From assembly GCA_024742495.1 (NCBI GenBank), contig JANSYJ010000004.1, positions 186,001-250,000 of the forward strand: a stretch of DNA of 64,000 bases. Direction: 5' to 3'. A program made the translations under genes and the position numbers. Under the pieces are notes generated by a model. That model made no database searches. It was not told where the DNA came from and saw only the letters and a list, made by a program, of their open reading frames with translations. Shown here piece by piece: positions 1-64,000 of the stretch (the stretch's first letter is position 1; every line of letters starts with the position of its first letter). This stretch comes from Bacteroidota bacterium (GTDB taxonomy: Bacteria > Bacteroidota > Bacteroidia > Flavobacteriales > Schleiferiaceae).

Positions 1-2
1 GA

Positions 3-752
3 CAATACGAAGGTATGTTTGAAATAAGCACCCCTCGTGAAGGAGATTATAGATTTAAGGCCAATCTAAAAGGCTCCAAGGTTCAAGTTTCCTCCGTATT
101 TGCCAGTTTCGACAATTTTGATCAGGAAACCATTACCGGGGAGAATCTAGAAGGTCAACTATCTTTTCAAACCCGCTTAGAAGCTCCGATTAGTTCCGAT
201 TTAAAGTTGGATGTTAATGGCTTAGAGGTTATTGCCGACATGACCATAGAGCAAGGCCGATTGCGCAACTACGAACCCATGCAAGCCCTATCCAGATTTG
301 CAGAAGTTGATGAACTTAATGATGTTAGTTTTAATACATTAAAGAACACCATTACCATCTCCCAAGGCCTAATCCGCATTCCCGATATGGCCATTTCCAG
401 CAATGTCTTAAATATGAATTTAAGTGGGAGCCATAGTTTTGATAATGCCATAGACTATGTAGTCACTATGCGCTTAGGCGATGTGCTTTTCGCCAAACGC
501 GATAAAAGCTCTGATAATAAAGAGTTTGAAGAACATTTGGCCATCTCCAGACGCGACGATGATCATCGGATACCCATCCATATTAGCGGCACGGTAGACG
601 AACCTCAAATTGGCATTTCCCGTGAAAGTTTAGGCGGATCATTAAAGGAAAGCCTGAAGAAGCAAGGACAGGAAATTAAAGACCTATTTAAAAAGGAAGA
701 GGCTAAAAAAGATCAGGGAACGGGACTAAAATTTGAATGGGACGAGGGTTAA
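3..752 (+). CDS. AsmA-like C-terminal region protein (5' partial)
   Basis: The frame is open to the left edge of the window, so the apparent ATG at 15 is an internal Met and the gene starts outside. What is seen is the last ~250 residues: beta-rich repeats of the type FNTLKNTITISQGLIRIPD and MNLSGSHSFDNAIDYVVT, followed by a charged Lys/Glu helix (LKESLKKQGQEIKDLFKKEE) at the end. This pattern is that of the AsmA / AsmA-like C-terminal region of large Bacteroidota proteins that are thought to bridge or act at the outer membrane in lipid homeostasis. The match is by pattern recognition of the conserved inner/outer-face strands; the N-terminal membrane anchor is not visible. It converges with the next gene 11 nt downstream. 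Confidence 0.75.
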   Translation, partial: QYEGMFEISTPREGDYRFKANLKGSKVQVSSVFASFDNFDQETITGENLEGQLSFQTRLEAPISSDLKLDVNGLEVIADMTIEQGRLRNYEPMQALSRFAEVDELNDVSFNTLKNTITISQGLIRIPDMAISSNVLNMNLSGSHSFDNAIDYVVTMRLGDVLFAKRDKSSDNKEFEEHLAISRRDDDHRIPIHISGTVDEPQIGISRESLGGSLKESLKKQGQEIKDLFKKEEAKKDQGTGLKFEWDEG

Positions 753-763
753 TTAGCCCGCCA

Positions 764-994
764 TCACTTTTTATCCTCGGCATTTATTTCCAAAAAATCG
801 GGGATTCCAATTCCAAAGCATCTACATATTAATGGCAAGTGCTGAAGCTGAATATTTGCCCGTCCAGACTCTATTCTTGCTATAGTACTCTGATTTACGC
901 CAATCATGTCGGCTAGGGACTCCTGACTAATCCCATTCTGAATTCTCAACTTCCTTAAGCGAGATCCCAGCTTCTCCTTGTAATGACATCCCAT
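764..994 (-). CDS. XRE-family helix-turn-helix regulator (small)
   Basis: A 76-residue protein starting at MGCHYKEKLGSRLRKLR. Residues ~8-65 form a complete HTH_3/XRE DNA-binding domain: LGSRLRKLRIQNGISQESL, ADMIGVNQSTIARIESGR, then helices ending in IPDFLEI. The frame stays open further upstream to 1099, but that part is hydrophobic and unlike the family, so the start at 994 (or the Met at 1009) is preferred. It is divergent from the double-glycine peptide gene and 277 nt from it, so it is a candidate local regulator of that locus; this is inference. No effector domain is present, as in many small phage- or bacteriocin-type repressors. Confidence 0.8.
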   Translation of the reverse strand: MGCHYKEKLGSRLRKLRIQNGISQESLADMIGVNQSTIARIESGRANIQLQHLPLICRCFGIGIPDFLEINAEDKK

Positions 995-1099
995 AATAAC
1001 TGTGCACATTAGCAAAAGCGGCTTAATTAAAAATGGGGGCCAAAAAAATAGAGGACATGAATTTACTAAAAAAATAAAATCGACGCCCAACATGCACAC

Positions 1100-1137
1100 G
1101 GGCTTTGGTGGATTAAATGTTTAATTTAGATAAGCCC
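1100..1137. promoter_or_regulatory. Nested inverted repeats upstream of the GG-leader peptide
   Basis: An outer pair GGGCTT (1100-1105) / AAGCCC (1132-1137) encloses a tighter palindrome ATTAAA-TG-TTTAAT (1112-1125). The string TAAGCCCCC at 1131-1139 recurs exactly at 1227-1235, 45 nt before the peptide start codon. The location between a divergent XRE gene and the peptide gene fits an operator, but this is inference; it could also be a weak terminator stem. No coding gene is seen in 995-1271. Confidence 0.35.
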
Positions 1138-1205
1138 CCAATCTTTATCACTTGGACAAACTTGCTTATATGCTAATCTGCATAAGACTGGCCTAGTAAA
1201 CAATA

Positions 1206-1213
1206 TAAGTTTG
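1206..1213 (+). promoter_or_regulatory. Candidate -7 element TAAGTTTG for the peptide gene
   Basis: TAAGTTTG matches the Bacteroidota -7 consensus TAnnTTTG exactly. It lies 58 nt upstream of the ATG of the double-glycine peptide. No clear -33 TTTG is visible at the usual distance, so the assignment is tentative. Confidence 0.4.
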
Positions 1214-1271
1214 TAGTCTTTGATTTTAAGCCCCCGAAAATTGCAGATCACGCTTAGAAACTTAACAAGTC

Positions 1272-1466
1272 ATGAAAGAACTAACTGAAAATCAAATGAG
1301 CGCCATCCAAGGTGGCAAATTCTGGGGACCAGGCTCAACCACTCAACAGCCAGCAGGCCAGGGAATGGGCCAAATGTGTTGGACCTGTCATGAATACTTC
1401 GTGTTTTGGATAAACGTAGGCTCCTGTGACTGGGAGGAATGTCAGCCTGGCAACTATGTTAACTAA
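1272..1466 (+). CDS. Double-glycine-leader peptide (bacteriocin-like precursor)
   Basis: A 64-residue precursor. Residues 1-15 (MKELTENQMSAIQGG) have the classic leader layout: charged N-terminus, ELT/L-x-x-x-x-M/I spacing and a Gly-Gly cleavage site, as processed by C39-peptidase ABC exporters. The predicted 49-residue core starts KFWGPG and carries four Cys (36, 39, 52 and 57: a CWTC pair, then SC-DWEE-C) and is rich in Trp, Gly and Gln. Many Ser/Thr-poor cores of this kind are disulfide-bonded rather than lanthionine-bridged; no lanthipeptide synthetase or radical SAM gene lies nearby. The next gene starts inside its last codons (ATG at 1456). Function could be a bacteriocin, a signal or another secreted small protein; only the leader type is well supported. 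Confidence 0.75.
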   Translation: MKELTENQMSAIQGGKFWGPGSTTQQPAGQGMGQMCWTCHEYFVFWINVGSCDWEECQPGNYVN

Positions 1467-2298
1467 ACCAAGAAGATGCGGACGAAAAGCAATGTGTGCA
1501 TTGCTTTTCGCTCCCTTAACTTACCTTCAAGGACAACTAATCATTTACGATCATCAGGACTCAAGCCGTATCCCCTATGCTTATGTGGTGGACATAATCT
1601 CCGGAGAAACGTGCTACACCACTTCTGAAGGTTACCTGACTAAAAATCAATTTAGTCAAGGTGATTCAATTAGAATCTCAGCTCAAGGATATAAAGACAC
1701 CCTCCTCCTACTTGAAAAACCGGTTAGCCACATTTACCTTAAACTCGAACCACTCCTTTTAAAAGAAGTAGGGATTGTTGGTTCAAACCGCGCTAGGTCC
1801 GCTTTTGCTTCAAAGAGGCATGACACAAAAATCACAACGCAAATCGGATTCGAATTCGCCAGTTTAATTGTTATTCCACTTAATCGGTATCCTATTAGAC
1901 TAACAGGCGTAAAAGTGAAAATAGACAAAGCCCAAAATCAGACGGTTCGACTTACGATTTACAATCAAAAAGACAACCAACCCAATAAATCCATTACTAC
2001 CGAGTTTATTCAAGTCACCAACGATTTCGGAAAATATGCAAGGGTAGATTTAACCCCTTATCAAATATATCTGTGGGGCAACTTTTACCTCGGAATTGAG
2101 GTCGTGGACTCCCAAAATGACTTAAAAGCTAAGGATCAATCCAAGTTATACCTAACATCCGAAAATGTTAAGAAAGACACTTTTTTCAGATTTCAAAAAA
2201 ACACGGATTGGATTAAGGTAGATCATGACTTCGCTTTGTGTAAACTACTTAATAAAGAAAAGCTCAGCTTAATCATTAGGGCCCAATATGAGTACTAG
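1456..2298 (+). CDS. Secreted carboxypeptidase-regulatory-like domain protein
   Basis: The start ATG at 1456 overlaps the 3' end of the peptide gene by 11 nt, which implies translational coupling; the frame is open to 1426 but MLTKPRRCGRKAMCALLF then LTYLQGQ gives a proper signal peptide. After it comes a CarboxypepD-reg-like segment (residues ~20-110: YAYVVDIISGETCYTTSEGY, ISAQGYKD, ending in LKLEPLLLKEVGIVG), the same beta-sandwich found at the N-terminus of TonB receptors. The remaining ~170 residues are a second beta-rich domain (GVKVKID, VRLTIYN, GIEVVDSQ). No barrel follows. Proteins of this two-domain type occur next to GG-leader peptides in Bacteroidota; the role is unknown and may be in export or immunity (inference). 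Confidence 0.65.
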   Translation: MLTKPRRCGRKAMCALLFAPLTYLQGQLIIYDHQDSSRIPYAYVVDIISGETCYTTSEGYLTKNQFSQGDSIRISAQGYKDTLLLLEKPVSHIYLKLEPLLLKEVGIVGSNRARSAFASKRHDTKITTQIGFEFASLIVIPLNRYPIRLTGVKVKIDKAQNQTVRLTIYNQKDNQPNKSITTEFIQVTNDFGKYARVDLTPYQIYLWGNFYLGIEVVDSQNDLKAKDQSKLYLTSENVKKDTFFRFQKNTDWIKVDHDFALCKLLNKEKLSLIIRAQYEY

Positions 2299-2314
2299 AT
2301 TCTTTATTCCTTAG

Positions 2315-2713
2315 ATTCTTTCTCTAATACCTAGCTCACTAGTTGCAGAAGCCAATTTAGATTCCGAGGAAATGAGAAAATTCCTTACTCAGGAAGGTTT
2401 TGACAATTTATTCCGCAATTTTCCGCAAGGGTATGAAAGTATTCTAGGAGAAAATGGTATTAAAATTAGCGGAGGCCAAAAACAATTGATTGGATTAGCC
2501 CGAGCCCTGCTTAGACGTCCACAAGTGCTTTTATTGGATGAGCCTGAATCATACCTAGACATGGACTCCAAAAAATTTCTCTTCCAGAAAATCCAAGCTC
2601 TCCGTCCCGAAGCTATAATAATAATTGCCTCCCACAATTTGCAGTCCTACGAAAGACTCACAGATGAAAATACAATACGCCTAAATTTGGATTATCAAAA
2701 ACAACAGACCTAA
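2315..2713 (+). pseudogene. C-terminal stump of an ABC exporter nucleotide-binding domain
   Basis: The reading frame between the TAG at 2312 and the stop at 2711-2713 encodes only the second half of an ABC ATPase. Visible are the Q-loop-to-signature region ([19 protein letters not shown]), Walker B with catalytic Glu (VLLLDEPES), the D-loop (YLD) and the H-loop (ASHN). Walker A, the transmembrane domain and the C39 peptidase are absent, and nothing in the 70 nt upstream restores them. The wording [13 protein letters not shown] resembles peptidase-containing bacteriocin exporters (PCAT), the natural partner of a GG-leader peptide. I read it as a deletion remnant; a Met at 2372 could still start a 113-residue product, but it could not bind ATP normally. 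Confidence 0.75.
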
Positions 2714-2904
2714 AAGTCAAGCTGCCTTCCACAATTACAAACAATCTGAAGCTGATTTATATTTAGAGGTTCAAAACGACCTTAAGGCAAAGCCATCTCA
2801 ATGTTAAAGAGCGATCACCCCAAGCACTAAATCGTTGATTTACAACATCATTAAGTTAGATCAAAGTGTTTACATTCCCTTAACATTAACCGTTTGGGCT
2901 TTTG

Positions 2905-2912
2905 TAACTTCG
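2905..2912 (+). promoter_or_regulatory. Weak candidate -7 element TAACTTCG
   Basis: TAACTTCG differs from TAnnTTTG at one position and sits 17 nt before the ATG at 2930. The identical octamer occurs upstream of pgi. The rest of 2714-2929 holds no gene that I can support. Confidence 0.3.
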
Positions 2913-2929
2913 CGGCCCAATATAGGACA

Positions 2930-4225
2930 ATGTTGAAACGCCTTTTAGCCCTCATTCTGGGAGTAATTTCACTCCAATCTATGGCACAAACGGAGACCAT
3001 TAAGGTGGTTTCCTACAATTTGCTTTTTTATAAAAGTGGTTCAACCCCCTGTAATCACAATCGTACCGCAGCCCAAAGAGATAGTGATCTACAAACCATT
3101 GTATCTTATTTAGCACCCGATGTTATGGTGGTGCAAGAATTGGGAAGCAGCCCCGTAAATCCCCTGGTGATGCTGCAGGATATTTTTAACGTAAATGGCA
3201 TTAGTCATTACGACCGAGCAGGAAGCAGCAATAACAGCTCTAGCAGCATTGTAAATATGCTTTTCTACAACTCCGATAAATTAGAGTTGGTTTCACAAGA
3301 CTTTATCAATTTAGATATCAATCAAGCACCGCTGGTTCGGGTAATAGACTTTTACAGACTTTACGTAAAGGATCAGGGTTTGGGAATCCCCGGTGTTGAC
3401 ACGGTATTCTTCACCATTGGCGTGGCTCACCTAAAGGCTGGAAATAGCGCCAGTGACGGTGATCAAAGAGCCAGGGCCACCGAAGCAGTGATGAAATATG
3501 TGGCTGAAAATGTTCCTGACGATAATGTGCTTTTTGGAGGCGACCTCAACATTTATGGCGCCAATCAAACAGCCTTTCAGAACTTAGTAAATAGCAGCAG
3601 CTATCCAACAGCAAATTTCCAAGATCCGATCAATCAAATGGGATCCTGGAACAATAACAGCAATTATGCTAATTACCATACCCAAAGTACACACAGTAGC
3701 TCATCGGGTTGTTTTAGCGGCGGTGGCATGGACGATCGCTTTGATATGATTTTGGCTTCGCCGGCAATTATGAATAATAGCGACGGCTTAAACTATGTAA
3801 GCTACCAAGCAGTTGGCCAAGATGGAAGTAGCTATAATAGCAACCTCAACACCAGTTCCAACTTTTCAGTTAATGGCACGGTTGCTTCGGCCCTCTTTAA
3901 TTTTAGTGATCACCTACCGGTTGAAATTGAGCTTGAAGCCTCCGTTTCCGGAATCGGCTTGGACCCTTTAAATGCTGGTGAAAACTATTGGTCTGTTCGC
4001 AACCCTGTTAAGTCTTCATTAAGCTTAGATTTTAAAGGGAGTTTTTCAAAACTTCCACTTGATATTCGAGTTAGCAATATAAATGGTCAGCCTATCGGAT
4101 TCTGGCAATGCTCAGGAAGCAACACTTTAGATATTGATGTGATGGATTGGCCTAAGGGAATTTATTTGGTGACTGTAAGCAATAGAGATGGATTTTTCGA
4201 AACTCGTAAAGTAGTTAAGCTATGA
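2930..4225 (+). CDS. Secreted endonuclease/exonuclease/phosphatase-fold protein with T9SS tail
   Basis: Start chosen at 2930 because MLKRLLALILGVISLQSMAQ is a clean signal peptide; the frame is open to 2894. The mature protein has the EEP (DNase I/exonuclease III-like) fold: KVVSYNLLFY, then PDVMVVQELGS (catalytic Glu), GVAHLKAG, LFGGDLNIYG (Asp/Asn), DDRFDMILAS and a final NFSDHLPVEIE (Asp-His). All main catalytic motifs are present, so it is likely an active metal-dependent nuclease or phosphodiesterase. Residues ~345-431 form a T9SS type A sorting domain (NPVKSSLSLDF ... GIYLVTVSNRDG). Likely exported to the cell surface or medium, perhaps to degrade extracellular DNA for phosphate. Overlaps the next gene by 4 nt (ATGA). 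Confidence 0.88.
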   Translation: MLKRLLALILGVISLQSMAQTETIKVVSYNLLFYKSGSTPCNHNRTAAQRDSDLQTIVSYLAPDVMVVQELGSSPVNPLVMLQDIFNVNGISHYDRAGSSNNSSSSIVNMLFYNSDKLELVSQDFINLDINQAPLVRVIDFYRLYVKDQGLGIPGVDTVFFTIGVAHLKAGNSASDGDQRARATEAVMKYVAENVPDDNVLFGGDLNIYGANQTAFQNLVNSSSYPTANFQDPINQMGSWNNNSNYANYHTQSTHSSSSGCFSGGGMDDRFDMILASPAIMNNSDGLNYVSYQAVGQDGSSYNSNLNTSSNFSVNGTVASALFNFSDHLPVEIELEASVSGIGLDPLNAGENYWSVRNPVKSSLSLDFKGSFSKLPLDIRVSNINGQPIGFWQCSGSNTLDIDVMDWPKGIYLVTVSNRDGFFETRKVVKL

Positions 4226-6402
4226 TGCCGAATATGCGTTTCACGATAGTACTAAGCATTTTGCTTGTCGGTTTGAGCTTGCAAGCTCAAAATTCCTTTC
4301 AAGAGAAAACAACCAATGCCAGTAATGTTCGCCTCAATGTTACCAATATTGGCACCTTTGGGAATGCTTTTCGTGGCTATCGCGATGGCACCGGAGACCC
4401 TAGCGCAGAATATCCCGCTGGCTCAGGAATAGAGCATCTTTTTGAAGGTGGTATTTGGATTGGTGGCAGAGAAAATGGCGGGCAAATTGTTGTTTCAACC
4501 TCCGCCTATGATGCACCCCAGGGATATGCTCCTGGCCGCGGTGGCTTTGAATTTCACGTGGATACCTCCATTGCTGGAAATGCACGCAGCCTTCAGGAGC
4601 GCAGTAGCCTTTTCGACAGCCGTTACTTTGATCCCAACGCGGTATCCCATCAAGATTATATCGCCACTTTTAGTGATAAAAGTGTGGTAGTGCCTGGCAC
4701 CCAAATCCCCATTAATGACCATACTCGACCCATGGATGTGCGTGTGGAAATGGAAACTTATAACTGGAACTATAATTTCACCGACTTCATGGTCATCGTA
4801 AACCTTCGCTTTTATAATGAAGGTCAAAATACCTACGATGAACTTTATGCCGCCTTATGGAATAATGCGGTTGTTCGAAATATTAATATTACCGCAGCGG
4901 GTGCCGGAGGTGCCGCCTTCTACAATAAGGGTGGTAATGGATTTATGGATTCCCTAAACCTCGCCTATTGCTATGATGCGGCGGGCGATTTGGGTTTTAC
5001 CGAAAGTTATGCCGGACAGAAATTCTTAGGGGCTACCGATAAAGAAGGATTTCATCATCCAGACTTAGATTCAAACTTTAATCCCCTTAGCAATGCTTGG
5101 GAGCTCGATGAATTTCTGGTAAACTACAATGCTTGGGTCTTCAATGACTTTAGTGCTGATTTTGCCTTTCCCACCACCGAGAATGATCGCTATCAGAAAA
5201 TGAGTCAGGGCTTAAATCAAAACCCCTGTTGGTCTAACCCCAATGACCCTGCTTGCAATGGCCGAGATTTTCAAGCGGAACTAAATACAGCGGGAAATCG
5301 CTCAGATTTATTAGCGGCAGGACCATTTAATGGTTTTGCACCCGGTGATGTTATCGAAGTTTCCTTCGCCTATGTATTTGCAAAGAAAAATGAGGATGGC
5401 AATCCCAACCAAGATAACAACGAGGTTCAACGTCAAAACCTTGTGGCCAATGCCGGTTGGGCCCAGCAAGCCTATAATGGTGAAGATCAAAATTTCAATG
5501 GTCTTTTGGATCCTAATGAAGATAATGATGGCGATGGTATGATAACCCGCTTCATCCTGCCTTCTCCGCCCAATATCCCGCGCACCAGAGTAGAGCCGGG
5601 TGATGGTCAAATTGAAATTTACTGGTCTGATAATGCCGAAAGAAGTATCGACCCGATTTCAAATCGTGAAGATTTCGAGGGCTACCGTGTTTATCTTTCC
5701 AAGCTTGGCTTTGATGTTACCGGAGTGCAAGATCTCAACCGCGACTTTAGCCTAATTGCCCAGTATGATAAGCGAGGAAACAATCTTTTTAACGAAACGG
5801 GATTTGCCTCAATAAAACTCGATCAACCGCTTTATTTCGAGGGCGACACCGTGGCCTATCACTATCGTTATGTGGTAGATAATATTCCCAATGGCTGGCA
5901 ATATGCCACCGCGGTAACCGCTTTTGATGAGGGTAATCCAGAGAGTAATCTGGAATCTTTAGAAAGCTCATTTTTGGCCAATAACAATCGTGCTTTCGCG
6001 GGTACCGGCCCCAATGAGAACATGGATGATAACAATCCTTTTGTTTATCCTAACCCCTATTATTATGGCGCGGCCTGGGAAGGAAAATCTAACTTCCAAG
6101 AAGAAAGTCGGAAAATCATTTTCGCCAATTTACCTGCTCGTTGCGTAATTCGGATTTACACAGCAGGTGGCGATTTTATTGATGAAATCCGTCACGATGA
6201 AAACTACGATGGTAGCGATACCCGCTGGTTCCGAACCTTTGGTGCGGAAGATGCTGGCGAAAACCGCTTTAGCGGAGGCGAGCACGCCTGGGATTTGCTA
6301 TCGGTTGAAAGTCAAATTATTAGCCGAGGACTATATATGTACTCGGTAGAAGATTTAGAAAGCGGTGAAAAATTCACCGGGAAATTTGTGATAATTAAGT
6401 AA
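4222..6402 (+). CDS. Large secreted protein with FlgD/T9SS-like C-terminal domain
   Basis: 726 residues with an N-terminal signal peptide (MRFTIVLSILLVGLSLQAQ). The body is a long beta-rich region; near residue 430 is a calcium-binding-like acidic loop (DQNFNGLLDPNEDNDGDGM), followed by an Fn3-like segment (PGDGQIEIYWSDNAE, FEGYRVYLS). The C-terminus (NPFVYPNPYYYG, VIRIYTAGGDFIDE, SRGLYMYSVEDL, GKFVIIK) has the FlgD Ig-like / T9SS type A layout. No enzymatic motif is recognised. Two adjacent ATG codons are possible starts (4222, 4225), both overlapping the nuclease stop, so the two are probably co-translated. Role unknown; surface or secreted structural protein is the best guess. Confidence 0.75.
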   Translation: MMPNMRFTIVLSILLVGLSLQAQNSFQEKTTNASNVRLNVTNIGTFGNAFRGYRDGTGDPSAEYPAGSGIEHLFEGGIWIGGRENGGQIVVSTSAYDAPQGYAPGRGGFEFHVDTSIAGNARSLQERSSLFDSRYFDPNAVSHQDYIATFSDKSVVVPGTQIPINDHTRPMDVRVEMETYNWNYNFTDFMVIVNLRFYNEGQNTYDELYAALWNNAVVRNINITAAGAGGAAFYNKGGNGFMDSLNLAYCYDAAGDLGFTESYAGQKFLGATDKEGFHHPDLDSNFNPLSNAWELDEFLVNYNAWVFNDFSADFAFPTTENDRYQKMSQGLNQNPCWSNPNDPACNGRDFQAELNTAGNRSDLLAAGPFNGFAPGDVIEVSFAYVFAKKNEDGNPNQDNNEVQRQNLVANAGWAQQAYNGEDQNFNGLLDPNEDNDGDGMITRFILPSPPNIPRTRVEPGDGQIEIYWSDNAERSIDPISNREDFEGYRVYLSKLGFDVTGVQDLNRDFSLIAQYDKRGNNLFNETGFASIKLDQPLYFEGDTVAYHYRYVVDNIPNGWQYATAVTAFDEGNPESNLESLESSFLANNNRAFAGTGPNENMDDNNPFVYPNPYYYGAAWEGKSNFQEESRKIIFANLPARCVIRIYTAGGDFIDEIRHDENYDGSDTRWFRTFGAEDAGENRFSGGEHAWDLLSVESQIISRGLYMYSVEDLESGEKFTGKFVIIK

Positions 6403-6412
6403 ACTAGAAATA

Positions 6413-8635
6413 ATGAGAAGATTACTACCTCTTTTCGCCGGCTTGTTGATGTCCGGAATGCTTAGTGCCCAAAGCTATCCTTTGGTTACTATCCAACAAA
6501 TCAACCAGGTTATTGACTTACAAGCCTGTAATGACTCATCCATTTATTTAGGCGATACGGTTCGTTTCCGTGCTCACGTTGTAACGGATGGCGGTCTTTC
6601 TGAAGTTGCTTCTGGCTCAGTTCAAGGTGGCAACCGTCCTTTCATTTACATGATGGATACTGCCACTAATGGTGTGGTGGATTCATTAAGTGGTATTGAG
6701 GTAATGGGTGTTTATACCGATGCCCAAGGAGCATTACAACCAATCCCAGGTTTCACCGCCTTATTCCAAGGGGATAAAGTAGAAGTTACCGCGGTGGTTG
6801 AAGAATATCAAAACAATACTCAGCTTACTACTATCGATGTAAACTCGGTAACCTTATTGGCTTCGGGTGACTTATTGCCATCAGCATTTGTACCTAAGGT
6901 TGTTCCAGTTAGCGATTTAAATGATAACCAAAGAGTAAACAATGTACAAGCTGGTGAATACTGGCAAAACAGTTTTGTAGACTTACAAAATGTTACTGTA
7001 GTGCAGGTTATTCCTTTTAGTGGAAACCGTGTAAGCTTTAATGTGGCAGATGCCAATGGAAATGTGGTGAACGTATCAGACCGTTTTTTAGCGCAACGTA
7101 CGCCATCTCACACTACCGTTAATCCGAACTCTCCTTCTGCAACTGGTACAGGATCTTTTGTTGCTCCTTCAGTAGGAACTTTCTACACCTCCCTAAAAGG
7201 TATTATCCGTCACTCTGGAAATGGTTGTACTGGTGGAACTGGACGTGGTTATGAAATTAACCCTTTTGATTCTACACACTATGAAGTAGGCGCAAGTGCT
7301 CCAAGCATTGCCAATGTGTTTAGCTTCCCAGTGGTACCAAGTAGCAGCGACTCTGTGCTTATTAGCGCCGATATTGCTGATGCTGATGGTACTATCGATA
7401 GTGTACAATTATTTTGGAGCGCTAACACCGCTATTGGTTCTGGATCTTTTGGATCAGTAAACATGAGTTTATCTAGTGGTACTACTTATGAGTACTACGT
7501 GCCTGCTCAAGCAGATGGTTCTTTGGTTCGCTATTGGATTCGTGCGGTTGACAATGATGGTTCTGCGGTAGTATTCCCAGCCAGTCCAGCCGGATTTAGC
7601 GATCCTTATTTTAATCACTACACCGTGCGCGATAATGGTCTTCGCATCTTCGATATCCAATACAGTGGCAACGGTACCGGATCTAGCGTTTTTGAAGGTC
7701 AGCAAGTAACTGTTCGTGGTTTTATCACCTCTGCTCGTCGCGATTGTGATTTAGAGTACGTTCACCTTCAAGATCCTAATGACACCATTTACGCGGGTAT
7801 CACCCTAATCCCTAATCAGGATTTAGATAATGTATACCGCGATCAAGAAATTCAAGTTACAGGAACCGTACAAGAAACTTTTGGCGTAACCTACTTAAAC
7901 GTAGATAACTATGTTGGTTTAGAAAACTCTCAAACTATTATGCCAACTCCTATCGATCCTTCAGATCCTAACTTAAATAAGGAAATGTATGAGGGTATGC
8001 TTATCTCTTACCAAAACCCTAATGGCGGTAAAATCTTTGTGAGCAATCCTAATAATGGTTTTGGCGAATACAGCTTAGCTACCGATGCTAGCTTCGGTTC
8101 TAGCCAGTCTTCTCGCGTATTAGCGGGTCGCCAGAGTGGAACTAGTGCTACCTCTAGCCTGTATGTTTCATTAATTTCCGATTCACTTTATGTAACTAGT
8201 GGTGGAAACTTAATGGTGCCTGCAATTATTGCTGATGGTACTATGGACATGGATGCCATGCACGGAATTTTATGGTACAGCTTCGGTAATTACAAATTAT
8301 TACCACGTAACAACTTCGACATCATTAACCTAAGTACTCCTGTAGATACTAGCGGATGTAATGTTCCTACTAATGTTGGAATCAATGAAATTGCAGCAGC
8401 TGAACTAGCGATTTACCCGAACCCAGCAAATGCTACCTTCACTATTGAAAGCGCAAATGCCAGCGTGGCTTATCGCTTAATGGATCTTAATGGTCGCGTA
8501 ATTTTAAGCAGCGCTGATGACGCTTTAATGCATAATGTAAATGTGAGCAATCTTACTGCTGGCGTATACATTTTACATACTACAGAAACCAAAACTGGTT
8601 TAAGCAGCAGCCACAAAGTTGTGGTTGGTCACTAA
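6413..8635 (+). CDS. Secreted multidomain T9SS protein with OB-fold-like repeats
   Basis: 740 residues, signal peptide MRRLLPLFAGLLMSGMLSAQ. Two segments look alike and resemble the OB-fold-type domains attached to extracellular nucleases: residues ~45-150 (LGDTVRFRAHVV ... FQGDKVEVTAVVEEY) and ~420-500 (FEGQQVTVRGFIT, LQDPNDTIYAG, YRDQEIQVTGTVQE). Between them lies an Ig-like region (DADGTIDSVQLFWS). A T9SS type A sorting domain ends the protein (LAIYPNPANATFTIE, YRLMDLNGRVI, GVYILHT). No catalytic motif is seen. It follows the FlgD-tailed protein by 10 nt and is closed by a strong terminator, so 2930-8635 is likely one transcript of three exported proteins. Confidence 0.75.
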   Translation: MRRLLPLFAGLLMSGMLSAQSYPLVTIQQINQVIDLQACNDSSIYLGDTVRFRAHVVTDGGLSEVASGSVQGGNRPFIYMMDTATNGVVDSLSGIEVMGVYTDAQGALQPIPGFTALFQGDKVEVTAVVEEYQNNTQLTTIDVNSVTLLASGDLLPSAFVPKVVPVSDLNDNQRVNNVQAGEYWQNSFVDLQNVTVVQVIPFSGNRVSFNVADANGNVVNVSDRFLAQRTPSHTTVNPNSPSATGTGSFVAPSVGTFYTSLKGIIRHSGNGCTGGTGRGYEINPFDSTHYEVGASAPSIANVFSFPVVPSSSDSVLISADIADADGTIDSVQLFWSANTAIGSGSFGSVNMSLSSGTTYEYYVPAQADGSLVRYWIRAVDNDGSAVVFPASPAGFSDPYFNHYTVRDNGLRIFDIQYSGNGTGSSVFEGQQVTVRGFITSARRDCDLEYVHLQDPNDTIYAGITLIPNQDLDNVYRDQEIQVTGTVQETFGVTYLNVDNYVGLENSQTIMPTPIDPSDPNLNKEMYEGMLISYQNPNGGKIFVSNPNNGFGEYSLATDASFGSSQSSRVLAGRQSGTSATSSLYVSLISDSLYVTSGGNLMVPAIIADGTMDMDAMHGILWYSFGNYKLLPRNNFDIINLSTPVDTSGCNVPTNVGINEIAAAELAIYPNPANATFTIESANASVAYRLMDLNGRVILSSADDALMHNVNVSNLTAGVYILHTTETKTGLSSSHKVVVGH

Positions 8636-8643
8636 AAATAATT

Positions 8644-8674
8644 GGGAAGCCTCAAAAAGGGGCTTCCCTTTTTT
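8644..8674 (+). terminator. Strong intrinsic terminator
   Basis: GGGAAGCC (8644-8651) pairs perfectly with GGCTTCCC (8661-8668), loop of nine, followed directly by six T. It ends the 2930-8635 transcript and shows that the next gene cannot start upstream of it. Confidence 0.9.
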
Positions 8675-8686
8675 AATTTCTCCAGT

Positions 8687-10144
8687 ATGCCGGGAATAGT
8701 ACGATCGATTGTTTTAGGAATTTGCGCTTTAATTATTGTGGCAGGTTGTCGCAAGGGTGAAATAAGCCGTAATGGTGTGCCTGATACTTTCATTAGCTAT
8801 GAAGCTATAAACCTAAGCGGTGCAAACCGTTTAAACTCTTCGGTTCGCCTAACTTGGTATGGCACCGATGGCGACGGATATATTACTGGATATGAGCTTT
8901 CGCTCGATAATCAGAATTGGGAATATACCACTACCCAAGATTCGGTATTTCTCTTTGACATCCCCCCCGGTACTGACTCGGCTGACATTAGCTTCTTCGT
9001 GAGAGCTATTGACAACGATAACAATACCGACCCCAGCCCGGCCTTTCTCCGGGTTCCCTTAATTAACACCCCACCTGATGCGGCCTTTTTAGATGATCGC
9101 GGTCCATCGGATACCGCATTTATTGCCGCCACTTTCTTTTGGCAAGCCTCCGACCCTGATGGGAATAGCACCCTGAAGTCGGTGGAAATGAGAATTAATG
9201 ATGGCGACTGGACCGAGATCGATCGCAGTCAAAATCTAATAAGCTTCCTAGCAGATACCTCCGTGCAATCGGGAACAGCTAGCGCTCAAATTTATTACGG
9301 CAACTCCACTGCCGCCGCATCAAATACTATTAATGGCCTTCGGGTTAATGATAGTAACCGAATTTACATCCGCTCCACCGATATTGCTGATGCCGTTAGT
9401 GATATTGATACCAGCAACAGTTTTTATTTCCGCGCAAAAAGCAGCGGCACAAAAATACTTTGGATATCAGGTCATAATTCCGCTACTACGGCAGAATATC
9501 GTGGCTATATAGATGCCAATAATCTTAACTACGACTTTTTAAACTTCGGCTTTGCCCAAGGATTAAATTTACCGAAGTACTTTGATCCTACGGTGCGTTT
9601 AATCTTTGATCAATACGAGCAGGCCTTTCTCAATCTTCCATCAACCAATTTCAGAAATACGGTTACGGGAGATGAAAAACCATTGATTGATTACCTCGCA
9701 CCAATTATCCAACGCTTTACCGATAATGGAGGGCGCTACTTTTTAACCACCCAACTTACCAAAACCCAAGATTTAAGCGAATCGCGGTCTGTATATCCTA
9801 TTGATGCCATATCCACTTCCTCCGTTCCTGGTTCACAGGCTAGGATTGTTTCCGATTCGGCTCTAATTCCTTTAATAGATACCGCCCGCTATCCAAGCCT
9901 AAACCCCACCAATGTAGAGTTTGGGGTAGTGCCGATGATTGCTTCTGCGGACGCTCAAAACTTTTACCTCGCTCAAATTACGCGCTTTCGCGGATGGGAT
10001 GGCAGCTCCCAAGTGGTAGCCGCGGTTCGACGCAGAGGAGGTACCATATCTCAAGTCTTTTTCTGCATGGAAATCCATCGTTTTGATAAAAACAGTGGTC
10101 AGGTAGAACAACTAATTGGTGAAATATTCAACAATGAATTTTAA
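8687..10144 (+). CDS. Lipoprotein with two Fn3-like domains and an alpha/beta C-terminal domain
   Basis: Starts at ATG 8687; a TTG at 8642 is in frame but lies in the terminator. MPGIVRSIVLGICALIIVAGC is a lipoprotein signal with Cys21 as the lipidation site. Residues ~35-125 (RLTWYGTDGDGYITGYELS, ISFFVRAIDNDNNTDPSP) and ~130-250 (FFWQASDPDGN, IYIRSTDIADAVSDID) are Ig/Fn3-like. From ~260 an alpha/beta domain begins with TKILWISGHN and includes DNGGRYFLTTQL, reminiscent of class I glutamine-amidotransferase-like folds of surface proteins without an obvious catalytic triad. It overlaps the following TonB-dependent receptor by 11 nt. Likely a surface-exposed or periplasmic accessory lipoprotein of that receptor; function unproven. 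Confidence 0.75.
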   Translation: MPGIVRSIVLGICALIIVAGCRKGEISRNGVPDTFISYEAINLSGANRLNSSVRLTWYGTDGDGYITGYELSLDNQNWEYTTTQDSVFLFDIPPGTDSADISFFVRAIDNDNNTDPSPAFLRVPLINTPPDAAFLDDRGPSDTAFIAATFFWQASDPDGNSTLKSVEMRINDGDWTEIDRSQNLISFLADTSVQSGTASAQIYYGNSTAAASNTINGLRVNDSNRIYIRSTDIADAVSDIDTSNSFYFRAKSSGTKILWISGHNSATTAEYRGYIDANNLNYDFLNFGFAQGLNLPKYFDPTVRLIFDQYEQAFLNLPSTNFRNTVTGDEKPLIDYLAPIIQRFTDNGGRYFLTTQLTKTQDLSESRSVYPIDAISTSSVPGSQARIVSDSALIPLIDTARYPSLNPTNVEFGVVPMIASADAQNFYLAQITRFRGWDGSSQVVAAVRRRGGTISQVFFCMEIHRFDKNSGQVEQLIGEIFNNEF

Positions 10145-12974
10145 GCACTTAATCCATGGCATACTTGCCCTCGTTCTAAGTACCAATATTTGGGCTCAGG
10201 ATGAGAAAGCCTCAATGAGCGGAGTGGTCACTGATGCTAAAACTGGAGAAACGCTAATTGGCGCCAATGTTACCTTAGTGGGAACCTACCTTGGTGGGGC
10301 AACCGACTACAATGGGAACTATCTTATCTCGGGTATTAAACCAAAAGACTATACCGTTAAGGTGCAGTTTATCGGCTATGAGACCAAGCTCTTTACAGGG
10401 ATAAGCTTTGAACCTGGCGAAAGCAAGGTGTTTGATATTACCATTCGAGAACAAAGTGAATCCTTAAATGAAGTAACCGTTGTTGGTAATAAGGAACAAA
10501 TTAGCCTCGAAAAGGCTAGTAGTGAAATTCGAATTAGCCAAGATCAAATTTCAAAAATGAATGTGCGTGATGTGCAGGAAGTTTTAGAAATGCAGGCTGG
10601 GGTAGTGAAAACACAAGATGGACTGCAAATTCGCGGTGCTCGTGTTTACGAAACCGAATACATTGTAGATGGTATATCTGCCCAAGATCCACTAGCTGGA
10701 ACCGGCTTTGGTGTTGCCGTAAACTCTAGTGCTATTTCCAGCATCGACCTCATCACCGGTGGTGTTGGCGCCGAATTTGGAGGCGGTAGCTCAGGTGTTG
10801 TTAATACCCGTATACGTGAGGGTGGTGAAAAATTTGCCATCAGCGGAAGCTACCAACGCGATAATTTAGGTGATGCCTCGGTTGCCAGCAGTTTTAATAG
10901 TGATCGCTTTGAGCTTAATATTGGAAGTCCCATTCCTGGAACCAAAAATAAACTCACCCTTTTTGCTAGCGCGTCCGTGTTTATGAGTGATGGTTACTTT
11001 GGTCCTACAGCCGATCAATTAAACAGCTCCCTATTTACCGCAAACCCTGAGTTTTGGGCACCTCGCTTCTCAAACTCCTATACCAATACATTCAAGTTCG
11101 CCTATAAGATTGCCCCGGGAACCAAGCTAACTTTAACCAACCAGCATTCCTTAAATGTCAATCAGAATACAAGGACCCTGCAGATTGTTGGTTTTGATGC
11201 TATTCTCACTCCTGGCTTTCAATACTCTAGAAGTAATAATTTGGATAATGCCACCACCTATACGCATCACTCCAATCTTACCGCCTTAAATCTTAACCAC
11301 CTCATTAATAAAAACTGGGGGATGAGCTTTTCCGCCGGTCGCCTATTCACCAATATGCGCGCCGATGCCAATGGTCGCCCTTTCCGTACCGAAACGGTAG
11401 ATCAAATTTTAGATGAAGAGCATATTGTTTCTTATCCCGTTTCCATCTTTAACCCTGGCGATCCACGTGGGATTTACTATGTATCGGTGGGAGATGGCTT
11501 AATTAACAATGGTGGTATTACCCCGGTTTGGCATGATCACTATGTTGAAGAATATACCTTTAATGCCAAAGCTACTTGGATTCCCGACGCTAAAAATCAT
11601 GAACTAAGTTTTGGCCTCCAAAATACCTTTACCGAATACCAATGGGTTGATGTAAGTCGTCCTTGGGTAGGCGCACCTATTAGAATTAATGATAGCACAT
11701 TTACGCAATCGGTAAGCATTGGTTCCAGTAATGATATTTGGGCGGTTAAACCAGTAGAAACGGGGCTGTTCTTCCAAGATAAAATCTCTTACAAAGGAAT
11801 TATAGCAACCTTGGGATTGCGTTGGAATTTCTGGGCACCAGGTAAATTTGCCGACGATGCGGTGGCCGATCCTAGCGCGCCGGTGATTGATCAGGTTCGC
11901 GAAGACTATAATGCTAAAACTAGTTCCGTATTTGGATTGCGCTGGAAAGCCCGTCTTCTTCCAAAAATAAACGTGAGCTTCCCAGTAACGGAAAACAATG
12001 TGCTTTACTTCAATTATGGCCACAGCATGCGATTACCGCATCCGCGTTTTGTGTACGCGGGCTTAGATCCAACCTATCAAGATCGCTCATTCCTCTCCAG
12101 CTTGGGGAATCCCGATTTGGATCCTGAAGTAAATGTGAGTTATGAAATTGGATTAAAGTCTAAGTTAAATAAGGACTTAGCCATGAGCCTAACCGCCTTT
12201 AACAATAACCGCTTTGACTATATCGTAAGTCGCTCGGTAATTGTGGCAGATCAAACCGGTCGACCGACCACTAAAAACTTTTATATCAATCAGGACTATG
12301 CCAATATTTATGGGGTAGAATTGGCTTTGAATTACCGCATCGGTCGCTACTTTACCAGTTTCTCCAATTTTGCCTATCAGGTTGCTCGAGGTAAATCTAA
12401 CTCGGCTCGTGAATCGAGTTTGCAAATTGAACAGAATGGAGAAGTATCCTTAAGTAGAGAACAGTATCTAGCTTTTGATCGCCCTTGGAATATTAATATG
12501 GGAATCATTTTCGCACCCGATAGTACGCTACCAATTTTAGGCGTGGACTTCACCGGCTTCAGGGCTTTCCTATCCTATCAGTTTACTTCCGGTTTCCGCT
12601 ATACACCCATGGAGCGAACTCAAGTTAATGAACTAGGCCGTCCTATTTATGAGGCCTTGGTTGATCAATATTTAGAGGGTCAAGCGAGCCCCTGGCATAA
12701 TTTCGATTTAAAATTATCCTACAATATCCCCATGGGTTTAAAGAATGGCAAGGGGGTTTCGATAAGCATGGAAATTCGAAATCTTACTGATGCTAAGAAT
12801 TCGCAAATCATTAACCCAGTAACGGGCCGAGCTTACGAATTTGGTGATGATGTGCCCATTACATGGCGGGATCCGCGCTACAATGGGCCACAGGAATCTG
12901 GTTTAGATCCCCGTAATCCAGCGCGCTATCTAGCCCCTCGTCAAATATTATACGGAATAGAATTTCGCTTTTAA
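10134..12974 (+). CDS. TonB-dependent receptor with carboxypeptidase-regulatory N-domain
   Basis: 946 residues; ATG at 10134 gives a signal peptide MNFKHLIHGILALVLS-TNIWAQ. Residues ~25-110 are a CarboxypepD-reg-like domain (MSGVVTDAKTGETLIGANVT, GNYLISGIKPKDYTVKVQFI). Residues ~115-250 form the plug (ISQDQISKMNVRDVQEVLE, GLQIRGARVYETEYIVDG, GGVGAEFGGGSSGVVNT). The rest is a 22-strand-type barrel ending in the aromatic terminal residues ILYGIEFRF. No SusD partner is adjacent; instead a PorV-like barrel and lipoproteins flank it, unlike a glycan utilisation locus. It probably imports, or helps present, a large substrate across the outer membrane using TonB energy; the substrate cannot be read from sequence. 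Confidence 0.9.
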   Translation: MNFKHLIHGILALVLSTNIWAQDEKASMSGVVTDAKTGETLIGANVTLVGTYLGGATDYNGNYLISGIKPKDYTVKVQFIGYETKLFTGISFEPGESKVFDITIREQSESLNEVTVVGNKEQISLEKASSEIRISQDQISKMNVRDVQEVLEMQAGVVKTQDGLQIRGARVYETEYIVDGISAQDPLAGTGFGVAVNSSAISSIDLITGGVGAEFGGGSSGVVNTRIREGGEKFAISGSYQRDNLGDASVASSFNSDRFELNIGSPIPGTKNKLTLFASASVFMSDGYFGPTADQLNSSLFTANPEFWAPRFSNSYTNTFKFAYKIAPGTKLTLTNQHSLNVNQNTRTLQIVGFDAILTPGFQYSRSNNLDNATTYTHHSNLTALNLNHLINKNWGMSFSAGRLFTNMRADANGRPFRTETVDQILDEEHIVSYPVSIFNPGDPRGIYYVSVGDGLINNGGITPVWHDHYVEEYTFNAKATWIPDAKNHELSFGLQNTFTEYQWVDVSRPWVGAPIRINDSTFTQSVSIGSSNDIWAVKPVETGLFFQDKISYKGIIATLGLRWNFWAPGKFADDAVADPSAPVIDQVREDYNAKTSSVFGLRWKARLLPKINVSFPVTENNVLYFNYGHSMRLPHPRFVYAGLDPTYQDRSFLSSLGNPDLDPEVNVSYEIGLKSKLNKDLAMSLTAFNNNRFDYIVSRSVIVADQTGRPTTKNFYINQDYANIYGVELALNYRIGRYFTSFSNFAYQVARGKSNSARESSLQIEQNGEVSLSREQYLAFDRPWNINMGIIFAPDSTLPILGVDFTGFRAFLSYQFTSGFRYTPMERTQVNELGRPIYEALVDQYLEGQASPWHNFDLKLSYNIPMGLKNGKGVSISMEIRNLTDAKNSQIINPVTGRAYEFGDDVPITWRDPRYNGPQESGLDPRNPARYLAPRQILYGIEFRF

Positions 12975-12976
12975 CG

Positions 12977-13990
12977 ATGAAGAAACTGATCACATACATC
13001 ATCGCTCTGCTATTTAGCATTCCGGCTATGGCTCAGATCCTTCCTAATTATGGAGGCGAACGCGCAGGCCTATCAGCCTTGAGCTTTTTAAAGAACGACA
13101 TGAGCACCCGCTCTTTAGGACTTGGCGGAACCAGCCTTGCCATTGAGGGTGATGCTTATGCGGTAATTAATAATCCCGCCGCACTTACCGATCTTAAAAG
13201 AACAACTTATGCCCTTAGTCATCTCTTCTTAGGTGGCGGCGTAAATCAATCATTTGCGGTAGGTAACTTTCCGCTGGCCGACAAAACCAGCACCCTGAGC
13301 TTTAGCATCAATTCTTTAAACTCTGGTGACATGGAAGAGCGCACCGAGTTTCAGCCCATGGGAACCGGCAGGCAGGTATCGGTAGCCAATATTGCAGTTG
13401 GAGCTACATACTCCCGTCAGCTTTCCGCCTTATTTAGTGCAGCGGTTACAGTAAAATACATCTACGAAGGAATAGCCGGCTTCCACAATAGCAATGCTAC
13501 GGTTGACCTGGCCTTTTTATACCGCACCGATTTTAAAGATTTAAAGTTCGCAGCCATGGTGCAAAATTTTGGCGGAAACTCTTCTTTAGGCAGCGATGCT
13601 GACATCCCTACTACTTTTAACCGCTCTACCGGCCTAGGTTTAGAAGCCAATGTTGTGCCCACCATTTTTAAGCTTGGCATTAGCATGGTCCCCTGGAAAA
13701 AAGGCAATCACAGCCTCTTAACCGCGGTGCAGCTTAATCACCCGAACGATAATGCGGAGAATTACAGCGCCGGGGTAGAATACCGCTGGAAAGATTTATT
13801 TTTCGCTAGGGCTGGATATCGACTTAGTGTGCGCCACCGTCACATTCCAACCTTCGGAATAGGCATGCGCAGCCGCTTGGGGAACCATCCTTTCTATATC
13901 GATTACGCTGCAAATCCTACAAATTTCATTGGCCTTCAACATAGTATTGGCCTTCGTTTTCAAATTTTTAATGTCGCCGAGCGCTCATGA
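12977..13990 (+). CDS. PorV/PorQ-family outer-membrane beta-barrel
   Basis: 337 residues with signal peptide MKKLITYIIALLFSIPAMAQ. The N-terminal block of the mature protein (GLSALSFLKNDMSTRSLGLG, GDAYAVINNPAALTDL) is the hallmark of the PorV/PorQ (UPF0164) FadL-like barrels of Bacteroidota. Alternating strands continue to the C-terminal aromatic strand GLRFQIFNV. PorV-type proteins act as shuttle or accessory barrels of the type IX secretion system, but this is a paralogue inside a TonB-receptor block, so a dedicated role with that receptor is equally possible. It begins 2 nt after the receptor stop and overlaps the next gene by 4 nt. Confidence 0.85.
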   Translation: MKKLITYIIALLFSIPAMAQILPNYGGERAGLSALSFLKNDMSTRSLGLGGTSLAIEGDAYAVINNPAALTDLKRTTYALSHLFLGGGVNQSFAVGNFPLADKTSTLSFSINSLNSGDMEERTEFQPMGTGRQVSVANIAVGATYSRQLSALFSAAVTVKYIYEGIAGFHNSNATVDLAFLYRTDFKDLKFAAMVQNFGGNSSLGSDADIPTTFNRSTGLGLEANVVPTIFKLGISMVPWKKGNHSLLTAVQLNHPNDNAENYSAGVEYRWKDLFFARAGYRLSVRHRHIPTFGIGMRSRLGNHPFYIDYAANPTNFIGLQHSIGLRFQIFNVAERS

Positions 13991-15243
13991 AAAGAATTGC
14001 CCTACTTAGCATCATTTTCTTAGCCATCCTCTCATCAGGATGTGAAGACTATCTCGGTAAAAAAACCGAACTCGACTTTATCGACATCCCACCAGATAAT
14101 AGCATCCGGGATATTGCCTACGTTCCAATCTTACCTATTTTAAACGACTTTAATCGCCCCAGTGATGTTTGTGCCGGTTTTGATGGGCTCATTTATGTAG
14201 TGGATGAAGGCAGTGAAGAGGTAATCTCCATGGATGAGTCTGGACGCATATTGGGTCGCTTTTCCATCCCAGGAGCTAAATCCGTAATTCAAGATCGTCG
14301 CTTCGATTTGCTCGTTATTGGTACCGCCGATTCCACGCTCAGTTTGGGAAGTCAGGATACAACTTTAAGCTTCTCTACCATTTACCGCCTCCGTATGGCA
14401 GGTGCTGGAGCCTATGACCTAAACAATGCTAGAATTGTAAATAAAATTATGCATCCCTTTTACTATACACAAGGGAATCCCGTACGTCGTACCAATGATT
14501 TCGTGCAGTTTACAAATATTGGCATCATTGGAAATAATCAAGATCCCAATCGTAATAATCAGTTTTATGTAAGTCGAAAGTACGTGCGTAATCCAGATCC
14601 CGATCCTAGTAATCCAGAAGTAAGTAGTGGTCCTTTAGGGCCCAATGATGCCGTTCTTCACTTCGACAATGAAGATGTATTGATTTCACCTATATCCGTT
14701 CAAACGGCCTCTGGCTTCTTCAACGACTTTTTCGCATACCCTTCTGGCATTAGCACCCTAACCCAAGCACCACAGTTTGGCGCCACCAGCAGTAGCGACT
14801 TTTTATATACATCCCTCGAAGAAAACAATGCTTTAAAGGTGCAGTACATTCAATTCGTTGAAACTGAATTTGGTGCCGAATATCAGCCACGTATTTTGGC
14901 CTCTGGAGACACTTCTCAAGCCGATGGCTTTATAAATTCTCCCAATAAATTTCGTCAACCTACCGATATCACCTTATCCGGAGATGGTACTCAATTTATT
15001 TTCGTGGTAGACAGTGAAACCGATTCGCTCTATCAGTTTTCCTTTACAGGATTTGAAGGGGTTCGCCCACCAGCTGCTGCAGGAATTGACCGCTATGTAA
15101 AAGCCAGTTTTGGCGGAACCGGAAATGACTTAATGCAATTTAATGATCCCGTAGCGGTGGCCTATTTCAATCAAATCGTTTATGTGGCCGATGCCGGAAA
15201 TGGTCGGATTATGCGCTATAAGTTAACCTTGGATTTCGATTAA
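13987..15243 (+). CDS. Lipoprotein with NHL/beta-propeller-like repeats
   Basis: 418 residues; the signal MKRIALLSIIFLAILSSGC puts the lipidated Cys at residue 19. Repeated strands with the NHL-like wording NRPSDVCAGFDGLIYVVDEG, TDITLSGDGTQFIFVVDSET and NDPVAVAYFNQIVYVADAGN-GRIMRY indicate a beta-propeller. A middle segment is rich in Asp/Pro/Asn (PDPDPSNPEV). It overlaps the PorV-like gene by 4 nt and completes a four-gene unit (8687-15243) coding for two lipoproteins and two barrels. Likely outer-membrane-anchored, with a binding rather than a catalytic role; ligand unknown. Confidence 0.75.
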   Translation: MKRIALLSIIFLAILSSGCEDYLGKKTELDFIDIPPDNSIRDIAYVPILPILNDFNRPSDVCAGFDGLIYVVDEGSEEVISMDESGRILGRFSIPGAKSVIQDRRFDLLVIGTADSTLSLGSQDTTLSFSTIYRLRMAGAGAYDLNNARIVNKIMHPFYYTQGNPVRRTNDFVQFTNIGIIGNNQDPNRNNQFYVSRKYVRNPDPDPSNPEVSSGPLGPNDAVLHFDNEDVLISPISVQTASGFFNDFFAYPSGISTLTQAPQFGATSSSDFLYTSLEENNALKVQYIQFVETEFGAEYQPRILASGDTSQADGFINSPNKFRQPTDITLSGDGTQFIFVVDSETDSLYQFSFTGFEGVRPPAAAGIDRYVKASFGGTGNDLMQFNDPVAVAYFNQIVYVADAGNGRIMRYKLTLDFD

Positions 15244-15294
15244 TCATTTCAATCGTCCTTAACTAATTTAAAGATTGATTGAAAGCTTTGCCTC

Positions 15295-15324
15295 TTCGGG
15301 TTTAAAGAGAAAAAACTACTTTTG
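15295..15324 (+). promoter_or_regulatory. Bacteroidota-type promoter before the CHU_C gene
   Basis: TACTTTTG (15317-15324) is an exact TAnnTTTG -7 element; TTCG at 15295-15298, 18 nt upstream, approximates the -33 TTTG. The ATG at 15334 is only 9 nt downstream, so the transcript would be nearly leaderless. This supports 15334 over an in-frame TTG at 15322. Confidence 0.6.
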
Positions 15325-15333
15325 GTAGATTCT

Positions 15334-15750
15334 ATGCGGAAAACTGCTTACATAATTATTCTATTCTTTGGCCTTGGCCTCAGTGCAGCTTCGGCTCAAA
15401 GCCCTCAAGGCTTCGGCTCGAGCTCCTCAAATGGAACGATCTGTCCGCTGTATATTCCCAATGCTTTTACCCCTAATGGTGATAATATCAACGATCAATT
15501 TGAACTGCGAATTAGTGAAAATTGCGAAGTGGTAAGTTTTTCCCTGCAAGTCTTCGATCGTTGGGGACGAATGGTTTACCAAACTGAAAGCATGGAAGCG
15601 GATCAAGCTTGGGATGGAAAATCCGATAACAAGGAATTGGAACAAGGTGTTTACCTCTATAAAATTCAGGCAGAGTTTCTGAATTACAACAATCGTAAGG
15701 CCAATCCTGTTAAAGTGAATAAACAAGGCTCGGTAGTCTTAATTCGCTAA
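15334..15750 (+). CDS. Stand-alone gliding-motility-type C-terminal domain (CHU_C) protein
   Basis: 138 residues: a signal peptide (MRKTAYIIILFFGLGLSAASAQ), a short Ser/Gly linker, then a complete CHU_C / T9SS type B sorting domain filling the rest: CPLYIPNAFTPNGDNINDQF, FSLQVFDRWGRMVYQTES, QAWDGKSDNKELEQGVYLY and the terminal KQGSVVLIR. In the family this domain is the C-terminal tail of large exported proteins; here there is no cargo at all. It is the first of four overlapping genes (the next ATG uses the last base of its TAA). It may be a minimal secreted protein or a surface factor using the fold itself; the assignment of the domain is firm, the role is not. Confidence 0.85.
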   Translation: MRKTAYIIILFFGLGLSAASAQSPQGFGSSSSNGTICPLYIPNAFTPNGDNINDQFELRISENCEVVSFSLQVFDRWGRMVYQTESMEADQAWDGKSDNKELEQGVYLYKIQAEFLNYNNRKANPVKVNKQGSVVLIR

Positions 15751-16148
15751 TGAATCGCATTCTTTTTCTCTTCATCATATTCATGGTACCATTTTGGTCC
15801 CATGCCCAAAATTCCAATCTTCAAATTAAGGTTGAAGGTATTACCGAACTCAGCGGCAAGCTCATGTTTAAGCTTAGCGACGAAAATGGTAAGGAGGTTT
15901 ATAAGTCCAGCCATCCCGTTAAGGAATCGGTTGAAATCATCAGCTTAAAGCTGAAACCAGGTAAATATGCCCTAGCTATATTTCACGATGCCAATAATAA
16001 TGATGAGCTCGACAAAGCCTTCTCTGGTATACCGACTGAAAAATATGGCTTTAGCAATAATGCCAGAGGTATTTTCGGCCCACCAGACCTTGTTGACCAA
16101 TTGTTTAACTTGGAGCAATCAAAACAAATCAAAGTTTTTATAAAGTGA
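15750..16148 (+). CDS. DUF2141 secreted protein
   Basis: 132 residues with a signal peptide (MNRILFLFIIFMVPFWSHAQ). The mature part matches DUF2141: strand ISLKLKPGKYALAIFHDANN, an acidic loop NNDELDKAF, then GIPTEKYGFSNNARG and a final beta strand. DUF2141 proteins are small periplasmic or outer-membrane-associated beta-sandwich proteins of unknown function, common next to barrel proteins. The start codon overlaps the upstream stop by one base and its stop overlaps the downstream GTG by 4 nt, so it is translated as part of the four-gene unit. Confidence 0.85.
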   Translation: MNRILFLFIIFMVPFWSHAQNSNLQIKVEGITELSGKLMFKLSDENGKEVYKSSHPVKESVEIISLKLKPGKYALAIFHDANNNDELDKAFSGIPTEKYGFSNNARGIFGPPDLVDQLFNLEQSKQIKVFIK

Positions 16149-16918
16149 AAAACCTCCTCTGTGGTCTTTCCCTGCTTCTCTTCAGCCTATCTCTCGGGGC
16201 CCAAAACCGATTGGAAGGCAACTACATCCTTACTTCCTTTGGTGCCAGTTTCGATCAGTTTAATGATGCTTATGTATCGCCCGTGAATTACGATGGCTAT
16301 TCGGGTTTATTCGGTCTTGGCTGGCATACCTACACTGGCCCATGGATGAATAATTTGGATGTATTGGGTCATGCGGGTTGGCAAAGCCCACAGCTTCAAG
16401 CAAACCAAGGCAGTAGAACCCTTGGCCTTGGTTTTAGAGGGCATTACAGCTTAAGATATCGTTTTTGGAAATCCAATACTCACCAGATCTTTGCCGGTGT
16501 TTACAGTCAAAATGCCTTTATCCTCAGAGAACACTCCAATTACAGCAATAGCGCCCAAAGTTTTAGTGGCTTTTTTGGCTATGGCCCAAGTCTAGCCTAT
16601 ACTTTTAGTAATAGCAGCAAAATATTTAAAAAGGATTGGCATTGGTCCTGGCAAAGTGAAGTGAATATTCCCCTTGGAACTTATCTGCTTCGACCTAATT
16701 TCATTCGACAGTATTCGGCCGGTGAAATTGGCGACCGTGGGCATCATTTCTTAAATGGAACTTGGCAAATCGATTTCCGCCACAGCTTAATTTGGCACCT
16801 AAGAACGGGAAATCAAATACGACTAATGTACGCTTGGGAGTACTTCCAAACCGATCGTTTTAACGCCCTCTATAATGGCGGCCATCAAGTTCAGCTTCAA
16901 CTCTTTTTTAAGTTATGA
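16145..16918 (+). CDS. Putative outer-membrane beta-barrel protein
   Basis: 257 residues. The start is a GTG within GTGA, overlapping the DUF2141 stop; a signal peptide follows (KNLLCGLSLLLFSLSLGAQ). The remaining sequence alternates aromatic and small residues in strands of ~10 (SGLFGLGWHTYTG, GFRGHYSLRYRFW, WQIDFRHSLIWHL, IRLMYAWEYFQTD) and ends with the Phe-terminated strand VQLQLFFKL, typical of an eight- to twelve-stranded barrel inserted by BamA. I do not recognise a named family. Its neighbours are DUF2141 and a lipoprotein protease. Probably outer membrane. Confidence 0.65.
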   Translation: MKNLLCGLSLLLFSLSLGAQNRLEGNYILTSFGASFDQFNDAYVSPVNYDGYSGLFGLGWHTYTGPWMNNLDVLGHAGWQSPQLQANQGSRTLGLGFRGHYSLRYRFWKSNTHQIFAGVYSQNAFILREHSNYSNSAQSFSGFFGYGPSLAYTFSNSSKIFKKDWHWSWQSEVNIPLGTYLLRPNFIRQYSAGEIGDRGHHFLNGTWQIDFRHSLIWHLRTGNQIRLMYAWEYFQTDRFNALYNGGHQVQLQLFFKL

Positions 16919-17913
16919 GGAGGATTGCGCTTATATTGATTGTATTGATTTTAGGAGCTTGCGAAGCTTCCCTATTGCCAGAAGACCCCAATAGCACGCC
17001 AGAAGAAAACTTTCAAAGCTTAGCCGAAACCGTAGGTGAAAAGTACAGTTTCTTTGAGCTTAAAGACATCGATTGGGAATCATCCTCTAACTTTTATCGG
17101 CAGCGCTTATCGCCAGACATGAGTGATGAAGCCCTCTTTGAAGTATTGGATAGCCTGCTTTATATTTTACGCGATGGCCATGTTAACCTGGTAGCGCCAT
17201 TTAATTTAAGCAGAAACTGGTCTTGGTATTTAGAGGCTCCCGAAAACTTTAGAGATGATATTTTGGAGCGCCATTACTTAGCTAATGATTATTTGGTTGT
17301 TGGTGGTTTTCGATGTCGCTACTTACGTGATAGCATTGCCTATATACACTACAACAGTTTTAGTGCTTCCTTTAGTGAGGCGCAAATCGAAAGTATTTTT
17401 CGCTTTATCGCCCCCGCCAAGGGGCTTATCCTAGATTTAAGAAATAATGGCGGAGGCAGCTTAAATAATACTTATCGCTTGGCGGGTCGTTTCATTAGCA
17501 GCAATGTGCAAGCCCTTATTAGTGATGAAAAAACTGGGCCGGGGCCGAATGATTTTGGCAAAGCCACTTCCTTAACTATTCCCGCTCTTGGGGATTATCC
17601 TTTCCTGAAACCAGTGGTGCTTTTAACCAATCGCCGTTGTTATTCTGCGACCAATACCTTCACCGCAATCTCTAAATCGTTTAATCATTTTTACCACCTA
17701 GGCGACACCACTGGCGGTGGCGGTGGTATACCAATAGACTATGAACTTCCCAATGGCTGGCGTTATCGCTTTTCAGCCACCCGAAGCTTCACACCCGATG
17801 GATTTAATATTGAGTTAGGGCTTCCGCCTGATAGTGCTTTCAACTTAGATCCCCTACTCCTTCAACAGGGTACTGATCAATATATTGAAGCCGCTTTGGA
17901 TTACCTGGATTAG
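16915..17913 (+). CDS. S41-family peptidase, lipoprotein
   Basis: 332 residues; MRRIALILIVLILGAC is a lipoprotein signal with Cys16. The S41 (C-terminal processing peptidase / tricorn-core) fold is visible: the helical N-domain, IAYIHYNSF, the Asp-rich strand KGLILDLRNNGGGSLNN and the nucleophile region VVLLTNRRCYSATNTFTA with the catalytic Ser in YSAT. No PDZ domain is evident, as in the short Bacteroidota S41 lipoproteins. It would act on peptides or protein tails at the outer or inner membrane face. As last gene of the unit with CHU_C, DUF2141 and a barrel it might process one of them (inference). Confidence 0.85.
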   Translation: MRRIALILIVLILGACEASLLPEDPNSTPEENFQSLAETVGEKYSFFELKDIDWESSSNFYRQRLSPDMSDEALFEVLDSLLYILRDGHVNLVAPFNLSRNWSWYLEAPENFRDDILERHYLANDYLVVGGFRCRYLRDSIAYIHYNSFSASFSEAQIESIFRFIAPAKGLILDLRNNGGGSLNNTYRLAGRFISSNVQALISDEKTGPGPNDFGKATSLTIPALGDYPFLKPVVLLTNRRCYSATNTFTAISKSFNHFYHLGDTTGGGGGIPIDYELPNGWRYRFSATRSFTPDGFNIELGLPPDSAFNLDPLLLQQGTDQYIEAALDYLD

Positions 17914-17955
17914 GTCTGAAAATCCGACTAAATCGCATCAAGATCTACTAAATCT

Positions 17956-18477
17956 CTATTCCCCCTCCTCTATCCAAGAGCTATACATCACATAATTATT
18001 GGCAATTCGGTTGATTTCTCCAGATATCAATTCGGCACTAATATCTTTTACTTTTTTAGCAGGGATTCCCGCATAGATACTTCCTTCCTTAATATGCGTT
18101 CCTTCCAACACTACTGCTCCTGCGGCAACAATACTATTGCTTTCAACTATACAAGCGTCCATTACAATTGCGCCCATCCCAATCAAAACATTATCGTGAA
18201 TGGTGCAGCCATGCACGATGGCATTATGGCCAATAGAAACATTATTGCCAATGTTTAGAGGATGCTTTTGATAGGTACAATGTAAAGTTGCTTGATCCTG
18301 CACATTTACTTTATTCCCCATCCTTATATAGTGGACATCACCACGAGCCACGCTATTAAACCAAAAACTACATTCATCGCCGCATTGGATATCGCCCACT
18401 AAGGTGGCATTATCAGCCACAAAGCAATCCTTACCTAATTGTGGACTTTTACCTTTTACTGTTTTTATAAGCGCCAT
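17956..18477 (-). CDS. Gamma carbonic anhydrase-family protein
   Basis: 173 residues of left-handed beta-helix hexapeptide repeats (LVGDIQCGDECSFWFNSVAR, NIGNNVSIGHNAIVHGCTI, VLIGMGAIVMDACIVE, GSIYAGIPAKKVK). The three zinc-binding His of gamma-class anhydrases are present in the H-C (TLHC) and GHNAIVHG motifs, and the RGD before HYIRMG is the usual conserved motif. The YrdA/PaaY subfamily is cytosolic and trimeric; some members hydrate CO2, others are inactive or hydrolyse thioesters. It is convergent with the S41 gene and divergent from Nfu. Confidence 0.9.
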   Translation of the reverse strand: MALIKTVKGKSPQLGKDCFVADNATLVGDIQCGDECSFWFNSVARGDVHYIRMGNKVNVQDQATLHCTYQKHPLNIGNNVSIGHNAIVHGCTIHDNVLIGMGAIVMDACIVESNSIVAAGAVVLEGTHIKEGSIYAGIPAKKVKDISAELISGEINRIANNYVMYSSWIEEGE

Positions 18478-18540
18478 ATCAATTCTATTTATATTGTCAA
18501 ATTAAAGATAAATGGCAGGCCCTTTAAAATCTCCCACTGC

Positions 18541-18548
18541 TATCTTTG
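18541..18548 (+). promoter_or_regulatory. -7 element TATCTTTG for the Nfu gene
   Basis: Exact TAnnTTTG match, 17 nt upstream of the ATG at 18565. It falls inside the in-frame upstream extension of the Nfu frame and so supports 18565 as the start. No convincing -33 box. Confidence 0.55.
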
Positions 18549-18564
18549 CAAAAAATATCGAAGG

Positions 18565-19209
18565 ATGGAATCAACTCAGGTACCTGTTAGTGTTTATGCC
18601 GAAATGACCCCGAATCCGGCCGTTTTAAAATTCGTAGCGAATAAGAAACTGGTGGAAGTTGATTCCGTTGAATTTCGCAATATTGAAGAGGCGCAGCCCT
18701 CACCACTCGCCACTCAACTCTTTCACCTACCTTTTGTAAAGGAAGTTTTTATCAGTTCAAATTACGTTGCTATCAGTAAGTTCGACATTGTAGAATGGGA
18801 AGAAGTGACCTTAGAACTTCGTGAGCTAATACGCGATTTCTTAGCGCAAGGTAATACCGTTCTCGACGAATCTGCCCTTCCTACAAATCTTGAGGCCGCC
18901 GAAGCCAGCAGCGACAATCCGAGCGAGCAAGCAGGCTACATCCACCCCGATGAAAAAACCGAAGCGGAATGGGATGAGTTTGATAAGAAAATTGTTTCCC
19001 TTTTGGATGAGTATGTAAAACCTGCCGTTACCGCAGATGGTGGTAACATCAAGTTTTTAAATCACCAAGATGGCATTGTAAGTGTATTGCTTCAAGGTGC
19101 CTGCAGTGGCTGCCCAAGTTCTACCGCTACCTTAAAACAAGGTATAGAAGGAATGTTAAAGAACTTCCTTCCGGGCCAAATCAGAGCAGTACAAGCAGTA
19201 AACGGCTAG
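18565..19209 (+). CDS. Nfu-type iron-sulfur scaffold/carrier protein
   Basis: 214 residues. Residues ~12-95 form the Nfu_N domain (MTPNPAVLKFVANKKL, PLATQLFHLPFVKEVFI), a linker of ~40 residues follows, and residues ~140-212 are the NifU C-terminal domain (KPAVTADGGNIKFL, then GACSGCPSSTATLKQGIEGM). The CSGC pair is the CxxC that holds a 4Fe-4S cluster between two subunits. It acts in the cytosol, delivering clusters to apo-proteins after assembly by the SUF system, which is not in this window. The start at 18565 gives the family N-terminus MESTQVPVSVYAEMTPNP. Confidence 0.92.
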   Translation: MESTQVPVSVYAEMTPNPAVLKFVANKKLVEVDSVEFRNIEEAQPSPLATQLFHLPFVKEVFISSNYVAISKFDIVEWEEVTLELRELIRDFLAQGNTVLDESALPTNLEAAEASSDNPSEQAGYIHPDEKTEAEWDEFDKKIVSLLDEYVKPAVTADGGNIKFLNHQDGIVSVLLQGACSGCPSSTATLKQGIEGMLKNFLPGQIRAVQAVNG

Positions 19210-19222
19210 GCTTTAAGCCTAG
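19206..19222. terminator. Hairpin shared by two convergent stop codons
   Basis: CTAGGC (19206-19211) and GCCTAG (19217-19222) pair around the loop TTTAA. The TAG of Nfu lies in one arm and the TAG of the desaturase, read on the other strand, lies in the other. A short CATTTT run follows on the plus strand; the T-tract is weak, so efficiency as a bidirectional terminator is uncertain. Confidence 0.5.
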
Positions 19223-20331
19223 GCCATTTTCATTTCACCGTAAGCCTTTAAGCTGCGCAAGTGGCCTTTAATGGCGGCACCTAAGGTTTTGTGCTCATTA
19301 TAAGGTAAACCGAATTCATTAGCGGTTTTCTTCACGATTTCGCTGATCGCTGGATAGTGGATGTGGCAAATGTGTGGGAATAAATGATGCTCCACTTGGA
19401 AGTTTAGTCCGCCTACGAACCAACCAACGATTTTACTTCTTCGGGCAAAATCTGAGGTTGTTTTGAGCTGATGCTCCATAAACTCATCGTCCATGGGCTT
19501 TTCGCCTGTCGGCATGGTAACTGCATCCACATGATCTACAACGTGAGCCAATTGGAATACAAAACTTAGTACAAAACCTGCAATGGCGTGCATTACTACA
19601 AAACCAATCAAGGGCACAAACCATGATACTTCTAGGAACACCTGTGGTAAAACAATGAACAAGCTGAAGTAGAGTACTTTGGTGTAAATCAGTTTTACCC
19701 ACTCTTTGCGTAGCTTCTCCTCGCTGAGTTTGGCTACTCCAGTTTTTTGATAACGAATTAATTGCGCAAAATCCTTCATCATTACCCAGTTTAGGGTTAG
19801 CAAGCTGTAAAGGAATGGAGCATAGAGCACCTGAAAACGATGCAAGGGTTTTAGAGGTTGATCTGGATGCAAACGCAATAAGCCGCGGCTATCCAAATCA
19901 TCATCTAAACCTTCGATATTGGTGTAGGTATGGTGCAAAACATTGTGCTGCAAACGCCAAGTAGTAAGATTCCCTGAAATAAGGTAAATACTGGAAGCGA
20001 TAAAGTCGTTTACCTTCGGAGAACGGTGATAGGCTCCATGGGCCGCATCGTGCATAACCGACATTCCCACAAAAGACATTCCCAATCCCATAAGGGCGAA
20101 CAATCCAACCACTACCCATGGTCCCGGATTAAAAATGAATAGCGATAAATAAGGCACAAAGTAGATGGCCAACATCGATATCGTTTTAATAAACATCGTA
20201 GAATTCGCCTTAGGATTTAAGGAACGCTCCTTAAAATAGCTGTTAATTCTTTGGTGTAAAGTTTTGCTAAACGAGTCAGAACCGCTTCTTGGGAACCGAA
20301 CTTTTTGCAGAGGGTAGGCAGTATTGGGCAT
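19219..20331 (-). CDS. Membrane fatty acid (acyl-CoA/acyl-lipid) desaturase
   Basis: 370 residues with the three His boxes of the integral-membrane di-iron desaturases: HDAAH (94-98), HNVLHH (129-134) and QVEHHLFPH (near 310), each followed by the expected hydrophobic pairs (ISMLAIYFVPYLSLFIF; VVVGLFALMGLGMSF; ALLTLNWVM). The QxxHH third box is typical of front-end (delta-5/6-like) desaturases; no fused cytochrome b5 domain is present. It introduces a double bond into membrane fatty acids, probably with ferredoxin or an external b5 as donor. The exact regiochemistry cannot be called. Confidence 0.9.
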   Translation of the reverse strand: MPNTAYPLQKVRFPRSGSDSFSKTLHQRINSYFKERSLNPKANSTMFIKTISMLAIYFVPYLSLFIFNPGPWVVVGLFALMGLGMSFVGMSVMHDAAHGAYHRSPKVNDFIASSIYLISGNLTTWRLQHNVLHHTYTNIEGLDDDLDSRGLLRLHPDQPLKPLHRFQVLYAPFLYSLLTLNWVMMKDFAQLIRYQKTGVAKLSEEKLRKEWVKLIYTKVLYFSLFIVLPQVFLEVSWFVPLIGFVVMHAIAGFVLSFVFQLAHVVDHVDAVTMPTGEKPMDDEFMEHQLKTTSDFARRSKIVGWFVGGLNFQVEHHLFPHICHIHYPAISEIVKKTANEFGLPYNEHKTLGAAIKGHLRSLKAYGEMKMA

Positions 20332-20366
20332 AGAAAATATTTCGTGGCTAAAATAGTAAGGAAGTT

Positions 20367-20374
20367 TAACTTCG
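20367..20374 (+). promoter_or_regulatory. Weak candidate -7 element TAACTTCG before pgi
   Basis: Same octamer as at 2905, here 27 nt before the pgi ATG. One mismatch to TAnnTTTG. Low weight. Confidence 0.3.
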
Positions 20375-20401
20375 CCTTCTTAAAACTTAAGAATTGCTCT
20401 G

Positions 20402-22066
20402 ATGCTCCAAAACATAAATCCTAGTCAAACTAAAGCTTGGGAAAAGCTTAAACAGAAGGCGGAAGAAATTAAAGCTTCATCGCTGAAAGACCTGTTTAAA
20501 TCGGACCCTCAGCGATTTGAGCGTTTAACTAGAAATCATGAAAGTTTACTCTTCGATTTTTCGAAAAACTTAATCGACGAGGAAGTTTTAATGCTCTTAA
20601 AGCAACTTTTTGCAGAATGCGGCGTGGAAGCTGGCTTAAAAGCCATGTTTGATGGCGAAAAAATCAATGAAACGGAAGGGCGAGCCGTATTGCATAGCCA
20701 ACTGCGGAACTTTGGCGCTAGAGCAATTGAAGTAGATGGAGCTTCCATTAATGAACCCATTGCGGCGGTATTAGAGCAAATGCAAGACTTTTCTGATTTG
20801 TTGATTTCAGGAAATTGGAAAGGCTTTAGCGGGAAGACCATTAAGCATATTGTAAACATTGGAATTGGCGGTAGTGATTTAGGACCATTAATGGTTTACG
20901 AAGCCCTGAAACCCTATCACAATCATATAAAATGTCACTATGTTTCCAATGTAGATGCAGCTCATATCCATGAAACGCTTAAGGACCTTGACCCAGAGCA
21001 GACTCTATTTATAATTGCCAGTAAAACTTTTAGCACCCAAGAAACCATGACCAACGCACACAGCGCAAGGGCTTGGTTTTTAAGAAGCGATGCTTCGGAA
21101 AAGGATATAGCCAAGCATTTTGTGGCCGTTTCAACTAATCGAGAGAAGGTGGTTGACTTTGGCATTGACCCAAGCAATATGTTTGTTTTTTGGGATTGGG
21201 TTGGCGGGCGTTATTCGGTGTGGAGCGCCATAGGTTTAAGCCTAGCTTGCGGTTTAGGTTATAAGAATTTCGAAAAGTTTTTGAGAGGCGGTAAAGGGAT
21301 GGATGATCATTTGGCGCAAAGCGAATTCGATCAAAACATCCCTATGCTAATGGCCGGAATTGGCATCTGGTATGTCAACTTCTTAGGTGCAGAAAGCGAG
21401 GCTATCATCCCTTACGATCAAAATATGCATCGTTTTGCCGCCTATTTTCAGCAAGGGAATATGGAAAGTAATGGCAAGGATACTGACCGCAATGGAGATC
21501 CAATCACCTATCACACCGGACCCATTATTTGGGGCGAACCCGGCACTAATGGTCAACATGCCTTTTTCCAGTTAATGCATCAGGGAAGCCGATTTATCCC
21601 TGCCGACTTTATTGCTTTCGCAGAAAGTCACTATCCGATTGGAGATCATCACAGCAAACTACTTTCCAACTTCTTGGCCCAAACCGAAGCTTTAATGGTT
21701 GGTAAAACCGCCGAGGAAGTTGAAGCGGAAATGCAAGCTCGAGGCGACAGCCCTGAGCAAATTGCCAAAGTGAGTCCATTTCGAGTATTTAAAGGAAATA
21801 GGCCTAGCACCTCTATTGTAGGCGCTAAATCTACACCCGAAGCATTGGGAGCATTAATTGCTGCTTATGAACACAAGATATTTATACAAGGTATCGTTTG
21901 GAACATTTACTCTTTCGATCAATGGGGAGTTGAATTAGGAAAACAATTAGCCAATACCATTTTACCTTTGCTAGAGAACCAATCAGAGGAAGTGGAAATT
22001 TCTAAAGATGCCTCAACAAAGGGATTAATTAAGTACATTAACCGTCTGCGAGGAAAAAATAATTAG
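20402..22066 (+). CDS. pgi: Glucose-6-phosphate isomerase
   Basis: 554 residues, the normal length of the long (E. coli-like) PGI. Visible signatures: the phosphate-binding GIGGSDLGP near 160, [23 protein letters not shown] near 265, the QGNMESNGK signature with the catalytic Glu near 355, [14 protein letters not shown] near 380, and the C-terminal Lys in [13 protein letters not shown] near 510. Interconverts glucose-6-P and fructose-6-P in the cytosol. It is followed 6 nt later by a Cbp1-like lipoprotein gene, so the two may be co-transcribed although their functions are unrelated. Confidence 0.97.
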
Positions 22067-22072
22067 TAAGCA

Positions 22073-22945
22073 ATGAAAAAGTGGAGCATCTTACTCCTTT
22101 TTAGTGGAGTATTCTTAGGCGCCTGCAACCAAGAAGCAGTAGAAGAAAACCTTCGTTTGAAGGCCGAAATTGATTCCCTAAAAACGCAAGGCGTGGAACA
22201 GGATTCGAGTATCAGTAATTTCATGGCTGCCTTTAATGAAGTGCAATATAACTTGTCCTCAATTCGAGATCGAGAAGAATCTATACGCGAAGTACAGGAT
22301 GGTAATTTAGAAACAAGTCTGAGCGCTCGCGAAAGCGTTATTGCAGATATTGAAGCTATAAATGGCTTGCTTGAGGCCAATAAAAACGCGATCGAAGATT
22401 TACGTCGCAAATTAGCTGCTAGCCGCGGTGAAGGGCGGAAGTACATGAAAATGGTGGAGAACCTTAACCGTCAGATTGAAATCAAGAACGAGCAAATTGC
22501 CAGCCTATACAGTCAACTTGAAGAAGCGAACTTTAAAGTTTCACAACTCAGCTCAAAAGTTGGCATGTTAACCGAAGCGGGCATGGCCCAAAAGAAAGTT
22601 ATTGAGCAACAAAAGGATGCGATGAATTCGGCCTATTACACCATGGGCACCTATAAGGAGCTTAAGGAAGCTGGCGTTGTAAATAAAGAGGGAGGCTTTA
22701 TTGGCATCGGACGCACCGAAACTTTAGCAGAGGATTTCAACACCGAGTATTTTACCAAGTTAGACATCCGCAATTCAAGCCAATTAAGCTTTAATGGGAC
22801 TTTTAAGAAAGTGGAAGTCATTACAAACCACCCAAGCGATTCCTACGTATATGAAGGTGAGGAGGGTTTAAAGTCAGGCTTAAAAATCACAAATCCAGCA
22901 CTTTTCTGGTCTAAGTCAAAGTATCTTGTAATTTTGCTGGACTGA
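22073..22945 (+). CDS. Cbp1-like coiled-coil lipoprotein
   Basis: 290 residues. MKKWSILLLFSGVFLGAC gives a lipoprotein signal with Cys18. Residues ~20-190 are an almost unbroken coiled coil (heptads in EENLRLKAEIDSLKTQG; NRQIEIKNEQIASLYSQLEE; KVGMLTEAGMAQKKVIEQQK). The last ~100 residues are a small beta-rich head (YYTMGTYKELKEAGVVNKEG, GIGRTETL, KVEVITNHPSDSY) that is strongly conserved across Bacteroidota in proteins labelled Cbp1-family collagen-binding adhesins. The adhesin label comes from one pathogen; in a marine species the role is probably general envelope structure (inference). Confidence 0.78.
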   Translation: MKKWSILLLFSGVFLGACNQEAVEENLRLKAEIDSLKTQGVEQDSSISNFMAAFNEVQYNLSSIRDREESIREVQDGNLETSLSARESVIADIEAINGLLEANKNAIEDLRRKLAASRGEGRKYMKMVENLNRQIEIKNEQIASLYSQLEEANFKVSQLSSKVGMLTEAGMAQKKVIEQQKDAMNSAYYTMGTYKELKEAGVVNKEGGFIGIGRTETLAEDFNTEYFTKLDIRNSSQLSFNGTFKKVEVITNHPSDSYVYEGEEGLKSGLKITNPALFWSKSKYLVILLD

Positions 22946-22986
22946 TATAGGGGGCTGAGTTTGATAAACCAGCTATTAAAAGAGGA

Positions 22987-23460
22987 ATGAAGGTTAGCAA
23001 TATGATTTTTTTCTACCGCTTGAAGTGGCTGGTAAGGCTTCTCTTGCTCTGTATTTTCGTCGATTTAAGTTTATCACTAATTCAAGGAAGTCTTTCCGAT
23101 CTTTTCCCTAATCATGAATTGGCAATTGCTGCAATTGCAGGTCTGCTAATTTTAACCCTACTCCGCTTCAGCTTTTTCTCCTATGAAGATGAATACGAGA
23201 TTATTCATATTGACACACGAAGTTTAGTATTCGGCTTTTTAGAAAGTCAGAAACACCGTCACTATGAATTTGCTAAACTTATTCACGCTGATTTCCAGAT
23301 AGAAAAGGGTTTTCTAAAGTATAAACTTACTTTAACGGTAAACTCCAGTACCGGTGATAAAAAGCTTAGGCGCTTTGACCTTTACTTCCTAAATGCCGAG
23401 AAAAGAAGCTACGTAGAGAACTCCTTGAAAAAAGTTCTAAAAGCCAACAATGCCTCATAG
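22987..23460 (+). CDS. Hypothetical two-TM protein with PH-like C-terminal part
   Basis: 157 residues, no family recognised. Two hydrophobic segments (LVRLLLLCIFVDLSLSLI and LAIAAIAGLLILTLLRFSFF) at the N-terminus are followed by ~95 mostly beta residues (EIIHIDTRSLVFGFLE, FLKYKLTLTVNSST) and a C-terminal helix (AEKRSYVENSLKKVLKAN). This order resembles membrane-anchored bacterial PH-like domain proteins, but no motif confirms it. The Met at 23002 is an alternative start. Confidence 0.5.
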   Translation: MKVSNMIFFYRLKWLVRLLLLCIFVDLSLSLIQGSLSDLFPNHELAIAAIAGLLILTLLRFSFFSYEDEYEIIHIDTRSLVFGFLESQKHRHYEFAKLIHADFQIEKGFLKYKLTLTVNSSTGDKKLRRFDLYFLNAEKRSYVENSLKKVLKANNAS

Positions 23461-23506
23461 CTTTTAGCGATGGATGTTTGCTTAACTTTACCGCAAATTA
23501 AAGTTT

Positions 23507-23941
23507 ATGCTTACCGGTTTACAGCACCTACATTCTAGTATTCCTTACCTTTTTTTACCGCTTATTTTAATCGCCATTGTGGTATTTTGGGTGAAATCAT
23601 TCGGCCAAAGTGCATTCGGGAAAACCGATAAAAGATTGGCTTTAATTACTTTAATCCTCAGTCATTTACAACTTGTATTTGGCCTATTATTATATTTTAT
23701 CGGCCCCAAGGGCTTTGCTTATACTTCCGTTTCTGGATTTATGAAGGACGCTGTTTTACGCTTATATGCTGTAGAACATATCTCAGTGATGCTCATTGCA
23801 ATAGTGCTCATCACCGTAGGTTATTCTCGTGCCAAAAGACAGGAGGATAGCGGTAAAAAATTCCGCGGTTTAGCGGTCTTCTATTCCCTAGGATTAGTAT
23901 TTATCCTATCGCGGATCCCTTGGGAAGCCTGGCTTTCCTAA
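23507..23941 (+). CDS. Four-TM inner-membrane protein (cytochrome-b-like family of Bacteroidota)
   Basis: 144 residues with four hydrophobic helices (IPYLFLPLILIAIVVFWV, LALITLILSHLQLVFGLLLY, HISVMLIAIVLITVGYS, GLAVFYSLGLVFILS). His at positions 8-10 (HLHS), the SHLQ motif and the VEHIS motif are shared with a small family usually labelled cytochrome B in Flavobacteria, although haem binding is not demonstrated. It ends 3 nt before hflX, suggesting co-transcription. Function open. Confidence 0.6.
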   Translation: MLTGLQHLHSSIPYLFLPLILIAIVVFWVKSFGQSAFGKTDKRLALITLILSHLQLVFGLLLYFIGPKGFAYTSVSGFMKDAVLRLYAVEHISVMLIAIVLITVGYSRAKRQEDSGKKFRGLAVFYSLGLVFILSRIPWEAWLS

Positions 23942-23944
23942 AAC

Positions 23945-25144
23945 ATGATTGAAACTAAAAAGAAAAGCTCTATTGGCCGCGAAAAAGCGGTTCTAATAGG
24001 AGCTATTACCGCCTTCCAAAACGAAGAAAAAGTTACGGAATACCTAGATGAGTTGGCTTTCTTAGCCGATACAGCTGGGGCTGATTCCCTAAAGCGATTC
24101 ACGCAAAAACTCGATACACCAAACCCCAAGACATTTCTAGGCTCTGGAAAGGTTGAGGAAATCGCGGCCTATATCAAGGCGGAGGAAATTGACATTGCCA
24201 TCTTTGATGATGAACTTTCACCCTCCCAACTGAAAAATATCGAGCGCATCTTTGAGATTAAGGTCTTAGACAGGACCAATCTTATTCTGGACATTTTTGC
24301 GGCAAGAGCAACAACCTCTTATGCCCGCACCCAGGTGGAGCTTGCTCAATATCAATATCTGCTGCCCCGACTTACTAATATGTGGACACACCTTAGTAAG
24401 CAAAAGGGTGGTATAGGCATGAAAGGCCCGGGTGAACGTGAAATTGAAACCGACCGACGGATCATACGCGATAAAATTTCCCTACTAAAAAAGCAGCTGG
24501 TTAAGATTGATAAGCAAATGGCCATCCAAAGGTCTAACCGCGCTAGCATGGTGCGCGTAGCCTTGGTAGGTTACACCAATGTGGGGAAATCCACCTTGAT
24601 GAATCTTCTCAGTAAGTCCAAGGTATTTGCGGAAAATAAACTTTTCGCCACCCTAGACACAACCGTGCGTAAGGTGGTCATTCACAACCTTCCCTTCCTG
24701 CTAAGTGATACGGTAGGTTTTATCCGCAAATTACCAACCCAGTTGGTGGAGTCCTTTAAATCTACCCTCGATGAAGTGCGGGAGGCGGACGTATTACTGC
24801 AAGTGGTGGATATATCCCATCCCAATTTTGAAGAACATATCAGCACCGTAGATCGTACTATCGCTGAGATTGATGGTTCCGACAAACCAACCATAATGAT
24901 CTTCAACAAAATAGATGCTTATCAAGCCGAGTATCGGGATCCCGACGATTTAAGCGCCCCCGAAAATAATCGCCACTTTAGCATGGATGAATGGAAAGCA
25001 ACCTGGTTTGCCCGCACCGATCGACAGGCAGTATTTATATCCGCTACTGAAAAAGAAAACATTGAAGATTTGCGCAATCGACTTTATGAAACGATTGCCG
25101 AAATCCACGCTCGCCGTTACCCCAATAATAATTTTCTCTTTTAA
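23945..25144 (+). CDS. hflX: Ribosome-associated GTPase HflX
   Basis: 399 residues. The N-terminal HflX domain (TPNPKTFLGSGKVEEIAAYI, DELSPSQLKNIE, DRTNLILDIFAARATT) is followed by the signature GGIGMKGPGEREIETDRR and a coiled coil, then the G domain: P-loop GYTNVGKST, G3 DTVGFIRKLP and G4 NKID. HflX splits stalled 70S or 100S ribosomes, especially after heat or antibiotic stress. Length and motif order are normal for the family. Confidence 0.96.
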   Translation: MIETKKKSSIGREKAVLIGAITAFQNEEKVTEYLDELAFLADTAGADSLKRFTQKLDTPNPKTFLGSGKVEEIAAYIKAEEIDIAIFDDELSPSQLKNIERIFEIKVLDRTNLILDIFAARATTSYARTQVELAQYQYLLPRLTNMWTHLSKQKGGIGMKGPGEREIETDRRIIRDKISLLKKQLVKIDKQMAIQRSNRASMVRVALVGYTNVGKSTLMNLLSKSKVFAENKLFATLDTTVRKVVIHNLPFLLSDTVGFIRKLPTQLVESFKSTLDEVREADVLLQVVDISHPNFEEHISTVDRTIAEIDGSDKPTIMIFNKIDAYQAEYRDPDDLSAPENNRHFSMDEWKATWFARTDRQAVFISATEKENIEDLRNRLYETIAEIHARRYPNNNFLF

Positions 25145-25153
25145 GACCGTTCT

Positions 25154-27436
25154 ATGGCTAAAGTGAGTAAAAAGAATACCCTCGATTATCACTCTTCCGG
25201 ACGTCCTGGTAAAATCGAGGTTATTCCAACCAAGCCGAGTAATTCTCAGCGCGATTTGTCTATGGCCTATTCTCCTGGCGTGGCCGATCCCTGTTTAGAA
25301 ATTGCGAGAGACCCCAAGCAAGTATATAATTACACCGCGAAAGGAAATTTAGTAGCGGTTATTTCGAATGGCACCGCCGTTTTAGGCTTAGGCGATATTG
25401 GCCCTGAAGCCAGCAAGCCCGTTATGGAGGGCAAAGGAGTTCTCTTTAAAATATTTGCCGACATCGATGTATTCGACATTGAGATTAACGAAACCGATCC
25501 TGAGAAATTCGTAGAGCATGTGAAGGCCATTGCCCCAACCTTTGGAGGCATCAACTTAGAAGATATTAAGGCACCCGAAAGCTTTTATATTGAAGATCGC
25601 CTTAAAGCCGAGCTAGACATTCCTGTGATGCATGATGATCAGCATGGAACGGCTATTATCGCCAGTGCCGGACTGCTAAACGCCAGCGAAGTGGTCCATA
25701 AAAAACTAGGCGATTTAAAAGTGGTGTTCAACGGTGCAGGAGCCAGCGCCAGTGCTACCGCTAAACTCTTTATGAGCCTCGGCGTAAAAGCCGAAAACCT
25801 ATTGATGGCCGATAGTAAAGGGATTATCAATAGTAGACGAAATGACCTGAACGAAGAGAAAAAATTCTTTGTAAGAGATACCGAGCATAATACTTTAAGC
25901 GAGGCTCTTGTTGGCGCCGATCTCTTTGTTGGCCTTTCTGTAGGTGGGATATTAAGTCAGGAGATGGTACGCAGCATGGCCAAGGACCCTATTGTATTTG
26001 CTTTAGCCAACCCTCACCCAGAAATAAACTACAAGCAAGCCAAGCAAGCGCGTGAAGATATTATCATCGCTACCGGGCGTTCTGATCATCCTAATCAGGT
26101 GAATAACGTTTTGGGCTTCCCCTTCATTTTTAGAGGAGCCTTAGATGTTAGGGCCAATAAGATTATTGAGGAAATGAAGATTGCCGCCGCTAGAGCAATA
26201 GCGGAGTTAGCTAAAGAAACCGTTCCCGAAATTGTAAATCTGGCCTATAATGAAAGTAATCTTCAATTCGGAAGGGACTACATTATACCTAAGCCTTTTG
26301 ATCCGCGACTTATCGTAAAAGTAGCCTGCGCGGTGGCCAAAGCGGCAATGGAGAGTGGCGTGGCGCAAGAGCCTATCCAAGACTGGGCTGCTTACAAAGA
26401 AGAACTCCTCAATCGACTAGGGAGGGATGATAAATTTATTCGCCTAGCACAAGAAAAGGCCTCCAAAGACCCCAAACGAATAGTGCTGGCGGAAGGTGAT
26501 GAACTGAATACTTTAAAGGCCGCTCAAATTGCGGTGGATGAAGGCTTGGCCCATCCAATATTACTAGGTCGTAAAAACAGAATTGAAGCTTTAATTGCTG
26601 AACATAGTTTAGAAGACATTTCGCATCTTCCCATTATTGATCCCTATGTTCCGCACGAGCGCCAGGAATTGTATGCAAAGATGTTCTTTGAAAAAAGAGC
26701 CCGCAAAGGAATTACCCTCTACGATGCGCGAAAGAAAATGCGCGATCGCAATTACTATGGGGTGGCCATGACCGAAAGTGGCGATGCTGATGCCTTTATC
26801 TCCGGTACTACCCGTCGCTATTCTGAAGTGATAAAACCCATTATTGAAATTATTGGCGCCCGCGAAGGCGTTAATCGCTTTGCCGGACTCTATATTATGC
26901 TTACCAAGCGTGGGCCCATGTTTTTTGCAGACACCACCGTTATCCCAGAACCTAATTCTGATGACATCGTCCAAATAACACGACTTTTAGCTGAAGGAAT
27001 TCGACGCGTAAACCTCGAGCCACGCATTGCCCTTTTAGGTTATTCTAATTTTGGCAGTAGTAATGATCGTACCTCCAAAATAATGCAAGAGGCCCGTGAA
27101 ATTTTGCATCGGGAAAACCCGGAGCTTATAGTTGATGGTGAGGTCCAGGCCAATATAGCCTTAAGCCAAGAATTGCTAAAAGAGAACTTCCCCTTTAGCA
27201 CCCTGGTTGATAAAAAAGTAAATGGCTTTGTATTCCCAGATTTGGCATCGGGAAATATCGCTTATAAAATGCTTCAGTCCTTTGAAGCCGCGGAAGCTTT
27301 AGGACCGGTTTTACTAGGAGTTAATAAGCCCGCACATATATTACAAATGGGTGCATCTGTTAGAGAAATTGTAAATATGATTACCTTAGCAAGTGTGGAC
27401 GCCCAAACACGGAAGCCAAACCTAAAACCCTTGTAA
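25154..27436 (+). CDS. maeB: NADP-dependent malic enzyme with phosphotransacetylase-like C-domain
   Basis: 760 residues, the MaeB size. The malic domain ([35 protein letters not shown] with [12 protein letters not shown] metal-binding Asp pair) spans ~1-170; an NAD(P)-binding domain with [15 protein letters not shown] follows to ~430; residues ~435-755 form a PTA_PTB domain ([46 protein letters not shown]), which in MaeB is regulatory and binds acetyl-CoA. Oxidatively decarboxylates malate to pyruvate and makes NADPH. It sits 9 nt after hflX and its stop shares one base with the next ATG. Confidence 0.95.
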
Positions 27437-28245
27437 TGAACATTTTACTGCCTACCGACTTTTCAGAGAATGCGGAACTTGCTACGGAATACGCTTTTAA
27501 GCTGGCCGAAAAAGGCCAAGGCACTGTAACCGTTTTTCACGCCTATGATCTTCCCTACTCCGATCGCTCAATGAGCACCTCCTTATTGGAGGTTATGAAG
27601 GAGAATGCCGAGAATAATATGGCCGATCTTGAAACAAAACTCAAGGCCAAATACCCTCTTAACTTTAAAACACTAGTTCGTTTAGGAAATCCCATCCGAT
27701 TAATCACCGAAACATCGAATTTAGATGATATCGACCTGATTGTAATGGGTACCAAAGGGGCCAGTGGTTTAGAGGAAATTCTAATTGGATCCAATGCCGC
27801 TAGCGTTATTCAAAACAGCAACAAGCCGGTATTGATTATTCCGCCACAATCGGAGGTAAAACCAATCAACAAGATTGTATTTGCTTGCGATTTGGATCCT
27901 AAAGTAAAAGAACAACCCTTGCAACGTTTAGGGCGCTTTGCCCTTTTAAATGGTGCCACGGTAGACCTAGTTCATGTTCAAAACGAAAACACCTCCGCGC
28001 CCAAGGCCGGAAGTCGCGATTTTTACAGCACTAACCTTGGCGGTGTTCCACATGAATTTAGCATTCTAAATGCTGAAAACGTAGAGGAAGCCATTACCGC
28101 CGAAGCGGAAAAAGAAAATGCCGATGTGGTTGCCGCCATATCTAAGCGCTACAATTTTATTGAAGGTCTTTTCCACCGCAGCATGACCAGCAAACTCGCC
28201 TATCATACGCGCCTGCCATTATTGGTATTGCATGAACCAAAATAG
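27436..28245 (+). CDS. Tandem universal stress protein
   Basis: 269 residues containing two Usp domains. The first begins [20 protein letters not shown] and ends with the ATP-binding type signature VMGTKGASGLEEILIGSNA; the second begins KIVFACDLDP and ends AISKRYNFIEGLFHRSMTSK, where the G-2x-G-9x-G motif is degenerate. The first domain could therefore bind ATP, the second probably not. Cytosolic; translated with maeB (TAATG overlap). The partner process is unknown. Confidence 0.9.
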   Translation: MNILLPTDFSENAELATEYAFKLAEKGQGTVTVFHAYDLPYSDRSMSTSLLEVMKENAENNMADLETKLKAKYPLNFKTLVRLGNPIRLITETSNLDDIDLIVMGTKGASGLEEILIGSNAASVIQNSNKPVLIIPPQSEVKPINKIVFACDLDPKVKEQPLQRLGRFALLNGATVDLVHVQNENTSAPKAGSRDFYSTNLGGVPHEFSILNAENVEEAITAEAEKENADVVAAISKRYNFIEGLFHRSMTSKLAYHTRLPLLVLHEPK

Positions 28246-28281
28246 ACTTCAGGCCTTATTTAAATAGGCTAAAGTGTAACC

Positions 28282-29355
28282 ATGAAGATAGAATCCCTGG
28301 ATGCTTGGATTAAGCCAAAATCCAAACCCTTATTAATTGCCGGACCTTGCAGCGTAGAAAGTGAGGAGCAAATGATGCAAACCGCCGCATCTCTAGCTAA
28401 AAACGGCAATGTAAGTGCCCTAAGAGGTGGCGTTTGGAAACCCCGCACTAAGCCAGGCTCCTTTGAGGGAATTGGAAGCCCAGCCCTAAAATGGTTAAAG
28501 CAGGCCGGTATCGCCAATCAACTGCCGGTTTGCACCGAGGTGGCGAATGCCAAGCATGTGGAGCAGGCGCTGGAAGCGGAGATTGACATTCTTTGGATCG
28601 GTGCGCGAACTACCGTTAACCCCTTTTATATTCAAGATATTGCCGACGCCCTTAAAGGTGTGGATATTCCCGTAATGGTGAAAAACCCTATCCATCCGGA
28701 GGTGAAACTTTGGGTAGGTGCTTTAGAGCGGATTAATAATGCCGGAATCACTAAACTACTGGGTATCCATAGAGGTTTTTATGCCTATCAAAGTCAGCCC
28801 TTTAGAAACGAACCCAAATGGGAGGTGTTTTTCGAATTACGTCGCCTTTTGCCTGAACTGCCCGTAATTTGTGATCCCAGCCATATAGCTGGAAGAAGCG
28901 AACTAATTGGCGAAATCTGCCAATCGGCTTTGGACCTAGGCATGGATGGTTTTATGGTTGAATCCCATATTGAACCCCATAAGGCCTTGAGTGATCCTTT
29001 GCAACAGCTGCGGCCCTACGACTTGGATTTGGTTTACCGCGCTCTCGAGCACCGGGATGAGGCCATCGATGATAAACGCTTCATTCATCAATTGGAAGAA
29101 CTTCGAAAGCAAATTGACGATGTTGATAACGAGCTGTTAAAGTTAATTGCTAAGCGTCAGGATTTATCCGAAGCAATTGGACCGGTTAAATATGAAAATC
29201 AAGCCACCATATTTCAAATGAAACGCTGGTTTAAAGTTCTTGAAAATCGTAAAAAAGCGGGGCAGGAACTTAAGTTAGAAGACGATATGGTGCATGAGCT
29301 ATTTCAGCTTTTGCATAAATATTCAATTGATACCCAAATTAAAAACCATCACTAA
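28282..29355 (+). CDS. Bifunctional DAHP synthase / chorismate mutase
   Basis: 357 residues. Residues ~1-255 are a KDSA-like type I-beta DAHP synthase: LLIAGPCSVESEEQM, RGGVWKPRTKPGSFEG, DILWIGARTT, VMVKNPIHPE, ICDPSHIAGR and GFMVESHIEP (metal ligands Cys, His, Glu and Asp in these motifs). Residues ~270-350 are an AroQ-type chorismate mutase (LEELRKQIDDVDNELLKLI, AKRQDLSEAIGPVK). The fused mutase is normally the allosteric sensor as well as an enzyme. It makes DAHP from PEP and erythrose-4-P at the entry of the shikimate pathway and converts chorismate to prephenate. It overlaps the YceI gene by one base. Confidence 0.95.
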   Translation: MKIESLDAWIKPKSKPLLIAGPCSVESEEQMMQTAASLAKNGNVSALRGGVWKPRTKPGSFEGIGSPALKWLKQAGIANQLPVCTEVANAKHVEQALEAEIDILWIGARTTVNPFYIQDIADALKGVDIPVMVKNPIHPEVKLWVGALERINNAGITKLLGIHRGFYAYQSQPFRNEPKWEVFFELRRLLPELPVICDPSHIAGRSELIGEICQSALDLGMDGFMVESHIEPHKALSDPLQQLRPYDLDLVYRALEHRDEAIDDKRFIHQLEELRKQIDDVDNELLKLIAKRQDLSEAIGPVKYENQATIFQMKRWFKVLENRKKAGQELKLEDDMVHELFQLLHKYSIDTQIKNHH

Positions 29356-29879
29356 TGCGCCTAGCGATAAAACTACTATTCATCACCTTTTTTGGAATTC
29401 ATGGGCTACAGGCTCAGCTTATTGATAGCGAAAATTCTAAAGTGAGCTTCGAAATTTCAAACCTGGGCTTTAATACCGTTGAAGGAAACTTTAGCGGCCT
29501 GAAGGGTGAACTTAATCTTAGTAAAGATCAAGGAGCCTCTCGTCTGAGCATCTGCCTCAATCCCGCTACAATTACAACTGGCATAGACAAAAGAGACGAA
29601 CACCTTAAAGAGGAAGATTTCTTTTGGACGAGCAAATACCCTGAGATTTGCTTTAAGGGAAGGAAATTTAAATTTCTTGGCGAAGGTCGCTGGGAAGTGG
29701 AAGGAATATTAAGCATTAGAGACGTTTCCAAGCCCATCACCATTGTGCTTACAAAAAAGGGGAAGATGGCTACTTGTGACTTTAGCATTAAGCGGAAGGA
29801 CTACAATGTTGGCAATGATTTTTCCTCCTTCACCGCGGGTGAGGAAGTGAAATTGATGGTTAGCCTTAGCCTCAAATAA
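29355..29879 (+). CDS. YceI-family periplasmic protein
   Basis: 174 residues; signal peptide MRLAIKLLFITFFGIHGLQAQ. The mature part is a YceI lipocalin-like barrel: LIDSENSKVSFEISNLGFN, VEGNFSGLKGELNLS, ITTGIDKRDEHLKEEDFFW, YPEICFKG, GILSIRDVSKPITIVLT. The family binds polyisoprenoid or amide lipids in the periplasm. The start ATG uses the final A of the upstream TAA. The ligand is unknown; the isoprenoid gene cluster at 42-51 kb is not adjacent. Confidence 0.92.
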   Translation: MRLAIKLLFITFFGIHGLQAQLIDSENSKVSFEISNLGFNTVEGNFSGLKGELNLSKDQGASRLSICLNPATITTGIDKRDEHLKEEDFFWTSKYPEICFKGRKFKFLGEGRWEVEGILSIRDVSKPITIVLTKKGKMATCDFSIKRKDYNVGNDFSSFTAGEEVKLMVSLSLK

Positions 29880-29934
29880 TCGCTTTATAAACGGAATCAT
29901 AGCATAGCCTTCTAAAGCTTTGTAATTTGCCGCT

Positions 29935-31674
29935 ATGACCAAAGGACCAGTTGCTATTTGGAAGGCAAAGCCTCTGCCAAGCCCTACTGAAATTGCTCAA
30001 CTTCAAGCTAATCTAGCTCTAGATGAGAAAATCCTCATACTGCTTTTGCAGAGGGGCATCCGTAGCTTTAACGAGGCCCGTAACTTTTTTAAGCCCAGTT
30101 TAGATCAATTGCTAAATCCCTTTCTGATGAAGGATATGGATTTAGCTGTAAATCGAGTGCAAGCCGCCATTGATAAGGCTGAGAAAATCCTCATTTACGG
30201 CGATTACGATGTTGATGGCACCACCGCGGTAAGCTTAATGGCGCGATTCCTAGAGCCGCATTACAGCAATTTCGAAACCTATATCCCCGATCGCTATAAA
30301 GAAGGTTATGGCGTTTCTAAGTTAGGCATCGACTATGCCCATGAAAAAGGGATCCAATTAATTATCGCCTTAGACTGTGGCATAAAAGCACTGGAGAAAG
30401 TTGACTATGCTAAAAGTAAAGGCATCGACTTTATCATCTGTGATCATCATACGCCAGGCCCGGAAATACCTCAGGCAGTGGCGGTACTCGACCCCAAGCG
30501 AAAAGACTGTAAGTATCCCTATAAAGGATTAAGTGGCTGTGGGGTAGGTTTCAAACTTTGTCAAGCTCTTAATGAAAAATGGCAAGGCGAGCCTGAGCAA
30601 CTTTGGCCTTTACTGGATCTTTTAGCTTTAAGCATCGGTGCCGATATCGTGCCCATGGATGGGGAAAATAGAACTCTGGCCTATTTCGGCCTGAAACGCA
30701 TTAATTCCGCGCCTTCGGATGGCATTGCCGCTTTATTAAAATCTTCGGGTATTCGAAAATCCAATTATGATATTGGTGATCTTGTGTTTACCCTCGCACC
30801 TCGGATAAATGCAGCCGGACGATTAGAGCACGGCCAAAAGGCGGTTGATCTCTTAAGAGGCAGCGACCTTAGTTTACTACCAGATATCGCCCAAGAAATT
30901 GAAAGTCGCAATCTGGCACGAAAAAAACTTGATCGCTCGATATTCAAAGAAGCTCTAGCCCAAGTAGAAAGCCATATCCCCGCTGAAAATTTCAGTACCC
31001 TCGTTTTTCAAAAAGACTGGCATAAAGGAGTGATTGGCATCGTTGCTTCGCGCCTCATTGAAGTTTATTATCGCCCAACCATCGTGCTTACCCAATCAGG
31101 TGATAAACTAGCTGGCTCCGCGCGATCGGTTCAAGGTTTTGATTTATACCGAGCACTTGAAGCCTGTGAAGACCATCTCTTGCAATTCGGTGGACATCCA
31201 GCGGCAGCGGGTATGACCCTCCTGCCGGAAAGACTAAATGACTTTAAAGCCGCCTTTGAAACTGCGGTTGCTCAGCAAATAAAACCCGAACAAAGAAGAG
31301 CCCAGCACGAGTACGATTTGGAAGTTAAAGCTGAGGAATTGGATGATAAGTTCTATCGCCTCCTTCAGCGCTTTGCCCCTTACGGCCCGGAAAACCTCTC
31401 CCCTTTGCTACTTTGTAGAGGATTAAAAGATGTCGGCTCTCGACTAGTTGGTGAAGATCAAAAACATCTCAAGCTCAGCTTAGTTGATGAAAGGAGCGGG
31501 CTCATTCTGGATGGTATTGGTTTTAATTTGGGATCTCGCCTAGACCTGCTAAAATATGGAACCAGCCTAGCCGTGCTTTTCCATTTGGAACTAAATGTTT
31601 TTAGAGATCGGGCCAGTTTACAGATTAGAGCCTTGGATATAAAAGCAGACGAAACATTAAACGATAAAAAATGA
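29935..31674 (+). CDS. recJ: Single-stranded-DNA-specific exonuclease RecJ
   Basis: 579 residues, typical RecJ length. DHH-family motifs: LIYGDYDVDGTTAVSLM (motif I), LIIALDCG (II), FIICDHHTPG (III, DHH) and AVLDPKRKDC (IV); then the DHHA1 domain (WHKGVIGIVASRLIEVY, QFGGHPAAAGMTL) and the OB-fold end. A 5'-3' exonuclease on ssDNA in recombination and mismatch repair. The 55 nt before the ATG include the promoter-like TTTGTAATTTGCC. The stop overlaps the SDR start (ATGA). Confidence 0.96.
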   Translation: MTKGPVAIWKAKPLPSPTEIAQLQANLALDEKILILLLQRGIRSFNEARNFFKPSLDQLLNPFLMKDMDLAVNRVQAAIDKAEKILIYGDYDVDGTTAVSLMARFLEPHYSNFETYIPDRYKEGYGVSKLGIDYAHEKGIQLIIALDCGIKALEKVDYAKSKGIDFIICDHHTPGPEIPQAVAVLDPKRKDCKYPYKGLSGCGVGFKLCQALNEKWQGEPEQLWPLLDLLALSIGADIVPMDGENRTLAYFGLKRINSAPSDGIAALLKSSGIRKSNYDIGDLVFTLAPRINAAGRLEHGQKAVDLLRGSDLSLLPDIAQEIESRNLARKKLDRSIFKEALAQVESHIPAENFSTLVFQKDWHKGVIGIVASRLIEVYYRPTIVLTQSGDKLAGSARSVQGFDLYRALEACEDHLLQFGGHPAAAGMTLLPERLNDFKAAFETAVAQQIKPEQRRAQHEYDLEVKAEELDDKFYRLLQRFAPYGPENLSPLLLCRGLKDVGSRLVGEDQKHLKLSLVDERSGLILDGIGFNLGSRLDLLKYGTSLAVLFHLELNVFRDRASLQIRALDIKADETLNDKK

Positions 31675-32426
31675 AACAAACTGTATTAATTACCGGCGCC
31701 AGCAGCGGAATTGGCAGAGCCACGGCACAAGCCCTAGCGCAAAAGAATTTCCGACTTATACTTTGTGGTCGTCGCATGGAGCGATTAGAGGCTTTACAGT
31801 CGGAATTGGAAGGAATTACAGAAGTACACTGCCTCAGTTTTGATGTGCGTGATCGAGAAGCGGTGGAAGCAGCTTTTTCCAGTTTACCCGAAGGCTTCAA
31901 ACAAATTGACGTTCTCATTAATAATGCCGGTAATGCCCATGGCCTCGATCCTATACAAGCTGGCAATTACGAAGATTGGGATGCGATGCTGGATATAAAC
32001 GTGAAAGGCCTGCTTTATGTGAGTAAGGAAGTGATTCCACAATTTATAGAACGTAAAAAAGGGCATATCCTTAATATTGGCTCAACCGCCGGAAAGGAAG
32101 TTTATCCCAATGGAAATGTTTATTGCGCTTCCAAACATGCGGTAGATGCGCTAAATCAAGGTATGCGAATTGACCTCAACAAGCATAATATTAGAGTAGG
32201 AGCAATTCACCCAGGATTGGTTGAAACCGAATTTAGTGAAGTGCGATTTAAAGGTGATACTGAGCGGGCCGCCAAAGTATATCAAGGCTATCGACCATTA
32301 CAAGCAGCTGACATTGCAGATATTATAGCCTTTGTTTTAAGCAGACCCTATCATGTAAATATTGCCGATCTAATGGTAATGAGCACCGATCAGGCCAGCA
32401 GTACTATTGTAAATAAGAGTAATTAA
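31671..32426 (+). CDS. Short-chain dehydrogenase/reductase (YdfG-like)
   Basis: 251 residues of a classical SDR: NADP-binding TGASSGIGRAT at residues 7-17 with Arg residues after beta-2 (CGRRMERLE) that favour NADP, NNAG motif, catalytic Ser in NIGSTAGKEVYPNG, and the YxxxK pair in VYCASKHAVDALN. The wording IHPGLVETEFSEVRFKGD is that of the YdfG / serine-3-dehydrogenase group, which oxidises 3-hydroxy acids such as L-allo-threonine. Overlaps recJ by 4 nt at its start and the convergent M23 gene by 4 nt at its end. Confidence 0.92.
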   Translation: MKQTVLITGASSGIGRATAQALAQKNFRLILCGRRMERLEALQSELEGITEVHCLSFDVRDREAVEAAFSSLPEGFKQIDVLINNAGNAHGLDPIQAGNYEDWDAMLDINVKGLLYVSKEVIPQFIERKKGHILNIGSTAGKEVYPNGNVYCASKHAVDALNQGMRIDLNKHNIRVGAIHPGLVETEFSEVRFKGDTERAAKVYQGYRPLQAADIADIIAFVLSRPYHVNIADLMVMSTDQASSTIVNKSN

Positions 32427-33745
32427 GAGCGAAGACTTGCGAGGCGTAGCTTGGGGTCATTGGGTTCATCAAGTGGCAAGGCTAAAGCATCGATGCGCAC
32501 TTTTAGGGACTCCATAAAGCTATTGTAATCCTCAATATATTCTTCGGTTATAGGCTCCGCTTCAGGTAAATCTTGGCGAAGTGGATCTACTTGTTTGCCA
32601 TTTACCCAAAAACGATAACAAACATGAGGGCCAGTCGCTAAACCAGTACTTCCCACGTATCCAATTACATCGCCTTGTCTTACCCGACTACCCTTCTTTA
32701 CACCCTTTGCAAACTTACTCATGTGCAAGTACTGCGTGGTGTAAGTGCTATTGTGGCGCACCTTAACATAATTGCCATTGCCACGGGTATAGGAAGCAGC
32801 AATTACTTCTCCGTCGGCAGTAGACATAATAGGCGTACCGTGTGGCGCTGCATAATCGGTACCCAAGTGTGGCTTTACTCGCTTTAATACCGGGTGAAAA
32901 CGTCTTGGGTTAAAACGCGATGAAATACGGAAGAAGTCTAAGGGTGCCTTTAGAAAAGCCTTGCGGAGACTGCGTCCCTTTTCGTCAAAATAATCGCGGT
33001 AAGTGGTATCATTATCAAACCAAAAAGAATAAAAGGAACGGCCATTATGATGGAAATCCGCCGCTAAAATTCGGCCCATACCAACCGATATGCTATCCTG
33101 GATAAACTTCTCCTCATAAATCAATTTGAAGTAATCACCGGGCTGAATTCTAAAGAAATCAATGGTCCAGGCATAAACTTTCGATAATTCTACTGCTAAA
33201 GCTGGTGAGCCCCCTTGTTCGATAAGACCTTCGTAGAGGGATGAGTTTATAACACCGCTAATGGATTTCTCCTTTATGCTAACTTCCTCTTCTCCCAAAT
33301 AAACGTTACCGGTATCTCTTAAATCAAAAACCACATAATCGGTGGCTGATGATTTGTAAACCATATAACGCGCAACATTCAAGCTATCGCGATTCTCAGC
33401 GAAGATGGTATAATCCTTTCCACTGCGAAGATTTCGTACATCAAAAACGTCTTTAAACTCCGTGGCGATACGGTGAATCATGGCATAATCGATACCAAAA
33501 TCCAATAGGATGTTTCCAAAGCTCTCGCCATTATCAATAACATTGTCGATTAAAACAAAGGAATCTACTGGAAGGCCGTATTTAAGTTGCGCCTCTCGGG
33601 CAAGGGGCACAGTAACAGGTTCTTGAGTTTCTGACTCAGTATGCTTTTCTGAAACAAAGCGATCGAATACGCCTAAATTATTAAGAATGACCAAAGGAAT
33701 GCTGAGTACCAGTAGACTTAAGATCAACTTTATTTTTCGCTGCAT
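32423..33745 (-). CDS. M23 (LytM-type) metallopeptidase with a non-standard zinc motif
   Basis: 440 residues from MQRKIKLILSLLVLSIPLVI (TM anchor / uncleaved signal). A perfect promoter element lies in the upstream in-frame extension, so 33745 is the preferred start. The central ~200 residues match the LysM/OapA-like and Csd3-like N-domains of long M23 proteins (GESFGNILLDFGI, IQPGDYFKLIYEE). The catalytic domain has the HLGTDYAAPHGTPI (HxxxD) motif, the YLHMSKF strand and VRQGDVIGYVGSTGLATGPH; but the usual HxH ends H-V-C (GPHVCYRFW), with Cys replacing the zinc-ligand His. That variant recurs in Bacteroidota homologues as I recall, so it may be active. Cleaves peptidoglycan cross-links or regulates an amidase in the periplasm. 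Confidence 0.88.
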   Translation of the reverse strand: MQRKIKLILSLLVLSIPLVILNNLGVFDRFVSEKHTESETQEPVTVPLAREAQLKYGLPVDSFVLIDNVIDNGESFGNILLDFGIDYAMIHRIATEFKDVFDVRNLRSGKDYTIFAENRDSLNVARYMVYKSSATDYVVFDLRDTGNVYLGEEEVSIKEKSISGVINSSLYEGLIEQGGSPALAVELSKVYAWTIDFFRIQPGDYFKLIYEEKFIQDSISVGMGRILAADFHHNGRSFYSFWFDNDTTYRDYFDEKGRSLRKAFLKAPLDFFRISSRFNPRRFHPVLKRVKPHLGTDYAAPHGTPIMSTADGEVIAASYTRGNGNYVKVRHNSTYTTQYLHMSKFAKGVKKGSRVRQGDVIGYVGSTGLATGPHVCYRFWVNGKQVDPLRQDLPEAEPITEEYIEDYNSFMESLKVRIDALALPLDEPNDPKLRLASLRS

Positions 33746-33779
33746 ATAGGTATAATAGGAGGTGGTGATAGCAGGGCCG

Positions 33780-33810
33780 CAAATATACAAACCTACCGGG
33801 GTCTAACGAA
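33780..33810 (-). promoter_or_regulatory. Promoter of the M23 peptidase gene
   Basis: On the minus strand TATATTTG (33787-33780) is an exact -7 element; TTCG lies 19 nt upstream (33810-33807), one mismatch from the -33 TTTG at the canonical spacing. The ATG at 33745 is 34 nt downstream. Confidence 0.65.
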
Positions 33811-33822
33811 TGTAAAATCCTC

Positions 33823-34818
33823 TTATTGTTTGGATGCCATATTATTTCTGACCTCGGCTAAGACATCGTTTACCCAAGACTTTCCCCATTCTTCTTGCTC
33901 TTGTTCTGACCACAGTTCGGGGTAGAAAATGCGCTTTTGAAAGCGGGGTGGTAGGTATTTTTGCCAATTGGTACCGCCAGTAGCTCTTACATCCGCCGGA
34001 CGGCGAGCCAAATACACTACCGACGTTTTATAATGCTGTAAAGGCCAATAAACATTAACGTTTAAATCGAGTAAACGCAATTGATCAATTAAATCCTGAT
34101 TCTTCTTTTCTTCATCCGACAATTGCAAATACTTCTGCCATAGGTTGGTATGGTAATAGGAGCGGGCATGACGAATAATCATCGCGGTATACTTCTTCTC
34201 GAACTGCTTTAGGGTAAGCGTTTTAGTTCCGCTTTCCTTAATGGTTGCACCCTTCTTCCAGTAGATGTACTCATACATCTGCTCCACGCTTGGGTCCTCA
34301 TTAATTAGAGAATCCCGATGATCCTTGTCCACCAAATTTATCATATCGGTGGAACACAGTTCTACTAACCTATACTGCACCGACTGAAAGCCCGAGGCAG
34401 GAATAAGCGACATGCGGAATTTTAAGAATTGATGGCGATCCATTCCTTGCTCCATAATTCCGAAGGAGCGGGTTAAGGCCTCAAAATATCGATTTACGCG
34501 GCTCACATGACGAAGAACATCCTCCCCGGTGGGCGATTCGTTTTCGGCTAACTGCTTAAATTCATGCAAGCTTAATTTAAAATAAAGCTCAGTGATTTGA
34601 TGATACATGATGAAGATCTCTTCATCGGGAATATCAGTAATTGGCGTTTGTAAGCTCAGTAGAGTATCGAGGTGAATATAATCCCAATAGGTATTATAAT
34701 CTTGGTAAAGTAAGCCATCCAAAAAATCCAATAATTCCTGACCACTAGCTTGGTACTTTTCGGCCAAACGATTCAGTCGATCTTGGATTTCGGGGCTAAG
34801 GTTAACGTCGTGCGACAT
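33823..34818 (-). CDS. Tryptophan 2,3-dioxygenase family protein
   Basis: 331 residues, largely helical. Family motifs: TYWDYIHLDTLLSLQTP, EEIFIMYHQITELYFKLSLHE (with the conserved His and substrate-contacting Phe/Tyr region), FEALTRSFGIMEQGM, FRMSLIPASGFQSVQYRLVE, and a C-terminal VVYLARRPADVRATGGTNWQKYL, where GGTxxxxYL is the family signature; the haem-ligand His lies in the preceding YWPLQHY. The family oxidises tryptophan to N-formylkynurenine, the first step of the kynurenine route. No kynureninase, formamidase or kynurenine monooxygenase is next to it, so the physiological use here is not shown. Confidence 0.88.
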   Translation of the reverse strand: MSHDVNLSPEIQDRLNRLAEKYQASGQELLDFLDGLLYQDYNTYWDYIHLDTLLSLQTPITDIPDEEIFIMYHQITELYFKLSLHEFKQLAENESPTGEDVLRHVSRVNRYFEALTRSFGIMEQGMDRHQFLKFRMSLIPASGFQSVQYRLVELCSTDMINLVDKDHRDSLINEDPSVEQMYEYIYWKKGATIKESGTKTLTLKQFEKKYTAMIIRHARSYYHTNLWQKYLQLSDEEKKNQDLIDQLRLLDLNVNVYWPLQHYKTSVVYLARRPADVRATGGTNWQKYLPPRFQKRIFYPELWSEQEQEEWGKSWVNDVLAEVRNNMASKQ

Positions 34819-34838
34819 GATTGAGAGATTTAGCTCTG

Positions 34839-34846
34839 TAAAGCTA
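34839..34846 (-). promoter_or_regulatory. Candidate -7 variant TAGCTTTA before the dioxygenase
   Basis: Read on the minus strand in the context CTTAGCTTTACAG. A very similar string (CTTACCTTTACAG) precedes the small membrane protein gene at 35977. Last base deviates from TAnnTTTG. Confidence 0.3.
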
Positions 34847-34856
34847 AGACAAATGC

Positions 34857-35675
34857 CTATTTAAAACTCAATTTATGGCGCAGACCTTTAAAGTTTGTTA
34901 GCTCTACCCGAACGGATCCAATAAAGAGCGAAGACTCAATGAGCACCGGCACTTTATTCGCATCATCACTTACATAAATAATCATTCCTTCCTCTTCATC
35001 AAAGACCCTTCCCTCTTGCAACTTGGGCTTGAGGGCTAAACAGCGGATTTTACCCCAGTCGGTCTCTATTTCCTTGCGCCCCAAAATCACCAGCTTAAAA
35101 GGAAATTGCTCATGATCTAAAAACATCGTAAAGCTTATTTCGTCACCCTTCTTTAATTTACTAGCATCCCAGGAACGGGCATAGTAAAAGGCGCTGATCA
35201 TATCTTGGGCGTAAGCCTCATATTTAAAAGTTCCCTTTTTTGGAGCTTTTAAATCTCGAACGGTTTGTTGGTATTGATCAAAAATGAGGTGGCGGTTAAT
35301 TTTATGTCCCCCTTCATCCACATCGCGGATAAACTCCCAGGGCACCATTGCTTCGGTATCAATAAAACTCTCATATCGGTCGCGGGTTTTAAAAAACCAC
35401 TCGGTCATTCCTAAAGTACGGCCTGTGCCCACTACGTGGTAGCTGGGTCTGCCAGAACGGTTTACAATTTCCTTTACTTCGAGTTCGGCTTTGCCAGCTT
35501 CAATAAGTCCGTAACGAATTCGGTATTCTAAAAGCTCACCTGGCTTAAAGGCCGATTGTTTGAGGTTGCGTAAGTTTTCAATTCGCTCGGGATTGGAGGC
35601 CCTTTCACTTTTAAGGGGACCGGAGGAATAATAGAGGGGCAAAAAGCCTAAAACGGCAATAAATATATTCTTCAT
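34857..35675 (-). CDS. DUF3108 domain protein, exported
   Basis: 272 residues from MKNIFIAVLGFLPLYYSSGP (signal peptide); an exact promoter element upstream of 35675 excludes the longer in-frame start. DUF3108 is seen over most of the length: FKPGELLEYRIRYGLIEAGK, YHVVGTGRTLGMTEWFFKTR, DRYESFIDTEAMVPWEFIRD, ISAFYYARS, FTMFLDHEQFPFKLVILGRK and IIYVSDDANKVPVLIE. A lipocalin-like periplasmic beta-barrel fold is likely; the biochemical function of this family is unknown. It stands alone between the dioxygenase and a small membrane protein gene. Confidence 0.88.
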   Translation of the reverse strand: MKNIFIAVLGFLPLYYSSGPLKSERASNPERIENLRNLKQSAFKPGELLEYRIRYGLIEAGKAELEVKEIVNRSGRPSYHVVGTGRTLGMTEWFFKTRDRYESFIDTEAMVPWEFIRDVDEGGHKINRHLIFDQYQQTVRDLKAPKKGTFKYEAYAQDMISAFYYARSWDASKLKKGDEISFTMFLDHEQFPFKLVILGRKEIETDWGKIRCLALKPKLQEGRVFDEEEGMIIYVSDDANKVPVLIESSLFIGSVRVELTNFKGLRHKLSFK

Positions 35676-35700
35676 GGCTGATCTCTTTCCATTATCAAGG

Positions 35701-35708
35701 CAAACGTA
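35701..35708 (-). promoter_or_regulatory. -7 element TACGTTTG of the DUF3108 gene
   Basis: Exact TAnnTTTG on the minus strand, 25 nt upstream of the ATG at 35675. Confidence 0.55.
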
Positions 35709-35728
35709 ATGCCAAAGCAAAAATGATA

Positions 35729-35977
35729 TTAAAAACCAATCAATTCGGAGAGGAAACCGCGGATGGCTCCATAAACATCATCAACGGCACTATCGTAACC
35801 GGGAATGAGATCGATGTGATAGTATTGCTTAATCTCCAAAAGGGCCAAACCAAAGATGACAAACCAAACTATAAGGCCCGCCGATTTAAAGAGGTAGGAA
35901 AAGGCATCCTGTATCAGGAAGCGCTTTTTTTCTTTCTCCTTGCGCCGGGGCAATATGCTGGGTGGTTCGGGCTTCAT
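35729..35977 (-). CDS. Small single-TM membrane protein
   Basis: 82 residues: a basic N-terminus (RRKEKEKKRFLIQDAFSYLF), one hydrophobic helix (LIVWFVIFGLALLEI), then a short acidic tail (PGYDSAVDDVYGAIRGFLSE). The charge distribution predicts N-in topology with a periplasmic tail. The opposite strand carries an 87-codon open frame over the same interval; the minus frame is preferred because it has an ATG start with a promoter-like TACCTTTA upstream, a coherent membrane helix, and lies between two minus-strand genes. No family recognised. Confidence 0.6.
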   Translation of the reverse strand: MKPEPPSILPRRKEKEKKRFLIQDAFSYLFKSAGLIVWFVIFGLALLEIKQYYHIDLIPGYDSAVDDVYGAIRGFLSELIGF

Positions 35978-35983
35978 GCCCTG

Positions 35984-35991
35984 TAAAGGTA
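35984..35991 (-). promoter_or_regulatory. Candidate -7 variant TACCTTTA
   Basis: Minus-strand CTTACCTTTACAG, 6 nt from the ATG at 35977. One mismatch to TAnnTTTG; spacing would give a nearly leaderless transcript. Confidence 0.3.
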
Positions 35992-36009
35992 AGCGAAGAT
36001 TTTAGCTTT

Positions 36010-38796
36010 CTACAATACTATGTTTACAATCCGACCAAGAACCACAATTACCTTCTTCGGCGATTTACCATCTAAATACTGAATAGTCTTGGCCTCGGCC
36101 ATCACCGTTTTCTCTACTTCGTCCTTTGGCATATCCGCCGGAAGGCTAAGCGTAAAGCGCATTTTTCCATTAAATGAAATGGGGTAATTCACACTACTTT
36201 CCACCAAGAATTTCTCTTCATGGCTTGGAAAGGCTGCTTCAGAAATAGATCCCACATTACCTAATTTATCCCAAAGCTCCTCAGCAATATGGGGAGCAAA
36301 AGGAGATATTAAAATCGGTAAAACCTCCAAAATAGACTGCTTGGAACACTTCTGATCGTGAAGCTCATTAACCGCAATCATAAAGGCGCTAATGGAAGTA
36401 TTGAAACTGAAATTACTAATGTCTTCGTTGATCTTTTTAATAAGGGTATGCAAGGTTTTCAACTCCTTTTCATTGGCCTTATCGGCATTCACCTTCCAGG
36501 CTCCACCTTGATGATACAAGCGCCACAGCTTTTTCAAGAAATTATGAACGCCACTAATCCCCGCCGTATTCCAGGGCTTGCTTTGCTCCAAGGGCCCTAA
36601 AAACATTTCATACATCCTTAAGGTGTCGGCACCATACTGCTCGATAATGTCATCGGGGTTAACCACATTAAATTTCGACTTCGACATTTTCTCCACTTCC
36701 CGGCTTACCTTAAAGGCCCCCTCGTGAATCATCTCCGCGTCTTTTAAATCGTCGCGCCACTTTTTAAAAGCTTCGATATCCAGTTCATCTGAAGCATTCA
36801 CGAAACTAACGTCTACGTGAACCATGGTGGTTTTAAAATCTTTGGCCTTTTCTGCCGAAACAAATTTTTGGCTGCCATCAACACGATGAATAAAAGCGGA
36901 TTCGCCTAAAATCATCCCTTGATTTATCAACTTCTTAAAGGGCTCTTCATTATCTATATAAGCTTTATCCACTAAGAATTTATGCCAAAAGCGCGTGTAT
37001 AATAAATGTCCGGTGGCATGTTCCGAACCACCGATGTAGAGATCTACATTTTGCCAATAGTCGGTTTTATCCTTGGCGACTAGAGTGGTATCATTCTGGG
37101 CATCCATATAGCGCAAATCGTACCAGCTACTGCCGGCCCAGCCTGGCATAGTGGTCGTTTCCAATGGATAGCCTTCGCTGGTTTCTACCACGCCTTTATC
37201 GGGGTGATAGCTCCATTTCGCAGCTCTAGCCAAAGGTGGTTCCCCATCCTCGGTAGGTAAAAATTTATCTACTGCTGGTAATTCCAAAGGCAGATGCTCC
37301 TCCTTTACGCGGCGCGGTAAGCCATCTACATAATAGATGGGTATGGGTTCTCCCCAATAGCGTTGGCGACCAAATACTGCATCCCGTAAACGGAAATTAA
37401 CCTGAGCCTCACCAATCTCTTTTTCAGCAATCGCGGCAATCGCTTTGGCAATCGCTTCAGAAACCTCTAAACCATTTAAAAAATCGCTATTCACCAATTT
37501 ACCCTCCTTGGCATCAAAACTGGCTTCATTAACATTGCCGCCACTTACCACTTCTACAATTGGTAAATCAAAATGCTTGGCAAAGGCCCAATCCCGACTA
37601 TCATGGCCAGGAACGGCCATTACTGCTCCGGTTCCGTAACCCGCTAACACATAATCGGCAATCCAAATTGGGATATCCGCACCGCTAAAAGGATGCTTGG
37701 CATAGGCTCCAGTAAAAGCACCGCTTACCGTTTTCACATCGGTCATACGATCTCTTTCACTTTTTTTAGCCGCGGCCTCTTGGTAGGCTTTTACGGCTTC
37801 CGCCTGATCTGCGGTAGTTAGTTCATCCACTAAATAGTGCTCTGGCGCCAATACCATAAAGCTCACTCCGAAAATGGTATCGGGGCGGGTGGTAAATACT
37901 TCAATTTTATCCTGTCGCCCTTCCAAACTAAAGTTCACGCTAGCACCTTGCGATTTTCCAATCCAATTTCGCTGTGATTCCTTTAGGGAGTCCGACCAAT
38001 CAATATGATCCAATCCCGCTAAGAGGCGATCGGCATAGGCCGTAATGCGCATGCTCCATTGCATCATTTTCTTTTGCACCACTGGATGACCGCCACGTTC
38101 ACTTAAGCCGTCCTTTACCTCATCATTAGCTAAAACGGTACCCAAGGCGGGACACCAGTTTACCGTGCTTTCACTGCGATAAGCCAATCGGTAATTCTGT
38201 AAAATTTGTTCCTGGGTAGCAGCATCATATCCCTCCCACTCTTCGGGGGTAAAATGTAAATCTTCACCGCAAGCAGCGTTTAGGCCATCGGATCCATGCT
38301 TGTGAAAATACCATATAAGCTCCTCAATAGATTTTGCTTGCTCCACATCATAATCGTACCAGGAATCAAACAATTGCAAGAATATCCATTGGGTCCAGCG
38401 GTAAAAATTAGGATCAGAAGTGCGTACCTCACGATCCCAATCGAAAGAAAAACCAATTCGATCGAGCTGCTGACGGTAGCGCTTTATATTCTGTTCGGTA
38501 GTTAAGGCTGGATGTTGACCGGTTTGAATAGCATACTGTTCCGCCGGTAATCCGAAAGAATCGTAACCCATGGGGTGCAAGACATTAAAGCCTTGATGCC
38601 TTTTATACCTGCTAACAATATCGGAAGCAATATAACCTAGTGGATGCCCCACATGCAGGCCTGCACCTGAAGGATAGGGGAACATGTCCAAAACATAATA
38701 CTTTGGTTTATCACTTTGCTCCTCGGCGGCAAAAGTCTTTTGGTTGGCCCAGAAAGCTTGCCATTTTTGTTCGATTTCAGAAAACTTGTAATCCAT
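36010..38796 (-). CDS. leuS: Leucyl-tRNA synthetase
   Basis: 928 residues. Class I synthetase of the LeuRS type: HIGH-equivalent in [16 protein letters not shown] near residue 45, the editing domain with [19 protein letters not shown] and the [20 protein letters not shown] motif (Thr/Asp editing site), a zinc-less insert, [16 protein letters not shown], and [15 protein letters not shown] for the second ATP motif; the C-terminal domain ends GRIVNIVL. Charges tRNA-Leu and deacylates mischarged products. The slightly long length is usual for Bacteroidota LeuRS, which carry insertions such as [18 protein letters not shown]. Confidence 0.97.
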
Positions 38797-38815
38797 TATT
38801 GCAGCTATAATAGCG

Positions 38816-38823
38816 CGAAAATA
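38816..38823 (-). promoter_or_regulatory. Candidate -7 variant TATTTTCG before leuS
   Basis: Minus-strand TATTTTCG, 19 nt upstream of the leuS ATG. Same C-for-T deviation as at 2905 and 20367. Confidence 0.3.
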
Positions 38824-38883
38824 CAGGCTTCTAGCGTAGAGTCATAGCCCAAAGGGCTGGAAGATGTGAATTCCTCAAATTTT

Positions 38884-39264
38884 TTAGCCTAAGCGCTTGG
38901 CGGATGTCATTTCTTGATAAGCCATCCAGCCAACAATGAGCAATTCCCCAGCGAAATAAAGGAAAGCGAAGAGCTGGATATCAGCAGCATGCAGCCCCAA
39001 TAGGATTAGTGATAAAAGGACATAGGCAGCATTGAAAAGGGCAATAACAAATAAGTAGGGCTTTAATTGATTTGGCTTGAGAAATAAAACAGCTAAATCG
39101 AATAAGAGAAATAAAATCGGCGGTAGCACCAAGATTTCTAAAATGCCATTGGGAATCGCTAAAAAGCTCTGATAATGCGGGAGAATCAGCCCCAGCATAA
39201 TTGCAGATAGCGCCGCGCCAAAGGCATCTATAATAAACCAGGTCCTAGCTCCAATGCTTTTCAT
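38884..39264 (-). CDS. Hypothetical four-TM membrane protein
   Basis: 126 residues with four hydrophobic helices (WFIIDAFGAALSAIMLGLIL, ILEILVLPPILFLLFDLAVL, YLFVIALFNAAYVLLSLILL, LFAFLYFAGELLIVGWMAYQ) and short polar loops. No conserved catalytic or ligand motif is apparent; small proteins of this shape in Bacteroidota are usually left as hypothetical. Start at an ATG with 22 nt to the upstream gene, so the two may be co-transcribed. Confidence 0.65.
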   Translation of the reverse strand: MKSIGARTWFIIDAFGAALSAIMLGLILPHYQSFLAIPNGILEILVLPPILFLLFDLAVLFLKPNQLKPYLFVIALFNAAYVLLSLILLGLHAADIQLFAFLYFAGELLIVGWMAYQEMTSAKRLG

Positions 39265-39286
39265 GAAAAAGGAGAATTTTAATCCA

Positions 39287-39604
39287 TTAATTAAAGAGCA
39301 AGCTAATCAGCCAGATTAAAAGGGGTATTAAAATTAAGCCTATAATTAATGCTATACCCAAACGAATGACCACCTTCTTTCTTGCCTCTTTTTGCTCTTG
39401 CACGAGGCGTTCTTTAAGCGCTTTACGATCGGCCTCAGAAAATTCTTTCTGCTTCAGCTGCTGTTTCGATTTGCTTTTATCCAAAAATCGCTCCGGCAGT
39501 TTATCCCAAGGTTTTCTTGCCTTCTTATTAAAGTCGGAAGTATTATTTCCCGCTCCAATGTAAGCGGAACTGGCCGACATTCTCCTGGATTTTCGATGAG
39601 GCAT
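39287..39604 (-). CDS. Hypothetical basic protein with C-terminal TM anchor
   Basis: 105 residues from MPHRKSRRMSASSAYIGAGN; a longer in-frame Met at 39652 is less likely. The first ~75 residues are strongly charged and helical (FLDKSKSKQQLKQKEFSEAD, RKALKERLVQEQKEARKKV), followed by a single C-terminal helix (RLGIALIIGLILIPLLIWLI). This is a tail-anchored layout with the basic domain in the cytosol. No family recognised. Confidence 0.6.
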   Translation of the reverse strand: MPHRKSRRMSASSAYIGAGNNTSDFNKKARKPWDKLPERFLDKSKSKQQLKQKEFSEADRKALKERLVQEQKEARKKVVIRLGIALIIGLILIPLLIWLISLLFN

Positions 39605-39718
39605 TAAATGAGATTTATTAACGAATTTAGCTAAAAGTGAATCGCGCTGCATTTAATCTTGCTGCTTTTAGTACTTTCCAATCTTAATCAAAAACCATTT
39701 GGTATTCATTTACTTAAG

Positions 39719-41113
39719 ATGATTTTAAAACACTTTTCCCAATCCCTTAGCCTCCTTTGTTTGCTCCTTATGCCTTTTTTGTCCCTGGCCCAAAACGCCT
39801 TAGACTTTGATGGCAGCGATGATCAGGTTACTGTAGCCAATGCCTCCGCCTTAATTGCAAATAGCAGCAGTATGAGCATGGGCTTTTGGGTATACCCCAC
39901 CACCAACAGCACTGGCTGGCCAAATTTTGATGGCTATGCCGGTTTTAGGAATGATGCTAATGCCGATTTCTACATCTTACAATTAGGTAGTAATAATGTG
40001 GAAGCGCGCATCCGCAACAGCGGCGGCACCAATTACACCATTACCTATAATGGCGGTTTAAACCTAAATGCCTGGAATCACCTGGTGCTAAGCTATAATG
40101 GCAGCACTTTAATTCTTTACCACGATGGAGCCTTTGCCGCCTCTACTCCCGCCACTGGCACTATCAGCAGCAGCACCGAAGCTTTTAATATTGGCTTTAC
40201 CCCTTTTACGGGAAATAACTTTTACTTCGATGGCAGAATAGATGACCTCGGACTTTGGAAACGTGCTTTAAGTGCCAGCGATGTGAGTAGCCTTTACAAT
40301 GCTTGTGGACCAGATTTAAACGATAGCACCCTGGTTTTGAGTTATGATTTTAATCAAGGTACTGCAAGTGGGAACAACAGCGCTATTAGCAGCTTAAGCG
40401 ATGGGACCGGTAATATCAATGGCACCCTCAGTAATTTCGCTTTAAGCGGATCGAGCTCCAATTTTGTGAGCTCGCCCTTGCAGGGAATTTTAAATTTAAC
40501 TCTCAATATTAATTCCTGCGGTCCTTATTTGGCCCCGAACGGACAAAGCTATTCCACTAGTGGTTTTTACACCGACACCATTCGTCCGCAAGCGGGCTGC
40601 GATACCATTATGGACCTCAACCTTACGGTGACGAACTTAGATTCCTCAGCCAGTAGAATTGCTGCTAATCAGCTGGAAGCTAATGAAAGTGATACCGCCG
40701 CACAATTCCAATGGCTTAATTGTGCCAATAACTATGCGAAGATTAATGGGGCGGTTGGCAAGCAATTCACCTTTGTGCAAAATGGGACTTATGCGGTAGA
40801 AGTTCGATTAAATAATTGCATTGACACTTCTGCTTGTATGGTCATCAGCAATGTGGGCCTCACGGAAAACATCAGTAGCTTTAGTCTTTATCCAAACCCT
40901 GCGCTAGGAAGTGTAAAAATTGAAGCCCAACCAGGTCAATTTGACGCTTACTTTATTCACGATTTAAGTGGTGGGATTCTACTAAGCGGCGCGCTTGAAT
41001 TAAACGGTCAGTCCCAACTGGATTTAAGCACACTAAAAGCGGGTGTGTATATTATGCAGCTAAAAGGAACAAATAGCTTAGCCAGCCAAAAACTGCATAT
41101 AAAGAAGGATTAG
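39719..41113 (+). CDS. Secreted LamG-domain protein with T9SS tail
   Basis: 464 residues from MILKHFSQSLSLLCLLLMPF (signal peptide to SLAQ); an upstream in-frame TTG at 39659 is not favoured. Residues ~25-210 are a laminin-G/concanavalin-like domain: LDFDGSDDQVTVANAS, MSMGFWVYPTTN, LNAWNHLVLSYNGSTLILYH, DGRIDDLGLWKRALSASDVS. A middle Ser/Asn-rich region with Cys pairs follows, and residues ~385-464 are a T9SS type A sorting domain (FSLYPNPALGSVKIE, GVYIMQLKG). Likely a carbohydrate- or glycoprotein-binding surface protein. Stands alone between convergent neighbours. Confidence 0.87.
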   Translation: MILKHFSQSLSLLCLLLMPFLSLAQNALDFDGSDDQVTVANASALIANSSSMSMGFWVYPTTNSTGWPNFDGYAGFRNDANADFYILQLGSNNVEARIRNSGGTNYTITYNGGLNLNAWNHLVLSYNGSTLILYHDGAFAASTPATGTISSSTEAFNIGFTPFTGNNFYFDGRIDDLGLWKRALSASDVSSLYNACGPDLNDSTLVLSYDFNQGTASGNNSAISSLSDGTGNINGTLSNFALSGSSSNFVSSPLQGILNLTLNINSCGPYLAPNGQSYSTSGFYTDTIRPQAGCDTIMDLNLTVTNLDSSASRIAANQLEANESDTAAQFQWLNCANNYAKINGAVGKQFTFVQNGTYAVEVRLNNCIDTSACMVISNVGLTENISSFSLYPNPALGSVKIEAQPGQFDAYFIHDLSGGILLSGALELNGQSQLDLSTLKAGVYIMQLKGTNSLASQKLHIKKD

Positions 41114-41136
41114 GACGGCTATAAGGAGGTAGCGAT

Positions 41137-41787
41137 TTACTCGCACCTGCTATAATAGTTCTGCTTTTGATGTTTGGTCTTTTTAATTGAAGGATCGTAA
41201 AGTCGGCCCTTTTTAAATTCCCATTCCGCATCGGTAAAATACTGATAGTAATAATTAGAAGCCTGCATTTTAAACACGTAGCTGGAAACCGAAGGCTCGT
41301 GCTTACAACGAATGGTTTTATAGCCCAAATAGGAAATAATAAGGCTATCGGCATCCAGCCGTGGTAAAACAGCCTTTCCATCGAGATCGGTACTTTGTCC
41401 GGCTAAAAGACTATCGCGCATTAACATGCAATTAGCGAATGGAATAGTTTCCTCTTCCGTATCAATTAATTGGATTACAAGGCTATCCCCTTCTCCACGT
41501 TCTAGTTGAATTATTTCAAATTCATGCGGTTCCTCGCTGGATTGCATTCGACTGTTTAAAATGATTTTATCCGTTTTTCGCTCCCAAGTCCCCAAGGTGG
41601 TTCCAGCGTTTAGGCCTTCAAACCATTTAAATTCAAAAGTATGATCGGCCCGCAAATGCATGGTTGAACCATTGCCATAAATGCTATTGTAGCAATACCG
41701 ACCCAGCACCTGGTCCCGCTCCAGATTCTTTGTTGAAGAGCAGGATCCCATCAGCGCCAAGCAGAAAAATAGTAAGAGGGCTTTCAA
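41137..41787 (-). CDS. Hypothetical lipoprotein
   Basis: 216 residues. The start appears to be TTG (41787), because no ATG occurs before the upstream stop and the N-terminus KALLLFFCLALMGSC is a lipoprotein signal with Cys16. The first half (GRYCYNSIYGNGSTMHLRAD, GTWERKTDKIILNSR) resembles small lipocalin-like domains of Bacteroidota; the second half (STDLDGKAVLPRLDADSLII, SYLGYKTI) looks like a CarboxypepD-reg-like segment. The C-terminus is basic and Tyr-rich (KKTKHQKQNYYSRCE). No function can be assigned. Confidence 0.65.
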   Translation of the reverse strand: MKALLLFFCLALMGSCSSTKNLERDQVLGRYCYNSIYGNGSTMHLRADHTFEFKWFEGLNAGTTLGTWERKTDKIILNSRMQSSEEPHEFEIIQLERGEGDSLVIQLIDTEEETIPFANCMLMRDSLLAGQSTDLDGKAVLPRLDADSLIISYLGYKTIRCKHEPSVSSYVFKMQASNYYYQYFTDAEWEFKKGRLYDPSIKKTKHQKQNYYSRCE

Positions 41788-41873
41788 AATTGGAATTGGC
41801 TTAGAAATAGGTTGCTATTTAAATTAATAAGAGGATTTCTTTAGAATGCTAAAGCTTGCCGCAATTTAAAATT

Positions 41874-43370
41874 CTAATCCAGCATTGCCCGCAACTTAGC
41901 ATAGTCGATTTTTGAATTATGCCTCGGGTCGCGCGGTAATTTCCCTAGCGATTTAAACCGATCATAATCTAGGTCTTTTAAAGCCGCTTGGAGCTGAGCC
42001 TCCCTTAATTTCGTTTCAAGTAGGAGCACCTTCTGCTGCTGATGCCAAAGTAAAGTTCCCCTAGCTATTCCGGGAATTTGCTGGAGCTGATATTCAATCA
42101 GAAAAGTAGATATATAGGATTTGTCCAAAGGGATTAACTCCTTACAAGGACCGGTCAGGTAAAGTCTACTATTTACTACGCGACCACTATCCCCCGTGCG
42201 ATGCCAAAGTTTAGTATTGGTCTTTATTTTATTTCGCTTATAGGCCGCCTCATTTTGGAAATATGACTTTAAAACATGATCGCCCGCCACAATGATTTCC
42301 CCAATTTCCCCTTCCGCAACTTCCAATTGCTCTAATTCATTTTCACTCGCCACGGAAATAGCTTCCCCACTGATATCAATAATTCGCAATTCCGTTTTTG
42401 AAAAAGGCTGACCAACCGGTAAACCATGCGGCAAGTTGGCCGGGCTTTGGGCTAATTCGCTTGCGCTGATGGAGCTAATTGGTTCCGCTTCGGTGGAGCC
42501 ATATACAATATTGATTGCCGCATTGGGAAAGGCCTTTTGGTAGAGCTGCGCTTCGCTAGGAAAAACAGGGGCGCCACCGGTAAACACTTTCTTTACAGAC
42601 TTATAGTTGTGCCTAGACCTAAGGGCAGAGTCTGCCAATCGTTTGATAAAAAAAGGCGAGGCGGTAATTCGATTGACCTCATGCCTTTCAATTTGGGCTT
42701 GAATAACCTGCCCATTTAGCTGCTCCACCTTTTTCGCATTAAACTTAGCGATGACCGAGGTGCAGCCCATCCCCAAATTCATAAAAAGCACTATCGGTAA
42801 AACGGGCATATCTACGTCTTCCACTTTGGGGTCAATTTCCAATTTAAGCGCATCAAACTGATGTTGTAAAAAAGCATGACTGCGATCGGCCGCCTTGGGT
42901 GTTCCGCTGCTACCAGTTGTAAAGGTTATAAGCGCTGAGGCCTCTTCATCAAGGTCCTGCATTGGGGCGGAAGTTTTCAACTTTCCTTTTAAAGCGAGCT
43001 TTAAGGGTATCCGGCGTATATCCTTTAAAAACCAACCAAAAATTCGCGCTTTGGGAACGCCAATAAAAGCCTTACAATCGGCCAGTCGACAGCAAACTTT
43101 AAGTCGTTCAACACTAACCCACTCATCTAAAAAAACCGCTGTAGCGCCAGAATAAAAAAGGGCCAATACAATTCTATAAAGGTCTATGCTCATTGGCACA
43201 AAAACCAAAACTCGATCGCCCGCCTTTAATCCTTTAGCTTGAAAATAAGCGGCTGTTTGCTGAACCTCAGCCTCTAATTGGGCGTAGCTTATTTCCGCAT
43301 TGTCGCTAATAATCGCGGGTTTATCAGGGTAGCTTTTAGCGGCGGTTAGAAATAATTCGGTGATATTCAT
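41874..43370 (-). CDS. AMP-forming acyl ligase (OleC-like)
   Basis: 498 residues of the ANL superfamily. A3 phosphate loop ALITFTTGSSGTPKAADRS near 150, A5 VYGSTEAEPIS near 290, A7 WHRTGDSG near 390 and the C-terminal catalytic Lys in RHNSKIDYAKL. The R-H-N-(S/A)-K-I ending and the YG-TEA-P wording resemble OleC, the ligase-like enzyme that forms beta-lactones, and related fatty-acyl ligases; but OleA/B/D are not nearby. Substrate most likely an acyl or 3-hydroxyacyl chain (inference). It is the last gene of the seven-gene operon and overlaps the upstream GNAT-like gene by 4 nt. Confidence 0.85.
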   Translation of the reverse strand: MNITELFLTAAKSYPDKPAIISDNAEISYAQLEAEVQQTAAYFQAKGLKAGDRVLVFVPMSIDLYRIVLALFYSGATAVFLDEWVSVERLKVCCRLADCKAFIGVPKARIFGWFLKDIRRIPLKLALKGKLKTSAPMQDLDEEASALITFTTGSSGTPKAADRSHAFLQHQFDALKLEIDPKVEDVDMPVLPIVLFMNLGMGCTSVIAKFNAKKVEQLNGQVIQAQIERHEVNRITASPFFIKRLADSALRSRHNYKSVKKVFTGGAPVFPSEAQLYQKAFPNAAINIVYGSTEAEPISSISASELAQSPANLPHGLPVGQPFSKTELRIIDISGEAISVASENELEQLEVAEGEIGEIIVAGDHVLKSYFQNEAAYKRNKIKTNTKLWHRTGDSGRVVNSRLYLTGPCKELIPLDKSYISTFLIEYQLQQIPGIARGTLLWHQQQKVLLLETKLREAQLQAALKDLDYDRFKSLGKLPRDPRHNSKIDYAKLRAMLD

Positions 43371-44380
43371 AAGGGCAGGCCATATAGCTGATAAGCCTTA
43401 TAAGCTTTACCATTGGTTTTCTTGGAGATTTGTCGCGAAGCATTCTCTTCAATCATTAAGGCATGGATTACCTTTTGATAAGATTGATTTTTCGCTTCCA
43501 TCATCAGCTTTAAAGCTAGGTATCTTCCTACACCCTTAAAGGGCGTATTCCTTTTGCGCGCCATGGATTTAATGATTAAGCTTTCTCCCTTGGGATCGAA
43601 ATAATCCTTTAGCCCAAAAATAAAAGCCTGAAGCGCTCCCGACTGATCCTCCGCCAGGTAAACTAAGGAAGGATCTAAAAAATCCTTTAGCCTGGAATAG
43701 CGTTTCACAAAATCCTCGACGCTAATGGGCGTGTATAAAAAATTCCCTGCAAAACCATCTAAACTTAATCGGGCAATAGCCTCCAAATCCTGTTCAAAGC
43801 GCTGTGGGTTCATAGGCCTAAATCGCGCACCTAGGCCTTCGAACCTTAGTTTTAGATTTTGAAGCCGAGTTTCGGAGCTCGGGATATCTTGAACCAAACT
43901 AGAGAAATAGGAAGCCACAACTTTAAATCCTGCCGCTTGAAACTGTTGGTTATAATACAGGTGATGATAAGGCTCCATGAAAAAATTCGGCGCATCATTG
44001 TTGAGGCTAAAGCGATACGAATTCCAGGTAGAGCCTTCCATTGGACCAATTAAGAAGCGGTAGTTTTTAGCGCGTGCTAGGGCAATGGCCCGTCCTAAAA
44101 GCTCGCTACTCACTTCCTCTTCATCAATACATTCATAGCTACCGATACAAGCGGCAGACTGAGCTTCATAAAAGAGATCGGGGTTCTCGTAAAAGGCAAA
44201 TCGACCCACTGGAATCGTATCTTTCAAAAGTACATAGCAAGCCTCTAAAAATTCTGCTTGTGGCTCATGGCCGGCCTTAAAGCGATCACTGCTTTTAGGA
44301 TAAAGGCGGATTGGCAAATCAGCAAACAAATGATAGTTTGAATCTCCAGGCTGCATGCGAATTAAGCTCCAAGTCTCCAT
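43367..44380 (-). CDS. GNAT-like N-acyltransferase domain protein
   Basis: 337 residues. The N-terminal half resembles the YghO-like GNAT group: EACYVLLKDTIPVGRFAFYE, RAKNYRFLIGPMEGSTWNSY, FFMEPYHHLYYNQQFQAAGF (the GPM...PYH..YY..F..AGF pattern). The second half carries a second GNAT-like core (LVYLAEDQSGALQAFIFGLK, SMARKRNTPFKGVGRYLALK, HALMIEENASRQISKK). It may transfer an acyl or aminoacyl group to an amine or hydroxyl. Between a polyprenol-kinase-like gene and an acyl ligase, a role in acylating the operon's product is plausible but unproven. Confidence 0.65.
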   Translation of the reverse strand: METWSLIRMQPGDSNYHLFADLPIRLYPKSSDRFKAGHEPQAEFLEACYVLLKDTIPVGRFAFYENPDLFYEAQSAACIGSYECIDEEEVSSELLGRAIALARAKNYRFLIGPMEGSTWNSYRFSLNNDAPNFFMEPYHHLYYNQQFQAAGFKVVASYFSSLVQDIPSSETRLQNLKLRFEGLGARFRPMNPQRFEQDLEAIARLSLDGFAGNFLYTPISVEDFVKRYSRLKDFLDPSLVYLAEDQSGALQAFIFGLKDYFDPKGESLIIKSMARKRNTPFKGVGRYLALKLMMEAKNQSYQKVIHALMIEENASRQISKKTNGKAYKAYQLYGLPL

Positions 44381-44381
44381 C

Positions 44382-45053
44382 TTAAAACATTAAATGGTGG
44401 ACTACTAAAACCAGGGTGGCGGTAGCGGGAATGGTTAAATTATCAAAACCCCTATGGCTTATCGCTTCCGCCAAAGTGCAGGCCAATGCCAGGATTGCGC
44501 CTAAAAGTAAAGCCTCTGAAATCGGTGTGTTTTCCAAGCCCATAAATAGCCCTAAACAGAGAGCCAAGGCGCTAACGAAAAAGGCCAATGAACCACTAAT
44601 GGTTTTAGACATTCCAAAAACCGTATAGCTTCCATAAGGCTTTGATTTGCCTACAAAAGCAGCAAAAGGATCGCTAATGGCGAGAATTAAAATAGGCAGG
44701 TAATAAAATACCAGGAGGCCAAAATGCGCTTGCGACAAATAGCAGGCATAAACGATAATAGGGTACAAAATACTGCCGCTGGTTTTTCGCTCCACCCCAT
44801 GTATGGAGCGCAGGTAAGGGGAAGAAATTGTTAAAATTAAGATCACAAAAAAACTGGCACATAATAGTAAAACCAACCAGTGATTAGTAATTAAAACGGG
44901 AAAGCTCAAGGCCAATATGCCGGTTATAATGTGTACATATTTCCGGCTAAACTCCGCCTTCACCTTCCAGCGATGGTAGATGAATTCCGCACTGGAAAAA
45001 AGCAGTAAATAGGCTATTGCCAGTCCTATAGTATGAAGCAAATTATCCGTCAA
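44382..45053 (-). CDS. Phytol/dolichol kinase-like (CTP-dependent) membrane protein
   Basis: 223 residues with about six TM helices. Motifs of the VTE5 / dolichol kinase / CdsA-like family: EFSRKYVHIITGILALSFP near 35, RKTSGSILYPIIVYACY, ISDPFAAFVGKSKPYGSYTV (acidic DPFA active site), GMSKTISGSLAFFVSALAL and the C-terminal EAISHRGFDNLTIPATATLV. Such enzymes phosphorylate isoprenoid alcohols with CTP, or make CDP-linked lipids. The first 11 nt overlap the upstream BtaA-like gene. In an operon with HMG-CoA reductase and UbiA a prenol or prenyl lipid substrate is likely. Confidence 0.8.
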   Translation of the reverse strand: MTDNLLHTIGLAIAYLLLFSSAEFIYHRWKVKAEFSRKYVHIITGILALSFPVLITNHWLVLLLCASFFVILILTISSPYLRSIHGVERKTSGSILYPIIVYACYLSQAHFGLLVFYYLPILILAISDPFAAFVGKSKPYGSYTVFGMSKTISGSLAFFVSALALCLGLFMGLENTPISEALLLGAILALACTLAEAISHRGFDNLTIPATATLVLVVHHLMF

Positions 45054-46131
45054 CTCTGATGCTTAGATTAAAATCTCGGTAAAAAAAACCTTTATCTCGT
45101 TCCAAGCAAATACCATATTTGGCATCGGCCATTAAAGCTTTATGCTGATGATGCATTTTACGAGGCACCATCAAATTCCAATAGGCAAATCTGGACTTTG
45201 GATCACTGTTGTTCAGTATATTCCTACTCACCTCATCAAATAAATCGAGCTCCATATATTCATAAATATTTGAAAGGTTGAATTTATTAAAGCCCTGGTA
45301 TTCTTTAAAGGCGTCTTCCGCCAATCCTTGAAAAATGATGAGACGATCCAAATTGGACTTTATAATTTGAAAGTTTTCCGCTCGGGCATAGTGCGGGAGC
45401 ATCGATCCAAAATCTCCTTTTAAAATATAGTGTAAGAAGTAATTTTCCTGGCAATAAACACTGCTCAGGTGCTTTTTAGCCTGCTCTAATATAAATGTGG
45501 AAACCGAGACTTTCACCTCATTTAAAAATTTAGGATCGCGCCCAAGGCGCCCCATGGACCAACGACTAAAGAAAATTTTAAAGGCCATTTTCCAACGCCA
45601 ATTAAACCATTGCTTTTCGCAAAACTCCTTTTGGGCGCCGGCCTCCTTCTTTACAAAAAGTGCAGAAATCCTCGCCTTGCTATGAAGCAGGGGTAGCATT
45701 CGTTTTCTAAATAATTGGAAATACTTTTCAAACTTGCCCGCATGGATAATTCCCGCCTCTATTTCGGAGCTTCTTTGCTCCCAAAACTTAAGGGCGCTTG
45801 GACTTAAACCTTCTTTTAAACGATTAAAAAGTTCCATTCTATTGGCATGCGCTTTAAAGCCAAGGAAGGCCAAAAAGTCCTGATGGTTCAAATGTTGAAA
45901 TGCCGCTTTTTTTAAGGCGACAAGGTTCAGCTGAACGGGGTTTATGTCCACCGCCACCACTAGATCAGGACTGCCACCTAAAAGTGAAAAGCTATTGTCA
46001 CCCGCCGAGGCAATGGAAAGAATTCGATCGCCTGCTTTAGGCTCCAAAGCTTCTAGCAATAGATCCGCATCCTCCCAGCAATTCGCATAACGGATGTAAT
46101 CATGGGAAACATCTTTTAGCTGTTCAGCCAT
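45043..46131 (-). CDS. DUF3419 / BtaA-like 3-amino-3-carboxypropyl transferase
   Basis: 362 residues. Matches DUF3419: YIRYANCWEDADLLLEAL, the SAM-binding GDRILSIASAGDNSFSLLGG, VVAVDINPVQLNLVALKKAA, FLAFLGF, then a helical middle and a C-terminal LHYILKGDFGSMLPHYA, FNLSNIYEYMELDLFDEVSR, YWNLMVPRK. BtaA uses SAM to move a 3-amino-3-carboxypropyl group onto diacylglycerol, giving the head group of homoserine betaine lipids. The methyltransferase BtaB is absent here, so the acceptor or final product may differ. Overlaps its upstream neighbour by 8 nt and downstream one by 11 nt. Confidence 0.88.
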   Translation of the reverse strand: MAEQLKDVSHDYIRYANCWEDADLLLEALEPKAGDRILSIASAGDNSFSLLGGSPDLVVAVDINPVQLNLVALKKAAFQHLNHQDFLAFLGFKAHANRMELFNRLKEGLSPSALKFWEQRSSEIEAGIIHAGKFEKYFQLFRKRMLPLLHSKARISALFVKKEAGAQKEFCEKQWFNWRWKMAFKIFFSRWSMGRLGRDPKFLNEVKVSVSTFILEQAKKHLSSVYCQENYFLHYILKGDFGSMLPHYARAENFQIIKSNLDRLIIFQGLAEDAFKEYQGFNKFNLSNIYEYMELDLFDEVSRNILNNSDPKSRFAYWNLMVPRKMHHQHKALMADAKYGICLERDKGFFYRDFNLSIRVDG

Positions 46132-48712
46132 TATCGATTAATTTTATTTGCCCCGTACTCCCATCCATCATTATTTGATCGCCAGTTTTTAAGGTCCGCA
46201 AAAGACCTTTAACGCTTACAATGCAGGGTATTCCCATTTCACGGGAAACGATGGCCGAATGACTGAGTAAACTGCCACGTTCTACAATAATCGCAGATGC
46301 AGTAGGAAAAAGGGTTACCCATCCGGGATCGGTGCTTGTCGTTAAAAGGATATCGCCATTAAGGGAGTCAATTTCATTGGGATCATGCACTACTCTCACC
46401 TTGCCCTGTACAATACCCGGACAGCAGCCAATGCCTTCCAAATGATCCTCGGCTCCTTCTAATTTCTCGAGGCTATAGATATACTCATCTTTAAATTCAT
46501 AGCCATAGGTGTAAAATCGCTCCTGGGGAAGAGGCTGCTGTGCAAACTGACTAAACTCCAATTTGCGTTCTGCTATCCTAGCCTTTAGTTGCTCGTTCCA
46601 TGATTCATTCTCCAATTGCTTTATCTCTTCCAACTCCAGATAAAACATATCGCGAGGCTGCTTTAAATGTCCTTCTTGAAACCACCTTTCACCAAGAGCT
46701 AAAAACATGTGCCGCACCATACCAAAGCCTCGGGTACGCTCAAAGCGCAAGTTCTCGCGATTACTTACCAGGTCTCTCGTTTTTCGAAGCACCAGCTGAA
46801 ACCACCATTTCTTAAAAGGCCTATTCCTCAGCTTATCAGCAATTTTCTTTTCGGCCGCTTCCCTTAATTCATCTTCCAATCCAGCCTTGGTAAAACGCTG
46901 GCTTATTCCCTGCTGGACATAAGATTTTATAAGCTTCACGAAAAGCTCCGGATGCTGAGCATAGGCCTTGCTTTCCAATTTCAATTCACCCACACATCGA
47001 TCGCCAAATTTGGCGATGTATGCATCAAAGTCTTCTTTTATCTCGGGGTAATGGCCTTGATCGAGCAGGGACCAAATATTCAAGGCCTCTTTTTCTAAAA
47101 ACAGTTTTTTAAGCGCCTCATTTTTGGCCACCTTCCCCGCTATAGCCATACTGCGATGTATGGGTTCTACCGAGATTATATCCTGACTGCCGCAAAGCAG
47201 ATCATTGTGAAGGTTGGGGCTATCTGGACAAAGTTTCTGGCTTTGTTTTTCCAGCATGCCAAACCATATCATGGCAAAGAAATCATTGATTAAAGGAGCC
47301 TTCCACTCCAGGAGTAAAGATTTTTCAAAAGCATTGTAATGTTCAATTATCTTCTTCGGCTTTAAGCCTGAAAAGTCTAGCTGTTGATAGCTGCTCATTA
47401 CGCGATTGAGGTGGGCCTGAAATTTCCTTCTCTTGGCAGGAAGTTGGAAATGAATAAGCAGCATTTTTAAAAGCATAAAGAGGATTCGCAAACTTGCAAG
47501 GCCCTTGCTCATCTTATACTCATCCCCTAAATCAAAACGCTCTTTAACCCCCATCATGCGCTCCATATTCTCGGCATTTAAGGTGTAGCCCGGTAACATC
47601 GCTAGCATTTTATACCAGTTTAGGAGATTGTAATACACTCGGCCACGAACCAGCCCTAAGGTGTTTTCGAAAACCGCTGCATTTCGGTTTACATCTTTCG
47701 CCCTCACTCCCATTAACTGTACAAATTGGCGATAAACCATTTCATACATCTGGCGAATAAAACTGAAGGTTAAAGGGGTCGTAATACCCGGGTAAGACTC
47801 AATAATATTGCTATTATCCCAAAGGATATAATCCCCTTTTGACTCTTGTTTTAAACTGGTGATCGGTCGGGTTTGGGTTAGGTAAAATTGTCCATTGGCA
47901 TAGGCGAACTCAATATCCTGTGGCAGGCCTAACTTTTCTTCTAATAATGCTAAGCCGGCAACAATTTCGGCAATTTGAGCAGCGTCAAGACTGGCTTTAT
48001 TTTGTTGATGGGCAGGAACTGCAATTTTATGACAGCCGCCATTTTCTAGATCTTGAACATATTGATGTTCCTTTAAGGCCAATTCACTGCTATAGCTTCC
48101 CGCAGTCCAGCGGAAAGTATCGGCATTTAGATCGCCAGAAACCAAGCCTTCGCCTAAGCCATACACGGCGGAGATAAGCTTTGTATCCCTAGCCCCATTT
48201 ATGGGATCGGCACCAAAAGCAACGCCGGCTACTTCTGAGGACACCATTTCTTGAATGATCACCGCAATACCGAAATGCAAATCCAAATTGTTGGTCTTGC
48301 GGTAATGCTGTACCCTTTCGGAGGCGGCCGATTTCCAGACGGCTTTAATCTTAGCTACCAGGTCCTGGGCTGAAACATGAAGATAGGATTCGAACTGCCC
48401 GGCGAAGGAGAATTCTTTTCCATCTTCATCCATGGCAGAAGAGCGCACGGCATAGCTTTGTTGCTCGAAATTGGAACCAAAAAAAGATTCAATTTCCTCC
48501 ATTATGATTGTAGGCACCTCTAAGGCATCAATAAGTTCCTGCTGCTGCTTATCATTTAGAGAAGCTGGCATCTGCTCCAGCATAAGTTCCTGTGGAATTA
48601 CCAGCCAGTTAGGAACCCTGAAGCCAAGCTCCTGCAGTTTAAAGAGGTTTTTGGCCTTGCCGCCGATGCCCTCCGCTGAGAGCTGATTGTCCTTTGAACT
48701 TATTAGCCTCAT
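46124..48712 (-). CDS. PEP-synthase / rifampin-phosphotransferase-like dikinase
   Basis: 862 residues starting at 48712, where ATG overlaps the UbiA stop by 4 nt (ATGA). N-terminal ATP-grasp (PPDK_N): GGKAKNLFKLQELGFRVPNW, SYAVRSSAMDEDGKEFSFAG, QEMVSSEVAGVAFGADPING, QDIEFAYANGQFYLTQTRPI. The middle (~330-740) is a helical domain beginning with the family signature NIIESYPGITTPLTFSFIRQ. The end is the swivelling PEP-utiliser domain with catalytic His818 in GSLLSHSAIVSREMGIPC. There is no pyruvate TIM barrel. Order, length and His position are those of rifampin phosphotransferase, which passes the beta-phosphate of ATP to a hydroxyl of a small molecule. Substrate here unknown; an isoprenoid or lipid alcohol would fit the operon. 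Confidence 0.85.
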   Translation of the reverse strand: MRLISSKDNQLSAEGIGGKAKNLFKLQELGFRVPNWLVIPQELMLEQMPASLNDKQQQELIDALEVPTIIMEEIESFFGSNFEQQSYAVRSSAMDEDGKEFSFAGQFESYLHVSAQDLVAKIKAVWKSAASERVQHYRKTNNLDLHFGIAVIIQEMVSSEVAGVAFGADPINGARDTKLISAVYGLGEGLVSGDLNADTFRWTAGSYSSELALKEHQYVQDLENGGCHKIAVPAHQQNKASLDAAQIAEIVAGLALLEEKLGLPQDIEFAYANGQFYLTQTRPITSLKQESKGDYILWDNSNIIESYPGITTPLTFSFIRQMYEMVYRQFVQLMGVRAKDVNRNAAVFENTLGLVRGRVYYNLLNWYKMLAMLPGYTLNAENMERMMGVKERFDLGDEYKMSKGLASLRILFMLLKMLLIHFQLPAKRRKFQAHLNRVMSSYQQLDFSGLKPKKIIEHYNAFEKSLLLEWKAPLINDFFAMIWFGMLEKQSQKLCPDSPNLHNDLLCGSQDIISVEPIHRSMAIAGKVAKNEALKKLFLEKEALNIWSLLDQGHYPEIKEDFDAYIAKFGDRCVGELKLESKAYAQHPELFVKLIKSYVQQGISQRFTKAGLEDELREAAEKKIADKLRNRPFKKWWFQLVLRKTRDLVSNRENLRFERTRGFGMVRHMFLALGERWFQEGHLKQPRDMFYLELEEIKQLENESWNEQLKARIAERKLEFSQFAQQPLPQERFYTYGYEFKDEYIYSLEKLEGAEDHLEGIGCCPGIVQGKVRVVHDPNEIDSLNGDILLTTSTDPGWVTLFPTASAIIVERGSLLSHSAIVSREMGIPCIVSVKGLLRTLKTGDQIMMDGSTGQIKLIDNG

Positions 48713-49641
48713 TGCCAAAAGGATATTAGCATTGGTATGCCGCCCAAGGCCAGGTACATTAAGGCAGTCCAAAGTGCGGAAGCGTACTCCATCCTCTTGG
48801 CGCCCTTGGCCGTCACATTAACTAAAAACTGAAATCCTGGCAAGGCACAAATAATAAAAAAGCCGCCGAAAATGATATAGGCCCAATAGCTATAATCGGC
48901 ATACCAAGCAGCGCCCATGGCCAGGAGCATGGTGATAAACATCAATACGATCCAGGCGATTACTCCGCCTTTGGTACCGTATAAACCGGTATAAGAAATT
49001 ACTCCATCTTCTTCCATTTCGGGGCTGCGTAGCTTGCGACCAAACTCCAGAACAAGGCCATTCATATAGCTTACGGCAAAAAACCAAGCCAGGCCCCAAT
49101 GGGCGGAACTTCCTTCTAATTTCCAATCCAGGCCACTGGCATAAATGTCTATTAAAGGAATAATAAACATGTGAGAAGTGATGTACAGGAGCTGCCGAGC
49201 TTTTAACCATTTAGGAACAAAAAACTCAAATCCCATCAAAACTAAATAGGCCAGCACTATTAAATAGAGGAGCAGCATTTCCCTTTGAAAAATTACAATG
49301 GTGCTTATCTGAACCAATCCCAGTAAAATGCCAATCCACTTTAATTCCTTTAAGCTAATGAGGCCTCGCGGCACTGGCAAATACTTTCGAAAACGGGCAT
49401 CATCTTCCCGATCCTTAAACTCATCAAAAATGCGAACTAAGAAAAATAGACTTACCGTCGCCAGGATGCCTATTGCAAAGTCGGACCATGGAATAAAACC
49501 CGTTTTCCCGCGGCAAATTCTGGAATAGGAAACAGCGGAAAAGGTAAAAGCAGCAATCATTAAACCGTGGGCAAAAAACGGAAAACGCTCTTTCTGATAA
49601 ATCCAAAAACGCTTTAAAAAAGGCAATTGCTTTTCGTCCAT
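48709..49641 (-). CDS. UbiA-superfamily prenyltransferase (divergent)
   Basis: 310 residues with about eight TM helices. First acidic motif RIFDEFKDREDDARFRKYL followed by PVPRGLISLKEL is the UbiA NDxxDxxxD region. The second region, normally DxxxD, reads GLVLEFGRKLRSPEMEEDGV-ISYTGLYG: Glu-Phe-Gly-Arg-Lys and Pro-Glu residues instead of Asp. This places it in a divergent branch rather than ubiquinone, menaquinone or haem O synthesis. It should attach, or cyclise, a prenyl diphosphate at the membrane. It follows the HMG-CoA reductase gene by 3 nt. Confidence 0.82.
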   Translation of the reverse strand: MDEKQLPFLKRFWIYQKERFPFFAHGLMIAAFTFSAVSYSRICRGKTGFIPWSDFAIGILATVSLFFLVRIFDEFKDREDDARFRKYLPVPRGLISLKELKWIGILLGLVQISTIVIFQREMLLLYLIVLAYLVLMGFEFFVPKWLKARQLLYITSHMFIIPLIDIYASGLDWKLEGSSAHWGLAWFFAVSYMNGLVLEFGRKLRSPEMEEDGVISYTGLYGTKGGVIAWIVLMFITMLLAMGAAWYADYSYWAYIIFGGFFIICALPGFQFLVNVTAKGAKRMEYASALWTALMYLALGGIPMLISFWQ

Positions 49642-49644
49642 GGC

Positions 49645-50922
49645 TTATGCTTTTCTACCCAAGTTTTGATGCGCTTGGGTAAAGTGATTTGCTGACATAG
49701 CGGCCGCGATAGAAATCTCCCCGCTAAGCGCCACCGCACAACAGATTTCCGCAAATTTCCGAGCGCTACCCGGGCCAGTACAGCCCAGCATATTTAAACA
49801 CTCCTTTTGGGTTGGTAAGCCCGTACCTCCGCCAACCGTGCCCACAATTAAAGAAGGCAAGGTTACCGCTACATAGAGGTCGCCACTTTCGGTTAACTGC
49901 ATACGGGTGAGCCCAATGGAAGATTCTGAAATACAGGCAACATCTTGGCCACAGGCTAAAAACAAGGCGGTTAGGCCGTTTGCCACATGTCCTTGAGCGC
50001 CAATACTTCCGCTTTGAATGGCGGCTAAGGTGGACGATTGCCAATAATTGGCGATTAATTGAGGGCTCGATTTTAGAGTGTTTTCACAAATCTCCTTGGG
50101 AATGCGGATTTCGGCACTCACCTTTTTCCCTCGCACATTGCCAAAGGATACGGCGGTTGCTTTTTTGTCGCCCGAAAAATTGCTTTCAATACACCATTCT
50201 TGAGGTTTTACCGGCGACTCTTTCATCATGTACTGGCAAATTTGGTCGGTGCAAATGGTAACCATATTCTGGCCTGCCGCCTCCCCGGTGGTATATTCAA
50301 AAGTTAATATTACCGTGTTTCCCTCTATGGTTGGGGCCATTTCTTGCAATTTGGCGTAACGACTTGTTTCGGCTACAATTTTCTCGAAAAGGGGCTGTTG
50401 GGCTTGGGTCCATTTTACAAAAAGACCTACCTCGCCAATGCTTCTAAATTTAAATAAAGGACAGCGTTGAACGCCCTCACTTAGGCAAACTGTGGTAATC
50501 CCTCCGCTCTGCCTACAGGCTTTCATACCGCGATTATAGGAAGCCACTAGGGCACCTTCGCTGCTCGCTAGGGGCACATAAAAGTCGCCAATTGCTTTGG
50601 TTCCTCTAATATTAATGGGACCTGCCAATCCAATAGGAACCTGGGCCATGCCAATGAAGTTCTCAATATTTCCTTGGTAGGCTTTCGCCTGATGAAATTC
50701 GCCTTTACCCGCTATTTTATCGGTTTCAAGTCCACGCTTGTTTAGAAAGGCCAATCGGGCTAAATACCCTTCTTCACTGGCTTCTGTATTGTACTTTTCT
50801 TGGGGCAGTTTTTTTATTTCCGATGCCGGGAGCGGCGCTATTTGTCGAGCATATTCTTCAATGGACTTTTCCTTTTCAAAATCTTTTATGAGTTTTTCAC
50901 TCTGACGGGAGTTGCGGGCCAT
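49645..50922 (-). CDS. Hydroxymethylglutaryl-CoA reductase
   Basis: 425 residues without a membrane domain. The catalytic core is clear: IENFIGMAQVPIGLAGPINI, substrate Glu122 in SSEGALVASYNRG, Lys in GDKKATAV (253/254), Asp327 in CGQDVA, the GTVGGGTGLPTQKECLNMLG strand and His418 near the end (AHQNLGRK), matching the class I catalytic Glu-Lys-Asp-His set. The NAD(P)-site motif usually read DAMGMNM is here GEAAGQNM, a noticeable deviation. Reduces HMG-CoA to mevalonate. As first gene of a seven-gene operon it may boost precursor supply for that pathway or serve the general mevalonate route. Confidence 0.93.
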   Translation of the reverse strand: MARNSRQSEKLIKDFEKEKSIEEYARQIAPLPASEIKKLPQEKYNTEASEEGYLARLAFLNKRGLETDKIAGKGEFHQAKAYQGNIENFIGMAQVPIGLAGPINIRGTKAIGDFYVPLASSEGALVASYNRGMKACRQSGGITTVCLSEGVQRCPLFKFRSIGEVGLFVKWTQAQQPLFEKIVAETSRYAKLQEMAPTIEGNTVILTFEYTTGEAAGQNMVTICTDQICQYMMKESPVKPQEWCIESNFSGDKKATAVSFGNVRGKKVSAEIRIPKEICENTLKSSPQLIANYWQSSTLAAIQSGSIGAQGHVANGLTALFLACGQDVACISESSIGLTRMQLTESGDLYVAVTLPSLIVGTVGGGTGLPTQKECLNMLGCTGPGSARKFAEICCAVALSGEISIAAAMSANHFTQAHQNLGRKA

Positions 50923-51093
50923 AGGTATTCAGGTAAAAATGAGATGGTCCAATTCTAAAAAAATTAAACCTTCTCTATTTGTTATCCGAATGTAAGCGTT
51001 TATCTCGAATCAATGGAGCTCCGCTATTTCAGCGTCAATCCGCTCAGTTTAATTCTTGCTCTAAACCTATGAAGCTGCTTAGCTTTGCTCTTT

Positions 51094-51564
51094 ATGAAAA
51101 GAAGAACGCGGTTTTATTTAAAGAGGTATTTTGTTTTTAGTCTACTGTTCTTAGCAATGGCTTGCAGTCTATTTCAAAAAGGCTGGCCATCAAAGTTCTT
51201 CATTGAGGCCAATAATTACCAAGCGGTAATAAGCGATGAGCAGTTACAGAACTATAAAGAGATAATGGATCAATCGCCGCTATACCCTAATGGTGTGCAA
51301 GGCATTTTGCAGCATATTTCTAAAAACTATCAATATCCTGCCCAAGCTAAGGCTGATGGCATTCAGGGACGAGTTTACCTAAGTTTTACCATTAATAAAG
51401 AAGGCTGGGTGGAAGCGGCCAAAGTGCAGCACTCGGACCATCCGGTTTTTAATGATGAAGCTTTGCGAGTAATCCACAGTCTAGATCGTTGGATACCCGC
51501 AAAGCTGCAAGGGAAATTTGTGGCCGTGCCCTACACGGTTCCGATCAAATTGAAATTGGAATAA
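51094..51564 (+). CDS. TonB C-terminal domain lipoprotein
   Basis: 156 residues from the ATG at 51094 (an in-frame TTG lies 9 nt upstream). MKRRTRFYLKRYFVFSLLFLAMAC is a long basic lipoprotein signal with Cys24. Residues ~75-155 form a TonB_C domain: YPAQAKADGIQGRVYLSFTI, NKEGWVEAAKVQHSDHPVFN, DEALRVIHSLDRWIPAKLQG, VPYTVPIKLKL. Instead of a Pro-rich spanning region and a TM anchor it is lipid-anchored, so it is probably not an energy transducer for TonB receptors but one of the stand-alone TonB_C proteins common in Bacteroidota. The 170 nt upstream hold no other gene. Confidence 0.82.
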   Translation: MKRRTRFYLKRYFVFSLLFLAMACSLFQKGWPSKFFIEANNYQAVISDEQLQNYKEIMDQSPLYPNGVQGILQHISKNYQYPAQAKADGIQGRVYLSFTINKEGWVEAAKVQHSDHPVFNDEALRVIHSLDRWIPAKLQGKFVAVPYTVPIKLKLE

Positions 51565-51580
51565 GGTCTATAAACTTGAC

Positions 51581-52501
51581 TTAGCTCTTTTCGCTGGCTT
51601 CTTTTACTTCGGCCATCCAAGCGTCCCATTTGCTGCGAGCTGCCTCATAATCGCCGGGATAAGGACCATTGGCGAATATCAATTCTGTGCTTTGTTCCTC
51701 GTGATTTTCTATCATTAGTATTTTCTCCGAATAGTGAAAACCTGCTCTGGTATAATCGATATGCAGGTAGAAGTTACCGTAATGCATACCAATAAAGCCG
51801 TTGGCCTCCTCTTCTGCGGAAGATCGCTTTAGCTGAACCCGAGATTCATTGGCCCATTCACTGCTAAAGAAATCCTGTTCATCGAATTTTTCGCCCAATA
51901 CTTTGGCGTAATCCGATTGAGTCATGGCCTTCCAAATTTCTTCCTTGCTAGCTTTAATCTTAAGCTTTGAGAAATAATAAGGTTGAGAGCCCATTTCTGC
52001 AATTTCCTCCGAACTAAGAAAGTTTACTTCGCTAAGCCAAGCCGAGCCATTTCCGCCATTAGGAAAGCGATAACCTAATACCGTATCCCCCTGAACAACT
52101 ATGGCTTGAATAACAATTATTAGTTCTTGTAGGCCATTGGACTGATTATAAATTCGCGCCGCTCGAGGCAGGTCCATATCCAGTGCACGGGCATCGGGAT
52201 ACTTTTCCGTGTCCACATTTATTAGGGATTGATTGCTTTGCAACTCCTCCTCCGTTGGTAAACGATCCGTCACCACCGGCACCTGATCGAGCTCCTGAAT
52301 ATTTACGGGTTCAAAACCAAAATTATCGGGGCAATACCAGCCTCCGTAACGATGTGGTTCTTTTACCTTACTCGCCTGGGGAACTGTTACCTCAGCCTCA
52401 TCTTTAAGTTCTTTTTCCATTTCCTGGGCGCTGCATGATGTAAAAATCAAAAGCATAAATGCCAGGGCTGTACTTGTTAATCGATGTGTCATAATTTTCA
52501 T
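51581..52501 (-). CDS. Hypothetical lipoprotein, two-part
   Basis: 306 residues from MKIMTHRLTSTALAFMLLIF-TSC (lipobox Cys, about residue 23; the Met at 52492 is an alternative start). An acidic linker (EMEKELKDEAEVTVPQ) leads into a conserved-looking first half (EPHRYGGWYCPDNFGFEPVN, VPVVTDRLPTEEELQSN, RAARIYNQSNGLQELIIVIQ). The second half (KIKASKEEIWKAMTQSDYAK, YGNFYLHIDYTRAGFHYSEK) has a START/SRPBCC-like alternation. No function is recognised. It converges with the TonB_C gene, 16 nt apart. Confidence 0.65.
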   Translation of the reverse strand: MKIMTHRLTSTALAFMLLIFTSCSAQEMEKELKDEAEVTVPQASKVKEPHRYGGWYCPDNFGFEPVNIQELDQVPVVTDRLPTEEELQSNQSLINVDTEKYPDARALDMDLPRAARIYNQSNGLQELIIVIQAIVVQGDTVLGYRFPNGGNGSAWLSEVNFLSSEEIAEMGSQPYYFSKLKIKASKEEIWKAMTQSDYAKVLGEKFDEQDFFSSEWANESRVQLKRSSAEEEANGFIGMHYGNFYLHIDYTRAGFHYSEKILMIENHEEQSTELIFANGPYPGDYEAARSKWDAWMAEVKEASEKS

Positions 52502-52643
52502 TTTGGCTAAGCTCAGGATAAGCATCAAACTTAAGTTTAAAGGACTGTAAAAAGAAGGTAAATTGATGTAAATAAACTGAACACCAAAACTTTAAGGATA
52601 AAGTTACCCTATTGCTAGAAGGTCATAGTCAAATCTAAAACTA

Positions 52644-53063
52644 CTATTCGGTCCCTCTTTTTAGGAGTTTCGTTCTAACATTTTGGATAAGTTGGATTTT
52701 GTTTTCCTGGAGCTGCTGTAAAAGTTGGGGCTCTACAGCCAAGCCATCTTTGTGCTTGCTCGACCAAATAATTAACTCAATCAAAACCGGGATAAGATCC
52801 AAACCCTTATCGCTAAGGGCATAAACCTTTTGGGTTCGTTGTTTCTCATACACCTCACTTTCAACAACTCCCAATTGCTCCAAACGCTTTAATCGATCGG
52901 AAAGAATATTTGTGGCTATGCCTTCTTTGGATTTCAAGAACTCCTTGTAAAACTGCTTGCCTTCGAAAACGAGGTCGCGAATAATCAATAAAGACCATTT
53001 ATCACCTAAAAATTCCAGGGCATAATTTATCGGACAATCCGAGCGTAATTCACCTTTTTTCAC
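52644..53063 (-). CDS. HxlR-family transcriptional regulator
   Basis: 139 residues with a GTG start at 53063 (no in-frame ATG). A winged helix-turn-helix of the HxlR/DUF24 type: CPINYALEFLGDKWSLLIIR, EGKQFYKEFLKSKEGIATNI, LSDRLKRLEQLGVVESEVYE, KQRTQKVYALSDKGLDLIPV. Cys10 sits before the first helix, where redox- or electrophile-sensing members have their reactive Cys. A 15-bp operator lies 5 bp upstream of the start codon and an identical one 37 bp further, so autoregulation plus control of the divergent SnoaL-like gene is the likely scheme. Confidence 0.9.
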   Translation of the reverse strand: MKKGELRSDCPINYALEFLGDKWSLLIIRDLVFEGKQFYKEFLKSKEGIATNILSDRLKRLEQLGVVESEVYEKQRTQKVYALSDKGLDLIPVLIELIIWSSKHKDGLAVEPQLLQQLQENKIQLIQNVRTKLLKRGTE

Positions 53064-53068
53064 AAACG

Positions 53069-53083
53069 CTTGTTTTTTGCAAG
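53069..53083. promoter_or_regulatory. Operator copy 1 (CTTGTTTTTTGCAAG)
   Basis: 15-bp imperfect palindrome with CTTG...CAAG ends, 5 bp upstream of the HxlR start codon and over the -33 region of the divergent promoter. Identical to the copy at 53106. Confidence 0.75.
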
Positions 53084-53093
53084 TGAAAGCCTT

Positions 53094-53101
53094 TATATTT
53101 G
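53094..53101 (+). promoter_or_regulatory. -7 element TATATTTG of the SnoaL-like gene
   Basis: Exact TAnnTTTG lying between the two operators; a TTG at 53070-53072, inside operator 1, is 21 nt upstream and may be the -33 box. The ATG is at 53158. Confidence 0.6.
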
Positions 53102-53105
53102 CTCA

Positions 53106-53120
53106 CTTGTTTTTTGCAAG
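53106..53120. promoter_or_regulatory. Operator copy 2 (CTTGTTTTTTGCAAG)
   Basis: Exact second copy, 37 bp centre to centre from copy 1 (about 3.5 helical turns), just downstream of the -7 element, where bound repressor would block the polymerase. Confidence 0.75.
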
Positions 53121-53157
53121 TTAATACATTTCTTCTTTAATCATTAACATAAAAGCC

Positions 53158-53637
53158 ATGGAAACCCTACAAATTGAACTGAAAAAATTAAGTCGACCAA
53201 ACTGGACTAGCGAGGAATACCGCAAAGTAGAAACGGTGGTTGACTTTGTTCAAAATCTCATGAACGACCATAATTTCGATTATATTCAAGAGCACTATGG
53301 TGCCAACCCTTACAAGCAGCATAACCAAAGTATGAAGGATGGAATAGAGGGAGTTCTAGAGGTGGTTTCGGCCTTTGCTAAGCGTTATCCAGATTACACT
53401 TACGATGTAAAGCACATTTATGTGGATGGTGATTTTGTGCATTTTCATTCGCATGTTACTAATAATCTAAAGCATCGTGGTAATCCTAAAAAAGGTTTAA
53501 ATATTATGGACGTTTGGAAAGTAGAAGACGGAATCATTACCGAACACTGGGATGCCGTACAGGCCATTCACGGAAGTATGCGTTTTCTATTTTGGCTTAT
53601 CGGCGGGAAATTCAACAATGGCAATGGCTACTTCTAA
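53158..53637 (+). CDS. SnoaL-like / NTF2-fold protein
   Basis: 159 residues. The C-terminal ~120 residues have the NTF2 cone layout of SnoaL-like proteins: VDFVQNLMNDHNFDYIQEHY, MKDGIEGVLEVVSAFAKRYP, DYTYDVKHIYVDGDFVHFHS, NIMDVWKVEDGIITEHWDAV. The HWD near the end and the FHSH strand line the pocket in this family, which includes polyketide cyclases and small-molecule isomerases. It is driven from a promoter flanked by two copies of the putative HxlR operator and is followed by a small terminator, so it is a one-gene response unit. Substrate unknown. Confidence 0.85.
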   Translation: METLQIELKKLSRPNWTSEEYRKVETVVDFVQNLMNDHNFDYIQEHYGANPYKQHNQSMKDGIEGVLEVVSAFAKRYPDYTYDVKHIYVDGDFVHFHSHVTNNLKHRGNPKKGLNIMDVWKVEDGIITEHWDAVQAIHGSMRFLFWLIGGKFNNGNGYF

Positions 53638-53642
53638 ATGTA

Positions 53643-53663
53643 GGTCTGCACAAGACCATTTTT
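53643..53663 (+). terminator. Small hairpin terminator after the SnoaL-like gene
   Basis: GGTCT (53643-53647) pairs with AGACC (53653-53657) around GCACA, followed by ATTTTT. Stem is only 5 bp, so moderate confidence. The rest of 53664-53825 holds nothing I can identify. Confidence 0.5.
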
Positions 53664-53825
53664 AGCGACTCGAGTTTAAATGGGCCTTAATTATAGTGGC
53701 TCATCAAGTTATGACTTTAGAGCGCAAATTCATGCTGTAGAATAGCCCTACTTAGCGCCTGATCTTAAGCCTGTTTCAATTCCCTTAAAGCTAAATGCTG
53801 ATGACGATCCATATGCTGAAGCCTT

Positions 53826-54095
53826 CTAGTTTAAGGCCTCAAGATCTTTGACCTCATTAATCTTTACGATTTTATTGTATTCAATAATGTAGCGCAGCAC
53901 TCCCGAGGGATCTAGGATTAGGTGTTTATCGTATCGAATATCCAAGCGTACCGAAGCGGGATACCCTGGCCCAAAGCGCGATGGCGCGGTTGATCCCCTT
54001 TGGTAGCTCAGTCGCCTCCAACCATTGGGCAATGCGTGGTCCGAACGTTTATAGCCCTCAATACTGCCAGCATTAACCAGCCCGGGTGCTTTTGT
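53826..54095 (-). other. Open frame continuing in phase after the stop of the next gene
   Basis: Directly after the TAA (54098-54096) of the 363-residue gene the same reading frame stays open for 89 codons to 53826. Its translation looks protein-like (ALPNGWRRLSYQRGSTAPSR, FGPGYPASVRLDIRYDKHLI, LDPSGVLRYIIEYN), but it has no ATG; a TTG at 54032 is the only plausible start (68 residues). It may be a former C-terminus cut off by a nonsense mutation, a separate gene with a rare start, or chance. Confidence 0.4.
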
Positions 54096-55187
54096 TTAGT
54101 GCCGCTCAATTGAAGATTGACCGTAAGTGGTCCCTATATATTGAGGCTTATAATTGGGGTCGTAAGGGAGTGTATCATTAAGGTCCTGACTAGTAGAAAT
54201 GGAGCAATAGCTTTTCGTGATGCTATTTTCCTCTTTAAAAGTATGGTAGTAGTGTGGATAAGGCCTCAGCATTAAAAGCCGGTTTTGGTTTGCATCCACC
54301 AAATAACTGTATTCCACAAATCCATTTCTATTCGATTCAAATTTTTGGTAAGCGATAATGCTTAAACCGGAATCTTGGTAAGTAGACAACCAATTTTGAA
54401 TAGAGGGGATTTTTAGGACAAAATACTCATCCTTTAGGGCCTCTAAATCAAATGGGCGAATGGTATAATCGTAAGTCCTATTTCTATAAAGCTTAGAACT
54501 GGGATCCACCGTAACTTGGCTTAGCCTGCCTAAGGCATCATAAGTATAATTCCTCTGTGAGCGCGAACGCTCCCTTTTATTTTGATGAGAAGTATTGACC
54601 TGCACCAATCTTTGATTATCATTGAAATAATAGTCGATTAAACTGCTACTTTTCGACCTAAACAAGAAGCCTTGCGACCAGGTGATATGTGCGGTAAAAC
54701 CATGCAAGGAGTCAGATTTAATATAATTTACGCTATAATCAATGCGCTCTCTAGCGAGCTTGTATTCAAAATTCTTGTAGCTGGATTTTATAAGTTGGCC
54801 TTGATCGTCATAAGTCACCAAAGTGGCATAACGTTTTTTGGATCGTCCCATCAAGGAGTCGAGTTTTTCTGGAACAAAATTCTGCCAATCTAAGACGATG
54901 TTTCTTTGAAGATAGTCCATTTCAGCAGCTTTTACTTCAATCACTTTCGAGGCAAAGGGAGGGTAGCTCAGTCGAGCAGGCAGTGCCGATTGAAACTGCT
55001 TTAATTCGGGATTCCACTTTTGGTAATACTCATAACTAAGCAGCGTATTAGAAAGATACTGATCAATATGATGTTGAACGGTATAGGCATCCATCCACAC
55101 TGAGCTATTTATCTCATACTGACCAGTAGCGGGCGAAGTTAATCCGACGATAAGTAAGAATCCCAAATATCTTGAAAGCGTTTTCAT
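54096..55187 (-). CDS. Secreted protein with YD-repeat-like segment
   Basis: 363 residues; signal peptide MKTLSRYLGFLLIVGLTSPA-TGQ. The central part has short YD-repeat-like strands (YATLVTYDDQGQLIKSSYKN, YYFNDNQRLVQVN, YTYDALGRLSQVTVDPSSKL) of the kind seen in Bacteroidota secreted proteins with Rhs-like turns. The N-terminal ~110 residues (YTVQHHIDQYLSNTLLSYEY) are unrecognised. It may be a truncated version of a longer protein, because the frame remains open after the stop. Function unknown. Confidence 0.65.
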   Translation of the reverse strand: MKTLSRYLGFLLIVGLTSPATGQYEINSSVWMDAYTVQHHIDQYLSNTLLSYEYYQKWNPELKQFQSALPARLSYPPFASKVIEVKAAEMDYLQRNIVLDWQNFVPEKLDSLMGRSKKRYATLVTYDDQGQLIKSSYKNFEYKLARERIDYSVNYIKSDSLHGFTAHITWSQGFLFRSKSSSLIDYYFNDNQRLVQVNTSHQNKRERSRSQRNYTYDALGRLSQVTVDPSSKLYRNRTYDYTIRPFDLEALKDEYFVLKIPSIQNWLSTYQDSGLSIIAYQKFESNRNGFVEYSYLVDANQNRLLMLRPYPHYYHTFKEENSITKSYCSISTSQDLNDTLPYDPNYKPQYIGTTYGQSSIERH

Positions 55188-55294
55188 AGGTATTTAAGTT
55201 TGAGTCTGCTCAATAGCAGAAGACTGAGGCACTAGCTTAGCATGAAAGACATATTGTAATTAAATGAAAGCTGAGGAGGCGCTAATACTTTCCC

Positions 55295-58200
55295 TTAAGC
55301 CTCGGATACAAAGTACATTTCTATTGCTCCCTTCCCTTTGGTTTCAATTTTACCTCTAGCTTCAAAAGCAAGATCGGTATTTGTTTTGAGTAATTCATAG
55401 GTGGCATGACTAATATTCACCTTGCCCACTTCTCCTGAGCTTTCCATGCGACTAGCCGTGTTTACGGTATCGCCCCAAATATCATAGGCATACTTTTTAA
55501 CGCCGACAATTCCCGCCACCACTGGCCCTGTATTTACCCCAATGCGGATGTCGAATTTCCCAGGGTCTCTCGAAACAAAGGCCTTAATTGCCAAAGCAGC
55601 TTTTACAACTCTTTGGGCATGATCTTCATTTTCATTTGGCAAGCCACATACCGCCATATATGCATCACCAATGGTTTTAATTTTTTCCAATCCATGCTCC
55701 TCAATAATCTGATCGAAAGCAGAAAAGTAGCGGTGAATTTCATCGACTAATTCTTTGGCCGATAATTGCACGCTTAGTCCGGTAAAATCAACAAAATCGG
55801 TGAATAGGACGGTCACCTCATCGAACAGTTTTGCTTCCGCCGTGCCTTTAATCTTAAGCTCTTCTGCCACCTCTTCCGGTAGAATATTAAGTAATAATTC
55901 GTCACTTTTCCTCTTGCCAGCCTCAATCTCATTTTTTTGTTGGCGGATGGCCATTGTGGCTTGGTTAACCTCGCTTTCTAGCTCACTTTGCCTTTGTTTA
56001 AGTTTAGCGGTACGCCAGCGCACATAGAACCAAACTAAAAGAATAGCTAAAGCAGCATAAATCGATCTCGCCCACCAAGTGTGCCACCAAGGCGGAAGGA
56101 TGCTAAATCGGTATTGAATTGGCTGAGTCCAATCATTACTCTCACCGATGGCCCTCAATTCAAAAATATAATCGCCAAAAGTCAAGTTTCGGAAATCGGC
56201 TTTCGGCTCAGCGCTAGGGGGCGACCATTTGGCATTTTGCCCAACTAAACGGAAGCTGTACTTAATTTTATGGGGAGCTGACCAATCAACAGCCGAAAAG
56301 TTAAAGGTTAAATGATTTTGATGATGATAGAGCTTTAAACCTAAGGGATAATTAGAAAATGCCTTTGCCTCGCTAAAAGTAATTTGCGATTGAAGACTTT
56401 CCCCTAGCTTATGATAATCGATGAACTGATCATTAATATCCAGTTGATTTAGATAAACACGTGGCTTATTATTATTGAGCTGGTATTTGCTTAAATCCAA
56501 TTGCAGAATACCTTCATTATTTCCCCACCAAATTCGGTTCCGGCTGTCTAGTAAAACGCTATTCGTGAAAAAGTCCAGAGACTTTAGTCCATCCGATTTA
56601 GTAAAGGTGCGGAGCCTTACTCTATCCTTTAGTTCCCCTTTGCTTGTATCGTCAATTTCTATAGCCGTTAAACCCTTCCCGGTGCTTAATGCTGGGTTTT
56701 GAGTACTGAGCCAGATCACACCTGAATTATCGGACTGAATGGCCATTATCTCATTACTCGATAGACCCTGCTCCGTAGTTAAGTAGGTAAATGTTCTGCC
56801 ATCATAGATGCTTAATCCACCGCTATAGGTGCCGAAATAAATAGTTCCCGACTTATCTCCAGAAATGCAGACTACCCTATTATCTGATAGACCCTCTTTC
56901 TCGGTGAAGTTTATAAATGTTTCTCCATTGTACATGCAGGCTCCACCACCCCAGGTACCGATCCAAATATTCCCGGATGGGTCCTCATAAAAGGTGTTGA
57001 TCATATTATTGGAAAGTCCGTCCTTTTCAGAAAAGGAAGTGAAGTACTCACCATTGAATGTAGATAGGCCGCTATCAATTGAGCCAAACCAGAATTGGCC
57101 CGCCTGATCCTGGAAAATGGAGTTTATAGAATTAGACACTAGGCCTTGCTCCATGGTGTAATTTGTTAGTGTATTTCCATCATAATGGTACAGACCAGAG
57201 CCGAAGGTGCCAATCCAAATCCCTCCCTCACGATCTTTATACAGGGAAAAAATATTAGCATCAAAACCCTTGTTTTCAGTGAAATAATCAAATTGCTCAC
57301 CATTAAATCGCAGCAGTCCATCGCTGGCCGTAGCGATCCAAATATTATTTTCTTGGTCTTCTAAAATGGCATAAACATAATCACTGTTCATTCCATTCTG
57401 ATCGGCAAAACTGGTGAATGAACTTTCCGTATATCGACCTATTCCACCGCCATCTGTTGCCATCCAAATAGCATTATCAAGCCCGGCCGATATCATTCTA
57501 ACTCGGTTATTGGATAAACCATTTTTCTCATCGAGAAGCGTAAATGTTTCGCCATCGTATTTAATGAGCCCATCTTGAAGGCTCGCTATCCAAATATTGC
57601 CAAATTGGTCTTCAGATACTGAACTCAGGTAATCACTAACTAAGCCCTCTGCTTCGGTATAAATTGTAAGGGAAGAGCCATCGTACTTATTTAAGCCACG
57701 CCAAGCGGTGGCAATCCAGACATTATCATTCCGATCTACATGTACGGAATTAATATAATCGCTCGATAGCCCATCAGCTTCAGCAATTTGCCAAAAGCGA
57801 TGCCCATTAAATTTACAAAGGCCCCCACCATAAGTGCCAATCCATAAATTACCCTGGCTATCTTCTGAAATTGAACTAACTGAATTATTTGGCAAACCCT
57901 CCTTTTTGGTGAAGTGACGAATGGTTTCTCGATCATAAACCGCTAATCCTCCGCCCCAGCTCCCAATCCAAATATGACCAGCCCTATCTTCGTAGATACA
58001 AGAGATATTATTGTTCAACAGGCCTTCTTTTTCGGTGAAATGTGTTAAGGTTTTGCCATTAAAAACAGACAAACCTAATTCTGTTCCCATCCATATTTGG
58101 CCATACCGATCTAGTTCTAAACAATGAACCGAATTTGCCAATAAGCCTTGCTTGGTGCTGTAGTTCTTAAAAAAGGTTCCATCGTAAAGCGCTAAACCGG

Positions 58201-58843
58201 CTTCTCTAGTGCCCATCCATAAGGCCCCAGTTTTATCCTCAATAACAGAGGTGATATAAGGCGATTTCATGCCTTGTTCTAAACTCACATATTGCAGATT
58301 AGCATTGGCCATCTCCTTAAATGCAGGTTGCAATGCAGGAGTTAATGGGGCTTGTGAAGCAATTACAGTCCTTCCGCTTAAGGGTATCGCAATGCCCGTT
58401 CTAATGGTATCCCCTGATGCGTTGACCGCGAAGTGAGCGCTATCTTGCTCCTTTATTTGTGGCAATGCTATTTGCTTTAAGGCTTCCTCATTAAGGCTAA
58501 CTTTTTTGGGCGTTTTTGTGAGTTTAGTTTGATTTGGAAAAGCCGCTTTAGTGAGGGATGGTCCTAAAAGCGGAACCACCGTGGCATTGGGCAGGCTATT
58601 GAGATACATCCTTTTCCCACTGAAGCTAATAGGCTTGCCGCTTATAACAGTATCGCCATTAGAGTTAAGCAGGCTCTCAATAGTATCACCACTGATGGGA
58701 TGCAGCACAAAAGCTCCATCAGGATTAAGCTCTAGCGATTTTGCCTTTTTATAAATTGGAGACGGTAAAGTAGCTGGCTCCTCACTCCTTTTACAACTAA
58801 GTAAAGCTAGAATTAGCAAGAGGGCTAGGTAATTATTATTCAT
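55295..58843 (-). CDS. Propeller-sensor adenylate cyclase (lipoprotein-anchored)
   Basis: 1182 residues from MNNNYLALLLILALLSC (Cys17 lipobox). Residues ~40-180 hold two copies of a GDTI...G..I..SG(K/R) motif. From ~195 to ~800 there are 14 Reg_prop blades with the W-x-G/A-T/S signature (GALWMGT, GHIWIGS, DNVWIAT ... RIWWGN), enough for two seven-bladed propellers, followed by a Y_Y_Y-type Ig domain, one TM helix (AALAILLVWFYVRW), a coiled coil with LLLNILPEEVAEELK, and a class III cyclase domain at ~1007-1182. Metal Asp are in FTDFVDF and GDAYMA; Lys in IKTIGD and Asp in YDIWGD are the ATP-selecting pair; NTASRMES supplies the transition-state Asn and Arg. It therefore should make cAMP in response to an external ligand. 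Confidence 0.92.
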   Translation of the reverse strand: MNNNYLALLLILALLSCKRSEEPATLPSPIYKKAKSLELNPDGAFVLHPISGDTIESLLNSNGDTVISGKPISFSGKRMYLNSLPNATVVPLLGPSLTKAAFPNQTKLTKTPKKVSLNEEALKQIALPQIKEQDSAHFAVNASGDTIRTGIAIPLSGRTVIASQAPLTPALQPAFKEMANANLQYVSLEQGMKSPYITSVIEDKTGALWMGTREAGLALYDGTFFKNYSTKQGLLANSVHCLELDRYGQIWMGTELGLSVFNGKTLTHFTEKEGLLNNNISCIYEDRAGHIWIGSWGGGLAVYDRETIRHFTKKEGLPNNSVSSISEDSQGNLWIGTYGGGLCKFNGHRFWQIAEADGLSSDYINSVHVDRNDNVWIATAWRGLNKYDGSSLTIYTEAEGLVSDYLSSVSEDQFGNIWIASLQDGLIKYDGETFTLLDEKNGLSNNRVRMISAGLDNAIWMATDGGGIGRYTESSFTSFADQNGMNSDYVYAILEDQENNIWIATASDGLLRFNGEQFDYFTENKGFDANIFSLYKDREGGIWIGTFGSGLYHYDGNTLTNYTMEQGLVSNSINSIFQDQAGQFWFGSIDSGLSTFNGEYFTSFSEKDGLSNNMINTFYEDPSGNIWIGTWGGGACMYNGETFINFTEKEGLSDNRVVCISGDKSGTIYFGTYSGGLSIYDGRTFTYLTTEQGLSSNEIMAIQSDNSGVIWLSTQNPALSTGKGLTAIEIDDTSKGELKDRVRLRTFTKSDGLKSLDFFTNSVLLDSRNRIWWGNNEGILQLDLSKYQLNNNKPRVYLNQLDINDQFIDYHKLGESLQSQITFSEAKAFSNYPLGLKLYHHQNHLTFNFSAVDWSAPHKIKYSFRLVGQNAKWSPPSAEPKADFRNLTFGDYIFELRAIGESNDWTQPIQYRFSILPPWWHTWWARSIYAALAILLVWFYVRWRTAKLKQRQSELESEVNQATMAIRQQKNEIEAGKRKSDELLLNILPEEVAEELKIKGTAEAKLFDEVTVLFTDFVDFTGLSVQLSAKELVDEIHRYFSAFDQIIEEHGLEKIKTIGDAYMAVCGLPNENEDHAQRVVKAALAIKAFVSRDPGKFDIRIGVNTGPVVAGIVGVKKYAYDIWGDTVNTASRMESSGEVGKVNISHATYELLKTNTDLAFEARGKIETKGKGAIEMYFVSEA

Positions 58844-58895
58844 GTTCCCGTTGGGCTTCCGTTTCCATTTAGCTGTTCGCAATCCATCCGCGCCT

Positions 58896-60518
58896 TTATT
58901 GGAGATGGATGGTTTGCAAGGCGCGAGCCGAAATTTGAGTTTGACAAATCTCGCCCTCTAATTCTAAGCTCAGCTGAAAGGCTTTTTCATTGCGATTAAA
59001 AATAACCAAAACATAGGAACCGTCACTGTTTAAGGCGGCGGTGTAAATAATCCCCTCTACTTGCTTTCCACTTAGTCCAATTCTAAGCGCATCAGGACGG
59101 ATGAATTTGCTAAAATGGCTAAGCAGGTAGTAGAGTGGGGTGTAAATTACCTCATCTGTTTGCGGATTAATTAATACCGGCGCACTATTAAAGTTATCAT
59201 AAGGGTTAGGCTGACCTTGATTACTCAGTATCATGCACCACTCGATATAGCCTTGGGTGCCTTGATTTAGGTCGGTGATTATATCGTAAGCATAGGTATC
59301 AAAAGGGACGAACTTACCGGCATAGTCGCTACTTTCTCTCCAGTACTGCCCAATGGGATCATCCGCATCAATATCAATACTCGATTCGGTATGTATCATT
59401 CCCTTTTCAGGCCAATTTGCTTGATGCGTGGCCAAGTCTTCAGCATACCAATTATTCGCTTCTAGCTCGGAATTAGCATACCAATGAAAACCCGTTCCCC
59501 AGGCATACTTGGCTGCTTCAGGATCCTGATAAGTAGCGCTAACGTAATCGAGCATTGCTGATTTATTGTGATCATAAATTAAAACATGCACGCCCGAGTC
59601 TAAATCTTCCAAAAACAGATGCCGATCTTTTACCAGCTGCGGGCCGAGGTAGTCTCGCAGAAAAACACGGCCTTCTTCGGCAGTCAAACCATTACTATCC
59701 CAACGGGCATCATGGGCGTGCAGCGGTTCATTTTGAGGTGTAATCCCCCATAAATTTATTCCATGATCTTTATCGGCGCTGATATACAAGGATAGATATT
59801 TTGCCCAAAGCCCATAGTATTTCCGGTCCAAGCTACCATTGGTCATTTTTGCCGTTTCACCCGTTTTCATCCAAGATGGAGGACTCCATGGCGAAGCAAT
59901 AATCTTAAAAACGGCGCCCTCTATGCCTGCCGATTCCAAAATCATGGGGATTAAGTCGTAATGTGGATTGATGAGCTCCACCCCATTAACCTGTTCATTT
60001 TCGTCACCTGAGAAACCCTTTAAATCTTCATTTACACTAAATGAAGCGAGGGTCTCATCTCCTTCATCCACATAGCTGTAATGGGCATTAGAGTAATCGC
60101 TGCTGTTAATATGCGTGCGGGTTAAGCTAAAGCCTGCTCCTTCCTTAGGGTTAAATAGTTTATGCAGGACTTCCCTGCGGGAATCCTCGGGAATGGTCGC
60201 TAAATTCCAGGCCGATGACTCGGTGAAGGAGGCGCCAAAGCCTATATATTTTTGAAATTTCTGTTCAGGCTGCAGTTTTAACACAATTTCATCCAAGGCC
60301 TCTTCCTCATGTTCAATGGCCTCTATATCAATTGGCTTTAGCTGATCACCCGATTGGGACGTTTGGTAAACATTCATTTTGAGAGCTCCCTTTCCCCTTT
60401 GCTGATCGCAACTAGCTAAAGAAAGCAGGCTGACTAGAATTAATGAGAATAGCGATTTGCGATTTGATCGATTGGCTAGATGATGCTTTTGCAATTCAAC
60501 TTGAAAGAGGTGTTTCAT
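58896..60518 (-). CDS. GH30-family glycosidase (glucosylceramidase-like), lipoprotein
   Basis: 540 residues; lipoprotein signal with Cys37 (LFSLILVSLLSLASC). The GH30 barrel is complete: KYIGFGASFTESSAWNL, GAGFSLTRTHINSSDYS, IIASPWSPPSWMKTG, ITPQNEPLHA with the acid/base Glu264 and MIHTESSID with nucleophile Glu378, then the side beta-domain (KFVPFDTYAYDIITDL, SHFSKFIRPDALRI, GSYVLVIFNRNEK). Family members cleave beta-glucosides such as glucosylceramide, beta-1,6-glucan or xylan; subfamily wording (GFGASFTESSAWNL) is that of the glucosylceramidase/beta-1,6-glucanase branch. Surface or periplasmic. It lies 52 nt upstream (in transcription) of the cyclase gene. Confidence 0.92.
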   Translation of the reverse strand: MKHLFQVELQKHHLANRSNRKSLFSLILVSLLSLASCDQQRGKGALKMNVYQTSQSGDQLKPIDIEAIEHEEEALDEIVLKLQPEQKFQKYIGFGASFTESSAWNLATIPEDSRREVLHKLFNPKEGAGFSLTRTHINSSDYSNAHYSYVDEGDETLASFSVNEDLKGFSGDENEQVNGVELINPHYDLIPMILESAGIEGAVFKIIASPWSPPSWMKTGETAKMTNGSLDRKYYGLWAKYLSLYISADKDHGINLWGITPQNEPLHAHDARWDSNGLTAEEGRVFLRDYLGPQLVKDRHLFLEDLDSGVHVLIYDHNKSAMLDYVSATYQDPEAAKYAWGTGFHWYANSELEANNWYAEDLATHQANWPEKGMIHTESSIDIDADDPIGQYWRESSDYAGKFVPFDTYAYDIITDLNQGTQGYIEWCMILSNQGQPNPYDNFNSAPVLINPQTDEVIYTPLYYLLSHFSKFIRPDALRIGLSGKQVEGIIYTAALNSDGSYVLVIFNRNEKAFQLSLELEGEICQTQISARALQTIHLQ

Positions 60519-60557
60519 CGAAGATATATAAGGCTGCGGTAATTAATAAAACGGAAA

Positions 60558-61328
60558 TTATTTAATCTTAAAGCGAGCTAAAATAGAAGCTTCGATCTTT
60601 ATCTTTTGCACATTAATTACGGGCTCCTTTTCGATAAATGGGGCCTCATAGGCAATTTGTGGTATTTGGACGGATCCTCTGACCTTAACACCATCAATGA
60701 AGTAAACTTCGCCATGGTTGTTTTGATTTTGGGTAATTAAAAGCGGTTCACCCACCTCGGAACCTATGGCAGTTAGCAGCTTTTCCGCTCTCGCTTTTGC
60801 GTCCAGAACAGCTTTAACTTCTACTTCTTGCCGCAAGGAGTCTAACTGGCTATGGGTACTTTCATACAGTATGGCATGTTCCACATTTAATTCCGCGAAT
60901 AGCGAAAATGCAGCGGTGATTTCGTTGGCGTTTTTTAGTTCGAGGATGTAAACTGATTTGCTAATTTGCTTTTCGCTAAACCAGCTAATTTTCACATAAT
61001 CGGTTCGAGCACCTTCTTTAGAAAGACGATCATTGGGAATATCCAATCTTGCCAAGCCTTCTATTAATTTCTTCTCTTGCACCTTTATTGGCTCCTTTGC
61101 TTCACTTTTACCCTTTTCAACTAAAGTTACCTCGATAAGGATTTTATCAGGAAAAACGCTTAACGAAGCATCGCCAACAACTTCTATATAAGGCAACTGA
61201 GCAGTATGATTTTGCTCTATTTGGCCGATGACCTGACTCGTAAACAGGCAAAGCAATAGCACCATTAAACTTCTTTTCTCTAATGGCTTAATTACTCTTG
61301 CGCATTCTACTAGCATTTTCATACTCAT
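60558..61328 (-). CDS. SIMPL (DUF541) domain protein, exported
   Basis: 256 residues with an N-terminal signal (RSLMVLLLCLFTSQVIGQ). SIMPL domain: YIEVVGDASLSVFPDKILIE, KKLIEGLARLDIPNDRLSKE, YILELKNANEITAAFSLFAE, VKAVLDAKARAEKLLTAIGS, EVGEPLLITQNQNN. Members are periplasmic or outer-membrane oligomers of unclear function, one of them tied to oxidative stress defence. The Met at 61322 is an alternative start. Alone between GH30 and DUF2306 genes. Confidence 0.85.
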   Translation of the reverse strand: MSMKMLVECARVIKPLEKRSLMVLLLCLFTSQVIGQIEQNHTAQLPYIEVVGDASLSVFPDKILIEVTLVEKGKSEAKEPIKVQEKKLIEGLARLDIPNDRLSKEGARTDYVKISWFSEKQISKSVYILELKNANEITAAFSLFAELNVEHAILYESTHSQLDSLRQEVEVKAVLDAKARAEKLLTAIGSEVGEPLLITQNQNNHGEVYFIDGVKVRGSVQIPQIAYEAPFIEKEPVINVQKIKIEASILARFKIK

Positions 61329-61381
61329 TCAATTTTGAAGATTAAGGACTTTGTCTAGACCAATATCATTAAAGTATTGGC

Positions 61382-61891
61382 TCAGCCTAGAGACTTTTGC
61401 CTTTTAATTTGAATGGTGATTAGCAATCCTATTAGAATACCAAAAGGCAATGATATCAAGAAGCTGTATAAGATTAAGGCGGACTTCTCCATCTCCGCAT
61501 TAACAATTTCACGGACGAAATACTCTGTAGCGCCAGCTGCCCAAAGCCCTAGGGAAGCACCGGTCATTCCAATAATATGTCTGTTAATTGTTCTTCTAGT
61601 TCTCTTGGCGAATAGCATCGGCAACCAGCCGTAGATTAGAAAAAACAGGGATACTGGAATTAAGAAATGAAAAGGACTTATTCGTCCTTGGTTAAAATCG
61701 TAGATAAAAAGAGCCGAAATATTTACGATGAGCACCGAAAAGCCGAAAATTCGCCCTATAACTTTATGTGCTCGACTTCCTTTTTTCGCAATAAGCAAAT
61801 AGGCTCCGCTTAGTAAACCAATTATCGAGGCCGTAAAATGCAATAGGCCCTCAAAGCTGTGCACCCAATTGGCAATACTGAATAGTTCCAT
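61382..61891 (-). CDS. DUF2306-like membrane protein
   Basis: 169 residues from MELFSIANWVHSFEGLLHF. Four to five TM helices: TASIIGLLSGAYLLIA, IGRIFGFSVLIVNISALFIY, FHFLIPVSLFFLIYGWLPML, LILYSFLISLPFGILIGLLI. The layout HKVIGRIFGFSVLI followed by NRHIIGMTGASLGLWAAGAT with conserved His residues is that of DUF2306, a haem-b-like inner-membrane family of unknown function. Start chosen at the ATG rather than the TTG six bases upstream. Confidence 0.78.
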   Translation of the reverse strand: MELFSIANWVHSFEGLLHFTASIIGLLSGAYLLIAKKGSRAHKVIGRIFGFSVLIVNISALFIYDFNQGRISPFHFLIPVSLFFLIYGWLPMLFAKRTRRTINRHIIGMTGASLGLWAAGATEYFVREIVNAEMEKSALILYSFLISLPFGILIGLLITIQIKRQKSLG

Positions 61892-61965
61892 GCTCAAGTT
61901 TTATCAGATTCTATTTCTCTTTTCCCAAATCAGTCTGCAAGCACCAAGGTCCTTAGGCGGCTATA

Positions 61966-62925
61966 TTACTGAATTTCAAAAAGCTTAGAAATCCAATTTA
62001 AGCAATCCTGATTATCCATAATGGACCACGAGTGTGGATGTCTTCTGCCATCAAGACGAACACCCTTGCCCATGGTGATAATAACATTGGCATCCGGGTT
62101 TCCCATCAGCTTTAGCTCATTAACCATGGCAACTATGTCGGTGCCATTCCAATCGTAAAGATCTCTATGGCGCTGATTAATTAACCATTCAACATCCAAA
62201 TCACTGTACATCCTTATGGGGATATCCTTTAAATACTTGGCATTACCTCCTCCTTCTACTCCATTAGAATAAATTGAAGCCTCAATATAGCGCTCGGGGA
62301 ATTCCTCCGGCGATCCGCCATAAATTTGCTGGTAATTATTAAGAAGCCAACGTGCTTCATTGACTCCCGCCTCTGAGAAATCTCGATTAATTTCCCGAAT
62401 ACAGTATTCATAAAAGTGACTTTTGTCCAGGGGAACGTCCAGACCAAACACTCCCTTCGGAACTAAAAATGTATTGCCTACTTCTTTCTTTGAGGCTTCG
62501 GCGTAAGTCAATGCAATCATCCCCCCATTAGATAAACCACCAAGCACAAAGTTCTCCTTGGGCACCTTGTGTTCTTTCACTACCGCCTGAAAAATTTGAT
62601 CAAGAAGTTCAATTTCCACCTCCCTAGTTTCCGTTCCCCAATTAATGGCAGGAATGATGGTTAAAATGTTTTTCCGATAAGCCATTTGAGGCAAATCTAT
62701 TTGCTTTAAAAGGTTTTGGACCGACTCGCCTCCAGAGGGAAGAATCACTACAACGCCTATTGGCTCTGATTTAGGAACTAGTTTCAAATAGTACAATTCG
62801 GTGCTGTCTCCGTCATTAACATATAAGTTAGCGGGATCCTGGTCACCTAAGGAAATCCTTTCAAATCTTTGAGCTGAGGATAAACCACTGGAAAAAATAA
62901 ATAGAAGTAAAAAGAGGTTTTTCAT
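61966..62925 (-). CDS. Secreted alpha/beta hydrolase
   Basis: 319 residues from MKNLFLLLFIFSSGLSSAQ (signal peptide). Esterase-like fold: GVVVILPSGGESVQNLLKQ, ILTIIPAINWG, nucleophile elbow VLGGLSNGGMIALTYAEASK with Ser in GLSNGG, and a late HPHSWSIM with a candidate catalytic His. The lid region is long (FYEYCIREINRDFSEAGVN). Substrate not readable. Preceded by the 58-residue small gene 45 nt upstream; followed by DUF2306. Confidence 0.8.
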   Translation of the reverse strand: MKNLFLLLFIFSSGLSSAQRFERISLGDQDPANLYVNDGDSTELYYLKLVPKSEPIGVVVILPSGGESVQNLLKQIDLPQMAYRKNILTIIPAINWGTETREVEIELLDQIFQAVVKEHKVPKENFVLGGLSNGGMIALTYAEASKKEVGNTFLVPKGVFGLDVPLDKSHFYEYCIREINRDFSEAGVNEARWLLNNYQQIYGGSPEEFPERYIEASIYSNGVEGGGNAKYLKDIPIRMYSDLDVEWLINQRHRDLYDWNGTDIVAMVNELKLMGNPDANVIITMGKGVRLDGRRHPHSWSIMDNQDCLNWISKLFEIQ

Positions 62926-62970
62926 ATAAGTATTATCAAATAGGCTGAATACTGGCGAAACTCGCATATC

Positions 62971-63147
62971 TTACTTTGCGAGCTTCATAAATTCTCTTAA
63001 AACTAGTCTTTCAAGGGAGTCGCCATTTTGCAAGGCCTTGGCGTATAATCGCTCTTTTGGAGAATGAACTTCAGGAGCAGAGCCCATTATAGAGAGAAGC
63101 CCCAGTGCAAGGGCCAAACCGATTATTATTATGCGTGGGTGCTTCAT
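62971..63147 (-). CDS. Small exported 58-residue protein
   Basis: ATG at 63147, TAA at 62973-62971. MKHPRIIIIGLALALGLLSI-MGSA is a good signal peptide or N-terminal anchor, and the mature part (PEVHSPKERLYAKALQNGDS, LERLVLREFMKLAK) is an amphipathic, basic helix. It ends 45 nt before the alpha/beta hydrolase start on the same strand. Codon use looks like its neighbours. No family recognised; could be an accessory peptide of the adjacent hydrolase genes. Confidence 0.6.
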   Translation of the reverse strand: MKHPRIIIIGLALALGLLSIMGSAPEVHSPKERLYAKALQNGDSLERLVLREFMKLAK

Positions 63148-63281
63148 TTACGTTTTGCGTAGATAAGCGCTCGAAGCTTTGGTTTAATAAGCAACTTATT
63201 CCAGGTGTTTTTTAGTATTACTCAAGGATCAGACATCAAAAAAATCAATCTCCTAAGGCAAGCATCCAAAACACTCCTTTG

Positions 63282-64000
63282 TTACAAACGATTATCAAAC
63301 CAATTGATTAGCTCTTCGCTTAATTCTTCTTTTTTGGCAGAAAAGGTGTGATCCGTCTCAAATTTCTTCAGAACAAAGTCATAGTCTAATTCGCGAAGTA
63401 GCTCGGCAATTTTCTCCGCCTGTTCTGGTGGACAAGCACGGTCGTTTGTTCCACATAAAATAAGGAGGCTCGATTGCTTACTTAACTCATCGGCCCAGTA
63501 AATTACAGAACGCTTTTTCAACTCCGCTTCTTTATTATCCCAATAGTCTGGAATAAAATGAGCAAACACTTTTTCCTCTAAAAATGGACGCTGCTTAGCG
63601 ATGGCGAATAAATCGGAGGGGCCATTGCCAACCACGGCTGTTTTTATTTTATCCGAGCTTTGCAGGGCCAGGTAAGTCATCATTCCGCCTCTTGACCAGC
63701 CGAACATACCAATTCGATTAGTATCGGCCTTCTCAATCGTTTTTAGTGTTTCTGTGAGGTATAAAACATCCTTGATGTCTGCTCCTCCATACTCCTCATT
63801 TTCTCGGTAGTTGCTCGCAATAATAATGTAACCACGTTGAGCCAGTTTAGCCGTAAAGTAAATTAAGGTGGAAACATCCAGCTCAGCAAAATCAGCATTT
63901 CCACCGCGATTAAAAATCACCACCGGAAATAGGCCCTCCCTTTTTGGCTCAAGGGTAATGCCTTTAACTATTGAGCTGTCGCTTTGATAGCTAATGGCAT
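63282..64000 (-). CDS. Prolyl-oligopeptidase-like serine hydrolase (5' partial)
   Basis: The frame is open through the right edge, so the GTG at 63923 is internal. The visible ~239 residues form the catalytic half of an S9-type alpha/beta hydrolase: LFPVVIFNRGGN, IIASNYRENEEYGGADIKDV, nucleophile IGMFGWSRGGMMTYLALQ (GWSRGG), LLILCGTNDRACPPEQAEKI with the Asp, and FETDHTFS with the His. All triad residues are present. The N-terminal portion is outside the window. Probably a peptidase or esterase, periplasmic if a signal is present upstream. Confidence 0.85.
   Translation of the reverse strand, partial: AISYQSDSSIVKGITLEPKREGLFPVVIFNRGGNADFAELDVSTLIYFTAKLAQRGYIIIASNYRENEEYGGADIKDVLYLTETLKTIEKADTNRIGMFGWSRGGMMTYLALQSSDKIKTAVVGNGPSDLFAIAKQRPFLEEKVFAHFIPDYWDNKEAELKKRSVIYWADELSKQSSLLILCGTNDRACPPEQAEKIAELLRELDYDFVLKKFETDHTFSAKKEELSEELINWFDNRL

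Follow-up and report, generated by a model that had tools for sequence, protein, structure and literature searches.

The seven genes described here form one conserved unit, an operon whose product is probably a membrane lipid not yet described and which seems to use mevalonate as a building block. They lie in a stretch of 64,000 nucleotides from a Schleiferiaceae genome (Bacteroidota), referred to as a whole as the window, and span positions 41874-50922 on its minus strand. The sequence-only reading of this DNA had placed seven minus-strand genes there with spacings of +3, -4, -8, -11, +1 and -4 nt; its coordinates are exact to the base, every open reading frame is open and complete at its position, and recomputation returns identical spacings. 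The genes, from g1 to g7, are:

49645-50922, minus strand: g1, HMG-CoA reductase (HMGR) of the NADPH/class I type, 425 aa (PF00368)
48709-49641, minus strand: g2, UbiA-family membrane prenyltransferase, 310 aa (PF01040)
46124-48712, minus strand: g3, dikinase of the rifampin-phosphotransferase/PigC type, 862 aa (PF01326 and PF00391)
45043-46131, minus strand: g4, DUF3419/BtaA-like SAM-dependent 3-amino-3-carboxypropyl transferase, 362 aa (PF11899)
44382-45053, minus strand: g5, membrane protein of the CTP-transferase superfamily, proposed CTP-dependent alcohol kinase, 223 aa (predicted fold)
43367-44380, minus strand: g6, tandem GNAT N-acyltransferase, 337 aa (predicted-structure matches)
41874-43370, minus strand: g7, adenylate-forming ligase, nearest to the PRK09274 and olefin beta-lactone synthetase models, 498 aa (PF00501)

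The start of g3 is taken as the ATG at 48712, the mechanical open reading frame beginning upstream at 48772, and the start codon of g5 is TTG.

Conservation of the set was assessed in 80 loci, the best g4 matches of 552, of which 56 have enough flanking DNA for all seven genes. All seven are present in 48 of these 56, and gene order and strand are identical in every one of the 48 complete loci; because the 80 loci are the best g4 matches, looser relatives may be less regular. The comparison of co-occurrence and gene order that the sequence-only reading had proposed thus finds conserved linkage, not the scattered homologues that it had set against its own idea. The seven genes also occur together outside the Bacteroidota, on an alphaproteobacterial plasmid (Roseinatronobacter), and the distribution of the operon is patchy inside the window's own genus and family, like that of a transferable accessory pathway. 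A literature search on the gene set and on its components turned up no pathway of this kind, in agreement with the earlier statement that none was known.

The family assignments made earlier hold for five of the genes, whose Pfam matches (PF00368, PF01040, PF01326 with PF00391, PF11899 and PF00501) exceed the cut-offs, whereas g5 and g6 have no passing Pfam match. The g1 protein matches PF00368 (E 3.8e-114) and is much closer to TIGR00533 (E 1.5e-97) than to TIGR00532 (E 2.3e-9), both scores lying under the models' cut-offs. E122, K253, D327 and H418, which we take to be the catalytic Glu, Lys, Asp and His of HMG-CoA reductase, are invariant across 15 operon HMGRs. The g2 protein (PF01040, E 5.5e-12) has an Asp-rich RxxDExKDxxxD motif that is invariant in 20 sequences, and its profile matches chlorophyll synthase (E 5e-5) and the DGGGP synthase 6m31 (E 1e-4) about equally. 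Pfam identifies an ATP-binding (PF01326) and a phosphohistidine (PF00391) domain in g3 and finds no PEP-binding barrel domain; His818 is invariant in 16 sequences. The best PDB profile match of g3 is 5hv2, a record labelled PEP synthase that is presumably rifampin phosphotransferase. These features relate g3 to the rifampin phosphotransferase/PigC-type dikinases, from which it differs in falling under the curated cut-offs (303.6 bits against 999 for the rifamycin phosphotransferase model NF041857, and likewise below for the PigC model) and in its linkage to UbiA. It adjoins g2 in the seven-gene loci and in the variants L039, L071 and L201, although in L200 the dikinase is present and a UbiA match is absent.

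The g4 protein matches PF11899 strongly (E 1.2e-61, 209.5 bits against a cut-off of 28.2) and conserves a motif, SIASAGDN...AVDxNP, in 14 sequences, which we assume to be SAM-related. The earlier label of g5 as phytol/dolichol-kinase-like draws its support from fold: PF01148 (CTP_transf_1) gives no match at E 0.01, and the AlphaFold2 model (pLDDT 94.7) has TmCdsA as its top three PDB matches, with probabilities of 0.82-0.98 and weak E values of 0.05-0.34. The proposal that g5 may be a CTP-dependent alcohol kinase draws on this predicted fold, on the HMGR-APH fusions common in hosts that lack g5 (below) and on the DAG kinase that stands in its place in L039. The GNAT-like label of g6 likewise stands on its model (pLDDT 94.7), no sequence match rising above any cut-off. 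Its Foldseek matches are GNAT structures (E 6.6e-15 to 1e-12, TM-scores of about 0.4-0.6), a good number of which are tandem enzymes, and many tandem structures align over more than 300 columns with E near 1e-13, as expected of two GNAT domains. In L148, g4 and g6 are fused into one protein, a hint that the substrate of the GNAT is what g4 makes. The g7 protein (PF00501, E 7.1e-46) lies below the curated cut-offs (NF006754, 346.5 bits against 478; OleC models, 192.5 against 850 and 178.3 against 900), and its ligase motifs and C-terminal Lys487 are invariant in 20 sequences.

The reading that we favour, at somewhat less than even confidence, is that the operon encodes an accessory pathway, spread by horizontal transfer, for a membrane lipid with mevalonate itself as a building block, beyond its role as a source of isopentenyl diphosphate. 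We infer every chemical step of this pathway, the order of the steps and the product, which would be a prenyl-homoserine-acyl compound. The g1 enzyme would make mevalonate, and a mevalonate-derived alcohol would be phosphorylated by g5 or, in other lineages, by the APH kinase part of a fused reductase. The g2-g3 pair would add a prenyl chain and activate or phosphorylate the acceptor to give a prenyl-lipid core, to which g4 would add a 3-amino-3-carboxypropyl (homoserine) group from SAM. A carboxylic acid activated by g7 could then be moved by g6 onto the new amino group, and a phospho-headgroup may be supplied in a subset of hosts by CdsA/CarS together with a CDP-alcohol phosphotransferase.

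The exchange of g5 with HMGR-APH fusions bears on the second of these steps. The g5 gene is missing from 7 of the 80 best g4 matches, and the hosts of five of these seven loci (L100, L101, L117, L127 and L148) carry an HMGR fused to an APH-type kinase; the same five are all of the g5-less loci that keep at least the dikinase. No fused HMGR occurs in the 26 g5-bearing hosts that have an HMGR. The association gives a Fisher p of 3.6e-5 on the first four loci, uncorrected for kinship, L127 and then L100 having been added to the comparison after the pattern was noticed. The lone-g4 loci L090 and L128, one of which ends at a contig edge, have neither g5 nor a visible fused HMGR, and an operon-type HMGR was not seen in the hosts of the g5-bearing loci L106, L123 and L129. 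A minimal cluster in genome G309 consists of a CDP-alcohol phosphotransferase (CDP-OH-PT), CdsA, HMGR and g5. The HMGR and the kinase look like parts that behave as one unit.

Mevalonate is normally an isoprenoid precursor, and textbooks present HMG-CoA reductase as the step that commits a cell to isoprenoid synthesis. On one reading of the operon, HMGR raises the flow of mevalonate towards the prenyl diphosphates that UbiA uses, and the remaining genes attach homoserine and an acyl group to a prenyl lipid that does not contain mevalonate as such. This reading, close to the earlier one, in which HMGR was the start of prenyl supply, is unlikely in our estimation. Dxr, a marker of the MEP route, is found in 12 of the 20 operon genomes examined, and 11 of these 12 (the exception being G356) lack a credible mevalonate-diphosphate decarboxylase (MvaD), as judged by one model with weak partial matches (E 1e-6 to 4e-4) in 4 of the 11; the usual bacterial route from mevalonate to isopentenyl diphosphate would therefore be closed in these hosts, which nevertheless retain HMGR with the operon. 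Ten of the 11 have no HMGR other than that of the operon; G355 has a second. Against our favoured reading, AcnX, which marks the archaeal mevalonate route, exceeds its cut-off in one of 11 Dxr hosts tested (G278). On the same side, HMG-CoA synthase (PF08540) is matched in three of 19 genomes, all without the operon, and mevalonate kinase has no match above cut-off in any of 19.

The remaining 8 of the 20 hosts, the window genome included, have no Dxr and do have an MvaD-like gene (E 1e-46 or better, as in G356; above the curated cut-off in just 2 of the 8), and supplying isoprenoids is therefore still a plausible role in these genomes. All eight have a second HMGR as well; in the hosts compared, the operon HMGRs form a clade of their own, very far from these second copies. 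The operon enzyme resembles the isoprenoid mevalonate pathway in its catalytic residues and in the APH-family kinase fusions, which could be a plain reductase joined to a mevalonate kinase, and four loci (L074, L085, L086 and L141) have a polyprenyl synthase gene close to g7 or immediately behind it. Prenyl supply may thus hold in the eight Dxr-less hosts, and it meets the missing decarboxylase in the Dxr hosts; isoprenoid supply alone is an insufficient explanation for HMGR in the operon.

A betaine-type homoserine aminolipid on an ordinary diacylglycerol or ether core, with g4 adding homoserine, g6 and g7 N-acylating it and HMGR and UbiA in a side role, is still less likely. BtaA makes diacylglycerol-O-homoserine from SAM (PMC10685587), and g4 belongs to the same DUF3419/BtaA family. 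The variant L039 has a DAG kinase in place of g5, together with fatty acyl-CoA reductase-like and PS decarboxylase genes, and g1, g5 and g7 are absent from its 20-kb stretch; L040 has a DUF3419 protein fused to a PEMT domain. However, HMGR is present in 54 of 61 and UbiA in 66 of 68 loci with room for them (again among the best 80 of 552 g4 matches), and both are therefore too constant for a side role. Pfam finds no methyltransferase for the part of BtaB among the seven window proteins, which include instead a tandem GNAT and a ligase, in contrast to the distant DUF3419 genes L042 and L044, each directly followed by a methyltransferase. Distant DUF3419 genes of other genomes share about 20-29% identity with g4 (34% over one short piece).

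The lipid reading made earlier is strengthened by the neighbouring genes. In 92 loci, 16 recurring neighbour families were recognized, mostly by eye; accessory genes near the operon include CDP-OH_P_transf, CTP_transf_1, a START-like protein and polyprenyl synthase, and CarS/CdsA and a CDP-alcohol phosphotransferase both lie near the cluster in 11 of the 92. Sister clusters carry CdsA/CarS, CDP-OH-PT, UbiA, the dikinase and FA_desaturase, with an ICMT/PEMT methyltransferase in two of three. In the window operon, Pfam finds neither CarS/CdsA nor CDP-alcohol phosphotransferase among the seven proteins, and the window genome has no close member of the CDP-OH-PT subfamily (best E 5.6e-7).

The least probable product is a secreted small molecule, for instance mevalonate joined to an amino acid in the manner of the acyl portion of fusarinine siderophores in fungi. 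In its favour, g7 and g6 are of the same broad enzyme kinds as fungal SidI and SidF. Against it, membrane or lipid proteins make up much of the set and its surroundings (UbiA, g5 and the recurring neighbours CdsA/CarS, CDP-OH-PT and the START-like protein), and transport is hinted at among the 16 neighbour families by an ABC ATPase alone (7 of 92 loci). In fungi the mevalonyl-CoA ligase SidI activates mevalonate and the anhydromevalonyl transferase SidF transfers it to an amine (PMC3709128), a functional analogy only to the ligase-transferase pair of the bacterial operon, in which no hydratase (SidH) was identified.

The archaeal-type ether phospholipid pathway of FCB bacteria (GGGPS, DGGGPS/UbiA and CarS) is another of the nearest known systems. 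Ca. Cloacimonetes carry genes for GGGP and DGGGP synthases but none for CarS (PMC7852524). The operon shares UbiA with this pathway, and the sister and some operon clusters share CarS or CdsA with a CDP-alcohol phosphotransferase, but by Pfam the window's operon genes include neither GGGP synthase nor glycerol-1-phosphate dehydrogenase and have HMGR and a kinase instead. A bolder version of our favoured reading, which we regard as doubtful, is a new class of mevalonate-built bacterial membrane lipid, in which phosphomevalonate from HMGR and its dedicated kinase would replace archaeal glycerol-1-phosphate, UbiA and the dikinase would prenylate it, and the cap would be, by lineage, either CarS/CdsA with CDP-alcohol phosphotransferase or an N-acyl homoserine headgroup, the pathway having crossed to another phylum, in which a plasmid carries it.

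The operon is thus headed by HMGR, often in bacteria that have another isoprenoid route and in which the later mevalonate steps are not apparent. The several cluster types amount to natural gene swaps that split the pathway into modules. If mevalonate is indeed a structural unit of the lipid, these Bacteroidota would contain a lipid class that has apparently never been looked for in them.

The reading of six-frame ORFs in the window bears out the seven-gene minus-strand operon at 41874-50922 that was proposed from the sequence alone, with computed spacings of +3, -4, -8, -11, +1 and -4 nt. Among the seven operon proteins scanned, passing Pfam matches were HMG-CoA reductase (HMGR, g1), UbiA (prenyltransferase, g2), PPDK_N with PEP-utilizers (dikinase, g3), DUF3419 (BtaA-like, g4) and AMP-binding (ligase, g7); g5 (223 aa) and g6 (337 aa) are without a passing match. 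The AlphaFold2 models of these two proteins are confident (pLDDT 94.7 for both). The structures matched by that of g6 are GNAT enzymes, often tandem ones, in agreement with its GNAT-like call. Because the only plausible PDB relative of the g5 model is TmCdsA, at E 0.05-0.34 and probability 0.82-0.98, the name putative CTP-dependent alcohol kinase is an educated guess from the model. The nearest HMM models to g7 are PRK09274 and beta-lactone synthetases, under whose cut-offs it scores. The operon HMGR looks active, since its catalytic residues, whose roles we take to be those of the family, are invariant across 15 sequences. Upstream of the operon, the opposite strand encodes a TonB_C-domain protein (51085-51564), and a large plus-strand ORF downstream (39659-41113) has the appearance of a secreted protein.

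The g4 alignment, used as query against the named genomes, gave 552 related stretches, and profiles of the seven proteins were compared with six frames of the best 80 of them (fetched loci carry L-numbers and compared genomes G-numbers), a choice by which rarer arrangements may be missed. Linkage is conserved: all seven genes occur in 48 of the 56 loci with room on both sides among these best 80, and order and strand are identical in 48 of 48 complete loci. Where there was room, presence in the same best 80 of 552 was 54/61 for HMGR (the fused HMGR of L148 being scored as HMGR), 66/68 for UbiA, 75/77 for the dikinase, 73/80 for g5, 73/75 for the GNAT and 69/71 for the ligase. The hosts in this set include Sphingobacterium, Dyadobacter, Portibacter, Rhabdobacter, Fluviicola and many Saprospiraceae. 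One group (L035-L038) has the alternative order GNAT-ligase-HMGR-UbiA-dikinase-g4-g5, and its g5 has an extra membrane domain. An extra C-terminal stretch of ~200-240 aa is seen in the g5 proteins at L034:8428-9810, L035:7802-9172 and L205:4932-6251; Pfam gave no match for the first two. At L090, L100 and L128 an operon-type g4 stands with few or zero partner genes nearby; these are possible decaying or split clusters. The distant DUF3419 genes of L042-L045 were set aside as operon relatives, the profiles of the other six operon proteins having no match nearby. A SAM methyltransferase gene lies directly 3' of the DUF3419 gene in L042 (9232-10985) and L044 (9552-11345), which resemble ordinary BtaA-BtaB pairs, here in Bacteroidota, and in L045 a GNAT protein follows.

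A g4 homologue is present in 37 of 296 genomes drawn from the phylum, and in ten of the 37, the window genome included, the match has E ≤ 1e-56. Close g3 (E ≤ 1e-215) occurs in five of 58 relatives of the window genome, and two of these carriers are among the six other species of its genus. In the HMGR tree of 26 chosen operon sequences, the operon HMGR of G323, a genome of the window's family, groups with the enzymes of Sphingobacterium and Dyadobacter (100/99) and not with that of the window operon (99/94). All seven genes are also borne by a plasmid of the alphaproteobacterium Roseinatronobacter sp. S2, where the HMGR crosses the record start and was read in two parts (L206 and L205). The genes flanking the operon are mostly different in different hosts. 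At 44.1% GC for the operon and 42.9% for the window, base composition is uninformative about whether the operon arrived recently.

Plain isoprenoid supply as the sole role of the HMGR is weakened by hosts bearing Dxr, a marker of the MEP pathway, which is found in 12 of 20 operon-bearing genomes. A convincing mevalonate-diphosphate decarboxylase (MvaD) is present in one of these 12 (G356); the search gave weak partial matches in four of the other 11 and none in seven. Ten of these 11 hosts have no HMGR besides that of the operon (G355 has a second), and there is no evident route from its product to isopentenyl diphosphate in the 11. The eight hosts without Dxr all have a second HMGR and an MvaD-like gene (E ≤ 1e-46), which exceeds the curated cut-off in two of them; in the tree, about ten changes per site separate the operon HMGR from those second HMGRs that were compared. 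Searches for HMG-CoA synthase (PF08540) and mevalonate kinase (TIGR00549) are undiscriminating, because the operon-bearing mevalonate hosts also gave zero matches over cut-off. The archaeal AcnX route was rejected as a general answer, with AcnX over cut-off in one of the 11 Dxr hosts (G278) and short weak matches only in six others; G278 may have an archaeal-like route from mevalonate, since its AcnX exceeds the cut-off. A third kind of HMGR (~515-523 aa, with an N-terminal extension of 120-140 aa) is seen in some hosts, standing alone within the fetched stretches (L203:8373-9929, L187:6512-8065, L207-L210).

HMGR also occurs fused to an APH-family kinase (HMGR-APH), and no description of this fusion was found in the literature on the operon gene set and its parts:

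HMGR-APH fusions in the fetched loci
L152:9889-12318, HMGR-APH fusion, operon-less species of the window's genus
L153:7151-9580, HMGR-APH fusion, second operon-less species of that genus
L200:7928-10225, HMGR-APH fusion
L201:7234-9390, HMGR-APH fusion
L148:3291-5600, HMGR-APH fusion
L213:8-2380, HMGR-APH fusion
L215:2425-4119, HMGR-APH fusion

Several adjoin CarS-like and CDP-alcohol phosphotransferase genes, and in L152 and L153 the fusion is followed by both. Within the best 80 of 552 loci, g5 is missing from seven. Four of these (L101, L117, L127 and L148) keep g2, g3, g4 and g6, and HMGR-APH is found in 4/4 of their hosts; the host of L127 was examined once the first three were known, to test the pattern. 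Fused HMGR is found in 0/26 g5-bearing hosts with HMGR, whose HMGR ORFs are of 372-540 aa; G359, which carries L106, gave no HMGR match and was left out. For 4/4 against 0/26, Fisher's exact test gives p = 3.6e-5 without correction for kinship; in the HMGR tree, two of the fusions group as sisters. The fifth g5-less locus, L100, which has a dikinase piece and g4, did not enter the test and was found afterwards to fit: in its host, part of an HMGR-APH gene lies at a contig end, next to CarS and CDP-alcohol phosphotransferase. The remaining two, L090 and L128, have g4 alone, and no fusion was seen in their hosts, the operon-type HMGR being unfused in one and cut by the contig end in the other. 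As exceptions to the pattern, no operon-type HMGR was seen in the hosts of the g5-bearing loci L106, L123 and L129, whose genomes may be incomplete. Because HMGR-APH occurs in the hosts of five of the seven g5-less loci and in none of the 26 g5-bearing hosts, we read HMGR and g5 as one functional unit with an exchangeable kinase. A minimal cluster in G309 (L184) consists of CDP-alcohol phosphotransferase, CdsA, HMGR and g5.

Because of their gene content, sister and variant clusters point to a membrane lipid product. The second locus of G298 (L071) has CarS, UbiA, dikinase and CDP-alcohol phosphotransferase; in L201 (G366), HMGR-APH, CarS, CDP-alcohol phosphotransferase and UbiA stand with a dikinase that was read as two ORFs; in L200 (G365), HMGR-APH and CarS stand with a dikinase, and the stretch gave no UbiA match. 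Each of the three loci has FA_desaturase nearby; ICMT/PEMT lies close to L071 and L201, and an acyltransferase and a methyltransferase lie close to L200. The variant at L039:2238-11135 comprises fatty acyl-CoA reductase-like, DAG kinase, UbiA, dikinase, GNAT, PS decarboxylase and g4 genes, with no HMGR, g5 or g7 in the 20-kb stretch. In L148, g4 is fused to GNAT. At L040:9073-10935 a DUF3419 domain is fused behind a PEMT/ICMT-type phospholipid methyltransferase domain, with DAG kinase and GNAT adjoining; this protein may represent a new, single-protein type of betaine-lipid synthase. Neighbours were compared in 92 of 96 loci (L032, L066, L067 and L069 were omitted as duplicates of named loci): CDP-OH_P_transf is near the cluster in 13/92, CTP_transf_1 (CdsA) in 12/92 and both in 11/92, at varying positions, and a START-like gene in 18/92. 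The proposal that CdsA and a CDP-alcohol phosphotransferase of this subfamily, if not in the cluster, are always encoded elsewhere in the genome fails for the phosphotransferase in the window genome (best E 5.6e-7).

In the proposed mechanism, mevalonate made by g1 would be a structural unit of the lipid, phosphorylated through g5 or APH and prenylated with the g2-g3 pair. A homoserine group would be added by g4, and g7 with g6 would carry out N-acylation; alternatively, these two might add a mevalonyl group, by analogy with fungal SidI and SidF (PMC3709128). BtaA makes diacylglycerol-O-homoserine (PMC10685587), which by family analogy would support the g4 step. The order of the steps and the product are inferred.

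The sequence-only reading knew of no pathway with this gene set, and none was found in the literature on the set and its parts, a scope outside which most subscription papers and all preprints lie. HMGR and UbiA are reported near other lipid genes, apparently in different clusters, in PMC12419801. Archaeal-type GGGP and DGGGP synthases have been described in FCB bacteria (PMC7852524), but that pathway starts from glycerol-1-phosphate, unlike the mevalonate-based pathway proposed for the operon. We take the operon to be a lipid biosynthesis cluster, with a real chance that its product belongs to a new lipid class.
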